In this document: piece after piece, positions 1 through 64,000 of the stretch
How the letters are laid out: every line of letters begins with the position of its first letter
Position numbering within the stretch: position 1 is the first letter of the stretch
From: Halichondria panicea
Taxonomy: Eukaryota; Porifera; Demospongiae; Suberitida; Halichondriidae
DNA: 64,000 nt
Assembly (NCBI RefSeq): GCF_963675165.1
Contig: NC_087377.1
Coordinates: 8,387,122 to 8,451,121, forward strand
Direction of reading: 5' to 3'
Notes under the pieces: model-generated
The model's input: only the letters and a program-made list of their open reading frames with translations
What the model was told of the DNA's origin: nothing
Database searches by the model: none
Made by a program: the position numbers and the translations under genes

Positions 1-744
1 CCCCATAAATTGGCCCTGCTTATTCTCACCTAATTAACACTGTAACTCCATGACCTCCAAACATTTAATTAGTGACAATGGCGTACTTCCCTCCTCTGAT
101 ACATACTGCATACATACAATCTAAAACTCCATACTTTCTTATCCTTCTGTTTTTTAACTGTTCGCCCTTTACAGGACATGCAACCCACAGTGACACTGTG
201 CATCGATGCCTGCCCAAATAAAATAACAAGTAACTACAAGTACGGCGACCCTCCAAATATGCGACACCCAGGAGCTTCTACATTGGAGAATTCAGCATTA
301 AATTTAGTGAATGTAATCTTGTTGAAGATAATAATGAGACATCGGTAAGTGGGGAGAATTTTGTTGGGTCATGGCTGCACCTGCACCTCCCCATGAAGAG
401 TTGGTAGCTATAGCTGTTGTGTATGGAGCGCCAATCAGGTCAAAAATGCATGTCATTGAATCACACCAATCGGTTCATCGATCATTTCCAATTGGTTTGT
501 CGATCTTTAATTTTGCCTCTATGCTTGACCCTTGACCTGAGCTCTCAACCTTCACCTTGACACTAAAAAGTACTGACTAGACTGGAACTCGACTACTTAC
601 GTATTACGTACCTATATAGCTAGCTATTAAAGATCAAGACAGAAGTGAAGCTCGAAGAGGGCCAGTCGTATTATGAATTCTGATGTTTCCCAAGTTGCAT
701 GCCCTCTCTTTTTTTATACGCCCTTGGTATTTGTGTTTATGCAG
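1..744. other. Intergenic or intronic DNA without recognised genes
   Basis: I see no coding region that I can support here. A short stretch near 255-275 (AATATGCGACACCC) resembles the repeat copies near 63.1 and 63.4 kb, so part of it may be repeat-derived. The end of the interval runs into the splice acceptor of the exon at 745. Confidence 0.5.
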
Positions 745-956
745 GAAGTGATGTCGTCCCTTTGAGCAAAATCCTGGCTTTCTTCACTGGCCATGGGGCA
801 GAGTTGTCGCCTGTCTGCCCAAAAGGAATGTTCCCCACATCATCAACCTGTGCACTCCACCTTACACTACCAACACAGTACCACAACCAGCCAGCTCTTT
901 TCAAAGAAAAAATGCTGTATGGCCTCAAGAACCATGGAGGTTTTGGGAAGCGCTAA
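745..956 (+). CDS. Terminal exon of a HECT-domain-like protein
   Basis: The exon begins after a good acceptor (TTTATGCAG ending at 744) and runs to a TAA at 954-956. The translation shows the signature of the HECT C-lobe end: an FFTG-type helix, then FPTSSTC with the conserved cysteine, a LTLPTQYHN strand and a final GFGKR, which matches the family's conserved C-terminal GFG-hydrophobic tail. HECT proteins transfer ubiquitin from an E2 through this cysteine to a substrate. The upstream exons (N-lobe) are not in the window, so the gene enters from the left or the exon is an isolated remnant. The assignment rests on motif pattern only; many invertebrate genomes carry expanded, partly mobile HECT-like genes, and this could be one of those. 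Confidence 0.5.
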
Positions 957-2930
957 GTGTTGCTCACTCTGTAAACACACTCTCATTTATGCCAGAACAT
1001 GTTTTCTGTATTGAACCTCTTTGGACCATGTTTTCATAAACGTGTTATCATGTAATTTGCGTCACTTATTCATCCAGTATTGTCTCACACTGTTTTCTGA
1101 AGCTGTATTCTGCATTATAATTATATCTTTCACTTCAATTGACATGTGCACATACAATACAATTGAAGTGTTTCTGACCCGAATGGTTGTGAATATCTTT
1201 CATATACCATGGTCAAGTAATCATGAACTTGGATGTATATTGTTAGTTACCAATTAATATTGCAATGCTTCTTTTTATCGGCGAGCAAAAACAAGCTTAA
1301 ATTATAGTTGATCTGTCGGGATCAGGCTCGGCATGCATTGGCCATTAGGTGCACTAAATATGAACAAAGCCTGCCAAAAAGGTATACGTAGTGAAGGCGT
1401 TAATGGTAGCGAAGGACGGCAGTGGATAAAACAGACACTGTACCTTCATGCAGATATCTTGGCAATCATCTTGATTCTAGTCCGAGTAACGCAATAAGGT
1501 ATCCAGCTCCGTCGATCGCCTCTTCCTCTCTATCTCCATCTTTATCCATCAACTTGTGCACGGAAACCCGGCCAAAAGTGCATCGATGCTGAAGTGCTTT
1601 CTGCTGATGCACGCAATGACACTGCTCGCTGAATCCCTGACCTGGCTAGACAATCATTGTAGGCAAGAAACACCCGCACGATTGTTAATCAATTTCTCCA
1701 ATTGAACTATCGCATGACTTTCTTTGTGTGAAGGGGTGTAGCGTGCGAAACTAAAATCTGAGCATTATACTACCATAGTGAAACGAAAAACAAGTGTTTG
1801 GACACTACAGTGCATTGGGTTGACCTTTTCGCTATTTTAGTTACTGCATTCCTGCAGCATGACAGGATTACTTACTTACAAGGTGTAGCCTAACATAATT
1901 ATCATACAAAGAAAACATAATTATCATACAAGTTTCGTGTACAAAGAAAGAAAACGGAAGCATAACGCATAACACCGCTCAGCTAAAAGACTACAAACAA
2001 TTCACATAAAAAAATACCTGATTTCATGAGAAAAAAAGATTATAATTATATACAATACAATAACTAGGGCATACTACATAAATTATACACAGGCACCTCA
2101 GGCACGTATGAATTATTAATAGTACATATGATCTCAGTTCATCAGCACTTACTGTGATAATTAGTTGTTTAGTTACCATGGTTTGTGTTATGGAAAGTTT
2201 TTTTTGTTTCTCTGTACAGTTTCCTGGAGCAGAGCCTCCCGCCTCCTTTGTTCTGTACAATAGCTCTTTGTTGTAAAGAGGACCTGCGTGTCTCTGTGTA
2301 CCATACCATGCATGCATGTTTTTGGTAAAAGCAGTATCTCTATCGGTGATCTGAAGGGGTGGGTGGTCAAAAGTTGAAGAGCTTACAATTGCAATCAAAG
2401 TATGTTTAAGTTGTTACTGTCCCAGTACGTACCTGGAATCTGTTAGAAATACAATGCTGAGTGCCTTGAACAAATAGATGATTCGTTATCGTACACTCAT
2501 GTATCTGGTTCGAGAATGTTAATAGAGGTGGTCTCTTTCCCCTAAATGATTCTGATCAGCATTTTACCTATTTTGTTGAGGTCTAGAAGGCAGTGCAGAT
2601 TCAGAAATACATGTCGAAAAGACCCCGAAAAATCAATGCAATTTCAATGGTTTTTGATTTCTCAGAACAATGAAGACTTTGCTGAACGACATAGGGTTAC
2701 TGTACGTGGAACAAGTATCAGAAAAAAAAACTATTCAGAAGGCCACAGGGCTTAGAAAATCTCTTAGTGGTTCTAATTTTTAATGACAGGCATTAAAAGT
2801 TCGAGGGAGATGGAGATGATTCGTTATTATCGTACACTCGTATCTGGTTATAGAGGTGGTCTCAATGATTCTATCGGAGTTCATACCTATATAAACATTA
2901 CGACACAAATTATTTTTCTCTTTATTTGGG
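957..2930. other. Non-coding stretch, no supported gene
   Basis: Several short ORFs exist on both strands but none shows a family motif or convincing splice structure. A small direct repeat (ACATAATTATCATACAA) occurs twice near 1893-1931. A possible minus-strand coding piece near 2190-2370 has a Glu/Arg/Gln-rich coiled-coil look but cannot be assigned. Confidence 0.4.
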
Positions 2931-2934
2931 TAGT

Positions 2935-3132
2935 GGGGTGCAATCAATCTCAAGCTTTTCATCAGTACTGTTGATTTCACTACGTATGCGTGTGCGAAAT
3001 GCGTCAATAACGGTGTGCTTGCCATCCACCATTTTTTTAAACAACTCAGATGATTCATGGTGCAAGCGTTCGATATATTTAATGTTTCAAACTGGGGCAG
3101 AGTTGAAACGCTCAAAAAACTGTTATGATCCC
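2935..3132 (-). CDS. Unrecognised exon-like segment
   Basis: On the minus strand, directly after an AACAG acceptor-like site, a frame reads through about 60 codons of amphipathic charged sequence (for example HHESSELFKKMVDGKHTVID) with one internal stop near its beginning. Its composition is protein-like and its length is typical of the short exons in this window. I do not recognise the family. The interrupting stop suggests a decayed exon; an overlapping plus-strand ORF of similar length exists but looks less protein-like. Confidence 0.25.
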
Positions 3133-3359
3133 TCACTTGAGGTATGCCATAATTACTAGACAACCAACCAGTAAACAACTGATTTATTTACAAACATCAA
3201 CAAGATCGAGGGGTTCCTGCAGTTGCTAATACAGTTGGGGATTGGAAGTGGCCAGGTCTCAAAACTAAACATAATATCTCAGGCACACACTTTCCTGATT
3301 CATCGGAGAGTGTATATAGCTACATGTTGTGAACGAACATTGATATCTTATTTGCAGCA

Positions 3360-4200
3360 TGCCAGATAACCCCTCTCAAGACGAGGAGAAGATCATAAGT
3401 AGAGCCCATGTTTGCCAAATCAAAACCAAAGGACTGAATAAGGGCCTCAGAAAACAGCAGCACCTTCTATCAGCCAAGAAGAAAGAGTATGTATCGAAGA
3501 ACCTCACAGCTCCTGATGAACTTATAAGTTTCCTGAGGGCTGAGGGAACCCTAGAAGAAGTGCTGCTATGTTGAGACGGTAAGCCTTCTATATGTTAATG
3601 ATTATGCATCTATCCAACTATAACCCAGGTTCCTATCCTTGTCTACACTAAACATAATACCAGCGGCAGGGAGCGGTCATCAACATGAGCAAAACAGTCA
3701 TTTGAACATTAGTGGAGACAGTCAAGCTTGCTCTCACAGCCTCAGAATTATGCAGTTAGAACAGTTACTGGTCAAGAGTGATGAAGCAGCCGCTAGACCA
3801 CGACAATATCTCTACGTGTATGAGTAATAAAAATATAATTAGCTGTCCCTACATTGCTGTTCTCAACCGAGCTGTGTGATTATGTATGTACTCCTTCACA
3901 CATGCAGTCTATGTGCAAAGGGTGCACATATAGACTGCTCAAAATGGAGTGTTGTAGTTGATGCTATCAATGACCGCTGCTCCAATGCAAGGCGCGAGCT
4001 GCAGAGAATTTATCTGCCCCCCAAAAAATGTATAGAAACAGTGTACGAACCCCTCCCTAACCAACTTATATATCGGTATACACTGTACCAAGCATGTAAC
4101 AACATTGTACTACATTGCGGAAAGTTTGTGCACTGTTGTGAAGGTACAAGCCTGCAACTTTGTGGCCAGATTCAAATCCAATTTGGGGTTGTATGATACA
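3360..4200 (+). CDS. Cluster of unrecognised exon-like segments
   Basis: Three consecutive plus-strand segments look like exons. The first follows a TATTTGCAG acceptor at 3358, opens with ATG at 3360 and gives about 71 codons rich in Lys, Glu and Gln, ending just before a GTAAGCC donor-like site. The second (about 3640-3827) follows an acceptor-like CCCAG and encodes a Ser/Gln/Ala-rich stretch. The third (about 3906-4035) follows an ACATGCAG acceptor and encodes a Cys- and Arg-containing helix-like stretch (AINDRCSNARRELQRI). I cannot join them with confidence or name a family. They may belong to one host gene that continues into the duplicated segment downstream. Confidence 0.3.
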
Positions 4201-4307
4201 TGGTTGTAGTAACCTTGTGACAACCATGTTGTTGTTGTTTCTGTATGGGGCATCTAATGTGCTTTAATGGCTTGTTTCTGTTGGATCACTAGCTTATATC
4301 AGACATT

Positions 4308-4764
4308 GACATTGAAACGCAACCCCCTAGGAAAATAATAATCAAAAAACTGTTACAATCCCTCCCTAACCGAAAACAAGAAAGTACTAAATATATTAAG
4401 GTCCAAGAAAATGAGAGGCAGAGGTTTTGCCGAGAATGGTTGAGATTATTATATATCATGTAGGTTATTGATTCCCTGCTAATTGTGCAGGCCTCTTCAT
4501 CATCTCTAAATAGATCTTCCATCTCTTCTACATCAGCTGGTATTTGTCGTATGTACCCTTTTCGACCGACACATGGAAGTACAGACTGCCATTAATTAAC
4601 CATTGCATGTTTGGTGCTAAAACACAAAACCTACATTATAGTCATAGTCACAATCCAAACTTAGATTTCACGAGTTCCTGATGGTAGAAAGATATCGAAG
4701 GGTCAGAGATTATGTAGCAGCAAGGTTGGCAATGCGAGGTCTTGTGTCACAGTAACCTCATCCC
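4308..4764 (+). repeat. Tandem duplication, copy 1
   Basis: This copy begins with GACATTGAAACGCAACCCC and ends near GTGTCACAGTAACCTCATCCC. The same landmarks recur in the same order in copy 2 at 4932-5368: AGGAAAATAATAATCAAAAA, ATATTAAGGTCCAAGAAAATGA, CATCAGCTGGTATTTGTCGTATG and TTAGATTTCACGAGTTCCTG. Small insertions and deletions distinguish the two. The unit may carry exon pieces, since both copies encode a MVERYRR..RDYVAARLAMRG-type stretch near the end. Confidence 0.8.
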
Positions 4765-4769
4765 TGAAC

Positions 4770-4915
4770 GACGTGCGCAGTGCACTGTGGTGGCCCCCGA
4801 GAGCCTTCCCAATGATTTTGCCTGGTTAATTGTCAAAGCTTACGCTTTGCTGATTAACGAGGATGTGTGGGAGGAAGGAAAGGTTTACATATGTAACCAC
4901 TGTAAACATACCAGG
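4770..4915 (+). CDS. Unrecognised exon-like segment between the tandem copies
   Basis: From about 4770 a frame reads QCTVVAPESLPNDFAWLIVK and onwards to a CxxC-type end (ICNHCKHTR) before a TGA at 4918, immediately after a GGTGAG donor-like sequence. The hydrophobic/charged alternation is protein-like. I do not recognise the family. It may be one exon of the same unknown gene as the flanking segments. Confidence 0.3.
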
Positions 4916-4931
4916 TGAGCTAAAGGGGCTC

Positions 4932-5368
4932 GACATTGAAACGCAACCCCCCCCCCCCAGGAAAATAATAATCAAAAAATTACCGAATCAAGAAAGTACT
5001 AAAGGTAAAAAATATATTAAGGTCCAAGAAAATGAGGAATGGGCTGGGATTATAATAAATTATATCCTGAAGGTTATTGATCTCCTTCTAATCGTGCAGG
5101 CCTCTTAATTCATCACCTCTAAATAGATCTTTCATCTCTTCTACATCAGCTGGTATTTGTCGTATGGAAGAGTCTGTACCCTTTTCAACCGACACATGAC
5201 ATGAAGTACTTGCCCCTGGCTGCCATTAATAATATTAACCATTGCACAAAACCTACTTAGATTTCACGAGTTCCTGAGTTCCTGATGGTAGAAAGATATT
5301 GAAGGGTCAGAGATTATGTAGCAGCAAGGTTGGCAATGCGAGGTTTTGTGTCACAGCAACCTCATCCC
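4932..5368 (+). repeat. Tandem duplication, copy 2
   Basis: Second copy of the unit described at 4308-4764. It contains a longer C homopolymer (CCCCCCCCCCCC) after GAAACGCAA and a duplicated GAGTTCCT. A further partial match (AAATGAGAGGCAGAGGTT) lies just beyond it at about 5449-5466, matching about 4411-4428 inside copy 1. Confidence 0.8.
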
Positions 5369-5479
5369 CTTGATATACTATACTACACCAGCAGCGCAGC
5401 TTCACCGGGTTACGTTAGACAGTGTCTTGGATCTTGGGAGAGTATACAAATGAGAGGCAGAGGTTATGCTGAGAATGGA

Positions 5480-6815
5480 AATCACATTATTCTATCTAGA
5501 TTTAGCCGGCTCTGCTAATTGATTGTGTACAGAGTCAGTGTCCCAAATGGCCTCAAAATATGTTAATAACCAACCAGAATTGTTATCATGCCTGTTTTGT
5601 CAAACGTATCTTGGTGAGCATTACCCGATTGTTGTCGTTTTGTTTTTGCCTTTCAGTAGAACACTATATAAATTATGTATAAGCATAAAAATTATTATAC
5701 ACAGCTGCAACCTTGCTCACAGATTGTGTTCCTACTGCGGTCTCATTCAGCATCAGTATGTGCATTGTTGTTGAGAGGAAAACGGTTGGGTATAGTAAAA
5801 ATGTCTTGGAGGCCATATTATTTGCCGTGGATTATTGAAAGTTGGACAAGAAAAAATTGAAGGACATAGTTGAGAAGCTGGAAAGTTCTTCAGATGATAT
5901 AAAAGGTTAGTACAGTGCTTTGATTTGGCTTTTAATAATTATAGTGTTGTTGTGCTACCAAAATAGCTGACTGTACTTTTTTTATGTATGCATGTAGGTG
6001 TGATACGGAACTTGTCTAGTACGTGAGGTGTCACAGTAACGTTTAGGGCAGCAACCCCAATTCTACACTTCACCCGCCCTCCCCCCCAACCCCATTGCGT
6101 GCTTATTTAAAGCTATATTTCTTACAGCATGAGCTTGCATGTTATGTTGTTGTTGCGTTCCCTGGTACTATTATAGACTGACTCATTACATAATAATTAT
6201 TATTATATATGATTATGACTTGTCTACAGTTGTAACTTAACAGCTGGATATTAAGTGGTTGAAAGTGCTCCCAGAAGTGATTAGAGACTGGTGTCGATGG
6301 TATGGGGATTAACCTTGCAACACGATACTTGTGCGGCATTGTTATTGCAACTGTAATGTAGTCAGTCTCTAATGTTGGTGGTTCGACTTTACTAGAAACA
6401 TGGATTTCAAACCAATACATTTTAGTCGGTCGTGTTTTGAAGATGACTCTATCGTTTAGCCTCCAGACTTGGGAGGGAGCACATGGGAGCAGACAAATAG
6501 TAATGTGAAATAAAGGATAAAATGCATGTAATTCAGATTTTGACGATAGACTAAGTTTCATAGCATGTACGTAGTGCGTCACTCTACCATGGTGTCGAGG
6601 GGGAAAAGAGATTTGAACAGACAAAAAACAAAAGAAGTAAAGCTATTGCACGTAAGATTGCCAGAGCAAACCGGTGTGGACCGGCCAAACACTGCAATTG
6701 GTGTCACTCCAACACGTACGCATAGTCGCATGCCTTTACAACAAACGGAAAGTCAGTTCATGATCCAGAAAATTAATTCTTACATGAATGAAGAGCAAAG
6801 CTAAAAAAATTTTAT
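5480..6815. other. Mostly non-coding; small exon-like pieces
   Basis: Short segments near 5540-5610 (CLFCQTYL-type, before GTATCT/GTGAGC donor-like sites) and 5850-5905 (a Lys/Glu-rich helix before GTTAGT) look like tiny exons but cannot be assigned. The rest shows no supported gene. Confidence 0.35.
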
Positions 6816-6817
6816 TA

Positions 6818-7138
6818 TTAATTTTGAAGAGAATGTGTGGACTGCACACGAACTGCAACTTGGTCCGGTGCACCAGCATCATTATCAGCTGTCACTAAGA
6901 ACTGGAAACGCTGACAAGGCATTCCAAGCAGGGACTCCTCGAGAAAGTGAATAGAGAAGCTGGTTGTTGTCATGGCGCTATCTAGATACATCACGTTGCC
7001 ACTGTCGGTTACGTCGAATATGGAGAGAGTGTAGTTGGTGCTGACCAGTGGGGGGGGCGTTGCCGGGTCGATCCCATACTAGCGTCAGGCCCATCGCCGT
7101 GGAGACTAGGTTCAGATTGCCAGGGGGGTCTGGGCGAT
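6818..7138 (-). CDS. Fibronectin type III domain exon, with one frameshift
   Basis: Read on the minus strand after a TTCTTCAG acceptor (7139-7146), the segment encodes a near-complete FN3 domain: PDPPGNLNL at the N-terminus, the core Trp strand (LTLVWDRPG), a Tyr-containing C-strand region (STNYTLSIFD), and a C-terminal strand region (QRFQFLVTADNDAGAP). FN3 domains are extracellular or adhesion modules, so the parent gene was probably a receptor or matrix protein. An 8-C homopolymer in the middle (about 7050-7057) shifts the frame by one; this could be a real mutation or a sequencing error. The frame ends at TAA in plus coordinates 6818-6820. The shorter related copy at 19.7 kb lacks this exon. 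Confidence 0.6.
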
Positions 7139-8290
7139 CTGAAGAAGCAATGGAACATTTTTTGTGTCACAGCTGTTCTAGCTCTAGCTCTAGCAGTGGT
7201 TAGGCTGTCAATAATTTTTTAGGATTGACAACCCAATATGTAAAATAACAGAGGCAGTTAAATTAAGAGCTAGGAAAATAATTATTCGTATATTAAACAA
7301 ATCGCATCACCAGAAAAGATGTGAATTCATGCATACTGTTTTGAAAATTGGCATCTGCTTTATGCCCAACAAAATACACAAGACAGTCTGGTAAAAATGA
7401 AAGACGACACATGGTCCTCAGAAGCATGATGTAAACATTGATCCATGTACAGGGTTTCATTTAGTGAGGAGGGGGGGCAGGGGTGAACCCCAAAATGCTC
7501 AGCTTCCCCCATGTCCAAGCCATAGACTTATATTGTTGATGAATTATTGTTGAGGGTGCACTTTCATATAATAATTATTATCATGTACAATGTAGTTTGA
7601 GAACATTAATTTCTCATAATTTTGAAAACAAACACACAGCATTTACTTATACTAGCGCAGGCATCCCAAAACCATACGCCTTGATCTTGTCGTGTGATAA
7701 TCATGTGATAATTACACACGGCTCCACACTTAACAAGGGCACACTCAATCCTCATCACATTAACACATACCAGGAAATGAGTAGAGCTCCCTGTTGTCAT
7801 TCCTGGCAGGGTCAACAACTCCACCATCAATGGGCTATGTTTTACACTGAGCACTGTAGATAGTCTCCAGCTACACCCTACCAACTTGAGAGATGGTCTG
7901 TACCACCTCCTTGCTCACGTCACAATGATTTTCCCCAAAGTCTGACGCATCTAGTTTTCTGCTTGTCCACGTCGGGTCTCTCTGCCTTGAGCACTTGGTT
8001 AAGGCAGTGTGTTCGGAGGAAGTCTCGAGTCACTGTGAAGTTGATGAAGGTCACTCGAGAGCAAAGGTCAGAAGGAACTCAACCTGATCGAGGGGGTGGA
8101 GTTTGATCCAACGCACACACAGGCAGTATAATATATTACTAGCTTCGTCATGAAACAGATGCTCATTACCATATGTCATGAACGAGAAGACATTATAGAA
8201 GATCGCAAGATGTTTATGTAAGACATGTGTTAGTATGAGTCCAAATCGCTGCTAATTAATTGAACAGCCGCAACACTCCTGCCAATTATC
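6830..8290. repeat. Dispersed duplicated segment, long copy
   Basis: Blocks at about 6832-6855, 7153-7475, 8194-8250 and 8252-8288 reappear in the same order at 19.7-20.7 kb. Landmarks include GACTGCACACGAACTG, TTTTTGTGTCACAGCTG, TTAAGAGCTAGGAAAATAAT, CAGTCTGGTAAAAATGAAA and TTATAGAAGATCGCAAGATG. The long copy contains the FN3 exon and the dynein-like fragment; the short copy has lost both. Confidence 0.75.
7948..8075 (-). pseudogene. Cytoplasmic dynein heavy chain fragment
   Basis: The minus-strand frame between about 8072 and 7950 contains [13 protein letters not shown] followed by [14 protein letters not shown]. This closely matches the conserved INFTVT...L..VLK.ERPD block in the C-terminal motor region of cytoplasmic dynein heavy chains, the ATP-driven minus-end microtubule motor. 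Only about 40 codons are recognisable and the frame meets a stop soon after. No other dynein exons are visible nearby, so this is an isolated exon remnant or a retro-fragment, not a working gene. Confidence 0.5.
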
Positions 8291-8640
8291 CATTCACATG
8301 TGCAACATCGGGTGGTTCATTTGATGCAAGGGAGTTTGTGTGGTGAGTAATTGAGACGGCCTCCTGTGTAGGGGCGGTGGTTCCCTTGTCCTCCTGTGTA
8401 GGTAGTGTGTGGACAGTGGTTCCCTTGTCCTCCTGTGTACCACCATTGTGGTTAGGCTCTTGTGTGTAGGCAGTACATGTAAAGCATGGAGTGAACAACC
8501 TTGTGTGTGTGTGTGTATAAGAGCGGCTGGTACTAACCAACCTGTGTACATGCAGACACAGTCCACTTGGGAGTGCCTGCCACAGCATACAGCATAAGTT
8601 AATTGCATAAGACAAATCAGCATTCCCTTGAAGGCTCATG
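8290..8640 (-). CDS. Thr/Gln-rich low-complexity exon-like segment
   Basis: The minus-strand frame contains two copies of a TQEDKGTT unit and a further TQEA, giving a Thr-rich linker-like sequence that ends near a natural stop at 8286-8288. Such linkers occur between extracellular domains, which would suit a receptor related to the FN3 exon nearby, but the link is inference. The underlying DNA is a short imperfect tandem repeat with a (TG)n tract at about 8501-8517, so this may be non-coding. Confidence 0.2.
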
Positions 8641-8708
8641 TTGTACTGCATCATACTAAAATAAGGTATAATAAATATAAAGTAGATGTAAGTGTAATTA
8701 TTAGACAA

Positions 8709-9291
8709 CTGTGTATTCTGCCGCCGGTAAACAATTATCTTCCGGTGTAAGAAATTTGGAATCTCTAGACAGCCCGTTTGAGCACATCTTCGTGACCCTC
8801 TACTCGCATTTCATTATAAACTGCTTCAAACTGCTATTACATTCTACACTTGATTACTATCTATAGGTATCAGCTCACCTAGGCAAGGAGTCTAATGATG
8901 AGAATTCGCGCAATATCTGAGGGAATAGCTGCTTGTTCAGCCATCCTACCTTATAAGATATGGTAAAGATTGTAATAACTTAAAACAAAGGAATCATGTG
9001 ATCCACGCCAGCCCCCATGGTAAACAGAATGGCAAACCCAGGAAATATACTTTTTTTAGCCTGAAGCCTGAAGCCTTTATGTACTTGAAGCCTTACATAC
9101 TTGAAGCCGTACAATTTGTATACTTAAGTCACAATAGCATGGGAGACTGTCCAAAGGGGGCACACACAATGTAGATATAGCCATATCCAATAGCTTGGTA
9201 GTGAGCGATGAAGAGAGAGGTGGTTTCAAGAGAACAATGTAATGTAGCACAATCCTAGAGGGTAGGTCAGTGGGTGTGAAGGAGAGAGTGT
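8709..9291. other. Flank of the LTR retrotransposon, no supported gene
   Basis: I see no recognisable coding sequence or RNA gene. A minus-strand ORF ending at 9077 runs into the 5' LTR but has no family motif. Confidence 0.4.
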
Positions 9292-9296
9292 GGCTG
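9292..9296 (+). other. Target-site duplication, left copy (GGCTG)
   Basis: GGCTG directly precedes the 5' LTR and is repeated at 14351-14355 directly after the 3' LTR. A 5-bp duplication is the usual footprint of Ty3/gypsy integrases. Confidence 0.9.
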
Positions 9297-9574
9297 TGTG
9301 GCGTACTCCTAGTAGCCACTAACCACAAACACTCAATCTGTGGTCAAGTTGAACTATGTGCTGACTAGAAATATCTTAGTTGTTCTAGAGTATTCTTACA
9401 CTAAGCAATTCTGGACTATTCTATGTATTGTTCTGGTTTGTTCTAGAACTGTTTTTGTTTTGTATTTAAAACAGTTCAGTTTTGTGTCTAAGTTGTGTTA
9501 TTCGTGCGTGTTCTTTATTGTTCAAGACAGCTATTAAAAGTCAATTCTCCTATAGTCAAGAGTACTACGTTACA
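9297..9574 (+). repeat. 5' LTR
   Basis: Starts TGTGGCGTAC and ends ACGTTACA, so it has the TG...CA ends typical of LTRs. It contains a TATA-like TATTTAAAA near 9461. A 65-codon ORF inside is repeated exactly in the other LTR and is not a gene. Confidence 0.95.
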
Positions 9575-9576
9575 GT

Positions 9577-9596
9577 TGGTGGCAGCGGTGGGATTC
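9577..9596 (+). promoter_or_regulatory. Primer-binding site, tRNA-Leu
   Basis: TGGTGGCAGCGGTGGGATTC begins two bases after the LTR. It is the exact complement of the 3' end of a eukaryotic tRNA-Leu (acceptor ...CCGCTGCCA plus the added CCA and part of the T arm). This tRNA would prime minus-strand DNA synthesis. Confidence 0.85.
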
Positions 9597-9669
9597 TCAA
9601 TTGTCCTGACTCTACTCGACAAGCCCGAGATAGCCGTGTGAAAGACTTTAGTGTGACTGGTACTGGCAT

Positions 9670-12600
9670 ATGACTGAGCAAGGTGGGAGTAGGACAAGAG
9701 CTGGGACAGTATTTAGAACCACGATGGAAGAAGAACACCAAGATGTGCAGACGAATGGAGGGGGAGGGTTCGAAGCCCAGGTTAATCCCCAAGCAATGTT
9801 AATGATGCTCCAGGAGCAGCAGAGGATGATGGCGGAGCAGCATCAAGCTCAGCAAAGAGTTCTGCTAGAGATGTTACAAACTCAGCAGGAAGAGCAGCGT
9901 GCCTATCGCCAGGAGATGGAGGAGCTGCGACATCAAGAAGCTGTGAGGCACCGTGAAGAGACAAGGCATAAATTGCCTAAGCCTGTTTTCAAGAAATTAG
10001 AAGAGACTGACGATATCGAGAACTTTTTGGAGACATTTGAGCGGGTTGCCACCCAACATGATTGGCCGGAGAATGCGTGGGCTGTCCAGCTGGCGGGACT
10101 GTTAACCGGTAGAGCACAAGCTGCCTATGCTGCTCTAGATGCTACAGAAGCCCAGGATTACAAGAAAGTGAAGGAGGCAATCTTGCATCGGTATGACGTC
10201 AACCAAGAAACACATCGCAGAAGATTCAGGGAAGACCGGAAGAAGCCAGAAGAATCTTACAGAGAGTGGCTATGGCGCATCACAAACCACTTTGACAAGT
10301 GGTGCAAAGACTCAACAATGCCAATGAAGGAGCTTGTTGTCATGGAGCAGGCTCTCTGGGGAATGCCCGAAGGTCTAACTGTCTGGCTGAGAGAGAGACA
10401 GCCAAAGTCATTGGAGGAGCTGGCGAAACTTGCAGAGGACTACACTCTGGCCAGGAAGGGTAAAGACCAGCCCTTTGGTACAAGGAAGCCCCTATCCTCT
10501 CCAGGGACACCAGCCGTGGAAACTCAGGAAACAAGAGCACCACATAAAAGGAATGGATTTCGTACAGAGCCAAGAACCAAGGTCAATGCTGCCGGAGAAA
10601 AGCAATGCTTTCATTGTCACCAGTGGGGTCATCTAAAGTACAATTGCCCCAAGCGAAGCCTGTCACAAGGGAAAGCTGACTCCAAGCCTGCCTTCAATGG
10701 AAAAGCTTGTGAAGATGTGGCCTGGCCGAAAGGAACTGAGAAGTACCTCAAGTGGGGGAAAGTTGGAGGAAAATCTGTTCAGATGCTTTTGGACTCTGGA
10801 TGCAGTCGAACGATGGTGAGTGCCAACAGTGTGGATTCTTCCAAGATCAGTAAGGCAGAAACGGTGGCTGTTTTGTGCGTGCATGGAGATACGGTAGAGT
10901 ATCCTACAGCAATGGTAGAGATCGCTTTAGGAGGCTATACCAGGAAAGCAAACGTTGCTGTTGCCCCTAGCCTACCGGTACCAGTGCTCCTTGGAAGAGA
11001 CCTCTACGATATCAGAAGTGGATGGAAGTCTTCAGATACCGGATACATGGTGGAGACTAGGTCTCAAAAGAAGATACGAGAATCGAAATCGATGGATGAT
11101 CTGATGGATCTGGACGAACAAGCCGTATTGTCAGAGCTATTTGATCAATCGTTGGAGCTAGAAGTTCCAGAGGCAAACCTTGCCTCTGAAGAGCATGAAA
11201 ATCTTAGGAGGGAGGACATGGCAGAAAATACCTCTACGTTAGAAGAGGAGATGAATACAGAACCAGTGTCCCCCTTAGATGCTTCGAAAGAACAAATTCA
11301 AGCATGGCAGGAAAGCGACGCAACGCTAGTAAAAGTTTGTGATTATGCAAGTTTCCAACCCGAAGATGGAACCGAAGGAGAGAATGTTTTCTTCTATAGG
11401 AAGGATGGACTGCTGTATCGTCACTGGCAACCGAGAAAACGAGGAAAAGACGGAGTGCAGGCAGTCGAGCAGTTGGTGCTACCGACTCAGTGCCGACAAC
11501 TGGTATTACGACTGGCGCATGATGTGCCTACAGCTGGCCATCTAGGCGTCACTAAAACCCGAAACCGAGTACTCCAGAGATACTATTGGCCTGGTGTTTT
11601 CAAGGAGGTAACGGAGTATTGTACTACCTGTGAAGTTTGTCAAAGAAGTCGTGGAAGGAGGCCAGCTCGTGCTCCTCTGGTCTCAATGCCATTGATTCAG
11701 AAGCCTTTTTCAAGGATAGCAATGGATATTGTTGGGCCACTGCCAAGGACGCAACGAGGGAATCGGTATATCCTTACTATCTGTGACTATGCCACTCGAT
11801 ACCCAGAGGCAATTCCATTGCCAAGTGTGGAAGCTACACGTGTTGCACGAGAGCTACTTTTGCTCTTTACTCGAGTTGGAGTTCCTGAGGAGGTGCTGTC
11901 TGACCAAGGAACTAACTTTATGTCTTCATTGCTAGACGAGATGTACCAGGCTCTGCAGATCACCAGGATCCGAACAACTCCATACCACCCTCAAACCGAC
12001 GGGCTGGTGGAGCGTTTTAACGCAACTTTGAAGTCAATGCTTCGGAAGTTTACGAGCCGGAACCAGAAAGATTGGGACGAGTACCTTCCATATCTGCTCT
12101 TTTCTTATAGAGAAGTCCCACAGGAGAGCACTGGATTCTCACCGTTTGAGCTGTTGTACGGGCATAGAGTGCGAGGACCACTCGACGTAATACGAGAGGG
12201 ATGGACAGAGGAGAGGTCACCAGAGTTCCCAGTAATTGCTCATGTGGTCCAGATGCGAGATCGCTTGGAAGAAATGATGGAGATTGTGCAGGAGACTACA
12301 AGCAAAGCCCAGCAAAAGCAGAAGAGGTACTATGACAAGGGTACCAAAAAACGAGAGCTGAAGGCCGGTGATCAAGTCTTGGTTTTGCTACCCAAAGATG
12401 AGAATAAGCTCAAGTTGGAATGGGTTGGTCCCTATAAAGTACTTCGTGCTGTTACTCCAGTGGACTATGAAGTAGCCACACCAGGGCGGAGGCAGAAGAA
12501 GAAGATATACCACATCAACCTCTTGAAGCTGTGGAAGTGTCCAACGCAACCAGTCCCAAATCTGATGTCGATAATGGAGGAAGGGAACGAGTGTGACGAG

Positions 12601-14088
12601 GAAGAGTTGACCAACCTGAGTTTGTGGGAACCTGAAGAGACACTGTTCGATGTGACCGAGATCCAAACCCCTGGCTTAAATCCAGAAGAGCGAAAGCAAC
12701 TGTTGTCACTGGTGCAAGAGTTTGACGCAGTGTGTGGTCCAGCCCCGGGAAGGACAACGATTGCAGAGCACGAGATATTTGTGGCGGACGAGACTCCAAT
12801 ACAACAGAGACCCTACCGTGTACCTTACTCAAGGAGGGAGGTAGTGAAAGAAGAGATCCACAAGATGCTGGAAGCCGATGTCATTCGACCTTCTACCAGT
12901 CCATGGGCTTCACCTATTGTAATGGTTGGCAAGAAAGACGGATCTGTGCGGTTTTGTGTGGATTATAGAAAGCTTAACAAAGTGGCTCGCTTTGACGCTT
13001 ATCCTATGCCACGCATTGAGGAGCTACTTGACAACATTGGACCTGCTAGATACATCACCACCATGGACTTAGCGAAAGGTTATTGGCAAATACCCCTTGA
13101 GGAATCTTCTAAAGAGAAGTCAGCTTTTACAACACCGTTTGGCCTGTACGAGTTTCAAGTGATGCCTTTCGGGTTGCACAATGCTCCAGCCACTTTCCAG
13201 AGGACAATGAATCGAGTGCTGGAAGGATGCGAAGAATTTGCAGGTTGCTATATCGATGATCTGGTTGTGTACAGCAAATCCTGGGAAGAGCACCTACAAC
13301 ACTTGCAGGTGGTGTTAGAACGTCTGCAAGCTGCCAAGTTGACCCTGAAACCGAGAAAATGTCAGTTTGGACGACGGGAAGTTCGTTATTTGGGACATGT
13401 GATTGGTGGTGGCAAAGTTAGGCCCGATCCACAGAAGCTGCAAGCAGTAGCAGAGTATCCGCGTCCACAGACCAAGAAAGATGTACGAGCTTTCCTTGGA
13501 CTAGTAGGATACTACCGGAAATTCACCCCCAACTTTGCGGATATTGCAGTGCCGTTAACGGACCTCACTCGAAAGAAGAAACCAGAAAAGGTTATCTGGA
13601 CCGGTGAATGTGATCAGTCTTTCATAGCTTTGAAGGAGACTCTGTTGAAGCATCCTGTCTTAGAGGTATTCGATCCAAACAAACAGTTTCTGTTACAAAC
13701 TGATGCATCAGAACGAGGCCTTGGGGCGGTTTTGAGTCAGCGAGATTCGGAAGGACAAGAAAACCCAATCGCATTTGCAAGTCGGAAGTTGCAGCCGAGG
13801 GAAAGGAATTACGCAACAATAGAAAAGGAGTGCTTGGCGGTTGTGTGGGCTCTTAAGATCTTCTATACATACCTTTATGGTCGGAAAATTGAAGTACAGA
13901 CGGACCACCAACCTCTCGCCTGGTTACACAAGATGCAGAACGCGAATGCCCGATTGACGCGTTGGGCGCTGGCTATTCAGCCCTATCAACTGGAAATCAC
14001 CCATCGTCGAGGAGTTTCGAATGGCAATGCTGATGGACTGTCACGAGCTGGCCCCCTTTTAGGAGGGAGGGATGTGGCGTACTCCTAG
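9670..14088 (+). CDS. Gag-protease-integrase-reverse transcriptase-RNase H polyprotein
   Basis: A single 1472-codon ORF from ATG 9670; an alternative ATG lies at 9724. Residues 1-300 are Gag, with a Gln/Met/Glu-rich coiled coil near 35-95. A CCHC zinc knuckle (CFHCHQWGHLKYNC) lies at 313-326. The protease DSG is at 375-377 (LLDSGCSRT). The integrase HHCC zinc region is near 610-660; its catalytic triad is D686 (AMDIVG), D745 (SDQGTN) and E781 (LVERFN), spacing DD35E, followed by a GPY/F module (WVGPYKVL) near 917. Reverse transcriptase spans about 1055-1240, with YIDD at 1194-1197. RNase H begins at D1345 (QTDASERG) and ends with THRRGVSNGNADGLSR. Integrase before reverse transcriptase is the key oddity. 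Gag and Pol share one frame with no frameshift or stop between them. The stop lies 16 bp inside the 3' LTR. Confidence 0.95.
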   Translation: MTEQGGSRTRAGTVFRTTMEEEHQDVQTNGGGGFEAQVNPQAMLMMLQEQQRMMAEQHQAQQRVLLEMLQTQQEEQRAYRQEMEELRHQEAVRHREETRHKLPKPVFKKLEETDDIENFLETFERVATQHDWPENAWAVQLAGLLTGRAQAAYAALDATEAQDYKKVKEAILHRYDVNQETHRRRFREDRKKPEESYREWLWRITNHFDKWCKDSTMPMKELVVMEQALWGMPEGLTVWLRERQPKSLEELAKLAEDYTLARKGKDQPFGTRKPLSSPGTPAVETQETRAPHKRNGFRTEPRTKVNAAGEKQCFHCHQWGHLKYNCPKRSLSQGKADSKPAFNGKACEDVAWPKGTEKYLKWGKVGGKSVQMLLDSGCSRTMVSANSVDSSKISKAETVAVLCVHGDTVEYPTAMVEIALGGYTRKANVAVAPSLPVPVLLGRDLYDIRSGWKSSDTGYMVETRSQKKIRESKSMDDLMDLDEQAVLSELFDQSLELEVPEANLASEEHENLRREDMAENTSTLEEEMNTEPVSPLDASKEQIQAWQESDATLVKVCDYASFQPEDGTEGENVFFYRKDGLLYRHWQPRKRGKDGVQAVEQLVLPTQCRQLVLRLAHDVPTAGHLGVTKTRNRVLQRYYWPGVFKEVTEYCTTCEVCQRSRGRRPARAPLVSMPLIQKPFSRIAMDIVGPLPRTQRGNRYILTICDYATRYPEAIPLPSVEATRVARELLLLFTRVGVPEEVLSDQGTNFMSSLLDEMYQALQITRIRTTPYHPQTDGLVERFNATLKSMLRKFTSRNQKDWDEYLPYLLFSYREVPQESTGFSPFELLYGHRVRGPLDVIREGWTEERSPEFPVIAHVVQMRDRLEEMMEIVQETTSKAQQKQKRYYDKGTKKRELKAGDQVLVLLPKDENKLKLEWVGPYKVLRAVTPVDYEVATPGRRQKKKIYHINLLKLWKCPTQPVPNLMSIMEEGNECDEEELTNLSLWEPEETLFDVTEIQTPGLNPEERKQLLSLVQEFDAVCGPAPGRTTIAEHEIFVADETPIQQRPYRVPYSRREVVKEEIHKMLEADVIRPSTSPWASPIVMVGKKDGSVRFCVDYRKLNKVARFDAYPMPRIEELLDNIGPARYITTMDLAKGYWQIPLEESSKEKSAFTTPFGLYEFQVMPFGLHNAPATFQRTMNRVLEGCEEFAGCYIDDLVVYSKSWEEHLQHLQVVLERLQAAKLTLKPRKCQFGRREVRYLGHVIGGGKVRPDPQKLQAVAEYPRPQTKKDVRAFLGLVGYYRKFTPNFADIAVPLTDLTRKKKPEKVIWTGECDQSFIALKETLLKHPVLEVFDPNKQFLLQTDASERGLGAVLSQRDSEGQENPIAFASRKLQPRERNYATIEKECLAVVWALKIFYTYLYGRKIEVQTDHQPLAWLHKMQNANARLTRWALAIQPYQLEITHRRGVSNGNADGLSRAGPLLGGRDVAYS
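14060..14072 (+). promoter_or_regulatory. Polypurine tract
   Basis: AGGAGGGAGGGA lies directly before the 3' LTR and would prime plus-strand synthesis. It overlaps the last codons of the pol ORF. Confidence 0.85.
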
Positions 14089-14350
14089 TAGCCACTAACC
14101 ACAAACACTCAATCTGTGGTCAAGTTGAACTATGTGCTGACTAGAAATATCTTAGTTGTTCTAGAGTATTCTTACACTAAGCAATTCTGGACTATTCTAT
14201 GTATTGTTCTGGTTTGTTCTAGAACTGTTTTTGTTTTGTATTTAAAACAGTTCAGTTTTGTGTCTAAGTTGTGTTATTCGTGCGTGTTCTTTATTGTTCA
14301 AGACAGCTATTAAAAGTCAATTCTCCTATAGTCAAGAGTACTACGTTACA
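14073..14350 (+). repeat. 3' LTR
   Basis: Same 278-bp sequence as 9297-9574; I found no difference by eye. The pol stop codon (14086-14088) lies inside it. The target duplication GGCTG follows at 14351-14355. Confidence 0.95.
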
Positions 14351-14355
14351 GGCTG

Positions 14356-15280
14356 ATAGTGTGCAATGTGTCCTGCGGTAGTCCACTGGAAGATTGGTGG
14401 TACCACTAGGTCTCAGCTTCAAGTCTTGGCAAAGCAGAGAATGGAATCTGTATAATACTTGTCTGTTGGATACTTGCAATACAGTTTCCACAACTATTTG
14501 TATTCTGTTTGTAGGAATGAAGTAAGCATGCGCCAAGAGACGCTCCAGCAGTTGAACATAGCGAGCAAGTCTGTCACTGTTAGTAAGCCCAACATCAGTC
14601 AAGGTCCCTGGGAGAATATGTGAAATGGTTTGGGGTAAATAACAATGTCCACTTATGTATATAGCTCCTGGGACGATAGTACATGCAGATCAATGGACAG
14701 CATACAATGGCGTTGATAGCTTAAAAAATGTCAGCAGCCATAACATTGCAAACCACTTCATCACAACAATTTACCCCTGATCTAACATAACCAAGGCTCT
14801 ACACACAACCACGAAAAATAGTAAGCCACTAGAAAGATCATAATCAGGGCATGTGTGTAAATTAAACTGTAAGTCTACTAGAATTATATTTTCTTTTTTA
14901 TTTCTCAAGTGCATGGCATTTCAGAATTGCATAAGCGAGCCGCTCAAGACCTGGATATAGTACAAATGACATGTGAACAAGTCGCAGAAGCACGTAGAGA
15001 CAATTGATTGTTCAGACACAATTGGTCATCCTATTGAGTTTGCTAGTGACCAGAAGACTGCTGCAAGAGCAAGAGGATAACAGAAGGCTAGAGTTAATTA
15101 TCAAACTAATCAGTTTCAACTCGTAGGTTATAATTATTATTGCTTTTTTTTTTAATGATGAACACACGTCTTAACATCAATCCACTAAATTAGTTGGATT
15201 CGAATCACGAGGAATGAGTGCATATTCCTACTCCCAGCAACCCATTTCCTGTATTATAATATCACGAGCATTTCTGTTCC
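14356..15280. other. No supported gene; possible minus-strand ORF next to the LTR
   Basis: A minus-strand ORF from about 14602 towards the LTR encodes a plausible helical stretch (LARYVQLLERLLAHAYF) but has no family motif. The remainder shows nothing I can support. Confidence 0.35.
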
Positions 15281-15285
15281 ACCAG

Positions 15286-15482
15286 TAATATTTATTGGCC
15301 AGCTGGTTGCATTCCCTGTTTTGGCATCTATACTGTATGGGCCAAACATTGCAATAAGTGAGCAAATCATCTTGGAGTCTTTCGTTGACTACATAGCTGT
15401 TAGGCAAAGTCCAGAGGATCCTTGCACGACTCTGAGGTCACTGCAGGAGTGGAGAATGCTGCATGGAGATACTGGAGTTTAA
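15286..15482 (+). CDS. Unrecognised exon-like segment
   Basis: From about 15286 a frame reads about 63 codons to a TAA at 15480-15482 (IGQLVAFPVLASILYGPNIA at its start), with a hydrophobic segment followed by a charged helix. It has no ATG, as expected for a 3'-terminal exon. I cannot name the family. The composition and absence of stops suggest former or present coding use. Confidence 0.3.
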
Positions 15483-15812
15483 TGAAAATTTAATTTGGAA
15501 TAACACCTGCAATTGTCAAACTGGACCAGATCGTGCTTTGACACAATAAAATCGGATCGCTTAGACAGAGCCCGAGTTGGATAGATTTCCAGGTGTACTT
15601 AGTATAATTATCGCACATAATTATCGTATTATAATGGTATACACATGCAGTATCAAATTTCATGCAGGGAACTCGATGTATACCCGATTGCATATCATAA
15701 CCAGTATACTTTTACAGTTCAAGAAAAGAAAACTATAAAGTGTTATGCTCTACGTGTACTGTGTTATGTTACTAATTCCTTTTTTTAGTTACAGTGATTT
15801 GTGATTGTAATT

Positions 15813-16131
15813 ATGGCAACACCATCACCAAAGAGAGTGAAGGTTGGTGGATTTAATGCTCACATCAAGTTCATTTGAATATTTTGCAAGTCTTGTGAAA
15901 GAAGCTCAGGATGTACCATTTCCATGGAAGGAGGCTGTACCCGAAGACATACGAGTGTGGTTTGAAACATTTGCCAAGTCTCATAACACTGTTCCAGAGT
16001 ACCGTTTTATTGGTGCACTTGCAACCACAGCTGCTTTGATGGGACCAAAATGTTTTGTGGAAGTAAGGGAAACCTACAGGGAGCCAGAAACTGTTTGCCA
16101 TTTGTGTTTGGGTCAAGGGAAGAGTCGTTAA
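15813..16131 (+). pseudogene. Possible DUF3987-like (P-loop) gene start, truncated
   Basis: An ATG at 15813 opens a short Lys-rich start (ATPSPKRVK). After a one-base shift near 15860 the frame continues as FEYFASLVKEAQDVPFPW, then EYRFIGALATTAALMG and a region that decays towards a GxGKS-like end (GQGKSR) at about 16125. This arrangement, a helical EYL.AALL..T...G block shortly before a Walker A loop, is that of DUF3987-type proteins, which are helicase/primase-associated P-loop proteins often carried by mobile elements. The match is by pattern only. The reading frame breaks exactly where sequence of a non-LTR retrotransposon begins, so it was probably truncated by that insertion. Confidence 0.35.
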
Positions 16132-16510
16132 CATGTCCATCCGACAGGGCATCTTACCCTTCGACTGGAAAACTTCTAACATCACCCCACTCCACAAGAA
16201 AGGACCTAGAAACTCACCTACCAACTACAGACCAATCAGTTTAACATCAATCGATCGTCATAAATTTGTTGTCAGGCAAAGCAATCGCTGTCAAAACACT
16301 AGAAAAAATTATTCACACAAGGCTATACAATCTACTGGACAACAATATTTTATCACCAATCCAACACGGCTTGCCACAGCTGCCAGTCACAGCTACTAGA
16401 AACCATTTTTGACTGGTCAAAGAATACCACTTCCATGCACCCATGCTATCTTTCTGGACTTTTCTAAAGCATTTGATACATATCCCCACTTTAAGGAATG
16501 GACCGTCCTA
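16095..16510 (+). pseudogene. Non-LTR retrotransposon reverse transcriptase fragment
   Basis: Across two frames the segment shows successive reverse transcriptase landmarks of CR1/Jockey/I-type elements. These are LPFDWKTSNITPLHKKG, then SPTNYRPISLTSI (motif 1), then KTLEKIIHTRL (motif 2 helix), NILSPIQHG (motif 2a) and FLDFSKAFDTYPH, the motif A block with the catalytic Asp. Frames change at about 16265 and 16390. The copy ends soon after motif A, with no YxDD and no 3' end. It is dead on arrival or strongly decayed. Confidence 0.75.
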
Positions 16511-17365
16511 GAAGTGGCCAGGTGGCTTAAAGATTATGCCTTTCACAAGACGTCTGTGGCACCTTTGAAGGTATACTAGAGCACAGAAATTAAAATTTGT
16601 ATTCTATTTAGAGGCAAGGTAGGTTCTAGGATGTCGTTACGTAAGTTTTGTGTACTTATTGTAACTGTACTTGTAGCTTGTAGCTAATATCCAACTGGAG
16701 TATGAACTTGTACATTGTATGTTTTCTTTTAGGCGTCGTGGGAGAAACGGATAATCGACCGCGTATATAACGTTTGCAAGGTTGAGAAGGATGAGACTGA
16801 CGGCGCCCCAGTGAAGAAGAAATTAAAACTAGAGCACTAAAGTGCAAACCCTCGGCTGGTGACATGATAATAAAGAAACCAGAAGAGTGATGATGCAGTG
16901 CATGTAGCATGTATGACTAGCACAGCAACTCAAGAGCAATAAAACTAAACCAGACTGGAGACATGCTGAAACATTGAGTGGTACATGTCACATGAGACAT
17001 GTACTGTGATCACAGCAAAGGAGCCTGGAGTCTTAGACTTAGAGAGGTATATATGGCTCCTGCCAGGCTGGAGTATAGGATCCAGAGTCAGCCAACAACC
17101 AGTCACAATTTTAGCTTTCTACTATCAATTGTTCCAGGTACGGATCACTTCAGCTGCAACTACGTAATTAAGGCCACGTGTAGCTAGCTAGCTGCCAACA
17201 TGCAAGTTCAAGCTTCTTAGCTTTTGCTCGACAAAGAAGCTTTAACATCAAAATCTGCCACTATTTAAACCAAGATATTGTTCTGTGAAGGCTATACATG
17301 CTGTAAACGCAGCGCTGTGGTACCCAGGTGAGTAGATATACCTGTGACAAACAAACAAACAGACC
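16511..17365. other. No supported gene
   Basis: A short segment at about 16733-16840 after a TTTTAG acceptor (SWEKRIIDRVYNVCKVEKDE-type, ending LEH before TAA) could be a terminal exon of an unknown gene. Nothing else is recognisable. Confidence 0.3.
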
Positions 17366-17369
17366 AATG

Positions 17370-18665
17370 GACTACTATACCCGTGGCCGCCCACGTGCGC
17401 CTCGGGTAATAACTGACAGATACCCTCCACTTGCATTGTCAGAAATACCTAACGATGAGAGCAACCGTAGAAACTTGGAAGCGTTGAACAAGAACTAAAG
17501 AAAAATGAACCTACCAAATCAGTGGTACTGGAATTAATGGAGCTCACTTTCAGTGTCCGGAGGGGACTTTATTCTTAGTAAAGCTGGGAGTGTCCACGAA
17601 ATCCTTGAAAAGTTTCCAGCACTGCTTCGCCCTGATTGTGTAAGTATGATTATTTTTTTGCTTAGTAAGTTATCCCTCATGTGTGTAGGTAATTCTAGAA
17701 ATGGCGCTTATTCTGAAACGCCCGAAGGATTCGATATTCAAAGATTTTCAATAAAAGTGGGAGAAGTGGGTTCCAGCAATTCTTAAACTCTCCAAAACGT
17801 TCTCAAAAAAGTCTAGAGCAGCATTTGACGACACTCCGTAAACTATGGTCAGTGATAGACATTTTTTGAGTATATTTGTGTTTTGAAATCACTTAAATTC
17901 TTCGGATTGTAGATTACTCATTGCTATTCCATGCAGGCATGCAGGAAGTAGACCATTAATTTAAACCGTGTATTGTTTGGTGCTGTGTATTGTTTGGCAG
18001 CGTTATTCACATTGTTGGCCAAAAAACACAAGGAGAAGCATCCGGAGTACTATTGGATTTCAGATCACGAAGCAAGTTTTTTTTCTGATTCCATTTTTTA
18101 CCCTACCTGCTCTATAGTAAACATTTTACCCTAGCCACACGTGATTAAGCAAAACTCTATATTATACTCGTCATATCGTTTAGTCGAAGAGCCCTGTGTT
18201 TTCTAATTAGAGCTTTTACTATGTGGCAAATATTTATACAGGGTTTTAGAAATACTGTGTGCAACATGGCCTGTTTAGTGGTATACAGGAATTGTTTTTG
18301 CTACTGTAGGAACTTGAGCCTTACATGAATTTACTTTCTGTGTGCAGATGGTAGAACGACCAGAGTATAGCGCACAAGAGGAGCCAGTACGAAATTCTCC
18401 CAGAATCGCAAGATTTCAGTCACTGGACACTCCAGCTGACTATTATGTGTTCGTCAAACAGAAAGTTTACATTAAGGCAACCGCCTTCTCCGTGATACTA
18501 TTCACATGGTTTTCATCGCACTACATCTTTAATCTTGAATATCACAAGTACTATGAGAATGCCGCCATGTTTATTCCAGAAACTGACTCAAGAAAGAAGA
18601 AAGCAGGTTACCTTACAGTAGCAACCGAGCTCAGTCATACATACGAACAATTGAATGAAGATTAG
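17370..18665 (+). pseudogene. SAMD3-like gene, decayed
   Basis: Three blocks fit the body of the SAMD3-like family found in expanded numbers in many animals. Block 1 (about 17400-17640) shows YPPLALSEIPNDESNRRN, then KSVVLELMELTF and SVHEILEKFPALLRPDC, with frame changes near 17490 and 17560. It ends in a GTAAGTATG donor. Block 2 (about 17688-17850), after a TGTGTAG acceptor, reads ALILKRPKDSIFKDF, a stop, then KWEKWVPAIL. Block 3 (about 18342-18665) ends the gene with ATAFSVILFTWFSSHYIFNL, matching the C-terminal FYVFNL.Y block of the family. Several stops and shifts make it non-functional as it stands. The molecular role of this family is unknown to me. Confidence 0.4.
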
Positions 18666-19270
18666 TTTTGTGAACACTACGTAGTTTCGTGAACATGTAC
18701 TATATTTATACGTGGTTCGTGAACATGCTTTTTTGCTAAATCAATGACATTGGCATAATTATTATTACAATTAATAAATATTAATTGATTATTTAATACT
18801 TAACTTTTAATTCAATGATAATTGATTAATTCAAGGCGCACCGTGCGCGGGTGCTGATGCCTCGGTGGAGGTGCCAAAGCTACATAACATAAATTACTAC
18901 AACTATAATAGCTAGCTTTTATACACACATTGATTATGATGAACATCTTTAATTTTGCTGCATGCAATCAACCAAATTGGGTAATGATCAAGCATGATTG
19001 TTGTGAAACGATCGATGCCAAAAGTTCAAGTCTAAAATTAATGGCTGCAAGTCAACTCACTCTTGCAGCTACCAATAGCTAGCGTTCTAGTGCAGAGCTA
19101 ACTACTCAGCTTCAGGATTCTTCCACAACAGATAATTACTGATTGACGAGTGAAGTTTGTATACAGGTAAATTGAACTTATTACTATTCAAAATTAATGG
19201 GCAACCACCCTTTTCTTCTCATTATTACAGTTAGTGCATGTGGTTGCACACAAATAGTGAAGATAACAAC
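18666..19270. other. AT-rich non-coding stretch
   Basis: Low-complexity AATTAATTGATT-type sequence near 18765-18830; no supported gene or RNA. Confidence 0.5.
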
Positions 19271-19275
19271 AGTCT

Positions 19276-19639
19276 TCAGGAGCGTAGCCAGGATTTTTTG
19301 GAAGAGGGGGCAAAACCTATCAGCCGCGCAGCGCCGAAATTTTGACCGGAAGCCACGCCTCGTAATTTTGACGTCACAATTGACTTGTTGGGTGTGGCCT
19401 GATGTTTATTTGCCTAGAAGAAGCTAGTTTAGCAAAGAACAAGAACTGTCTATAGATTTAGACCACAGTTTAGAGATTAAATCGTTTTGCTTGCCTACTA
19501 GCTAGCTAACTGTAGCAAGATTCCGAAGAAAGGGAGTGCTCAGCAAGATAATCAGATACAATAACTTGAGCAGAGTAGTAGAGATCCAGAAAAGGGGGGG
19601 CATTTGCCCCCTTTGCCACCCCCTGGCTACGCCACTGGT
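19276..19639. mobile_element. MITE with GCGTAGCCAGG ends
   Basis: The left end reads AGGAGCGTAGCCAGG and the right end CCTGGCTACGCCACT, an inverted pair. GTCTTC occurs on both outer sides and may be the target duplication. The interior is G-rich on one strand near both ends (GAGGGGGC and GGGGGGGC) and has no coding capacity. A terminal CAGTGGCGTAGCCAGG motif is seen in many animal MITEs. Confidence 0.65.
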
Positions 19640-19721
19640 CTTCCAAGTGGATGAGCTTGAAAGCCTAGCTCCTTATAATTCTGCTGTGTGTGAGGTTATG
19701 TGCAAAGGGACAATTTGAGGA

Positions 19722-20720
19722 ATGTATAGACTGCACACGAACTGATGGCAACTTTTTGTGTCACAGCTGCTCTAGCTCTAGCAGTGGTTTGGTGCAAATG
19801 GCTGTCAATAATAATTGTTTAGGATTGATAACCCAACATGTACAATAACAAAGACAATAAAATTAAGAGCTAGGAAAATAATTATTCGAATGTTAAACAA
19901 ATTTGCATTACCAGAAAAGATGCGAATTGTTTTGAGAATTGGCATCTGCCAACGAAATTTAACCCTTAGCGTTTTTCGACTGTAGATCTGCGACCATGTC
20001 CGCATGACAGTACTAAAACTCCAAAGCGATGGCAAAAACACGTCCAACAGGTAGGTCCATGGGAGTGGTTTAGATACATATAGATTCTTTTGTGAAAGAG
20101 AATCAGAATAATTATGGAAATTCACAGACAGTCTGGTAAAAATGAAAAGACGACACATGGTCCTCTGAAGCATTGATCCATGTACAGGGTTTCATTTTGT
20201 GGGGAGGGGGGAGGTTATAGAAGATCGCAAGATGTGTATACATGTGTTAGTATGAGTTTCTTTTTCCCTCCAATGCTCCAAACGAAGAAGCCAATAAGTT
20301 GTTGAAAGATGACAAGCAAAACACAACTGGGAAAGAAAAGAAAAAGAAGTGACAAAATTTGGAAAAGCATACAAAACTTCATCCAAGTATGTTTATTCGC
20401 CTATAGTTACACTTAGTTCTGTATTCACATGTATTATTGTTTTAGAGATCGAGAACGAACTGACTGAAAATCACCGTGTTAAAAAAATACTACATGTTAC
20501 CTTAGCATGCAACTGTTTCGACATAAACCTAAGTTGAAAACTGTCCTGTGTACATTGCTATAACATCATGTATTGCTATATACAGCATCACAGAGGAGGG
20601 GCCACCTCAAGCGAGATACGGGTTTTTGGACTGGTAGACGTCTCTGTTCTTCCTGCCCTAGGACACATGCATGGAGATCGCTGCTAATCGAACAGCCGGA
20701 ACATTCCTACCAATTAGTGT
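19722..20720. repeat. Dispersed duplicated segment, short copy
   Basis: Matches blocks of 6830-8290 in the same order but lacks the FN3 exon and most of the 7.5-8.2 kb part. The junction of the first loss lies near 19748, where GACTGCACACGAACTG is joined almost directly to TTTTTGTGTCACAGCTG. Confidence 0.7.
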
Positions 20721-21570
20721 GTGGTTAAATTTCACTTTCTACATTATGTATGTGATAGAAGCCCCGTGTTTAATTCTCATCGCCTTTGGGGGGGCTGGTT
20801 TCTTACTGACAAACATGTTTTATTGTTCCTCCTACTCCAGGATGGTATCAAGGGAGGTGTAAGTATTGATGCTTCTAAGACTATACCAAAGAGAGTGCTG
20901 ACGTTCGTCCCAACTGGTTGACACTGCTAACTGTTGGGCTCAGGAACGGGCAAAACGACTGTCCTTAGATGAGGGATAGCTATGCTTGTATCTTTTCCAC
21001 GAAGATTCTACTCTGTGTTACCTGGAAAAATACACATAGACCACTTTGGAATGAACTTGAAGGTGGACGACACACACTTGAGAGCAGTCTAAAGAAGATA
21101 AATGGCCTGACCATGCATGTATCTGGCTAATAGGCATATGAGGTATTACGACCAATCTTTCTATCCGGAAACTTACTCACCCTTGTATATAGCTAGTAAT
21201 CCTACTTTACTTAGTACACAAAACTATCCAGGAACAAAAAATCTAATTTGTGATGCACTTCAGAGAAATCATATTCCTGCGATTCCTTCCCCCTTAGGCA
21301 AGAAGTATATACTCGCTGGAGGCACAAAGATAGTTGGTATAGCTGAGATCGTGCTATACCACTCAGGCAATGTAATGTGGAGTATGTGAGGGTAGTTGGG
21401 TTTGGAGGAAAACTAGCCTAACCTGACAACCAGGCAATGTTTCCTCCATTCTACCCACCCCTGTACCCACCCACTCCCACTATATGTGGGACATGGGTTA
21501 TTCCATTCCGTCTCCTATTCTCCCTGTAGGTAGACTTATGAAGCTGTTTAGAATATCATCTGAAGTTACC
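20721..21570. other. No supported gene
   Basis: A 90-codon ORF at 21117-21389 has no motif, splice context or composition that supports it. I see no other feature. Confidence 0.4.
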
Positions 21571-21574
21571 AACT

Positions 21575-22953
21575 GTGACAGGGCCTAGGAAAACACCCCT
21601 TAACGCGGGTATACCCGAGTTTATGTTTATTGTTGAATCGGATAAAGCGTTCTCTAAGCTTCAAAATGATACCAAGATCGACCTCCTAGCTATTTTCTAT
21701 CCGGAGATATGTTCGAGGGAACGCTACGAAGGTATTGCAACGCCCTCTTGAGTAAAACGCTCAAACGTCATGAATAATTGAAGTTCAATTATTGCCTTCC
21801 GGGCACTTCCGTATACTCATAAAGCTTCGTAAAAGATGTTCTGGAGAAGACAAGTTAGTTAGATGAAGGCTAGGCGTTCTAGGACTCTCTAGCTAGCTAG
21901 TATAGCTATGTAGCTGGATTGCTTGGCACCTAGGAAGGATCTTCGAAGAAATAAAGAGGCAAAGACTCCCGTCGCTCGAATGGTAAGCTCTCATGTCTTG
22001 TTATAAGCTTGTACTTATTATCTGTGTAATGTATCAGTCTTATAAAAGATCCCTCACTTGTATGGAGCCTACAGAAAGTGTCTCTGTCCTTCATACAGCT
22101 TAAAGGAAGCCTAAGTGATCTATTATAGGTAGTCTTTCACTTAGTATTCGTCCGTATCGATCTAAGGCTTGATCCAACTTATTAGTAGCCTTATAAGAAG
22201 CTTTCCTCCTTTAATTTAGTACTGGTATCACTGCCATTGTGCTTAGTAGTAACAGGCCTGATGGGATGGGTGATCACATCATGGAGGGCCCAGGAAACTG
22301 CGTGGAATTGTCGTATAATATTTATATTGATGGTTCCCCCAGGTGGTGGTAAGTGTCAGAGGCCTGAGAAACGCTTGTCTATTGGCTAGAATGTAAGTGA
22401 CATTGATATTGTGTCTATCTTAACTTACTACTTATCTGTAGGTTGTTATGGAGTGTTTATGAGGATAAGTGGCACGGGATACGTACATCTAAAGAAACAA
22501 GAGTGGATCTACGCCAAGCTAGCTAGCTAGATAGCTGCTCTTTCTAATCTATTTCTGTTGCTAAATTATGTTTGTTAAGAAGTGGAGCTATGATATACCT
22601 GGCTCCTCTTGATGATTGTAAGTACTGGGCTGATGAAATAATCCTTACAAGTTGTCCTCTTTTATTTGTTAAAAATAATTAACAATAATAGGGAAATTCC
22701 CAGGGAATTTCCCCTCACGTAGACAGTAAATTTCATTATAAAAAATGAACGTTCGGTGAGTTTCTTCAACGTCCGCGCTTGACCTGTTTAAAGCTTCGTA
22801 GAGACCCAAATTTTTACAGGTAGGTAGAGGAAGAGTTGAAGTTAGCACCTGTGAAAAAAAAATTTTTTGCCCATGTTTTTCATTTCTACTAATTGGCCTA
22901 CAGCTTAATTTAATTAGTGCCGCGTTAAGGGGGGTTTTCCTAGGCCCTGTCAC
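21575..22953. mobile_element. Non-autonomous DNA transposon with GTGACAGGG ends
   Basis: The left end GTGACAGGGCCTAGGAAAAC is mirrored at the right end by GTTTTCCTAGGCCCTGTCAC, and the inverted match continues inward as ACCCCTTAACGCGG against CCGCGTTAAGGGGGG (about 34 bp in all). AACT occurs on both outer edges (21571-21574 and 22954-22957), a likely 4-bp target duplication. The 1379-bp interior has no transposase-like ORF, so movement would need enzymes from elsewhere. The superfamily is uncertain. Confidence 0.75.
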
Positions 22954-22957
22954 AACT

Positions 22958-23313
22958 ATGTTCTTGAAACGCTATTAGATAATAGAAACAATCCATCCAC
23001 AAACCATGGCGGTACTATAACTACAACACTAAAGAATCCACTATACCCATCACATCTACTTCGATAGACATGCTCACTTTTCCCTCTTTCACCTTTCTCA
23101 CAATCAATTTAAAATCTATTTCTGTGATCAGCGAGCAGGTGAAGAGGGGTGATAGCAAGCTTTCATGCATGGCTGTAATAATTATTCACTACAGATCAGC
23201 AGGAGAGGTATATATAGTCATATCACACTTCATGTATACCTAGCCACAACTGTCAGGATTATACATTTCCTATATTAATCGTGACACCATGCATAATGTC
23301 TGTTTCTTTTCAG
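22958..23313. other. Intergenic or intronic DNA
   Basis: No coding sequence seen; it ends in a TTTCTTTTCAG acceptor for the exon at 23314. Confidence 0.5.
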
Positions 23314-24120
23314 GTACATATCTAGGTGCATCTTGATTCAGTTTGAAAACTCGTGTGTTGAACCAAAGATTCGGGACTACACAGAGTTGAATAGTCTGCT
23401 GCCCGAACTCTCTAGGGCAGTTGGTTTCCTCATCAGCCTTGGAAAAAAGTTCTTGGAGAACAGAATAACAGAGCTGGATGAAGATATCATTCCTGTTGTT
23501 AACAGCCTGATGAAAGGAAAAGCGTTCACTCGTGTCCTAACATCATACACATAATTATTGGCACATGCAGTCATGGTCAACGCCTCACAGCGGCCTGGTT
23601 CAGTGGCAAACCTTACGCTAGAGGAATTTAAAGAGGCAAGACTTGAAAAGTCTACAGGAGGAGTGCTCCAGGTCCACAGACACATGACACAGGTCCAGGG
23701 CTCCGCATATCTCATACTAACACTACACCTGATGGAGAAAATGAAAAAGTACCTGGAATACGTTAGGCCTCAACAACTCCATATTAAACAATCAAACATA
23801 ATTATTTTTCCTCAGGAACGGAGGGAAAAAGCTTGAAAATATGGCGGCGAGGGTGGAAATCCAGGCAAAGAAGTTTAACTTCACATTTGTCACTGCTACT
23901 GAGCTAAGAAAAGCGGTGTCCGCACGACAGGTATATGTATGCTCGGATCATGTTTGTAGTCATTTGCAAGGAGGATGATCCGCAACCAACCAAGAGAAAA
24001 AAAGAGGTGAGTGCGCGAGTCCATCAAACCTGTTTTGCATGCTTGTTTCTCCCTACAGATGGTGACAGTCAGTGACGACAGAGAGCAGTCAGTGGGCAAT
24101 GTGGGCCAAAAAAATCTCAC
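23314..24120 (+). pseudogene. Tyrosine-recombinase-like domain gene, exon cluster
   Basis: Exon 1 (23314-23531) encodes a helical region ending KAFTR. After a 39-nt GT-AG intron (23532-23570), exon 2 encodes MVNASQRPGSVANLTLEEF and later KMKKYLEYVRPQ. Exon 3 (23816-23930, after TTTTCCTCAG) encodes GGKKLENMAARVEIQ and TFVTATELRKAV, ending at a GTATATG donor. A fourth piece near 24060 follows a CCCTACAG acceptor. The order (Arg in QRPG, LTLEEF strand, Y..YVRP, then T.T.LRKAV) parallels the catalytic fold of tyrosine recombinase-like proteins seen in invertebrate genomes, often linked to Crypton or DIRS-type elements. The terminal nucleophilic Tyr block was not found, so it may be incomplete. 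The mapping is by pattern; confidence is moderate. Confidence 0.4.
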
Positions 24121-24417
24121 AATAGTACCTGGAAGGAGTTGATTTTAGCGTTTTCAGATTTCTCTGTTGTTAGGGCACTATTTTTTGGCGGATTTGCAGA
24201 AATGCATTAGCACTAGTCAAAGGGTGTAGTTTTAAGGTTGAATGGAGTCAGACATTTTATTAGCGCAGACTATTTAAAGTTAATCACGTTAATTACAAAT
24301 TCGCTAAAAATTAATTAGAATAGTATACATTAACGTATTTATAACCATGTTTCCATGCAGCGTCACATGCATGGTATATACTAGCTTTTGTGACACTTTT
24401 ATTAGATTCTGAAGGCG

Positions 24418-25043
24418 GTGGGAATGGACGATCTCTATGGTGATCTCATAGATCACTTCCGTACAAAGATGGTGCCATACATATCTCAACTACAACCTGT
24501 CTTGATTGTGAAAGCGGACAACACATCGCCTAGTGAGAGTTTTACTCCACCATGTACGACGTTAGACGAGTTTGGGCAGGAACTATGCAATGCTGTTGCA
24601 AACCTAACTCTACATGATGTGAGTCCATTGCACTCAGAAACAAAAGTACCATGATGTACTGCCAATAAATGTTAATTAATTTTATGTGCAGATTGAACAA
24701 GAACTGGAACTGGTACTTTCCAAGCAATCTATATACCGCTCATTTTGTAGTGAGTGAACCAGAAATGGGTGCCAGCCATAACTTCATACAGCGAAAACAC
24801 TAAGAGAAAATATATTAAACCTTTGTTGCCAAAAGAAGGTGAGTTTTCCCCTGTCTGTCAAACGTGTATCACCTGTATAGCGCGAAATTTTCGAAGATTG
24901 TCGTCACTAATAAGGTATTTAAATTGTTTTTAGGTGATGATTTTGAGAATTCTGCAGTAAAACTACTATTCCAAATACTCTGCGTTCATCCCAAAAGGAA
25001 AGGAGACTTTGCCGACTTTCTTATGGAGTATGACGTACATTAA
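24418..25043 (+). CDS. Unrecognised exon cluster
   Basis: Plus-strand pieces with canonical splice sites: about 24418-24619, ending at a CATGAT|GTGAGT donor (VPYISQLQPVLIVKADNTSP inside); a short one after TGTGCAG at 24692 (IEQELELVLSKQ); one ending LLPKE before AAG|GTGAGT at about 24837; and one after TTTTTAG at 24932 (NSAVKLLFQILCVHPKRKGD) ending at TAA 25040-25042. The series is exon-like in length and phase but I do not recognise the protein. It may be the 3' part of a host gene or continue the upstream recombinase-like gene. Confidence 0.35.
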
Positions 25044-25114
25044 TCTGTTACTGCGTAGTATAATTGTTTGTTATTGTATGATAATTTGCACGTTAATTTA
25101 ACAATAATAATATA

Positions 25115-25344
25115 TACCGTATAGCGCGAAATTTTCGAGGGGCTTAATTTTCGTGGATTTCGTGGGTTAGCAATCCTACACGAAAATTAAGTCCACGAAA
25201 ATCGTTCTTTACCTGCTATAACGTGCAAGATTTAAAGGCGTGGCTTCCGGTAAGCAGTCATTCCGCGAACATTGTGCAACGAAAATGCTTTTAGAGGCCA
25301 ATCCACGAAATATAAGTGCCTCGAAAATTTCGCGCTATACGGTA
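25115..25344. mobile_element. MITE, CCGTATAGCG family
   Basis: Begins TACCGTATAGCGCGAAATTT and ends with its inverted complement AAATTTCGCGCTATACGGTA. TA at each outer edge suggests a Tc1/mariner-type TA target. The interior contains a second inverted pair (CACGAAAATTAAG). It is 230 bp long with no coding capacity. Diverged relatives lie at 62.38, 30.9, 40.97 and about 28.9 kb, and an isolated end (TATAGCGCGAAATTTTCGAA) near 24.88 kb. Confidence 0.85.
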
Positions 25345-25770
25345 GTTGAGTAATAACAATCTGTTATTATAGCCAGAATGCAACTTTTGTTTTAACAATA
25401 AGAAAAGTAAGCCCAACAAATCGATCAGCGACACACTTCGATGGTGTAGTACAAAGCTAGAAATTGAACACAGTTAACATTAATTTTTGTTTAGACCATT
25501 GGATTAACAAACGTTTTATAACATTTTTTTCCGTTGAGTTACATGCTGACCTAGCATATGAAGTCAATGACCGATCATTTTGCAGCATGGTTTCACAATT
25601 AAGTGCCATGCAGCTAGCAGAAAAAATTATAATCCCGCAATCCTTGTCAGTGATTTTGTCTGATGAAGTGTTACTTCTCAATTTTTTTTTTTTCATGAAT
25701 ATCACTAACAAATACACTTTTGTACATGTATTACGATAATATTACTGTGGACAGAAGGGAAGCTGCTAGC

Positions 25771-25963
25771 GTATAGCTAGAAATTTCTGCGACCCAAAAA
25801 TTCTGCAAGTAGCTGTACAAAGACATTCCGCGGATAATATTTCTGCGAATTAAACTTCCAACTGTTAAATTAGGCGTGGTTAATACGCATTTGCGGATAA
25901 TTTCTGCGTTTACTCATTCATTTGCAACATTTTTGGGCCGCAGAAATTAATTTCTAGCTATAC
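25771..25963. mobile_element. Foldback MITE, GTATAGCTAGAAATT ends
   Basis: GTATAGCTAGAAATTTCTGC at the left is mirrored by TAATTTCTAGCTATAC at the right, and CCCAAAAAT by ATTTTTGGG further inward. Length 193 bp. It shares the GTATAGC start of the other MITE family but is otherwise distinct. Confidence 0.7.
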
Positions 25964-27080
25964 CTTTCTCTCCAATACAGTAAGTCGTGTGAGCTCTCTC
26001 TCTTCCTTTTCTTTGCAGTGGCCATTGTCTTCAGCAGTTTATTATTGCTGATTCAGCAAAGCAAGTCAGATTGCACATGCGCAATAGTCTATTCTACTGA
26101 CAGCCCCTCCTCTTTTTCAGTGTGCCATTTTGTTCGGATTTGCGAAGTTTCGGACTAAAGAGGTCCAGATTAGCGAGGTTCTATTGTATTACCGTAGAGC
26201 GGGTTGTTTTCATATGGTGGAATTTTCGTGTTGTAGAGCATCATACGAATTAAAAGTACGGAAAATATTCTACCGTAACACCTGTTAATAAGCGCACATC
26301 AACTACCAAGAGCCTAATTGATAGAAGGCGCATGGTTTTCTGCACAAATCTCTGCCGAAAAACAGTACTGGTCTCCACACTTCTCTATAGATGTTAAGTG
26401 TCTTTCACTATACTGGTATTGTATTACTGCTGTCAGATATGACTATACACATAAATTATTGCAGATAAACGATCAAGCTAGATTTGCTTCATTGAAACGT
26501 CATGGGCGTGGTGGCCTGCTCTTTTCCCTATAGGCGCATGCGCTTACTAACCAGATTATACGGCAGGTTCAACATCACTTTCCTGTGAGCTGTACGAATA
26601 CGAAATTTTTTAATGGGTAGTTCTTATGAAAAGTTTCACCGACGAGAATTACCTGCTATATAGTATACCGATTCTAATGGAGAAAATAATAGGGGTGGAG
26701 GAAGGGGATGAGCAAAGACTAGAGTTGCTGTCTTAGTCGCCAGCAAAACCCCAACCCTTCTTCCTCTCCTTAAATTAACCAAACCTCTTCCTCATTCTGA
26801 TGAAGCTAGGTCAGGCCAGGCCTCTTAGAGTTATCTTCCAACCCAATCTTCACTAGAACTGTGAATGCAATATGCGAGAAGGCAAATGCATAAAATAATT
26901 ATAATGCACGTGCACAGTCGAGTCACATCTAATAAATACCATCATAAAATTACCAGTGCTACCTATATATCAAGTAGAGAGAGAGTATCGAACGTGTGTA
27001 TCAGATGTATGCAGAGAGCAATGCGACTTCCTGTATATGTCATGGGCTTGCACACCAAGTGTGAGTGATGTAACCTAGCA
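25964..27080. other. No supported gene
   Basis: An isolated MITE-like end (TACCGTAGAGCGGG) is seen near 26191 and a matching TACCGTAA near 26272. No coding sequence could be supported. Confidence 0.4.
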
Positions 27081-27084
27081 CTGT

Positions 27085-27187
27085 CATGGGCTTGGAATTG
27101 TCACTGACCAATCCAACTGTAGGTGATGTAATCTACTTTTTTATCACTCACACTTGGATTGGGTCAGTGTGAAAATTCCAAGCCATG
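27085..27187. repeat. Foldback (inverted repeat) of about 103 bp
   Basis: CATGGGCTTGGAATT at the left pairs with AATTCCAAGCCATG at the right, and GACCAATCCAA with TTGGATTGGGTC inside. The arms are about 35-45 nt around a short loop containing TACTTTTTTAT. It may be a tiny MITE or form a hairpin RNA if transcribed. Confidence 0.7.
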
Positions 27188-27783
27188 TTGCTCTCCGCGC
27201 ATACATTAGCCTCAATTCCAGGCCGCACTTCACATCAGGCCTGGTATCGAGTGCTTGCACATGCGCTAAATCCCCCCCCCTGGTATCTGGGGGCTTTGGA
27301 TAACATCGTTAAAACAATGACATCACAACAAACGGAAAGGAAGTAGATAGAAAGTTCGATTGAAGGTTTCTAGCCCATCGAATAGCATTCTCTGATAGCT
27401 ACCCGACTCCTAATCATTCTATTACCGTAATCGTTCTAATAAGCACCAATTACCAAAAGATCGAATTTGGAACTGTTGAATAGGCGTGGTTTAACCATAG
27501 ATTGAAGAGAAAGGGATTGGCAACGGAGGCAGTTCACGTTATGCTTTTACATTGAGTGTACACTGAAACCATCTGTGTTTCGCACTGCGAAAACCCGGGA
27601 AACTTATTGTGTCTAATGCATACTTTTCAAAGATCCCTCCCAACACTTCACACATGCCCCTGATGGTAGGTATCATTTGGAAATGAAATTTTGATTTTTC
27701 GTGAAGTAGCTAGAGGTACACAGAGCGCTTTTTCATCTTGTGTTCCTATAGTACCTATGATAATTACATCTAAGGTTGTGTTA

Positions 27784-28675
27784 CCATAGATATAAGAGGA
27801 GAGGGATGGGAAACGCGACGTAAATAGCATTGACGATCCGCGTTTCGGTCAATGTTTTCTTCTTTATTTCCTCCAACCCATGCTATTAGCTAGTACTAGG
27901 CTATAAACTAGCTACTGAGCTCCATGTATTAGCAATGGCCAGTGGAACAGTCACAACAAGGTAGCAGCAATAGTTAGTGAGACCCTCCAAGCAGTAAAAA
28001 GCAGCTTGGACAGCAAATTCTTGAGAGGAGCTCTGTCTGTACCGTTGAGTATTCCAGTACAGTCACAGACATGATAGAGAATTATGGAAATGTAGCAAAG
28101 TTCTGTCGTAAATTACTATGCCGATACGATGAACCAACTATCAATGAATACAAAGAGACATTTACCTACATTCAATCATTGATGTAACGTTCTAAATGGG
28201 TACACAAAAAGTCTGCTTTTAAAAACCAGCTTACTAAGACAAAAATGAACATTACTTACCAACCTAAAGCCAAGTGGCTTTGATTTTACTTGCATACAAT
28301 GCCCAGCTACTTAAGAAAGAGGGAATCATTAATATTTTGGGCTGTAGTCATAGCCTCTCCTTGTAGAAGGTACACAAAGCCACTAGATAGAGTCGAAACG
28401 ATAATACAACATTCAAAAAACTGCCTTTGAAAGTTTTCAAGCTCTTGGTGAGATACACAACACTTCTATATGATGCACAGTAGGTGTGGATGCTCAGCAC
28501 AGTACTAAGAGTCCCAGTGGGGAGCTGTGAATGATTGTGAATGATAGTAATAACATTTCCCGCTGGGTTGGCGGGGTGTCTAGAGCCGAAACGCAGATCA
28601 ACCTTTTGGCATTACACTGAAGTGATTGTGCGCACGTGCTCTGTTTCCCATCCCTCTCCCTTCTTATATCTATGG
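27784..28675. repeat. Long-spaced inverted repeat pair
   Basis: The left arm (27784-27814) CCATAGATATAAGAGGAGAG then GGATGGGAAAC is repeated in inverted form at 28643-28675 with one or two small differences. The roughly 830 bp between arms have no recognised gene. The arms may be the ends of a non-autonomous transposon, or two copies of one regulatory block. Confidence 0.5.
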
Positions 28676-28919
28676 TGTTACTAAGTAGTGTGCTTTGTCC
28701 CAAATGGCCACAAAAATGAGGTGAAGTTGATGTTTAGCAGCAGAACTGCTCATAGACTTTTTTACAGACAGCAAAAACAATTCTCATGAATTATTCATGT
28801 TTAGACTCCCACGTTAGAAGTAAGCCTCGATTAAAACCGCGGGGAAACACGGATGCACTCCGTTGTCAATCTATAGTTAACAGCTCAAAATCTCAGGCTA
28901 ATTCTGTATGTTTGGGAGG

Positions 28920-29080
28920 TGCAAAATTTCGTGCTTTCCGAGGCAGAGTAGTTAACAGGAAAATTTAAACTGTATTTATAAGCAAAGCTATTGGTGGGTG
29001 TGGTTTCCTGGCATCGCGAATATTAGAACTTCTACTGAAGGCAAATAGCACCGTCAAAAATTTAATTTCCCGCTATAATA
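28920..29080. mobile_element. Partial MITE of the CCGTATAGCG family
   Basis: GCAAAGCTATTGGTGGGTGT and GGTTTCCTGGCA at about 28983-29014 match the interior of the MITE at 40974-41127. The right end ATTTCCCGCTATA is recognisable; the left end is degraded (near CAAAATTTCGTG). Confidence 0.5.
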
Positions 29081-30395
29081 ATAATTATTATGGATCTCTA
29101 TTAATTTTGTTTCCAGTTCCTAACCACCCCCATTTTCAATTTGTATTATTTATAGTTGTGGCCTAGGAACGAGGCCACACGTTTCTGACCACCATGAACA
29201 TCTTAAAAGATTAATCTTTCAATGCGCCATGTGTATAAAAAATTATTAAAAACACCACACAAAAAATAATGGTCTGACAAAATTAATTACATGTATACGG
29301 CCTGCACCCACAACACAGAAGATAAGATAATTGATAAGCTTAACATAATAGCTTACCCGGACCCACAAGCGAAGCTCCATTGACAAGCACCGTTTGAATC
29401 TGGAAGCAGATCTAGACTGAATCAGATAAAAGATTGGATGACCACGAGGACACAAAATTTATGCGCATGCCAATAAAAGAGTCAGTTCCATCGCAAACAC
29501 ACCCCTTTTCTGCGCATGCGCATTCAAACCAATGGTATCCGCTAAACTGTATGCCCCCCCTGGCCCCCCCCCTTATCTTTTGGTGTGTACAGGGGAAAAA
29601 AAAAAAAACCAATACAATGCCTGAAGGTCACGGTGTTGGAATTCACCCCCTGCATTGATCTATGTGTGGGCAATTGAACGAGTTAATTGATGGTTGTTAG
29701 TGTGTATGTATACGTAATCATCCAACAGAAAGCTGTGTTCATGCAGGTTTTAACATGGATTTAAAGCTCACTATTTCAGGATAAGTCGATCTGCAATTAA
29801 TGTGTGGATTGCATGGTCAGCCTTGCACAGTCATGTTGATGGTGAGATATGAGATGCTTGGAACCCCAGTTGAGCTAAACTTAATTGTGCGGTGAGCTGT
29901 TTGTTTTCAAAGTGTATCAGTCGGCTGTTGGCAGTTTGTAATACATATCGTATCTACTGGCCTGATGCAGTTGTAGAGTGTAAAAGAATTCTCATGCAGA
30001 TGTACCTCAAGCTAGGGTATAATTATGTTTGTGGTTATAGTATGGAATTTATATCTGTATTTGTTTTATTCGTTATTGTTTCCTGTCTGTTGATCACACT
30101 TTGTGTTCTAACTCATGCCGTGGTACACTTTTACTGTTTAATAACAACTTTTTAGCCTGCCTAATCTTGTTCAATCCTAGAATAGCTCTATATACAGTAT
30201 ATATATACAGCTGATTTTGGACTATTATTATACTCAAGACGTGGACTATTATTATACTCAAGACGTGGGCTATTCTGCATGGTAAAGTGGTGCTGCAGAG
30301 CAGTTACTGAATACATTTCTCTACAAGAAGTATTGTATACGTATCTACTTTTTCAGAGTTAAATTGTGAACCACAATTAGGAGCTAGCTACGGTC
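29081..30395. other. No supported gene
   Basis: ORFs here lack motifs. The C- and A-rich tracts near 29555-29610 (CCCCCCCTGG, a 12-A run) look like repeat ends. An 87-codon ORF at 29892-30155 ends in a strongly hydrophobic stretch but has no other support. Confidence 0.4.
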
Positions 30396-30402
30396 ATGCA
30401 CA

Positions 30403-30560
30403 ATGAAAACCCAGTCGGCGATCGCATTTGCACAGAACACTGGAAGATCGAACGTACATCACCACTTCATTCGTGAACAAGTTGTTGTTGCCAAGACCGT
30501 TGAAGTTCTATTATATACTGTAGCCCGAGTCAAGTTTGAGAAAGAGATGGCTGCATGGAT
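30403..30560 (+). pseudogene. Ty1/copia RNase H remnant
   Basis: The frame reads QSAIAFAQNTGRSNVHHHFI followed by REQV, which matches the C-terminal RNase H segment of Ty1/copia polyproteins (N/TQSAI..A.N...R.KHI..R.HFIRE.V). Only about 50 codons are recognisable, without reverse transcriptase, integrase or LTRs nearby. It is an old fragment. Confidence 0.5.
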
Positions 30561-30905
30561 TTGTTCCCCATCATCAAACAAAATTAACTATAATGTTTAG
30601 TCTAGTTCGGTCAATTAATGCATGTAACCACGTGTTTTGTCATCTTTCTTACTCTGTCAATCCCACCTAAGTTACATTGCAAGCTTTGCCAATATACACA
30701 TGTCGCACCCCATCGATTAAGACTTCTCGTGTTGCAAACATAATTATAAATACTTGTCAGAACGTAAGCGTAATCGCATACATGCATGTGCAACAGCTAG
30801 AGGTAGGGGCATGTACTTTATCCTCCTTATAGGCCTATATATATATTATACATGCAGCAAATAATTATTGGTATAATTATTACATTGACTTTATAATCAT
30901 GCATG

Positions 30906-31119
30906 TACCGTATAGCGGGTATAATTATTTCGAGGGTATAAATTTTCGCGGATGTGCCTTTAGAAAGGTTTTCGCAGATTTAATTTTCGTGGAATAGCGC
31001 CTTTTTTGCAGCATGCATGCATGAAATATTAAATTTGCGGTTATAAATGTTCGCGGTTCATGCCTAATCCGCGAAAACCACGAACATTTATACCCTTGAA
31101 ATATACCCTCTATACGGTA
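30906..31119. mobile_element. MITE, CCGTATAGCG family, second copy
   Basis: Begins TACCGTATAGCGGGTATAAT and ends ATACCCTCTATACGGTA, with internal pairs such as CGAGGGTATAAATTTTCGCG against a matching block near 31080-31100. Length 214 bp. Confidence 0.75.
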
Positions 31120-31316
31120 TCCATGCAATTAAGGGTGTTCAACAAGCAGTCTCCAACAAGTCATGGTACATGAATGCATGCATGCCATGGCCTTCCGGGA
31201 TTGAAAAAACACCTATACTATAATTATATGTATTTCACCAGCTCAACATAATTATGCATGCAGGTATAATTACGTATTATATAAATACAAGGTTCCGGTC
31301 GATTTACAAAAAAATA

Positions 31317-31785
31317 CAGTGGAACCTCCATTAACGACCACCTCCGAATAGCAACCACACGCTATATAACGGCCAAGAGCTCAGGTCCGGATTGAAACTA
31401 CAATGACTTCAATGTAAAGCAACCTCTCAAAAGCGACCACCTCTCTACTCCGTACAACGAGCAGCTTTCTAGTCCCCAACTAGCTTTAGCAATGGAAAAT
31501 AACCTCCCAGAACGGACAGCCACACCCAGAATTAGCAGAAAATTATTGCTGAGATAGCATTATTTTGCACAATCGTGAAAACCTGGCTGTAGCTTGTCTC
31601 TACAGCCTTTTCAAAGCTTGTATGAGCTAAAGAAGCAGTTAGCAAAGCCCCAAGATTCATTTGCAGCAAGAAATGACTTGTAGAAAATACATAGCTGGAA
31701 ATCGAAACCTCCCAAGGAAGACCACCTCTCTATAACGGCCAAAAGGCTGGTCCCCAATGGTGTCCGTTTTATGGAGGTTCCACTG
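31317..31785. mobile_element. MITE with CAGTGGAACCTCC ends
   Basis: CAGTGGAACCTCCATTAACG at the left is mirrored by TTATGGAGGTTCCACTG at the right, with TA on both outer sides (31315-31316 and 31786-31787). CAGTGGAACCTC ends are typical of pogo/Tigger-like mariner MITEs. Internal repeats of ACCACCTC...AACGGCC are visible. Partial relatives lie at about 32880-33045 and 47898-48030. Confidence 0.85.
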
Positions 31786-32875
31786 TACACCAACGGCTCT
31801 GCAGCCTACTCGGACAATTATGCGACGCCAACTCCATTTTTTAGTGAAAGTAAGTATTAGAATTGTAATTATACACGAGTGTGAATGGGGAAGAGTAGGA
31901 CAAAAAGTTTGCAAACAATATTATGGGTTAATTGGGTTGGTATAATAGTCTTTGCATGCTTGGGGGTGGGGCTCAATCTTTATGTCTTTACCAGATGGGT
32001 TCAGCACTACTTCTCTCTTTATGCGAGACCCTCGTCGATCCCCATCAACCTGCACATGTTAACGTTTCTGTATAATTATGTGCAAAACTGCCTTAGCTAT
32101 ACTGGCTTCTTTAGCTCTGACAGCCACTCTAGAGGTAGGCTATGCTGTGTATCTCAAGAATACAGTAACTCCTACTCTTCCCCCGCCGGATATTAGTACC
32201 TAGCAATGATAAGTTCATCTAGCCTTGTTTTTGAAGCTTGATCTTAGCATCTTCATGGCCGCATTTGTAGTTTAAAAGTGGCATGAAGTCATCAACATTT
32301 TTGGGGCTAATTAGCATAATTGAATTAAGTTAATCAGTTTTTTGGAAAAAGAAAACATTGAGCTTCATTTTGGATCATTTTGATGCAGCATACACTGTAT
32401 ATATTGCAAATAATACAGCAGTATGAACATAGTGTTAAATTTTGGTATTTACAGCCAGACCCGGGCCTTAACTACGCAGAGCACCCAAATCAGTAGACAA
32501 TCTCTGTATACTAATAATTATTGGTTATACATGCTGCATGCTGCATGTGCTCCAGGCCTTGGTATACTATAATTAATATGTATAATTATAGCTCATAATT
32601 TTATACATTTACCCTAAATAGCTACTATGTTTTTAGGTTACAAAATAGCACTATTTCACACCTTTTAGCCACTGGACCCAACTGGAAAGATTGATAGTTG
32701 GAGCATCCAAAGACGGCGTGGATTCGAGGATAGCAAAGACCATGCAACATGAACTTTTTGGCATAATTATAATAATATGCTCTTCCGGATCCCCGTGCAT
32801 GCATTAATTTTTTCACAATAATAATTATTATGTTTTTTTGAACTTGTTTTTTTGCAGGAGACAAAAATTATAATA
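31786..32875. other. No supported gene
   Basis: A 103-codon plus-strand ORF (31885-32196) ends in a Ser-rich tail and contains a hydrophobic segment but has no family motif or splice support. Confidence 0.35.
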
Positions 32876-32879
32876 ATAA

Positions 32880-33045
32880 TACAGTGCATGGAACTTCTGT
32901 TAAGAACCACCTCCGAATAAAGGCCATGGAGTTGCTGTGGACAGGGCGGGCGACAGGCACCCATGCATGCAGGTCCCAAATAAACAGTTTGTGTACAAAA
33001 CAACCCCTCAACAAAGGCCACCTCTAACACAGTGCGTCCTAAAAG
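32880..33045. mobile_element. Partial MITE related to 31317-31785
   Basis: CAGTGCATGGAACTTCTGTT followed by ACCACCTCCGAATAAAGGCC and later ACAAAACAACC and GGCCACCTCT match the interior and left part of the CAGTGGAACC family. The right end is lost. Confidence 0.55.
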
Positions 33046-33205
33046 TTCCGATTATAGTTTGTAGTTAAAGTATGCATGCATGTAGATCTATTTCCAAAAC
33101 TCCACTATAATGTATTCATTCTGTTAGCGAATCTCGTTTTAGAAATAACAATTTTGATGTCACTAACAGAAAAAACAAAACAATTAATTAATTATATATG
33201 CTCAT

Positions 33206-33302
33206 TAGATCTTCAATGCTATACATGCAACAGTAATATTATAATGTGTTTCATGTACGAAACTTGAGTAATCGGCTCTTCCGGTCCTCTCCTTTTTTGT
33301 TA
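33206..33302 (+). repeat. 97-bp dispersed duplicate of 45823-45919
   Basis: TTAGATCTTCAATGCTATAC through GGCTCTTCC and CCTCTCCTTTTTTGTTAA matches 45823-45919 with very few differences. At 45.9 kb this block sits just before a ParB-like pseudogene exon; here it does not. Confidence 0.8.
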
Positions 33303-33754
33303 AAATACCTTCTGAACTAACACTTCCGTTTATGATTTAAGAAAACGTGTGCAACTTTTTAGATGTTTTTAGGGTAAATTGTGCATTTTGCTGATTTTCG
33401 TCCACTAGCACCATAGCAGCTGAACACATGCAGAAATGCAAATAGAATTTAACTGTAAATACAACACTTTGCAATTCTTTATATTAAAATTATGACAATT
33501 GGGTATGCTTTATATTGTAGTGATGAGAAGCAAATGTTATAGTGTAGAATATAATTATGTCACTTGCAAAATTCAATGCAGTATAGGTTAACAGCATACG
33601 ATATAGAGTAAAGGTTGTTAATAGTTTACAGTCTGTCAAAAAACTCTTGCGCTTGGCTGACATCGGTATAAATTGCAACAAGATTTCTTTTCAGGTTGGC
33701 AGCAGCCATGCATGGAACCTGAGTGAAAGTAACAGCTAACATTAATTATAGAGT

Positions 33755-33923
33755 GTACAAATTTGTACAATCTTACAATGTCACCTCAGTAAACGTACAA
33801 ATTTGTACACTCTCTATATTCACTTGCAAGTACATACATAATGCATCTAAGAGAGTGTACAAATTTGTACATGTATGCAGTTTAGATTCTTATCTATCAT
33901 AGCTTTTGAGGTACAAATTGTAC
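33755..33923. repeat. Cluster of GTACAAATTTGTAC palindromes
   Basis: The 14-bp perfect palindrome GTACAAATTTGTAC occurs at 33755-33768, 33795-33808 and 33857-33870. A 13-bp variant is at 33911-33923. A further exact copy lies at 43631-43644. Flanks are partly shared (GAGTGTACAAATTTGTACA). Confidence 0.85.
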
Positions 33924-34141
33924 ATTATGTAAGTACATGCATGAGAGGTAGAAAGGGAAGGGTTGAAATGCTATGGTAATGTACAGGATAGAAATGTGGG
34001 TTCCATATACAGGAGTTCAAGTAGGTTATCCATGCTATTACGGATGAAAGTCACCAGCCACTAGGCCTGTGCCAAATATGTGTAATAATAGGTGTCATCA
34101 ATTTGAATAATAGGGCTGATGAAGTTGAATAATAGGCTCAT

Positions 34142-37100
34142 CTAAGTGTGAAGAATAATAGGTGAAAAAATTTGAATATTTGGCACAGGCCTACCAGCCA
34201 CCTGCACTAAAATAATCCCTGCTGCATGCGTCAGTGCATGTACAATACACATACCGGTGCATATGAGCTAAATACTTAATCAATAACTTACCACTCTGTG
34301 TTGCATCAATAATGGTGGATGCATCATGGCTGAATGTCTCTATCAGCTCTCTTTGAAGAGAGTCATCACCCTCAGAACATCCGAACAGGTTGTGATGACC
34401 CTGATTTATCTGTTTGTGGGATAGTTGTCCATCCTGTGACCAGTGCCCAACTACTATTCCCTTCACTGCTGGAGTCAAGAGGCCATCTGTTTGCTTATCT
34501 GTATAATAATAATTAGGATGCTTTAATTGGTGTATATTATTTTGATGGCTGCATGCATGTGTGTATATTACCTGGCTGGGCCGACTTGTCATAAGCATAA
34601 GCAACTTCTGTTGAGTCGTAGCACTTCAGTAGTCCTGACTTAACAGAATCAATTTGCTCCACACTGCAAATCACGACTAGAGTGAAAAACTTCAAGGTAC
34701 TGCTTGAATAATTGAGCTGCCTACTTGTGTAAACCATTTTCTCAATCACTTCAGTGCTGCAATTCTGTAAAACGAAAACAGTGCATGTATATACATAGTT
34801 GATAGTTCTATATTAATTATGTCCACTGGCTACGAGCTATACGCACAAGTAGGTAGTCAGCATTTTTCATTCCAGTAAGTCACATGATAACACTTATATA
34901 TTGTCCACTACATTCAAATTTATGGCAACACAAACCATCCTTGGCCTCGGGGCTTTGCCCTCGTCCTCGGAGGTTTACTGCCATAAATTCTAATGTAGTG
35001 ACAATAAGAATTGTATCTAAAACCATGCACCATGAATGCTAACACTTTGTTAAAGACGCACATAAGTTTGAGAATTAATAATTATGCATATATAAACTTA
35101 ACTTCAGGTAAGCCGGTGAAAATCAGCTGGGCACCACAATATGATGAGTCAGCATCTTTGATGTCTTGTGCTGAAAGCGATTGAAAGTCTCCGCTCACAA
35201 CAGCAACACGAGCATCATTGACTGTCTTAACCATATACCGAGCGATGGAGCTTGAGAATTGAGTGCACTCTGGCAGTAGGTCTTAAACACTTCTGGAATT
35301 TGATGGCGAAGGTCCAATCCTTTAAAGCGTGTCTCCTCGGTGAATGCGGGGAAGTTTAAACAAGCATCTTTCCACGATGCACAGTTAGTGCAACGTAAGA
35401 ATGCCCTTTTAATTGCCTCCAATGCTCTGAAATGAATGGCTTCATTTTTCATTTCTTTCAAAGAAATGTCTTCTTCGATCAGCTTCTGGAGAATTTCATC
35501 CTGAAAATCAATGTCCAGATGATGTAATGGCTGAAGCAGGTGTTGCTTGAACTCAGGAGTGGATTGTAGATGCTTTTTGTTGAGTTTCTGATCCTTCAGT
35601 GACCCCAATTCATACATGTCCATCACCTCCTGGACCTTGTCCCACACACTTTTGGCGAATACGGCTTGGGCGTAAATATTTTCCCTTGAGTCCGAGAAAA
35701 ACCCTATGTATAGATGTAGTAAAAGAAAGGAAAGTGCAGCAACAACTCAAAGTTTGTGACTGGCTCATTGCTTCATAGTATGACTATAATTATATGCTCT
35801 ACTCTCTCTATGTATTATAGTCGGATATGACATTTTGGGTGTTGTTTGGCAGATAAAATTGGCACCAAAATGAGTCACTAGATTCGAGGTAGGGATCTCA
35901 TTTTAGCCGCGGCTATTACCGGATTAACGAGAGTCTATATAGTGTCAACATAATTTATATTCATTGGATGTGTTCATGTTCACAAATTATAGGTTAGATG
36001 CTTCTACATGCATGTTTGTTCCTATGATAGGAATAGTTTTGGACCTTATACAATAATATTAGAGACCTAAAAATTAAATATAGAGCCTGTACCTCTGGAA
36101 GAATGCATCTGGCACATGTTCTCTTCCATTCGGGTGAAGGTGTTGGTGTTTCATCTGTTGTTGGATCTTTGCCATTCAGCACATATAGACGAGCGACAAG
36201 CTTCGACCTATATTAAAAAATTAATTATGAGCAAGTATATTATAGAACACAGGACCACAACACATTATTCGCGATCGCATCCCTATTATAATTAATTTAT
36301 GTATGCATGCATGCATATTGGCCAGTTCTATGGAGACTTGTCACGTGACGGAGGAGAGCTTTGCCCCAATGTCATTATATATGCAACCATAAAAGTATGA
36401 AGGTTGATTACCCTAAGGTGGTAAAGAAAAACATTATCATTCAGCTCAGCTCAGCTCACATAATCTCGGTGGGTCATGTTGTGATGAAAGTGCCCATTTG
36501 CATTATGCCGAGATGCGAGCCATAAAGATTCTTCATCTGTAAGTCCCGCATACAAACTACTTTCAGCATGCATGGAGCCTTCAGAATTTAGGACTTGTCT
36601 GGCTTTAATGCCATGAACACCCCCATGAACCTCATAACGATATACATCTTTCAGCCTCTCCTGAAACAACTCTTTAGTCCTGACGTCCTTGCATGCTACA
36701 GCCAACGGAGGAATACCAATTCCTGTTGAATCTTCTTTAAGCCTTGTTTTGAGGGCATCCACGAACACTGGATCTACTCGGCGGAGCAAAACGTGATGCT
36801 GGAGGCTCTTCACAGTTGTTAACCAGAATGTCGAGCAAACCTAAAAGGAGATAATAATTATGTATAGCCATATACATATACAATTGTAATTTGCTAGTAA
36901 TTATATTACTTATAGGCGCTTTTATATCAACCATATAAAGCTCAGCATATTATATAATATATAAGGGTCTCTTAGCAGCACGTGCTTCAGTTCCTTCAAG
37001 GCTATCATTTGCGCCAGAGCTGAAGTGTTCGTCTTGATCTTGGGAGGTTTGGTAAGCTTCGGACACATTACCATCAGTGCAATTGAATGCACCCTGTCAA

Positions 37101-37414
37101 AAATGGTAAACTTTTTAACGAACTGGATATAGCATTGGTTGTGTGCCTAAATTTTTTGGAGAATTCCCTCTTGTTCCATTCAAAATTGTCCCGGCTTACT
37201 ATCCCCTTTCCGTGGTTTTCAAAAAGTACCTGCAAGGCCAATTCAATGTCAAATGCTTGAATAAGTTAATTAAACCATGCGCGTGAGCAAACTAGAGTCT
37301 ATAGCATTAAAACTATAACAATCCAAATGTTGAGCCTACCAATATTGCTTGGTCAGTTCTAGTCCCTTTAGCATGTTCCTTTGCAGTCACTACAGCCTTC
37401 ACTAACCGCAGCTG
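34142..37414 (-). CDS. ParB/sulfiredoxin-like domain fused to a DNA N6/N4-methyltransferase-like domain
   Basis: Nine minus-strand exons, most with GT-AG junctions: about 37414-37340, 37229-37142, 37093-36967, 36840-36460, 36200-36093, 35703-35103, 34764-34572, 34498-34292, 34221-34142. The 36840 exon is ParB/Srx-like: VDPVFVDALK, then YRYEVHGGVHGIKA and GLTDEESLWLASRHNANGHF. The later exons follow a beta-class methyltransferase: DARVAVVSGDFQSL, then LIFTGLPE where DPPY is expected, LKFFTLVVICSVEQID, then LIETFSHDASTIIDATQS for the SAM-binding end. ParB-methylase fusions are known in bacteria and phages. The introns show long residence in a eukaryotic genome. A one-base frameshift near 35267 and the changed catalytic motif suggest an inactive or decaying enzyme. 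The first exon start is not resolved; the functions of the first three exons are unknown. Confidence 0.55.
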
Positions 37415-37856
37415 CTAGATCCGCATGCAGCGTGCGCAGTATAGATCTCCCGCAGCTGCTAGCTAGCTTATAACTGAATTACAGCATAGATACTATAAAT
37501 TTATAGTATCTATGATTACAGTATAGTATACGAGTATAGATAGTAGCTATAGACTATAATACTAGCTAGCTGCAGGAGATTGACTGTATACTAGCAGCTG
37601 TTATATAGCTCAATTCACCTCACAGTTCACAGTGCTTGTGAATTATTGTCTTCCTGCGCATGGTCAGCTCGGAGCTCTCACATTCAAACTTACTGGACTG
37701 CCGGTTGTGACATCTTTTCTCAGTTAAACATGGGACTATTCTACTAATTCATTATTGTGGAATGACTTTGATAGCTCAAAATCATCTATGCTGTGCCTTT
37801 GACTCACCGGAGTTGTTAACGGCGCTTCCAATCGACTCCTCTTCTTACTGGGGCAG
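37415..37856. promoter_or_regulatory. Divergent intergenic region with a 30-bp perfect palindrome
   Basis: This gap separates two head-to-head genes. At 37485-37514 the 30 bases starting CATAGATACTATAAA are a perfect palindrome. Around it, CTCCCGCAGCTGCTAGCTAG (37447) pairs with GCTAGCTAGCTGCAGGAG (about 37563) as a larger imperfect inverted repeat. This could be a shared promoter or operator, or the scar of a foldback insertion. The promoter role is inference. Confidence 0.4.
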
Positions 37857-39729
37857 GTGTCGATAACTCTGAGAGCGAATCTCCTGCTAAGAGAAGAAAA
37901 GAAGGTAACTTATCTGCAACCTCGTGGGAATCAATTGCCACTTTATCGCACATCCCGTCTGGAAATACAAGTATCCATTTCGATGACTTGGAAATGGATG
38001 GTACTCAAAGTTCTTGTCAGCTACAAGACTCAGTGTTTAACACATCTCTGACGGAAATTGAAGGATCGAATACTGCACACTCACAGGCCACTGTTACTCC
38101 TCCTTTAAACACTCAAAGTTCAAGAAGTGTTTCACAAGTAGATCTACTTAGCTCAACCTGCTGTGAGCACCGTTGCCTTGCCTCTTTTAGTCTTTTAGAA
38201 ATAGAAAGTTGGCAAAAAACATTTCGAAACAGAAACAAAGTGGAACAGAAGCAGTTCCTCCTAGATACTGTTAACTTTTCAGTTGCTAAAGGAAGCAAAT
38301 CCATCCAGTACAAACTCTCACTATCGGGGAAGCAAGTTTGTAAGTATGCTTATTTAAAAGTGTTCGAAATTTCCGAGAAAAAACTAAGAAATGTAGCTAC
38401 TCTTTTGAAACAAGATATTACGCTATCACAGCCGCAGGTTAAACGGCAGAGGCCAAAGTCCGATAAGTACACGACTGCTGCTGCTTGGATGGAACGATAT
38501 TTTAGCCGCATCGGTGATAAAATGCCTCACATCCAGCAGACTCACCTGCCACACTTCATGTCTAGAAAGATGGTGTATGAGCTGATGGTTCAAGATCTCA
38601 TTGATCAGGGTGTCTGCAAACCAGATATAATTTCAAGCTCTCATTTTTATGCTCTGTGGAAGGATAAATTCCGATACTGTATCATCCCAAAGGTATATAC
38701 TTTATGTTGCAAGGGTTGTATTAGCAGTATACAGCATGCATGATAATTATATAAACGATATATATATAACAGACATGTGATTGCCAATTATGCATGTGTA
38801 TAATTGTTTTCAGAGTAGCCTATTCAGTAAGTGTGACATCTGTGTGAGGTTTGCTAGCGAGAGACTGAAGGTTGTAGGTGATAAGAGCAGGCGTGAGCAG
38901 TTATCAACGGAATACAAACAGCATCTGGATTTAGTCGAGTATGCATGTCATTTGTGGATAAATTATAAAATGCATAAAATAAATTATGTATATAAAATAA
39001 TGCACATGCATTTTTGTGTTTTAACAGATCTGAGCGTCGCAAGTACTATCACCATCGTGAGAAGTCTAGAAGCGAGCCCACAAAGTACGTGACTGCATGT
39101 TATGATTGATGGCATGGACCAGAATAAAACCAACGTCCCTCATATCACTCAGCAGACCAAGTCAAGCCAGAATCTGTGACGGTTACGCACTCACCTTACA
39201 GGAGCATTGATTCATACCAAGTCAGAGAAAGGAAAATTGGCATTTGCTTTTTTTGACTTGCTCCAGTGGCCTCACGACTCAAACTTAACGATAACAGTCC
39301 TCACCTCAATTTTAACCCAGCTCCAAAGCAAACTAGGCACAATTCCTCCTATTTTATATCTTCAGCTGGATAACACTGCTCGTGAGAACAAAAACAAGTA
39401 CGTGTTTTCATTTTTGGCACTTCTCGTTCTACTGAAGATATTCAGGAAGGTAAACATGACTGTATATGCATGCACACTGTAATAAGTATATACTTACAGT
39501 GATTATAATTCTATCTTTCATACTTGCATGCATGTTGCAGATTCGTGTCAATTTTCTACCAGTGGGTCACACTCATGAAGATGTGGATCAGTTTTTCTCC
39601 AAAATATCAGCACACTTATCTCGTGTGGGTGCAGAAACCATTTTCATAGGAATTCTAAAGTCTATATATAAAAAAATGTTCCCATTAATTGCTTACTTGA
39701 GACTTTACAAAAAGAAGAGTCATAGCTGA
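37857..39729 (+). pseudogene. DUF7869-type gene with RNase H/DDE-like core (5' part)
   Basis: Exon A (37857-38692, acceptor GGGGCAG, donor AAG|GTATAT) has the family's CCEHRCLASF Cys-rich start and a region ending with a WMERYFSRIGDKMPHI stretch. Exon B is 38814-38938. Exon C/D is 39028-39449, with ERRKYYHHREKS, then after a frameshift near 39102 IDGMDQNKTNVPH, LRTHLTGALIHTK and LQLDNTARENKNKYV. Exon E starts at 39541 with FLPVGHTHEDVDQFFSKIS. The three acidic blocks (DGMDQ, LDNT, HEDVDQ) suggest an RNase H-like transposase fold; the family's activity is not established to my knowledge. A TGA at 39177-39179 replaces the usual Trp in NLWRLRTHL. With the frameshift, this copy is probably not functional. 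The likely last exon is at 43794. Confidence 0.55.
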
Positions 39730-40036
39730 TAGAATTGACTGCTGTACATAAGCATTGCACCTAGCTAGTTGTTCTGTAGGAAGCTAAGAAGTAACTAGTA
39801 GCAATAACACAGAAAAGCACCTGCAAACAACTATTCATGATAAGTATATACATAATCCCTATATACATGATACACAAGATTATACCATTAATTTTGTAAC
39901 AAAACGGATTAACCAATTCATGTCGTACCAACAGACCACTGTACATGAATTCTAACTATTTGTACATGTACAATAATTATAATACATGTATACTGTAAAG
40001 AGGACAACGTACATACTATAACCTTTAGCCATCTTA

Positions 40037-40760
40037 TAGAACAAGAGATCGATGGTGAAGCTTTGTTAGATCTGACTGATAACCAGATTCAACTGCTTAT
40101 CCCGAAAATTGGCCCACAAGCAAAGTTTCAAGGAAAACTTTACTGAACCCAGAAGCAAAGGTAAAGCTACACACGATTTACTACTAATACAGATATTACA
40201 ATGTGTACAGGTACATGTACAATACCACAATCATGTAGATCAATAAGTGCGTTAATTCCACATGCAGGACATCAATACCTCCCATGAGTGCCCTACCTCC
40301 TATGACTGCCCTACTTTTGAGGTACAGTTGAACCTTTAATCAATGATTTTGATAGTAAATGTACAGGTCAGCCCCTATCCTCCACTCAACCCACTCTTCA
40401 ACGAGGTATGTTACAATTGTCGATCAGAGGCCACTCATATCATTTATCACATTGTAGTTTCCTGATGATGACTCTCTTAGTGAGGAGGATCACTCATTCA
40501 CAAGTATGGTACGTTCAAAACATTTACTTTATATCATTATTAATTATTGTAACATTTGCACAGCTATCAACAAGTCACACTTCAGTTTTCACAAATGTGA
40601 GTGATACACTACAGCCATTGGACGAAAACTCTATGGCTAAACAAAATACAAGGGTGAGCCTAAAAAAAATACACCTATTAAACTATAATTATTATACAAC
40701 AAACTTTGTAGGAATCAACACCCATGAACGAGGAGGCACAGAGTGTAGAAGTAAGTCTAC
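40037..40760 (+). CDS. SAM-domain mini-exon series
   Basis: Six short plus-strand exons with GT-AG borders follow each other. The first (about 40037-40160) encodes IDGEALLDLTDNQIQLLIPK and IGPQAKF, the second half of a SAM domain; such domains mediate protein-protein assembly and occur at the N-terminus of SAMD3-like proteins. It ends in a TGA shortly before GTAAAGC, so it may be damaged. The next five (near 40268-40321, 40367-40406, 40457-40506, 40564-40653 and 40713-40751) are 40-100 nt, keep one phase and encode Ser/Thr/Glu/Pro-rich linker sequence. The gene may continue with the SAMD3-like exon at 44416. The Tc1-like element and a MITE lie in the following intron. Confidence 0.4.
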
Positions 40761-40973
40761 ACAGTACGTATTACATATTGAATAATCGTTGTGATACACA
40801 TGCAGCATTTAAGATCAGAACCACAAAATTTCACCAGTAAATAATGGTGAATAAAAAAAATGGTGACGGTCACTACAGCCAAAATGGTGAGCCATGGGAC
40901 AAGGGCTTCACCAGCAATTGTTGGTGAACATCACGTGCACCAGTTTTGTTTTTACAGTGTGCATGTCATCTGT

Positions 40974-41127
40974 TACCATATGTAGCGGGAAATTTTCGTG
41001 GGGTGCAGTAGTGAACGTGAAAATTCAAACCGGGATAAACTCCCACACACTGGTATTTCACATGCAAAGCTATTGGTGGGTGTGGTTTCCTGGCACTGAA
41101 CCCGCAAAAATTCCCCGCTATACGGTA
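40974..41127. mobile_element. MITE, CCGTATAGCG family, short copy
   Basis: TACCATATGTAGCGGGAAAT at the left is mirrored by ATTCCCCGCTATACGGTA at the right. Length 154 bp. It lies only 16 bp from the Tc1-like element at 41144. Confidence 0.75.
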
Positions 41128-41143
41128 TATATCTCAGACTGTA

Positions 41144-41226
41144 CAGTGGATTTCAGTTGCGTTCGAATTTGCATTGACGTACGGACTTCCGTGTTGCGCT
41201 TACAAGAGGAAAACCGCAGGAAATTC
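41144..41226 (+). repeat. Left terminal inverted repeat of the Tc1-like element
   Basis: About 83 bp, matching 43501-43583 in inverted orientation with a handful of substitutions and one or two single-base gaps. The last matching block is CCGCAGGAAATT. Confidence 0.85.
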
Positions 41227-41248
41227 AAATGTAATACTATAGATCAAA

Positions 41249-42240
41249 ATGTCAGCTGAACCGGGAAGAAAGAAAGCCTATGGCATAGATCTACGCTGGA
41301 GAGTAGTCTATCAAATAATTGGTATGAATCTTACCTATGACAAGATAGCTACTAACTTAAATATTGCAGCAAGCACAGCATACAGTATATTTACGAGGTT
41401 TCAGCAAACAGGAAAAGTAGATCCTGTACTGAGTGAACAAAGGAGAGAGAGCTGAGAAAGCTAAGTGTACATGAAGAAAATATATACAGTTGGGATGGTG
41501 CTCGAGGATCCATCCATGTATCTCTCTGAGGTGTGCCACGAATTGGAGGAAGCAATGGGGGGTTGTGGTGACTCCCCCAACTATTTGTCGGCTACTTAGA
41601 AGATATGGAATCACTCGAAAGAAGATTCAACAATTAGTAGCTCTCCAAAGGTGCTATACACTCCGTGGAGCATTTATGGCTCAGTGTTTACTATTTAATC
41701 CAGACCAGTTTGTATTTATTGATGAAACGGGTTCAGATGCCAGAGATCATATCAGAAAGTATGCATGGATATGCAATAAGAGGATTGGCACCACAGAATA
41801 AACGCCTGTTGAGTCGTGGGCAAAGAGTTAATGCTATTGCTGGCATGAGCACTGATGGTGTAGTAGCTGTTGAAGTTACTAAGTCTAATGTTGATGCGGA
41901 AGTGTTCTTTGACTATGCAAGACGATCCCTCATACCGAACATGCTACCATTCAACGGATCTAATCCTTGTTCAATTGTTATAATGGACAATTTGTCTGTG
42001 CACCACACTCAAGATATCACAGATCTATTCAGACAAATGGGCATACTTTTACTATTTCTTCCACGTACCGTATAGTCCTGATCTCAATCTGGCAGAAGAA
42101 ATGTTTAGTTTTGTAAAAAACTACTTAAGGAAACACGATAACCTACTGCAAATTGTCACCAACCCAACTGATTAATACACTCAGCTTTTGATAGTATCAC
42201 CAGTGAACATTGTACTGCTTGGATTCGACACAGCGGTTAC
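41249..42240 (+). pseudogene. Tc1-like transposase, frameshifted
   Basis: The ATG at 41249 starts a helix-turn-helix region (GIDLRWRVVYQIIG, then YDKIATNLNIAASTAYSIFT). The frame breaks at 41453 and continues in two other frames. QFVFIDETGSDARD carries the first catalytic Asp (about 41720), IVIMDNLSVHHTQD the second (about 41982), and YSPDLNLAEEMFSFVK the Glu (about 42095). There are 34 residues between the second Asp and the Glu, as in Tc1 elements (DD34E). The first region also contains a GYAIRG block usual for IS630/Tc1 enzymes. At least three frame changes and a stop near 42075 make it inactive. Confidence 0.8.
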
Positions 42241-42361
42241 TCAAAATAATTTATGCATTCCATTCATATAATAACACATTGTCATTCATACACAATACTT
42301 GATTTGAAGGCAAGAAATTTCCTGATTCTTTAATTCTCGAATTTAGCAATGTTACAAACAG

Positions 42362-42899
42362 TCAATAGTTGGATTTAATTTCCTCCATGATTTCCTTTTG
42401 CATTTCATCATACGGCAGTTGAGAAATGGCACCTTTCTCAAGCAGTGAGTGCCATTTAACTAACTGCTCAATGCACTGACTCCGGAGGCCAACCCTTTTA
42501 CTGGGAGAAGTAATAATTGATGGTGAAGACTTAGAGGCAGCTTGAGGTGAAGGTGGATAATTCTCGCGTCCTTCACTAGCAGTCTGCCTTTTTTCGTTTC
42601 TTTCTTCCTCGGAAGTATGGTAAATCTGGAGGATCATCGTGTGAATCGTGTTTTCCCACATGAATCAAATGTTCCCAAGCATTACACTTTTCTACTGAAT
42701 ATTGGTTGCCATGCTTATCTTGAAGTTTCTTCACGATGCACTCAACTTCGTAAATTTTCGAAGCAATTGCTTCCTTCTTAGATTTGGAACTTGTCTCTGC
42801 TTTTTTCGATTTACTGCATGTAGTGATCTCAGATCCTTCAGGGTTCTCAGAAAAGAGCCAGAGCAGAATCTCAGTCTTTCTCTTGTAAATGTCATACAT
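42362..42899 (-). pseudogene. Accessory ORF of the Tc1-like element, Lys/Ser-rich
   Basis: From ATG at 42897-42899 the frame reads MYDIYKRKTEILLWLF, a Ser/Lys-rich linker, then ASKIYEVECIVKKLQDKHGN and GRKKRKK, a basic cluster that may be a nuclear signal. A run of six A residues on this strand (42589-42594) breaks the frame by one. The next frame continues with SPSIITSPSKRVGLRSQC and LVKWHSLLEKGAISQLPYDE to a TAA at about 42362. Together it was about 180 residues. I do not recognise a named family. It lies head to tail behind the next ORF and convergent with the transposase. Confidence 0.45.
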
Positions 42900-42904
42900 G
42901 GTAT

Positions 42905-43388
42905 CTATACATCTTCATCTGTATATACAGCCACCTCTGCATGCTTCCCCTTTAATCCATGCCCTGGCTCAATGTAGCCTATTTGGCTGGGTGATATTTT
43001 GTCCAAACACTTTTGCAACTGTTCTGTTAGTTCATCAAATGAGGAGAAACGATCATAAGCACTAAGCTTTCTGACAGTGTATTCGAACTTTCGTACTGGG
43101 TTCACTACCTTTACCGAATATACGTAGTGTTTAGAAGATAATTTTGAAGGGGGAACCCTAACCCGTGCTGTTTCACACTGTGTACACAAAGGGTATTACA
43201 TGGAAACATGTTAGCCAATTTTATTTACTTACTTCTACTTCAATGCAGCTTCCAGAAGCAGCGCTAACTGTAGCTTTGGGTGCTGAAACTTCTACTCTAC
43301 TTTGGCCTTGCCAACAACGACCCATAGAGATAGACCCAAGGCTAGGCCCAGGGTATGGTGAGTGGGACTGGTAGTCACAACTCTCCAT
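42905..43388 (-). CDS. Accessory ORF of the Tc1-like element, spliced
   Basis: A likely start ATG lies at 43386-43388. Exon 1 (43388-43233) encodes a Ser/Gly/Pro-rich start (ESCDYQSHSPYPGPSLGSIS) and ends at a strong GTAAGT donor. Exon 2 (43177-42905, acceptor TGTACACAG) keeps phase 0 and encodes VKVVNPVRKFEYTVRKLSAY, DELTEQLQKCLDKI and a stop after YTDEDV. The intron is 55 nt. The product would be about 143 residues. It ends 5 bp before the ATG of the next ORF in another frame, so the two may once have been one protein. Function unknown. Confidence 0.45.
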
Positions 43389-43500
43389 GTAATCAGGCCA
43401 GCCAGAGTCCCTGTTAATGTTGTTTCTGTCAGACACGTACTGTGAATAATCTGAGAAGGCTCTGAAATTTTCACGTGGAAGCTCACGTGACAATATAATA

Positions 43501-43583
43501 ATTTCCCGCGTTTTTCCTATCTTATAGCGCAACACGGAAGTCCGTATGTCAACGCAACATTCGAACGCAACTGAAATCCACTG
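43501..43583 (-). repeat. Right terminal inverted repeat of the Tc1-like element
   Basis: Inverted match of 41144-41226; the outer end reads CTGAAATCCACTG followed by TA. Confidence 0.85.
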
Positions 43584-43793
43584 TACCTTTTTTACATTAC
43601 GTAAAAATAACTGTATACAATCATCACACTGTACAAATTTGTACAATCATCACACTGTACACATTAATTTTGTACAATTATCTCACTATGCAAATGTGTA
43701 CAGTATTATGTATGATGCATAATTATTGTTGTGCGTTGGATCATGCAGTGGTTTAGTATTTTAAGCAACGTTTGCTAAATTGCTTGTCACAGG

Positions 43794-44176
43794 TTTACAC
43801 TGGACCTCGACAGGCTCGCAATTCAACTCTCGCTGACATAACAACTCTGAAAATTGATGACATGGTGGCAGTGCATTGCGAAAATTATGCACGGGAACCT
43901 ATTATTGGTCTCTGCACACAAGTACTTGACACTACAATAGATGTGGTGTGGATGGAAAGCACTTACACCTCATCATGGAAGCATTGGAAAGTGCGAGACG
44001 AAAAAAATAAGAGAAAGGTGGTCAACTGGACCGACCAGATTCCCAAAATGTCTGTCATCTTGTTTGGTTTTACACTAACTACCACCAAGCACCTTAGAAA
44101 AACAACTATTGAACGTCTGAAAGCACAATATGCTAAACTTAATTTACCAGAGTCTCATGTCATAGTTAGTAATTAA
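43794..44176 (+). CDS. Terminal exon of a DUF7869-type gene
   Basis: The exon follows a TTGTCACAG acceptor at 43793 and ends at TAA 44174-44176. It encodes LKIDDMVAVHCENYAREPII, then DVVWMESTYTSSWKHWK, WTDQIPKMSVILFGFTLT and a closing helix ERLKAQYAKL. This layout (a chromo-barrel-like VaV..ENY..P.iG..., W-rich strand, then a final LT...K..I..LK..Y) is the usual C-terminal end of DUF7869 proteins. It is open without stops. The upstream exons are at 37857-39729; the Tc1-like element, a MITE and the SAM-domain mini-exons lie between. Confidence 0.5.
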
Positions 44177-44415
44177 CCAGTTTCATTATGTTTCAATGAA
44201 ACTCTGCTGTTTCTAAACTTGGGAAATTATTCTGAATAACTACATTTGTTACTGTAACAACAATTTTGAGTGTAATGAAATCGCAAGAATTCAAAAACAT
44301 TTGCATAAAATTAACATATCATAAACGGAACTGTTAGTTCAGAAGCTGTTTATGGTGCTTATCGCATTATTACAACATTATTACACAACAACTGATGATA
44401 TTCCATTCCATGCAG

Positions 44416-44663
44416 GAGGGGGAGAGTGTCGAAGAGGCAATCTTGGCAGTACCTATACTGCTCAGCCTTGCATAATTGTGCGGGGACAGCTCGTCACTGA
44501 ATTTAAAGACGCTGTATTGGTGATAGAGAAGAAGTTTGTGACCACCTTCGACCCCAAAGAAGCACCTCTGCTACTATTGGGTGCATTCTATGTATTCAAC
44601 ATGCATTACACTGAAGGGTGCATTAATTTGTACACCTTCTTTGAGGTTGTTTTTTTTAGGTAA
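44416..44663 (+). pseudogene. SAMD3-like C-terminal exon
   Basis: After a CATGCAG acceptor the segment reads first EGESVEEAILAVPILL and then, in another frame, CIIVRGQLVTEFKDAVLVIE and LLLLGAFYVFNMHYTEG. The latter matches the C-terminal block of SAMD3-like proteins seen also at 18.3-18.6 kb. The change of frame near 44465 suggests decay or a missed short intron. It may be the 3' end of the SAM-domain gene begun at 40.0 kb. Confidence 0.4.
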
Positions 44664-44854
44664 ACAAAGGCCTGCCAAAATGACAAGGCTCTCAGGTGTT
44701 ATTGCTCGGCTATCTAGTTGCCGTGAAAACTAAACTGACTGTTTACTAGTACTATAGCAACTGATGTAAAAGCAACTTCTATTGTATGCATAGTTAGAAA
44801 TTGTATGGCCTTGTTTATACTTCTTGCAACTTTTTTTTGCTTCCTCACCCCCAG

Positions 44855-45620
44855 GAAGATATTTCAACCTATTAAAGACGGCTTAGCCGTCCATGGTGAA
44901 ACGCTGGCAAAAAGTCATAGTGATGGTCTCACAACATTGGCAAAAAGTCATAGTTATGGCCTTATGTATGTCGGTTTAGGGATCGTTGTCGGCGGGATCA
45001 GTTTGACCATCGCCCTTGGACTGATAGCTTTTGCTGTCCACCATCATAGTAGGTGAATGTAATTTGTATTCCATTATGTGTACGTCTAGACTGTGATGTC
45101 CAATGTCAGTGTGTACTGTACCAAAAGTGGAAATTGATAGTACTCATCAGCGGTAGATCCAAGGGCCTAGGGGTGCAACGGAGCATGCAAACCTCCCTTT
45201 TGCTCAGAATGTTGGAATAGTCATTTATACAGTATTAAAGATTACATAATTATTTTCACAGGTAGATTTCTGTTTAGGTATTAAATTCTGCTCAAGTTGT
45301 GAAATTCGTAGCGTTTCTAATTATTCGCAAGTTGGTTTTAATGAGCATTTTTCCAATTATATACACATTTTTGCAATTTTACTCTCCTTCACAGAAATAG
45401 CAGAACCGCGAAAATAAGATTCCACAGTTTATATACACAACAGCATGTGGTTGGACACCTACGGTGTTAAGCGGAGTTACCTAATGTGAAATTCTTGGTA
45501 GATACTGTCTAGTAAGGGTTGTGAGCTAAAGATTAACTATGTTGACAATTATTGTTGATTTTTTTTTATTGTACAGACATACGGGCACCGGCGGCACCAC
45601 CACAGCAACAACAACATTGA
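44855..45620 (+). CDS. C-terminal exons of a single-pass membrane protein
   Basis: Exon 1 (44855-45048) follows CACCCCCAG and encodes KIFQPIKDGLAVHGE, two copies of LAKSHSxGL and one transmembrane helix starting YVGLGIVVGGISLTIALGLI, ending in HHH. The donor GTAGGTGA joins it in phase to a 44-nt last exon (45577-45620, acceptor TTGTACAG) that encodes IRAPAAPPQQQQH and a stop. The result is a membrane-anchored protein with a short Gln-rich tail. Upstream exons are not identified. The splice phase match across 528 nt supports it as a real gene end. Confidence 0.45.
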
Positions 45621-45822
45621 TCGATTAACTAAATCACTTGTATATATATTCATTTGTGTCAAATTCCAATTAATTCTTATGCTCAAAAGCAGTACCTTAT
45701 GCTACCCTAAAAAGTAGTATACCTTCAGGGCTTACCCTCTAGGCGGTACTGGCCAGACCGCTTTTTTTTTACATGTGTTAGATACGGCGGTGTCGGAGGG
45801 GAGGGTGAACTGCAGGATCTAG

Positions 45823-45919
45823 TTAGATCTTCAATGCTATACATGCAACAGTAATATTATAATGTGTTTCATGTATGAAACTTGAGTAATCGGCTCTTCC
45901 TCTCCTTTTTTGTTAAGGC
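45823..45919 (+). repeat. 97-bp dispersed duplicate of 33206-33302
   Basis: See the copy at 33.2 kb. Here it runs directly into the ParB-like pseudogene exon, with the shared sequence ending TTTTTTGTTAA. Confidence 0.8.
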
Positions 45920-47235
45920 TCTGGCAGCAAGGTTTGAAGAAGACCCTTCAGCTCCTGGTGTACCACCCTGGTCCATTGCAGCACTCTCAAAAGAAACCTT
46001 TGACACAAAAAGAAAAGATGGCTACAGGTACGAGGTATTAGGAGGGCAGCACTCAGCTCTGGCAAGAAAAGAGATATATTCGGCTCTTCAAAGAGTCCTA
46101 GCAAAAGTCTATATTGGGCTCATAGATGATGAATCCCTCCGTTTAGCTTCACGACAAAACATCAATGATGCTATGACCGCTCAATTTATTGTTTAAGACA
46201 TGGGAAGGTGCACTATGGACAATGTGTCTTCAATCAGGCCTCGTTTATAAGAGTGATGTTTGCATGGAAGCTCGTGTCCACTGTCATGGGCAAGTTTGAG
46301 GAGGGGGAGCTAAAAGACCAGACCTTCAGCAACAAATCTCTTATTACAAAGCCTGAATTCAGGCAACAATACTTGAGCCCAATTCATAGTGCTTGCCTGA
46401 GGAATTTAAGTTTGATGTTCTGTATAGGAGGTACAGGAGATCACTATTGAGTGAGCCTTTTGCAAGTAAGAATGCAAATATAATAATTGTATTGGCATAA
46501 TTCTATATGTGTCTTTCTCCTGTTTGATCTGAGAACATAATTTATACAAATGTCAAAAAGTGTCCTCTCCTGGACCCACCCCTGCGTTGCAAGGGGTGGG
46601 TTTATTCCTTTTTTCTGCCCCCCTCCCACTTCTTACGGCCCTGTACATGTACAGTGTACTTCACTTTGTATAGATAAGACCACCAAATTGCATTGCTAAA
46701 GTGCTTATACTTATATCTGAGACACTGTTAGGGAGTTTAGAGACCCTTAGGAGCTTATAATAATTTAATGTAGTAGAACCCTCACTGCATTTTTGCACTA
46801 ATCGGAGAAGACCTATCACAGCTTGAAACAACACAGTCAGCAATGGAGAGTTGTTACTGTTGTGCAATTGGTATAATTGTTCCTTAGCGTCGAGACGTGA
46901 GTATAGAAAGTATATAGCTTCATCCGGTATCATATACTGCTGCATTCCAATTCTAATGCAATTACGCAAACAATAACAAGATGTTTTCATTTTTCATTGC
47001 AGGTATAGCTCCCTAGGGTTTGTGCCAGCACTAGGCTTTGCTGTCATAATTGGCCACTATACTCTGTCAACGGAGAATTGGTTCCTTCAACACAGCACCT
47101 GAGGCCCAGAGATCCAATGTGTTTTTGTCAGATGTTAAGGATGTTGCTGACGGTGTGCCAACAAGTGTTTATGAGTCACTGATCTACACACTCTCATATG
47201 AAGGACAGTGCATCATCGATGCCACAACATGAAGT
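45917..47235 (+). pseudogene. Second, broken copy of the ParB-methyltransferase-like gene
   Basis: The first block (45917-46196) encodes ALAARFEEDPSAPGVPPW, then YRYEVLGGQHSALARKEI and GLIDDESLRLASRQNIND, parallel to the ParB/Srx-like exon at 36840-36460. The second (about 46255-46400) encodes KFEEGELKDQTFSNKSLITK and PEFRQQYLSP, parallel to the start of the 35703 exon. The third (about 47080-47235) encodes SNVFLSDVKDVADGVPTSV and YTLSYEGQCIIDATT, parallel to the methyltransferase SAM-binding end. Long non-coding gaps, stops and missing exons show it is dead. It lies on the opposite strand to the other copy. Confidence 0.55.
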
Positions 47236-47897
47236 GGTATGTATAAGAGTTATAGTCTGTGAGTAGCTATAATTATAATAATTATAATTATGATAATACT
47301 ATTACTATAATTATACTGCAATTCTTACAGCTATTAAAAGCATACGTATTACATCATTAGTTATATCCGGGGTAAGAGCTATAATTGCACGTCGTCAAGT
47401 GCCTCAGGAAATTAGCTTCGATTAGCGATAATTATAATGAAAACCGTAAATGCGCATGCGCGTAGTCAAAGGCCTTTGGCTGAGCGTAGCAGAGAGCAAG
47501 CAGAAGACAGTTTCCCAGTTGCTGCAAGATATGTATTGAGTGTAATGGAGGAGCCTGAGCCTTCAACAACAGTTGGCTGTTCATGGTGGCATTGTAGCTG
47601 TGCTGGTGTGTATACACTTCAAAGGCTGGATTACAAATTCTTCTTTAGCTATTTGGGTTTGTATATAAAAAGTGCGAATTTTTTTGTCCATGACCACAGT
47701 TGCATGTGAGCAACGATGAGCTATTGCTCAAGGACCAGTGAATACAAGGAGGATTTTGTCGGAACTTGCATGAAACTGCAAAGAAAAAAGTCATCAAACT
47801 GATGATGTTGTCATACAACACAATTACACGATAAACGAAAAAAAAAAAACCCACTAGTAGAGTATATACAGTACTTGCCATGCAAAATATAATTATG
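47236..47897. other. No supported gene
   Basis: AT-rich sequence, then a 90-codon ORF (47437-47709) without motif. Nothing further supported. Confidence 0.4.
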
Positions 47898-48030
47898 TTA
47901 ACAACCACCTCCGAATAAAGGCCAGTTGCTATATAACGGCCAGGCACAATGAACAGTTTGTGCATGTACAAAACAACCTCAACAATAGCCACCTCTGTAT
48001 AAAGGCCTCAATGGTGTAGGGGTTCCACTG
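47898..48030. mobile_element. Partial MITE, CAGTGGAACC family
   Basis: AACCACCTCCGAATAAAGGCC-like start, TATATAACGGCC, ACAAAACAACCTC, and the intact right end GGGGTTCCACTG followed by TA at 48031-48032. The left end is missing. Confidence 0.65.
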
Positions 48031-48301
48031 TAATAATCACTAGCAATCTTGAGGAGATTAAGCCAATACTGATATTACCGTACCCTATCATACATACCCA
48101 TCCTACCCCATCCTACTTTTGACAATGATGACAAGTGATTCGCGGAGGCGACAAAGAAGAAGCCCTAGCCACGTGTCAGAAGTGATCCTAGATCGATCGC
48201 AGCTACTTCTTTTTCCTAGCTCCTACAGTGTCTTCTCATCCTACTACCCATCCTACTTCACATTTCACATCCTACCGATCCTACGTGTGTCTTCTACCAC
48301 G

Positions 48302-48508
48302 ATGGACAGTGATCCTCGGCCTCAGGTAAGTGACAGTAGGATGTGTAGTGTGTCCTTTATATGCAAAGCTTAACCTTACTTCTTAAATGTAAATGTTGGC
48401 CCTCTATGTGTTACATAGAACACTCTGAACAGTGGAAGCAGTGATGGCAAAATCAACGGATTTGTTGGCAAAAGGGGGAAGCCGTATGCCATTCCTGTTG
48501 TGAAGGTG
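48302..48508 (+). CDS. Two short 5' exons of an unknown gene
   Basis: ATG at 48302 opens MDSDPRPQ, which ends at a perfect CAG|GTAAGT donor at 48326. After a TTACATAG acceptor (48419) a second exon encodes NTLNSGSSDGKINGFVGK and RGKPYAIPVVK before GTGTGTTG at 48506. The combination of start codon and splice sites is convincing, but the family is not recognised. A later segment at about 49129-49203 (ATLQMLCIEEIDGEIGN) resembles a SAM-like piece and may belong to it. Confidence 0.35.
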
Positions 48509-48699
48509 TGTTGTATTAAAGGCGTCCTAGCAGCTGATATCACTGCATAAAATAAAAATAGGATGTTGACAATAAAACCATAACAACACTGACGCCCAAC
48601 CATCGTGTTCTCCCAAGCAGCAACTATTCTAAGTTCAGTGATAGTAAGCATTGCAAAGGTAAAAAAAAAGCAACCTCATGCTCTTTTTTTTTCAGTAAC

Positions 48700-50300
48700 T
48701 CCAATTAATTTGAGAAAGGAAATAATGAGGAAAATAAAAATGTTCCTTATGATCGTAGTTGTCGATTGGCTGTTCGAGTTTTACCGAGCAGGGATCACAG
48801 TGCAACTCCACGCAATCAAAGTAGTGAAACTACAATTATAGGCAGGGTTAAACGACAAAAATGTCAGACGGATCGATAGGAATGAAGTATCAGAGATAAT
48901 AAAGACGGTTTGCCAGCATACTGCTGATATAATTATAGCTGTATTTCAAACCTTTGGAAATTCTGTACCCGAATTCACGCTATACCTATAATCGAGGAAT
49001 CCTTGGCGAGTTTTAATATATCCTTTTTGTTCCGCCTCCGGTCCTGTGGCATAATTAATAGCCGTGTAGTAGAGCCATCACTGTGAGTATATATAATAAT
49101 CATACATGGCGATAATTATACTCCAGCTAAATGTCGTAAAAAGAAAGCAACTCTTCAGATGCTATGCATTGAAGAGATTGATGGTGAAATTGGCAATTTG
49201 ATCAGTTGGCTGGTAAACTGTATAATTATATACATGCATGTGCGGGCAGGGCAGTAGGCCTTCACACAATTTGTTTGTTAGAAAGTAGGTGCTCTTGATG
49301 GGTACGACAAAAAACGTACAAACGAGAATGAAAACCCTACTATTTCTTTTCTGAGCATGCAGGATTCAAACAACTGGCTGCTATGAGACCGAGTGTGAAA
49401 TGATTGCATGTATAATTATACAGGCACGAGCCTGAGGTCGAGGGGGTACATATAAAATGCCGTAAAAAAATCATGCAGGGAAAGTCCGCTATTTTGAATG
49501 GAAAATTAATATTCTAATTGGACTGCTAACAAAAAAGTTATATAGGTCTGGCTATAAGAATGGTGCAACCACATGAATGTGCTACAGAGATTTTCAGGTC
49601 AGTTGTCAATGTGCTATCATGATCATTTAAACTTGTTGCTCACCAAAGGAATGTTTCAAATCTGCATGTAAAGTTAGTAATGTTCGTTCAAGTGATAGTG
49701 AGCAATATTATGTACCCTAATCAAGGATAAGGTCAATCCAATTCAAAACCAGCAAAACAAATCCAACGGCTGGAATAGTTCTTGCAACACCTTTAACGGG
49801 TCGGCAAGTATACAAGGAGTAAGTACCGCCACTGATCCGGAAGATTCTCTTGAAGGCATGTATAAGCAGAGGAAATATAACAAGGACAGCGCAAAAAACG
49901 TTGACTTTACGAAATATGTATAGTGGTAGGTATAGGTGGCATCCTGCGCAGCAGCGCGCGAAAATATAGTTGCAGACATCTTCTCAGGGCTTCTCTGTTG
50001 AACAAGCTCACTCTCAGCTATACTACTGCATAAACACTTTATTACATCATTTCCGGTGGGTGCGGTATCAATGTGACATTTGTATTAGGTGTGGTTTGCA
50101 TTGTAGAATTAAGTTTTTGCACTCTATATAACTCGACTCGACTTCTAGCTCGCAGCGACTGTCGACCTAACAATTGCTGACACTAACCTAAACTACTGCC
50201 TCTTCATCATTTCAAACTATTTTATTAATTTATTATTATTTTCGTTGTACAATTGTTGGAGATACTAAAAAAGTCAAGCTTTTAAATGACACTATATTCA
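48700..50300. other. Mostly non-coding flank of the virus-like block
   Basis: Apart from the weak SAM-like segment near 49.13-49.20 kb I see no supported gene. I looked for inverted terminal repeats shared with 56.8-57.3 kb and found none. Confidence 0.4.
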
Positions 50301-50328
50301 TAATTTAATCGTTTATCGTGAGAACCCA

Positions 50329-50478
50329 CACAGACAAAGAGTATCCTTGGAATCTCAGGAGCAGACTCGTTGGTGGTCGAACAGACGAAGAGTATCCTCG
50401 GAATCTCGGGAGCAGACTCGTTGGTGGCCGAACAGACAAAGAACATCTTCGAAATCTCGGGAGCAGACTCGTCGGTGT
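50329..50478. repeat. 51-bp tandem repeat, nearly three units
   Basis: The unit starts ACTCGTTGGTGGTCGAACAG and has period 51, so both strands stay open over three units. The plus frame gives a 17-residue repeat (RTDEEYPRNLGSRLVGG). It is a minisatellite lying about 450 bp before the virus-like block. Coding use is unproven. Confidence 0.8.
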
Positions 50479-50930
50479 GGACAATCTCCAGGCAAGATGT
50501 TTAATACAGAGATCTTGGATTCGGAAGACAGAAAAGGTATACCGCCGATACATAGCCAACCTTGAGACCTTCCGAGAGAGTCAATTTGAAGAACAAGACA
50601 GTAATCATAATTATTCCAAAACCCTGATGCAGACCACTGTCACTGTCGAATTCTAGATTTATACATATCCAAATACCACAAAAGGCTAAGGCCAAAGATT
50701 TGCAGAACATCAGACTGGACCTTTCGTGTACTGACACAGAATTGCTCCTCTAACTCAATATGTTTCCGTCGAACATGAGAACCTCTCAAAATTAATGTTA
50801 TTCAAACAGGATTCAAAAATGAAATTGTTCAGTCTCACTCAAGTGAATTAAGGACTGGGTCCTTCAATTATTGCTGATTCAGTGAAAACGAAGCTCCGCC
50901 CACGCTTTTTACCAGCAATTGTGCATAAAA

Positions 50931-53185
50931 ATGGATCTCAAACTGCTTAAATCTTTAGCTCTAATTCCGGAGTCCTAAACGCTCCTTGAAGCACTTACTT
51001 TTTAGTGTAGTAGTTAGTTCTAAGGCTAGTACACACATCGTGAGTGAACCTAGGTGGTTTATGATATTGAAATGCCTCAATGATAGTGCACATGCAAGTA
51101 TCCGGCTTGTAAACGTAATGGCATACGATGGATCCACTTTGCAACTTGGTGGTAGTGACCATGAATTGAATCCCATTTTACTGTCTGTTGTTGCTTCAAC
51201 AAACATTGTGTCATACTCGAGATACGCTAGCAACTGTGGCATTTGTTTTGAACTCTTGTTTCACACAATTAGAGAAGATACAAACAACCCCTTTGACTTT
51301 TCTTACTTTATGACCAAGATTGCCGATTGGAAAAGAATACAAGAGTTCAAATCAGATGCTCAAAGTCACAGTCACACATTAACAATTTCAATTCAAGAGA
51401 CTGAACTGTTGTCAGACATTTTAATATTAGCAAGGAGTTTTGAAGTAGCAGACATGTTGAAATTTGTGTCCATACATAGAATAGCACCACTTTAATGTTT
51501 TTTGTTGTTTACAGGTTACAAAGAACATATTTGTTGATGGAAAGTACGTCCCAACAGATTTGATTGGATTGTTTGAATTCATGTGTGCAAACTCTGAACT
51601 GTTGTCAACCTCTGACATATGCTACATGCTGCATGCTAACCAGAAAGTGCTCAAAGAATTCAAATTGAGGCAGGTCAATGGGCTCTGGTCTTGTTGCCAG
51701 CAACCCACTTGCAGGTTTTCAGAGGTGTGGAACAGGCTGAACAGCTCCTCTGGCAAGTCGATTACAGATGTGAAGTTCAGTGCAAACTGCAGGCCTTTCA
51801 ATGTTGTGAAGTCCAGCATGGCATGGGACACTGTGAGTCCAAAAAATGTCAAAAAAAACATAGTTCAAGTGCATTCCTACATGCCTGTGCTGGTCTCTAG
51901 AATGGCCATTACCCCCAAGTGCGATTGCCCCAACCCAACACTGGACTGTGCCGACTGCACAACTGTCTACACAAATGGGGACACTTTGAAAAGGTTCATG
52001 AGAACTAGGCAGGCCTGCATTGAGCATATACAGTCGCAATCCGAGCTCACAACAGAGGACTTCCTGGTCCTGTCGTCCTATTGCATGGTACCCTCCTCTG
52101 GCAAAGTTCAACCTCAGCAATTTCGAGAACAAATCTCCCAGGAGACATATGTTTACAATCACGTGTTCAACGAGAACTTTACTGGGGTTATAAACAACCT
52201 AATGCTTTGCTATTTTGGGTTTTACAAAGGCTTTGACATTGCACCAAGCGAGATGCTCAAGAAAATACTGTTCTACTGCATGAGGTGCCAATACATTAGG
52301 TCTAACAAGTTTAAGACCAGGCAGCACTTGGTGGCAAAAGACACCACCACTGTTGACACCATGCTTAGCAACCTGTTCATACTCAACAGCAAGTCCTCAA
52401 TTTTGAGGGAGAAGGTCAGACAGCAGTACATGCACTACACTGTGAACTCTGATGAGTACACCTACGAAGTTGCAGAGATACTGAGTGACACATTCAGGTC
52501 CACCAACAGCAGGCTCTCAGACAATGTCTACTTCTGCAGCATCTTCCACAAATTCAAAAAATGCACCGACCAAACATACAGACACATTCTACTGAACTGT
52601 GCCCCCTCCAGAGACAAACTGAAACACAACAGGTGCATAACATACATGGAGCTATCAAAGGATGGAACAGAGGAGACGCTATACACCGTGACTCCAGAGC
52701 TGTTCAACTACAGAAATGCTTCAACTGCAATGAGCTATTATCTGAAGCTTGCTGACTTTTTCAAGTTGACTACGAGGCTTAAGAGGAAGATGGGTGTGTC
52801 CTTTGGAAAGAAGGACAAAAACAAAGTGTATGTGGAGCCAACCTTTGACAATCTCACAGAAGCTGAGCTGTTTTGGCTGAGGCAACCTCACTCTGTCAAG
52901 AGTTGTGACAACCTCAGAACACTAAAAGACACACATGCAGTGACAATCTTCCCAGCAGATCTAGTTGAGAGCAGTGAGCCCATGGAGCAGGATGATGAAG
53001 ATGACACAGACCTGCTTGCTAAAATTTTGAGTGGGCTCTCTGAACTCGAGCAGATGCAGGTTGCAACCCAACCAGCCCCTCCCCCTGAAATATTTGAAGT
53101 CCAACAGCTGACCAACAGTGACATAACTGAGAAATATGACATGATTAGACAATCTGTAATTAAAGCACTTCAACTGAGACAATAA
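50931..53185 (+). CDS. Virus-like block, gene A: large protein of unknown function
   Basis: The body runs from about 51006 to TAA 53183-53185. It has two parts in different frames, joined in phase 0 by a plausible 49-nt GT-AG intron (51466-51514, acceptor TTGTTTACAG). The upstream start is less clear: ATG 50931 opens a helical stretch (MDLKLLKSLALIPES) that meets a TAA at 50976, so the N-terminus is either damaged or spliced in an unusual way. Visible features are Cys-rich pairs near the N-terminal third (WSCCQQPTC, and CDCPNPTLDCADC about 120 codons into the second part), a long helical middle with FRSTNSRLSD, a basic stretch (TTRLKRKMGVSFGKKDKNK) and an acidic C-terminal region (EPMEQDDEDDTD). 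The Cys pairs may bind zinc. I cannot assign a family; a replication or structural role is equally possible. Confidence 0.55.
51466..51514 (+). other. Predicted 49-nt intron in gene A
   Basis: Starts GTGTCCATAC and ends TTGTTTACAG. Both flanking frames end and begin exactly at codon borders (phase 0), and the first frame would otherwise stop at TAA 51493-51495. A one-base indel is the alternative explanation. Confidence 0.5.
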
Positions 53186-53239
53186 TAATATATTTTTTTT
53201 TGTATATGGTTCTGTGTTCAAATAATTATCCTTGCACTG

Positions 53240-55852
53240 ATGGCTACACTAGATCAACTTAAGTTGTATGTGCAGAGGAGCAGGGCCACCATCAACAGAG
53301 CTTTGAACAGACTGAGGAACAGTGGTCAATTGCCACAGGTGTTTAGTGGCAGAGGAAGATCTGCTAGGGGAAGAGTACCTAGTCCAGCATCCACAGTGCC
53401 AGAAAAAATAACCGTTTTGAATGCACTGGACACCATCCTCTCCAATAGAAGAACAAGCCAAAAAACTAAAATAGAGAGACTCAGAGCATATATCCTCAGA
53501 GTAAACCAGAGGTCTACCAATGTGGGTGTGCTTGAACTAGTGGCAAATGTGAGTGAACAAATTCACGAAATTACAAGGCCTCCAGCAGAGGAAGAGGAAG
53601 AGGACGAGGATGAAGGTGGAGGTGGTGGTGCTGGAGGTGACAACGACAGCGGTGCAGATGGTGATCGTGGCAGCGATGAAGGGGACGATGGTGGAGGTGG
53701 TGGTGGTGGAGATGAGGACGATGAGGACAATACCATTAGGCTAGACCAGCCCCTGTACTCTGCTCCAAGTCTCTCTGATGCTGTCCCCATAGGTTCTTAC
53801 CACCAACTAGACACTGTTGGGGAAGTGAGCCAAGTTATGTTCAACGGAGGTATAGTGGCAGCATTGCAGTATAACTTGGATGATGTTCTAAATGTATTTG
53901 CTCATGTTTACCCTGCCACAACTCCGCTGGGCTCTGTTTTGTTTACAGGCTACATAACTGGCAATGGCAGGCTGTTTGGGTTTGGAAGATATTACCCCCA
54001 ATCCTTACAAGATGTTCTGGACCAATTGGATAAATATAACATTGGACCAGAGGAGGCTGTTGTGGTCAGAGGCTATTTTCAGGACGGTGGAGGCTTCATA
54101 AGGCAACACCCTCATGGTCCTTTTATGCCGATACATCAACTGCACCTGCAAGACACTGGGGGCATTGGTGGCAGTGTGCACCTCATGACCCACTCTGTTG
54201 ACACACTCTATATGTACAACCCATCCTTTGGAGACTGCTTTAGAAAGTGCCTGCGGTACGTTGGGTTTGACTGTAAAGTGTTGAACCACCCCTCCGTGAA
54301 GTCCACCAGGGAAGAGAACCAATTCATTTGCACTCAGTTAAAATTGACAGTGATGATTGTCTCCATCGAAGGAGTAGATGTCATCCAGTCGAGGAGCCAC
54401 ACTGAACAGATAATTTACATGCTTGCACACAGGATCAAAAGCAGCAACACTCACCACGTGTGTTTGTTGAAGTCTTTGGACTACCTCGAAGTTGCACTTA
54501 TCCCATTCATAGACAGTGTTGAAGACATCAGCGGTGTGTTGTACAGGAGTCCAGAGCTGCTCAACCGGTTTGACTTCAGCCAGTTGGAGGCAGACTGTTC
54601 CACTGGCTCCAAAGACATCATGTCAAACATCTATCGATGCAAGAAATTCTACCTGGAAGACAAAGATCATGGCATGATGATAGATGTATACGTTTTTGAT
54701 AGACATGGTTTCAGGCAGTGCAACAGGATGGACAGTGAGGAGCTGCTTTCCATGATGCCATTCTCTGAGCCAGACACTGTTCACTATTTCCAGACTTGCG
54801 AAGAGCTGGTGATGTATGTCAACTCCGTTCCAAGACAGCTAGTGTATGCGTGCAATTTCAAGCCTGGAGTCAAGTCAGACTGTTTGACTGGTGTCATGCT
54901 AGAGAAGCCGTATAACAGCGCTTGGTTACTGGACACAGACATGGACACATCAAACGTGCAAGAAGTCAACCGTGTGCTTCACACACACTATTGTGAAACA
55001 TTGCAGACACCCCTCTGCATGCTGGAGGCAGAACTAAAACCAGCATATGCTTTCAAGTGTTATGACATCATGACCGCAAACAAGATGTTAATCCTGATAA
55101 GGAGTGCATGTCAAGGAGGACTCAACATGTGCAAATATCCCTCCAAAAAACAGCTGTACAAAAACACACCAGATGGAGTTTTACATCTAGACATAAACAA
55201 TATGTATCCAACTGTCATGGCACAGTCAACAATTTTGTTAGACTACAAGAGTGTGGTGATATTCCATTCAGAGACCACACTCCCCCATGCCAACTACTAC
55301 AAACTATACTTGGTTACCAAGGCTGTCAGTGCGTGTTACACCTACCAGGTTCCCACAATGATGTCAGAAGAGCACATCAAGGCCCTGCATCAGGTCAACT
55401 TCCAACTGTGCGTATCTAACTGTGGACTGGCAATCTCCTACACAAGACACATACCCTACCGATGGTTGGCAGTGTCTACCTATTGTTCGGAGATGAGAGG
55501 GCTGTGTGGGAGGACTCTGCTGAAACAAACCATAAACAAACAGATAGGGAGGTTTGCAAGACTGAAGCAGGTGTCTCTGAAAAACCCTGGCCCATTATTG
55601 ACAATGTTTGAGGACAACCCTAATGCAAGTGTGCAATACACAGACATAACTGGAGCAACTTTTTTACCACAATTTATGTACGTCATGCAAGAAAGTAAAG
55701 CAATGTTCTGGAACCTAATAGCACTCAACAATATTCAACTAACTGACATTTTAGCAATTACAACTGATAGTGTTCATTTAAAAAATTCACAATGTTATAA
55801 TTCATATATTACATCTTCTAAAGTTTGTGGAATGTTTAAAATTGTATGTTAA
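53240..55852 (+). CDS. Virus-like block, gene B: family B DNA polymerase, protein-primed type
   Basis: 870 codons from ATG 53240. Residues 1-60 are basic and helical. Residues about 114-168 are a Glu/Asp/Gly-rich spacer. Near residue 330 is NPSFGDCFRKCLRYVGF, resembling the Cys-containing segment before the catalytic region in plasmid- and Polinton-type polymerases. Polymerase motif A is LDINNMYPT (D651), motif B is LLKQTINKQIGRFA (K762), and motif C is AITTDSVHL (D843); a VCGMFKIV end corresponds to the conserved KxGxWKxE block. Motif C has Thr where most family B enzymes have the first Asp of DTD, but keeps the metal-binding second Asp. I could not find the three exonuclease motifs. The enzyme would replicate a linear genome from a terminal protein. 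The last 190 bp are much richer in AT than the rest. Confidence 0.65.
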   Translation: MATLDQLKLYVQRSRATINRALNRLRNSGQLPQVFSGRGRSARGRVPSPASTVPEKITVLNALDTILSNRRTSQKTKIERLRAYILRVNQRSTNVGVLELVANVSEQIHEITRPPAEEEEEDEDEGGGGGAGGDNDSGADGDRGSDEGDDGGGGGGGDEDDEDNTIRLDQPLYSAPSLSDAVPIGSYHQLDTVGEVSQVMFNGGIVAALQYNLDDVLNVFAHVYPATTPLGSVLFTGYITGNGRLFGFGRYYPQSLQDVLDQLDKYNIGPEEAVVVRGYFQDGGGFIRQHPHGPFMPIHQLHLQDTGGIGGSVHLMTHSVDTLYMYNPSFGDCFRKCLRYVGFDCKVLNHPSVKSTREENQFICTQLKLTVMIVSIEGVDVIQSRSHTEQIIYMLAHRIKSSNTHHVCLLKSLDYLEVALIPFIDSVEDISGVLYRSPELLNRFDFSQLEADCSTGSKDIMSNIYRCKKFYLEDKDHGMMIDVYVFDRHGFRQCNRMDSEELLSMMPFSEPDTVHYFQTCEELVMYVNSVPRQLVYACNFKPGVKSDCLTGVMLEKPYNSAWLLDTDMDTSNVQEVNRVLHTHYCETLQTPLCMLEAELKPAYAFKCYDIMTANKMLILIRSACQGGLNMCKYPSKKQLYKNTPDGVLHLDINNMYPTVMAQSTILLDYKSVVIFHSETTLPHANYYKLYLVTKAVSACYTYQVPTMMSEEHIKALHQVNFQLCVSNCGLAISYTRHIPYRWLAVSTYCSEMRGLCGRTLLKQTINKQIGRFARLKQVSLKNPGPLLTMFEDNPNASVQYTDITGATFLPQFMYVMQESKAMFWNLIALNNIQLTDILAITTDSVHLKNSQCYNSYITSSKVCGMFKIVC

Positions 55853-55858
55853 AATTGT

Positions 55859-56797
55859 TTACTGATGTTGTTGACTAGCTTGTTGTTCAGCCAGCAGTCT
55901 GGTTGCGGTGTCTGGCTTGCTGTTGTAGCCATAGTTGAGTGATTTCATGAACTCACTGCTTGGACCTATCATTTCCAAGTATTCAGCTAAGGCTGATTGC
56001 TTATCTGCTAACAGTTGTGTGTTGCTCTTGCCACTGTTTGTTGGCAGACCTTCTTTTCTAGACCTTTCACCACCAGCACTGCCTCGTAGTAGACCACCTC
56101 TGCTGCCAGGGCCATAAGGACGATAGCCTCCATAGCCTCCATAGCGTCCATAGCCTCCATAGCCTCTGCCATAGCCACCTCCCCTGGATGGACCACCTCC
56201 TCCTCCTCCGCCACCGGCACCTCTGTTGTTACCCTGTTGCATCATTGACATCATGAGCAACATGCCCATGTCACCATTGGAAGCACCACCGGTTAGTACC
56301 TTGGGTTGTTTGGGTTGTGTGGGTTGTACTGTCCTGTTTCCAACTCCAGACACAGTTGGCTGTGCATTGGCTGATCCAGCTATGGTTGACACATTTGGTG
56401 TCAAAGGGTTGGGACCAGCTGGTCCTGGTGTTACAGGATTGGGAGTAGAATTCAGCCTTCTTGCAGCATTTCTTCTGGCTGATGGACCGTTTGGTTGAAA
56501 GGGTCTTGTTCTGAATGGAGTAATGGGTGTGAAAGATCCACCCCTGCCCCTGGCCCTTGCTCTGCCAGAAGGAGACCTGGGTACAAAGCCTCTGTGTCTG
56601 TTCCAGGCAGCTGCATTAGGATCTCTTCTTGGAATTGGTGCACTGCCAGGAACTCTTGGTCCTCTGGGTACATGGGGATTTGATATCTTGCGCTTGGCTC
56701 TTGGCTGGGGTTCAGTACTTGGTCTTTTGCGTCTGATCATACTTGGAGGTAAAGCATCTGGTTGGAAACCAGCACCTCCAGGAGTTGGAGTAGTCAT
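55859..56797 (-). CDS. Virus-like block, gene C: Arg/Gly/Pro-rich basic protein
   Basis: 312 codons on the minus strand from ATG 56795-56797, ending 6 bp from the polymerase stop. The N-terminal 110 residues are rich in Arg and Pro with nuclear-signal-like clusters (IRRKRPS, RAKRKIS) and an RARARGRGG motif. The centre is Pro/Thr-rich. Residues about 190-250 are Gly-rich with YGGYGRYGG repeats. The C-terminus forms a charged helix (LLADKQSALAEYLEMIG). The composition is that of a DNA- or RNA-binding core or nucleoprotein. No named family is recognised; many Gly/Arg-rich host RNA-binding proteins look similar, but the tight packing against the polymerase favours membership in the block. Confidence 0.55.
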   Translation of the reverse strand: MTTPTPGGAGFQPDALPPSMIRRKRPSTEPQPRAKRKISNPHVPRGPRVPGSAPIPRRDPNAAAWNRHRGFVPRSPSGRARARGRGGSFTPITPFRTRPFQPNGPSARRNAARRLNSTPNPVTPGPAGPNPLTPNVSTIAGSANAQPTVSGVGNRTVQPTQPKQPKVLTGGASNGDMGMLLMMSMMQQGNNRGAGGGGGGGGPSRGGGYGRGYGGYGRYGGYGGYRPYGPGSRGGLLRGSAGGERSRKEGLPTNSGKSNTQLLADKQSALAEYLEMIGPSSEFMKSLNYGYNSKPDTATRLLAEQQASQQHQ

Positions 56798-56879
56798 TCT
56801 TGCAGGCCTTTTGTTAGGTGGCGATCTGGTGCCTCGCGGTGGTCTACTGTCTCTGAATTCCTCAGAAGAAGAATAGGAG

Positions 56880-57650
56880 GCACTCCTGTCACTTCTCCCA
56901 AAAAATCAATTACCACTAGTATAGAGTCAGTGGCAGCCACATTGAAATTGCAGGATAACCTACTCCATACACGAGGTAAAAATAGTGAAAAAAAAACTGA
57001 TGATTTGGATGATCCACGCATCAGAGAGCTGTTCATTGTGTTTCAGGCCAAATGAATCGCAGGAGTCTATCTTACTATAATTATACACTACAATATGGAA
57101 CGTTACCCTGTCTCTGCAGGTACATTGGACACATCACATTTACAGAGTGATTATTGTTGACGTTCTAATCAATGTAAACTCAATGTACGTGTATATATCT
57201 AGATACACAATAATATTATAGTGGAACGAAGGAGGGATTGGAAACTCTGTTTGAGCCGCATTTCGGTGACGTAATAAAATTGCAACAGTTGTGCATTGTC
57301 AGCAAAATTGCTGAATGTTCTTGCTCGATTTCTTGGTGATTCTAAGCTGGAAGGTGTATACTCTCTGGAAATAGAACTGAGTCTAAGGCTTATGCTAGAA
57401 AGTTTTAGAAGGATCTTTAACAGCAACAAAGAATGCCAGCGAGCTGTGTTTGCAGGTAGCATAAAATTAATTAATTACTGTGCATAGAATGTGCTGTTGC
57501 ATTTCTATTGAACTTACAGAGAAGTTCTACCTTGTCGAGTGGGAATGCAATGGCTCTGTGACAACAGTACAGAAGAGAGACACATTCAATGTGACAAGTC
57601 AGAGACTGTGGTGTGCAATGAGAACTATACCCAGTGAAGTGTGAGAGAAA
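56880..57650 (+). CDS. Unrecognised exon cluster after the virus-like block
   Basis: Three plus-strand pieces look like exons. The first (about 56880-57053) encodes TPVTSPKKSITTSIESVAAT and ends IRELFIVFQAK with a TGA. The second (about 57296-57455) encodes LNVLARFLGDSKLEGVYSLE, then NSNKECQRAVFA at a GCAG|GTAGCA donor. The third (57521-57647, acceptor CTTACAG) encodes KFYLVEWECNGSVTTVQKRD, followed by a stop after IPSEV. The last pattern (YLVEWE..GSV..V) resembles the small N-terminal module found in BEN-domain and transposon-linked proteins, but this is weak. Whether they form one gene is unknown. Confidence 0.3.
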
Positions 57651-57654
57651 ACTA

Positions 57655-58870
57655 TAGTTCTTGCTATAGGTAAGTATATGTATTGTCGCACCCTTAAGTT
57701 ACCACTCGAAATTGTACCATTTCCAGTCTCGCAAATTATGTTATTTCGTGGCATCTTGCTTGTGATTCTCAAGCTGTTTACTAAAACAAAAAAAGAAAAA
57801 CCTATCTGTTAATATTCTATATGAGTTATAAAGACAGGTGCAATATGCATTCACATACGGTCGGATGACTCTAGTAGCAGTGAATCTAATGTTCAAAAGT
57901 GCTACCGAAGCATCAGCACCCGCGGTGCTTTCATCAATCCATGCTGTAATAAACAACGCAGTGCTATGGCAGCCTGGTTACTAGACTCAGAAGTCGCACG
58001 CACGCACGCAAATAAACAAACAAACAAATAAAAATTATTAACCCCCCTAAAGCCATGCGTGACTTTAAAATATCCTCCATTTTACGATAGTTTTCCACGT
58101 TATTGAACAGTTGAAAAATAGAATTGAATAGCTAGCTATAAAGGCTGTGAGTATTAGCTAGATTCGATGATACGTGTTTAGGGTATTGATTTGCCTTTAG
58201 AATTAGAAAAAAGAAAGCGTCAATTACACACCCCACCAGTAAGTTTTAGTTTGTTTGTGTGTTTAAAGGGGTTGCTCATCCATTCATCCACGCAACAATA
58301 GAACGTAGCACTGGTGTCCTTAATTAATTACAACATGGGGCTACGTCAACACACCAATGTCACTCAGTGTATCCTGCATCTGATATTTTATATTCTAGAC
58401 CTTCAGGGCAAAAGTGAACAGGAAGATCGAAGAGTACGGTTCTGTGGATTGTGGCGTCAGTTTGAAATTAATTTGTGGTAGCGTATAACTAGTATACCAC
58501 AGTCACTGCAGTACACATTCTGGCAAACAGTTACTCCCACATGTCCTGTTAATTATTTTTTCATTCCTGTATAGGTATACAGTACCCATCAATAAAAAGT
58601 TCCCGTTCCATTTTTTAAAACGCACGTTTAAACGATCGCGTAAAAACGCATTTGGAACGGGTGGTTTAGCTCGTTAGTACTAAACGGTAAAAAAAAGAAA
58701 AGAAAACGGAAGCAATTGAAACCGCAAACAAGCTAGCTATAGCAACACTAACAACTAGTTTAGCCCGCGCGTAGCAGAGAGTAGAGTCAATACAACTTGA
58801 AGAGCAAGACGATGGTTTATAACTAGTATACTAAGCACAGGATACTTTGCTATCGTAGATTAGGCTACAG
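57655..58870. other. No supported gene
   Basis: Short microsatellite-like tracts near 57990-58030 (ACGC and AAAC repeats). GTTCCCGTTCC near 58600 and TTTGGAACGG near 58650 and 61096 may be degraded ends of the Tc1-like copies that follow, but the symmetry is too weak to call. Confidence 0.4.
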
Positions 58871-58875
58871 AGCAT

Positions 58876-59500
58876 AATTATATAATCTCAAAGAAACTAC
58901 GGGAGGAGGGGATACAAACAAGCAGGAGAGGAGTATCTAAGATGGTGACTCGTTTTGAGGAAACAGGGACCATTGGAAGAAGAGAGGGCAGCAGTAGGCC
59001 GACCAAAATAACACCAGCAGTGAAAGCAGTTGTAGATGCTCAAATGAGGCTGGATGATGAGACAACAGCTATTCCGCTCTATGCTCTACTGCAGTTGAAA
59101 GGTTTTAACATCAGTCTGGCCACCATTCTTAGAGCAAGGACGGCACTTGGATGGACCTCAGCGTACTGCCAGCTCATTCAAGAGGCCAACAAACTGAAGA
59201 GGCTCGACTGGGCAAAAGCCAATCTAAATACCAACTTTGAGGACGTAATTTGGTCTGATGAGACTTCTATTCAACTAGAATCGCACAGGAGGCACTGCTG
59301 TCGGAAGATAGGAAAAGCACCAAAACCTAAGCCAAGGTTATTAATAGTAGTTTTGTTAATTTGTGTACATATTAAATTACTGCATCTAGACTAACAAATT
59401 AGTGTGTTTTAATTATAATTATTAAAAACATTCACAGAGCAAAACACCCCACAAAGGTTCATGTCTGGGCAGGCATTAGCTGGTGAACAAGTGTCTCAAA
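58876..59500 (+). pseudogene. Tc1/mariner-like transposase, copy 1, with an intron
   Basis: The frame opens about 58876 with KKLREEGIQTSRRGVSKMV (helix-turn-helix), then GTIGRREGSSRPTKIT, GWTSAYCQLIQEANKLKRLD and the first catalytic block VIWSDETSIQLE. The exon ends PKPKP before a GTTATTAATA donor at 59338. After a 99-nt intron, ACATTCACAG at 59436 leads into AKHPTKVHVWAGISW, followed by a stop. The rest of the catalytic domain (second Asp and Glu) is not readable. Copy 2 at 60.3-60.8 kb shows the same gap at the same place, which supports a real intron. Confidence 0.65.
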
Positions 59501-60280
59501 TATATAGGACACTTAAGAAAAATACTGCCAAAGGTCATTGAAATGAATGGAGCAGCAACTTGAATGGAGCAGCAACTGGCTACTGCATGCTCAAGGACTT
59601 TGTGCACTGAAGCTTACCATACTATTGGTTTTGTAATGCATACACTCTAATAATTATTAACAACACCAATGTTGATAGAGTGAAGAGCTGGTTCACAATA
59701 ACATAACAATAAGGTGAAATGTTGGTAGAAGAGTGAGCAATATTTAAAAAGATATGATATAAACTTTAGGTGATAAGTAGACTATAAATAGAAATAATTA
59801 TACAATAACAAATGTACATACATGTACATGGGGACTATTCATAAGAAAGGGTCTTTTTGTATGCACTTCGAATCCGTTTGCATGACTGCTCAATGGAGCT
59901 AACGCACTCTGCCCAAAGGCCCTCAAAAGTGGCAGGGGCTGCCCAATATGTAGGAAACAGCTCAAAAATGGTCAATTTGAGCTGAAAAACCTCTTCTCTC
60001 GGTAAGGCTGGAAGGTCCCTAGCACCATTCGAGGGTTAGGGTTAGGGTTATCGGGGTACATTGGCGCATAACTTCGTCGCCAAAGAATGAGTGTCTCGCA
60101 AGTTTTTGGGCCAAGTTTGTTACCTTGCTCTCTACCTGCGAGAGCCACCTCAATTAACAGTTGATGTACTTACATCTGTTTCTCACTACTTTATTATTTT
60201 TATGTGACTACATCTACTGCTGGGATCTAAATCTTTGGGCAATATAATTATAAGAACAGTCTCTATGTGTTTCCAACACA
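59501..60280. other. No supported gene; short telomere-like tract
   Basis: Contains three units of GGGTTA at 60033-60050. No coding sequence supported. Confidence 0.5.
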
Positions 60281-60289
60281 GAGCGCAGT

Positions 60290-60840
60290 GCTGTACAGAT
60301 ATCGCTATAAAGCCTCTACTATCTCCAAGAAAGTTCAGCAAGACGAGGGCATCACTACTAGTAGGCGCGGAGTATCAACATTTCTAAAAACGAGACCGGC
60401 ACAACCAGAAGAAGAGAAGGCTCCGGTAGGCCCACTAAGATCACTGTGTGAGTGAAGCAGATAGACAGACGACGAGACTACAGCCATTCAGCTTTTTGCA
60501 CTCTGTCAACAGAACAGGATAGACATCAGTCTATCTACAATCCTGAGAGCCAGAAGAGTTCTTGGCTGGACATTTAGAGGGTCAGCCTACTGCCAGCTCA
60601 TTATAGAGATGCAAACAAAGTCAAGCGAGTGGATTGGACAAGTGCTAATTTACAGGACGACCAAAGAACGTGTTGCAGGAAGATTGGAGACGCTCCCAGA
60701 CCTAAATCAAAATACATTTGTCTCTGTGCACTACATCTTTATGTCTCCCTATACAGACCCAAACATCCAACGAAGGTACATATCTGGGCTGGGATTAGCT
60801 TGAGAGGGAGAACAGGAAAAAGCCATCTTGGTTTGGTCTA
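60290..60840 (+). pseudogene. Tc1/mariner-like transposase, copy 2, decayed
   Basis: Related to copy 1: YRYKASTISKKVQQDEGITT then SRRGVSTFL and, in other frames, QKSSWLDI, RDANKVKRVDWTSANLQDD, RTCCRKIGDAPRPKSK and, after a gap ending CTATACAG (60749), PKHPTKVHIWAGIS. Multiple frame changes and a loss of the SDET region show it is dead. The gap coincides with the intron of copy 1; its donor has changed to ATACAT. Confidence 0.6.
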
Positions 60841-60844
60841 GAAC

Positions 60845-62380
60845 TGCCTTGATCAATGAACTATAGCTACAATTCTACCACCTGCATGCATCGTAGAGTA
60901 TACACAAAATGTGACCATGCATGGATACAATTACAAGTAGATACTGCTGTAGATCTATCTATCATGCTGATTGACATGATCAATCAACAACTGGCAGAAA
61001 GACTCTGCAAAATGCTTGCTGTTACATGTAACTATAGCTCTGCTTATTCGTTTTGCACCTAGCTAGTCCGAGTTTGCATACTCTGAAAGTCAAATTTGGA
61101 ACGGTTTTTCCCGATGTGTAATCACTTTTATACGTTACTAAGTGACTAAACTTTCATACATTACTTAAACTGCCATGCAGAATTAAAGAAGGTAGGTTCT
61201 GAAGTAGAAGTGGTTGTTAGTGCACTCAGCAAGTCCATTGTCTGTGTGTCCAATATTCGTAACATGAGTACCTCGTGACAGTGGTGAGTTCAATGCTTTC
61301 AAATGTTTGATCCAGCCACGGTGCGGTTATGTTCAATAACAGAACGAAAACTTTTATTTGAGGCCTACTGTACCCACAATTACGAGATAAAGCGCATTTC
61401 TTTCAGCACGGGTACTAAATAATGGCTACACTTCTCTTACATGTGGCAGACTATTCTAAATGTATAATTATAGTACATGCAGATTATCTAGCCAGCTCAG
61501 CATATTTGATCTGCCATTTGGTTGATTTTTGACTGAAGTTACAATCCTTGTTGATTTCCCATCTCAGGACGCTAGTTTGTACATTTGGACACCCAGGGTG
61601 TCACACAGGGCGGGGGGGGGGCCAGGTACTGGTCGGGGCCCATAGCTGGAAATTTTACATACTAAGAGGGTATTGAAGTAACAGTTGACCTTTTTTTTTA
61701 GCAAAATGTTCTTCTTATTTCCCCCCCCCCTAGTTCAAATCCTGTATGACACCCTGACACCCCGTAGAGAAAACACTTACATGGCCGTTGACTTCGATAG
61801 AAGTTACGATTTAGCGCTTCACACATCTTAGCTATATATATAAGTGTATGCAATGAGCGAGCATGAGTGAAGAGAAAAACATACAACAACTGCTAAGTCA
61901 CTTTTTTACCTACCTGATATCCTTCTCGGGACAGAGCTCTTCCAGAAAACTCCAAGAAGCTGCAGATTGTGTATACCGGGTAATTTTGTGGTGTACAAAA
62001 TTCGTTTAACTGGAAAACGGTCAGTATAAAAATTCCGTTTAACTTCATTGCATGCGTTACGGTAAGCCACGCCTACATTTCCTTGTCGTGTAGGCCAGCT
62101 TGCCCACGAAAATAACGAATACCGTATATATGCTTGATCAGGAGCCGCGGCTACTAAATGTTTCGTTTTGCTGGGAGAGGAGGCTACAATTCAAGAGAGG
62201 TGTTTATTAGCTCCAACGACGTTTAGTTTGTCATCGAAAGTTTTCTTCACTTGAACTCTGCCATGAGAAAGTCTTTGTGAAGCACTAACAAGCTGCTACG
62301 TACCTGTACTTAGTAGCTAGCTGTACTTTTTTTGGCTGCCACGTGCAGAAATGCTAGAGTCAAAGTTCACTGAGGCTAGT
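60845..62380. other. No supported gene; G- and C-runs near 61.6-61.73 kb
   Basis: The 61,560-61,760 interval has GGCGGGGGGGGG and CCCCCCCCCC tracts of opposite sense with GTGTCACACAGG/TGACACCCTG nearby, suggesting a short foldback repeat. No coding sequence supported. Confidence 0.45.
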
Positions 62381-62382
62381 AC

Positions 62383-62590
62383 TACCATATAGTGCGAAAT
62401 TTTTGAGGCACTTATATTTCGTGGAATGGCCTCTAAAAGCATTTCGTTGCACAATGTTCGGGGGAAAATGACTGCTTACTGGAAGCCACGCCTTTAATCT
62501 TGGCACGTTATATAGTAGCAGATAATTCTAACAATTTTAGTAGACTCAATTTTTGTGTAGGATTGCTAACCCACAAAAATTTCGCAGTAT
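62383..62590. mobile_element. MITE, CCGTATAGCG family, diverged copy
   Basis: TACCATATAGTGCGAAATTT, then CACTTATATTTCGTGGA, TGGCCTCTAAAAGCATTTCG and GGAAGCCACGCCTTTAA follow the inverted sequence of the copy at 25115-25344 base for base with scattered changes. The far end has decayed (TTTCGCAGTA). Confidence 0.75.
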
Positions 62591-62935
62591 TTGAGAGCGG
62601 CCTTTATACAAGAGCGGACTCTGATCGACCATATACGGTATTTTACCCCCGAAAATTACCCGCTATATAGAATTCAATACAAACTGTAAACCAAGCTGAA
62701 GCATTAAAAATGAATAATATTATAAAGACAGGGAGGAAAATGAATAATTTCTCTAGGGCCTACAATGCGTAGGAGAATAGTTTTCGTCGCAATTGTCAGC
62801 TAAATATCGCCTACATTTGGAGAAGTCATTTACTTTTCACGAATTCCCTAACCACACCTTCCATTTTATGTTTATTAAATTATGCCTCTAAGAAAAAGCA
62901 CGAAGGCATAATTTTATACTTTTGCTTCAAAGTTT

Positions 62936-63680
62936 TTGCAAAAGGGTAACACCCAGAAGCCTCAACAATTTTCTGACCTCTAAAAATAGCGACAGCTGCG
63001 TTGACAATTATTTTTTAATGTCGTGTTCTAAATAGAGGTAAATATAGCCACTCCCTAGCCTTGATTGTAGCCCACTGGAAAATCAGTGCGGCCTGAAATC
63101 GTAGACTCTGTAAAGTTACCTCCAACATGCCTCCAATTAGATGCGACCCTCTAAATATGCTACAGCAGGACTTCAATATAATTGTTCAACCTCCAAAAGA
63201 AGTGACCTCTGGCTTCGTAATTATTAAAAAGTGTCGCTTAATTTAAATCGAGGTCTTACGGTATATGCAGTCCAGACTCCTACAAGCAGAGAAAGGGAAC
63301 AACTAGCACAAATCTGAGAAGAAAACCAAAGTACCTGATAATTAACTCTCTAGGACATTCATGTTGCAGCTAAAGCTACAGTCAAACCACTCAGTGCTCA
63401 ACATGACAACGGTGCAGTTAGCTAGACCACACCCATTTTAAATATGCGACACCCTCAAACTCAGGCAATTATCTGATCTTTAAAAGACAGTGACAGCTGC
63501 GATTAATGTCACGTCCTATATAATAAAGAGGCAAATGAGAGCCACACCCTAGCCTCGATTATAGCCCACTGGAAAATACATGTTTTTAAGTGGCCTGAAA
63601 TCGAGGCGAAGAGATTAAGACAGAGTTAACACCAATTAGACGTGACACCAGGATTTTAATTTTTCAACCTCCATAATTTT
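62936..63680. repeat. Two diverged direct copies of one repeat
   Basis: Blocks near 62990-63120 (GACAGCTGCG, TGTCGTGTTCTAAATAGAGG, AGCCCACTGGAAAAT, GGCCTGAAATCG) recur near 63490-63605 in the same order. Shared AATATGCGACACCC/AATATGCTACAG also links to the left edge of the window near 260. The type of element is unclear. Confidence 0.55.
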
Positions 63681-64000
63681 GGGGCCAGCTGGGTTGAACG
63701 CACATTTTTGGTGTTCTTTTCTGGGCACTGTACTTACATTAATTAAGGTACGCAAGAAAACGAAGGCCTGGAAACGAGCCTAGCAACCCGACATCTTCAT
63801 TGTTCAACTTACCAAAAAGTCCTACTAGTACAACAGGAGGCGGCTGCAAGAACCCGCAGTGTACAGCTAGCTGTACTGTAGCTAAATCATGTAGAGAAAA
63901 CTACAAACAGCTCATGTGATCCACCATGCCATTCTGCGTGTTGCATTGCGCAAGCGCGTAGTCTACATGTAGTTGTCCAGCTGGCTTTGTCCCCAACAAA
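63681..64000. other. Right end of window, no supported gene
   Basis: I see nothing here that I can assign. Confidence 0.5.

Follow-up and report, generated by a model that had tools for sequence, protein, structure and literature searches.

A putative right-truncated linear DNA element with a predicted protein-primed polymerase palm in the genome of Halichondria panicea

A block of three long genes, found in a 64,000-nucleotide stretch of the Halichondria panicea genome (the window), is interpreted here, with somewhat more confidence than doubt, as an integrated copy, truncated on the right, of a linear DNA virus or plasmid that is uncatalogued and replicates by a protein-primed polymerase. 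Its middle gene, B, is predicted to code for the palm of a protein-primed family B DNA polymerase (PolB) on the basis of combined profile, alignment and control scores, and comparison with longer relatives indicates that the copy is cut inside the third gene, C. The block comprises the following features:

51485–53185, plus strand: open frame of gene A, 566 codons between stops, with 541 aa counted from the first TTG at 51560
53240–55852, plus strand: gene B (PolB), ORF of 870 aa
55859–56905, minus strand: gene C, frame up to the breakpoint, 5'-truncated; counted from the first ATG, an ORF of 312 aa covers 55859–56797
56903–56907: right breakpoint of this copy, beyond which the longer relatives of gene C no longer match

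Genes A and B are separated by 54 bp (53186–53239); genes B and C converge, with 6 bp between them (55853–55858). The stop-to-stop lengths of 887 (B), 566 (A) and 348 (C) codons are far above those expected by chance, the maximum being 212 codons in 200 first-order Markov simulations of positions 50001–58000. The G+C content of the block is 0.43–0.46, as compared to about 0.40 in most of its surroundings, while a gypsy-type element in the window reaches 0.49. Three long genes with gaps of 54 and 6 bp had been proposed originally, and the coordinates of B and C as well as both gaps were exact, but the start of gene A was misplaced: the ATG at 50931, from which the first gene was supposed to run, runs for only 15 codons before a stop, the long frame being that of 51485–53185. 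Nor is the neighbourhood, which had been described as gene-poor, empty, since the window also carries the gypsy-type element (9297–14351) and, at about 58.9–60.8 kb, pieces that weak matches suggest to be Tc1-like.

The gypsy-type LTR retrotransposon consists of one frame of 1472 aa with protease, integrase, reverse transcriptase and RNase H, and matches a SCAN domain (E 3.4e-14). As its two direct repeats of 279 bp do not differ at any position (100% identity), its insertion was probably recent. The element points to a eukaryotic host. The order of its domains, with the integrase before the reverse transcriptase, is one which we take to recall Gmr1-like elements. The two Tc1-type transposase-like pieces, 58864–59394 and about 60392–60840, are related to each other, a stretch of 53 nt being 72% alike; the former gave weak matches below cut-off to HTH_Tnp_Tc3_2, HTH_32 and PAX, and the scanned frame in the latter gave none. 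An ORF of 251 aa at 37988–38743 has no significant Pfam family. Neither Rfam families, at gathering scores, nor tRNA genes were found in the window.

Whole gene B did not match any Pfam family, and its C-terminal piece matched PF03175 (DNA_pol_B_2) weakly, below the family cut-off (E 0.0087). The same piece was recognized by the phage polymerase profile phrog_1907 with an E-value of 2.5e-5; the corresponding values were 3.5e-4 and 7.8e-3 for its database relatives P0002 and P0003, and 1e-201 and 7.2e-122 for the positive controls, the polymerases of phi29 and PRD1. When the C-terminal part of B together with the two relatives was compared by hhalign with an alignment of eight phage polymerases, local matches were obtained for a QGG motif plus motif A (probability 35%, E 3.9e-4) and for motif B (4%). 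The score was 37.0 in local and 25.3 in global mode (E 8.4e-5), as compared to 27.4 and 9.9, respectively, for the best of 100 column shuffles, and to 10.5 and 8.2 for the reversed alignment. The claim that the middle gene carries family B motifs of the protein-primed type thus held, the hhalign score exceeding those of 100/100 shuffles. The motifs and candidate residues are located as follows:

54236–54238, plus strand: Cys333 (PSFGDCFRKCL), which might be the nucleophile of a vOTU-like protease domain; identical in P0001–P0003
54452–54457, plus strand: His405-His406 (NTHHVCLLKSL), which might provide the catalytic His of that vOTU-like domain; identical in P0001–P0003
55190–55210, plus strand: motif A, DINNMYP, with Asp651 opposite phi29 Asp249
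55523–55549, plus strand: motif B, KQTINKQIG, aligned by hhalign
55757–55771, plus strand: motif C, ITTDS, placed by global alignment only; identical in 3/3 full-length sequences

In motif C of gene B, Thr842 replaces the first Asp of the DTDS sequence, whereas the second, Asp843, is kept and lies opposite phi29 Asp458. The catalytic carboxylates of the phi29 enzyme are Asp249 and Asp458 (PMC4974454). The numbering of the 572-aa phi29 sequence used here is offset by 3 from the published one. The spacings from motif A to B and from B to C are of the same order as those in phi29, and all of the 17 residues checked (Cys333, Cys337, His405-406, QGG and motifs A, B and C) do not vary among the three full-length sequences. 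Several points weigh against our interpretation of the block. The hhalign probabilities are low, the best local match reaching 35%, motif B 4%, and single comparisons roughly 2–3% (3.3% for motif B with phi29, 1.6% for motif A with PRD1); moreover, ITTDS is set opposite DTDS in global mode only. The missing parts of B count against it as well, as does the failure to find, for this copy, integrase, capsid, ATPase or protease families, a Pfam OTU domain or a clear terminal inverted repeat.

About 600 residues precede the palm in B. Residues 1–115 are basic (pI 11.8) and are followed by an acidic, Gly-rich linker (116–165) and an unassigned middle part, the palm being located at the C-terminus. 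The domain order of polinton polymerases is TP-vOTU-EXO-PALM (PMC11071308), and Cys333 and His405-406 sit where a vOTU domain would be expected, a likeness of motif and order only. A Pfam OTU match was not obtained for B, and PDB sequences compared with B, its palm and its middle part gave nothing below E 0.5.

Gene B does not comprise the end of the palm or a thumb. It ends 26–27 residues after motif C in all three full-length sequences (those of the window, P0002 and P0003), and its stop falls opposite approximately residue 485 of phi29 polymerase in the 572-aa sequence used, equivalent to about 488 as published. In a scan with simple patterns, ExoI and ExoII were absent from B, and ExoIII-like matches occurred only at residues 187, 211 and 340. 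P0002 and P0003, which share 90% and 79% identity with B, respectively, are both still open, while neutral simulations, comprising point changes only, yielded frames without any stop in 0/300 runs at 79% and in 2/300 runs at 89% amino-acid identity. This suggests that selection has kept the frame of B open. Because P0002 and P0003 stay open despite the neutral expectation, the odd features of B are not due to decay of a single copy. As judged from its sequence, B may not work as a normal polymerase, being devoid of the palm end, the thumb and a clear exonuclease motif.

Gene C codes for a basic (pI 11.7), Arg/Gly-rich, low-complexity protein that contains no Cys. A basic Arg/Gly gene had been predicted at 55859–56797; ORF and composition are as described, but this gene is incomplete, the frame remaining open past its first ATG up to 56905, and its relatives are longer. 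Residues 201–315 of the relative P0011 match positions 56905–56567, whereas its residues 1–200 do not match anywhere in the window at E<=10. P0010 and P0011 both continue past 56905 and share a conserved stretch there. Since an acceptor AG is lacking exactly at 56905 and the relatives read through that point, we take it to be a breakpoint rather than a splice site, and the sequences thus point to a right-truncated copy, cut inside gene C. It follows that the missing integrase, capsid, ATPase and protease cannot define a lineage, and that the intact element probably had further genes to the right of C. We therefore rejected the view that the genes of the block make up the gene set of the element, gene C being cut at 56905; the earlier step from the same missing genes to a smaller lineage fails for this reason.

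The product of gene A is a Cys-containing protein to which no family was assigned. Positions 51560–53182 gave no Pfam family at E<=1, the longer frame gave no NCBIfam family at E<=10 and from Pfam only BTK at E 1, and PDB sequences gave nothing below E 0.5. A possible 3' splice site (tttacag, read by eye only) ends at 51514, by the start of gene A, and a short intron before gene A might end there. The open stretch 50965–51495 was considered as an exon of gene A and dropped as unsupported: its length of 176 codons is in the range of chance, 177 codons being reached in 10/200 simulations, and its codon usage resembles that of controls, 31 of the 65 control ORFs scoring equally high. The codon-usage test is weak, as gene B, scored by the usage of gene A, reached only 0.025, and gene C 0.027, both below the control maximum of 0.065; gene A scored by the usage of gene B reached 0.101, above every control. 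Directly to the left of the block, 50330–50477 is a tandem array with 2.9 copies of a 51-nt unit.

Relatives were sought among about 5.8 billion proteins at E 1e-3 by a search that detects only relatives sharing short exact words, using residues 180–870 of B as query; relatives of gene C were sought by this protein search only. It returned four matches for B, three for A (P0005–P0007) and, among the 8000 best candidates that were scored, four for C. Both for B and for C, one of the matches is the protein of the window itself; P0005 shares 99.6% identity with A. In their aligned parts, the remaining relatives are 79–95% (B) and 85–88% (A) identical; the relatives of gene C are 98% (P0009), 77% (P0011) and 57% (P0010) identical in the alignment. 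The cluster of B has 13 members on 2 contigs and that of A has 15 on 1 contig; with so few contigs, these numbers do not prove many copies. The longest contig in the cluster of B comprises 532,881 bases, and P0002, P0003, P0007 and P0010 are located on contigs of 21–28 kb. Some relatives are decayed: the frame changes at about residue 622, before motif A, in P0004 and at about residue 310 in P0011, and in P0006 the match begins only at residue 56. Judged by these sequences, the genes occur in several diverged versions, of which some are broken. In another frame inside B, positions 55066–55419 form an open overlap of 117 codons; P0004, a frameshifted version, continues in the corresponding frame.

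Gene B was not matched in IMG/VR (searched with the whole protein, with the protein minus its low-complexity part, and with the alignment), in plasmids or in prokaryote genomes, and its palm piece had no match in phages. Searches of IMG/VR with gene A (whole protein and alignment) likewise gave none; the alignment scans for A and B, with two peptide patterns each, are weak, and the collections searched may leave out records from the genome of the window itself or from one very close to it. A DNA pattern for DINNMYP occurred in three contigs and was dropped as chance, lying in 3/3 cases on the opposite strand of a phage-like ORF. A literature search found no description of this element in titles or the opening lines of abstracts, which is weak evidence, as the search was conducted without organism or accession. 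That the proteins look undescribed nevertheless agrees with the few database relatives and with the outcome of the Pfam scans, in which none of A, B and C matched a family above its cut-off.

Protein-primed polymerases mark deep links among tectiviruses, Polintons, adenoviruses, virophages and linear plasmids. With the polymerases of the phi29/PRD1 type represented by phrog_1907, B shares QGG (for YxGG) and motifs A, B and C in the same order. It differs from them in having about 600 residues before the palm and no clear exonuclease motif, in its missing palm end and thumb, and in the Thr at the first Asp of motif C. The polymerases of Polintons and adintoviruses, compared by described domain order only, resemble B in their long pre-palm region, in which the conserved Cys333 and His405-406 of B would take the place of a vOTU domain. 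An OTU-like domain is a hallmark of adintoviruses (PMC11071296); unlike these groups, the truncated copy shows no OTU, integrase or capsid family, and no thumb. The only rve integrase match among the scanned ORFs was that of the gypsy ORF; genes A, B and C of the truncated copy did not yield an rve match, nor a double jelly-roll capsid, penton, packaging ATPase or Ulp1-type protease family. Among 25 of the 32 inverted-repeat pairs found, eight (I4, I7, I9, I11, I13, I20, I22 and I23) have their arms on either side of the block; these arms of 18–23 nt are 74–94% complementary, and none seems outstanding in a copy that has lost one end of the element. By description, B is also similar to the Mavirus polymerase (TP-vOTU-PALM), which retains only a remnant exonuclease (PMC11071308), in being devoid of clear exonuclease motifs, while this copy differs from Mavirus in showing no SF3 helicase or capsid family. 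Likewise compared by description, Bidnaviridae share the protein-primed PolB on a compact element; they differ from the truncated copy, since an SF3 helicase (NS1) or a parvovirus-type capsid family is absent from A, B and C. Walker A patterns do not occur in A or B.

If the block is the truncated copy of such a virus or plasmid, the element would be copied as linear DNA, with a primer domain fused to B. The part of B that precedes the palm would supply the primer (terminal-protein) function and, as in polinton polymerases, a self-cleaving vOTU-like domain, which would release the primer domain. Gene C might bind or condense DNA, in the virion or in a nucleoprotein complex, and gene A may join the other two in a replication or structural module. 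A relationship of the element to Polintons and adintoviruses is conceivable, its further genes having been lost from this copy; we infer this link from the domain order only.

Other explanations of the block have to be considered. The original prediction saw in it a reduced, capsid-less replicon similar to linear plasmids, whose whole gene set would be about A, B and C. This is unlikely, although its compact order, the narrow gaps, the convergence of B and C and the lack of capsid, ATPase, protease and integrase families in these genes are in its favour, because the copy ends inside gene C, leaving the gene list incomplete, and relatives are located on contigs of 21–28 kb. Somewhat less likely still is a degenerate or domesticated polymerase which no longer copies DNA and is kept by the element or the host, for instance as a terminal or structural protein. 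It would account for a conserved frame that has no palm end, thumb or clear exonuclease motif and in which an Asp of motif C is replaced, and products of bidnavirus PolB were found in virions (PMC4061559 and PMC11071308). However, the equivalents of both catalytic Asp residues of phi29, Asp249 and Asp458, are kept (PMC4974454), the Mavirus polymerase likewise has only a remnant exonuclease (PMC11071308), and the broken or truncated state of P0004, P0006, P0011 and gene C is better explained by a decaying element than by a single host gene that was retained.

We consider it very improbable that the living element has a whole polymerase whose thumb is located elsewhere, on a further exon or a separate protein. 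The final pair of codons in B is GTATGT (55844–55849), a good splice-donor sequence which would be compatible with such a split, but it is not kept in P0002 and P0003, whose C-termini read FKIVH and FKIVVD; the ends of all three sequences lie only a few codons apart, and the stop of gene C lies 6 bp beyond B. That a symbiont or virus contig was misjoined to the assembly is least likely of all. The G+C content of the block, higher than that of most surroundings, would agree with contamination, though that of the gypsy element is higher still; the presence of the 532,881-base contig in the cluster of B, the broken and truncated versions, and the failure to find relatives of B in prokaryote genomes, IMG/VR and plasmids, or of its palm in phages, argue against it. 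A truncated copy of an integrated linear DNA virus or plasmid hence remains our preferred interpretation of the block.

A bolder reading would see in the block an undescribed lineage of integrating, capsid-less linear elements, having a palm-only replicase without thumb and proofreading, with one Asp of motif C lost, and two partner proteins without family. We regard this as doubtful. If it is true and B copies DNA, the thumb would be dispensable or supplied by a partner such as gene A. A conserved family that stops right after motif C would provide a natural test of which parts of a polymerase are needed, and the block illustrates how easily a truncated integrated copy may be mistaken for a complete small genome.
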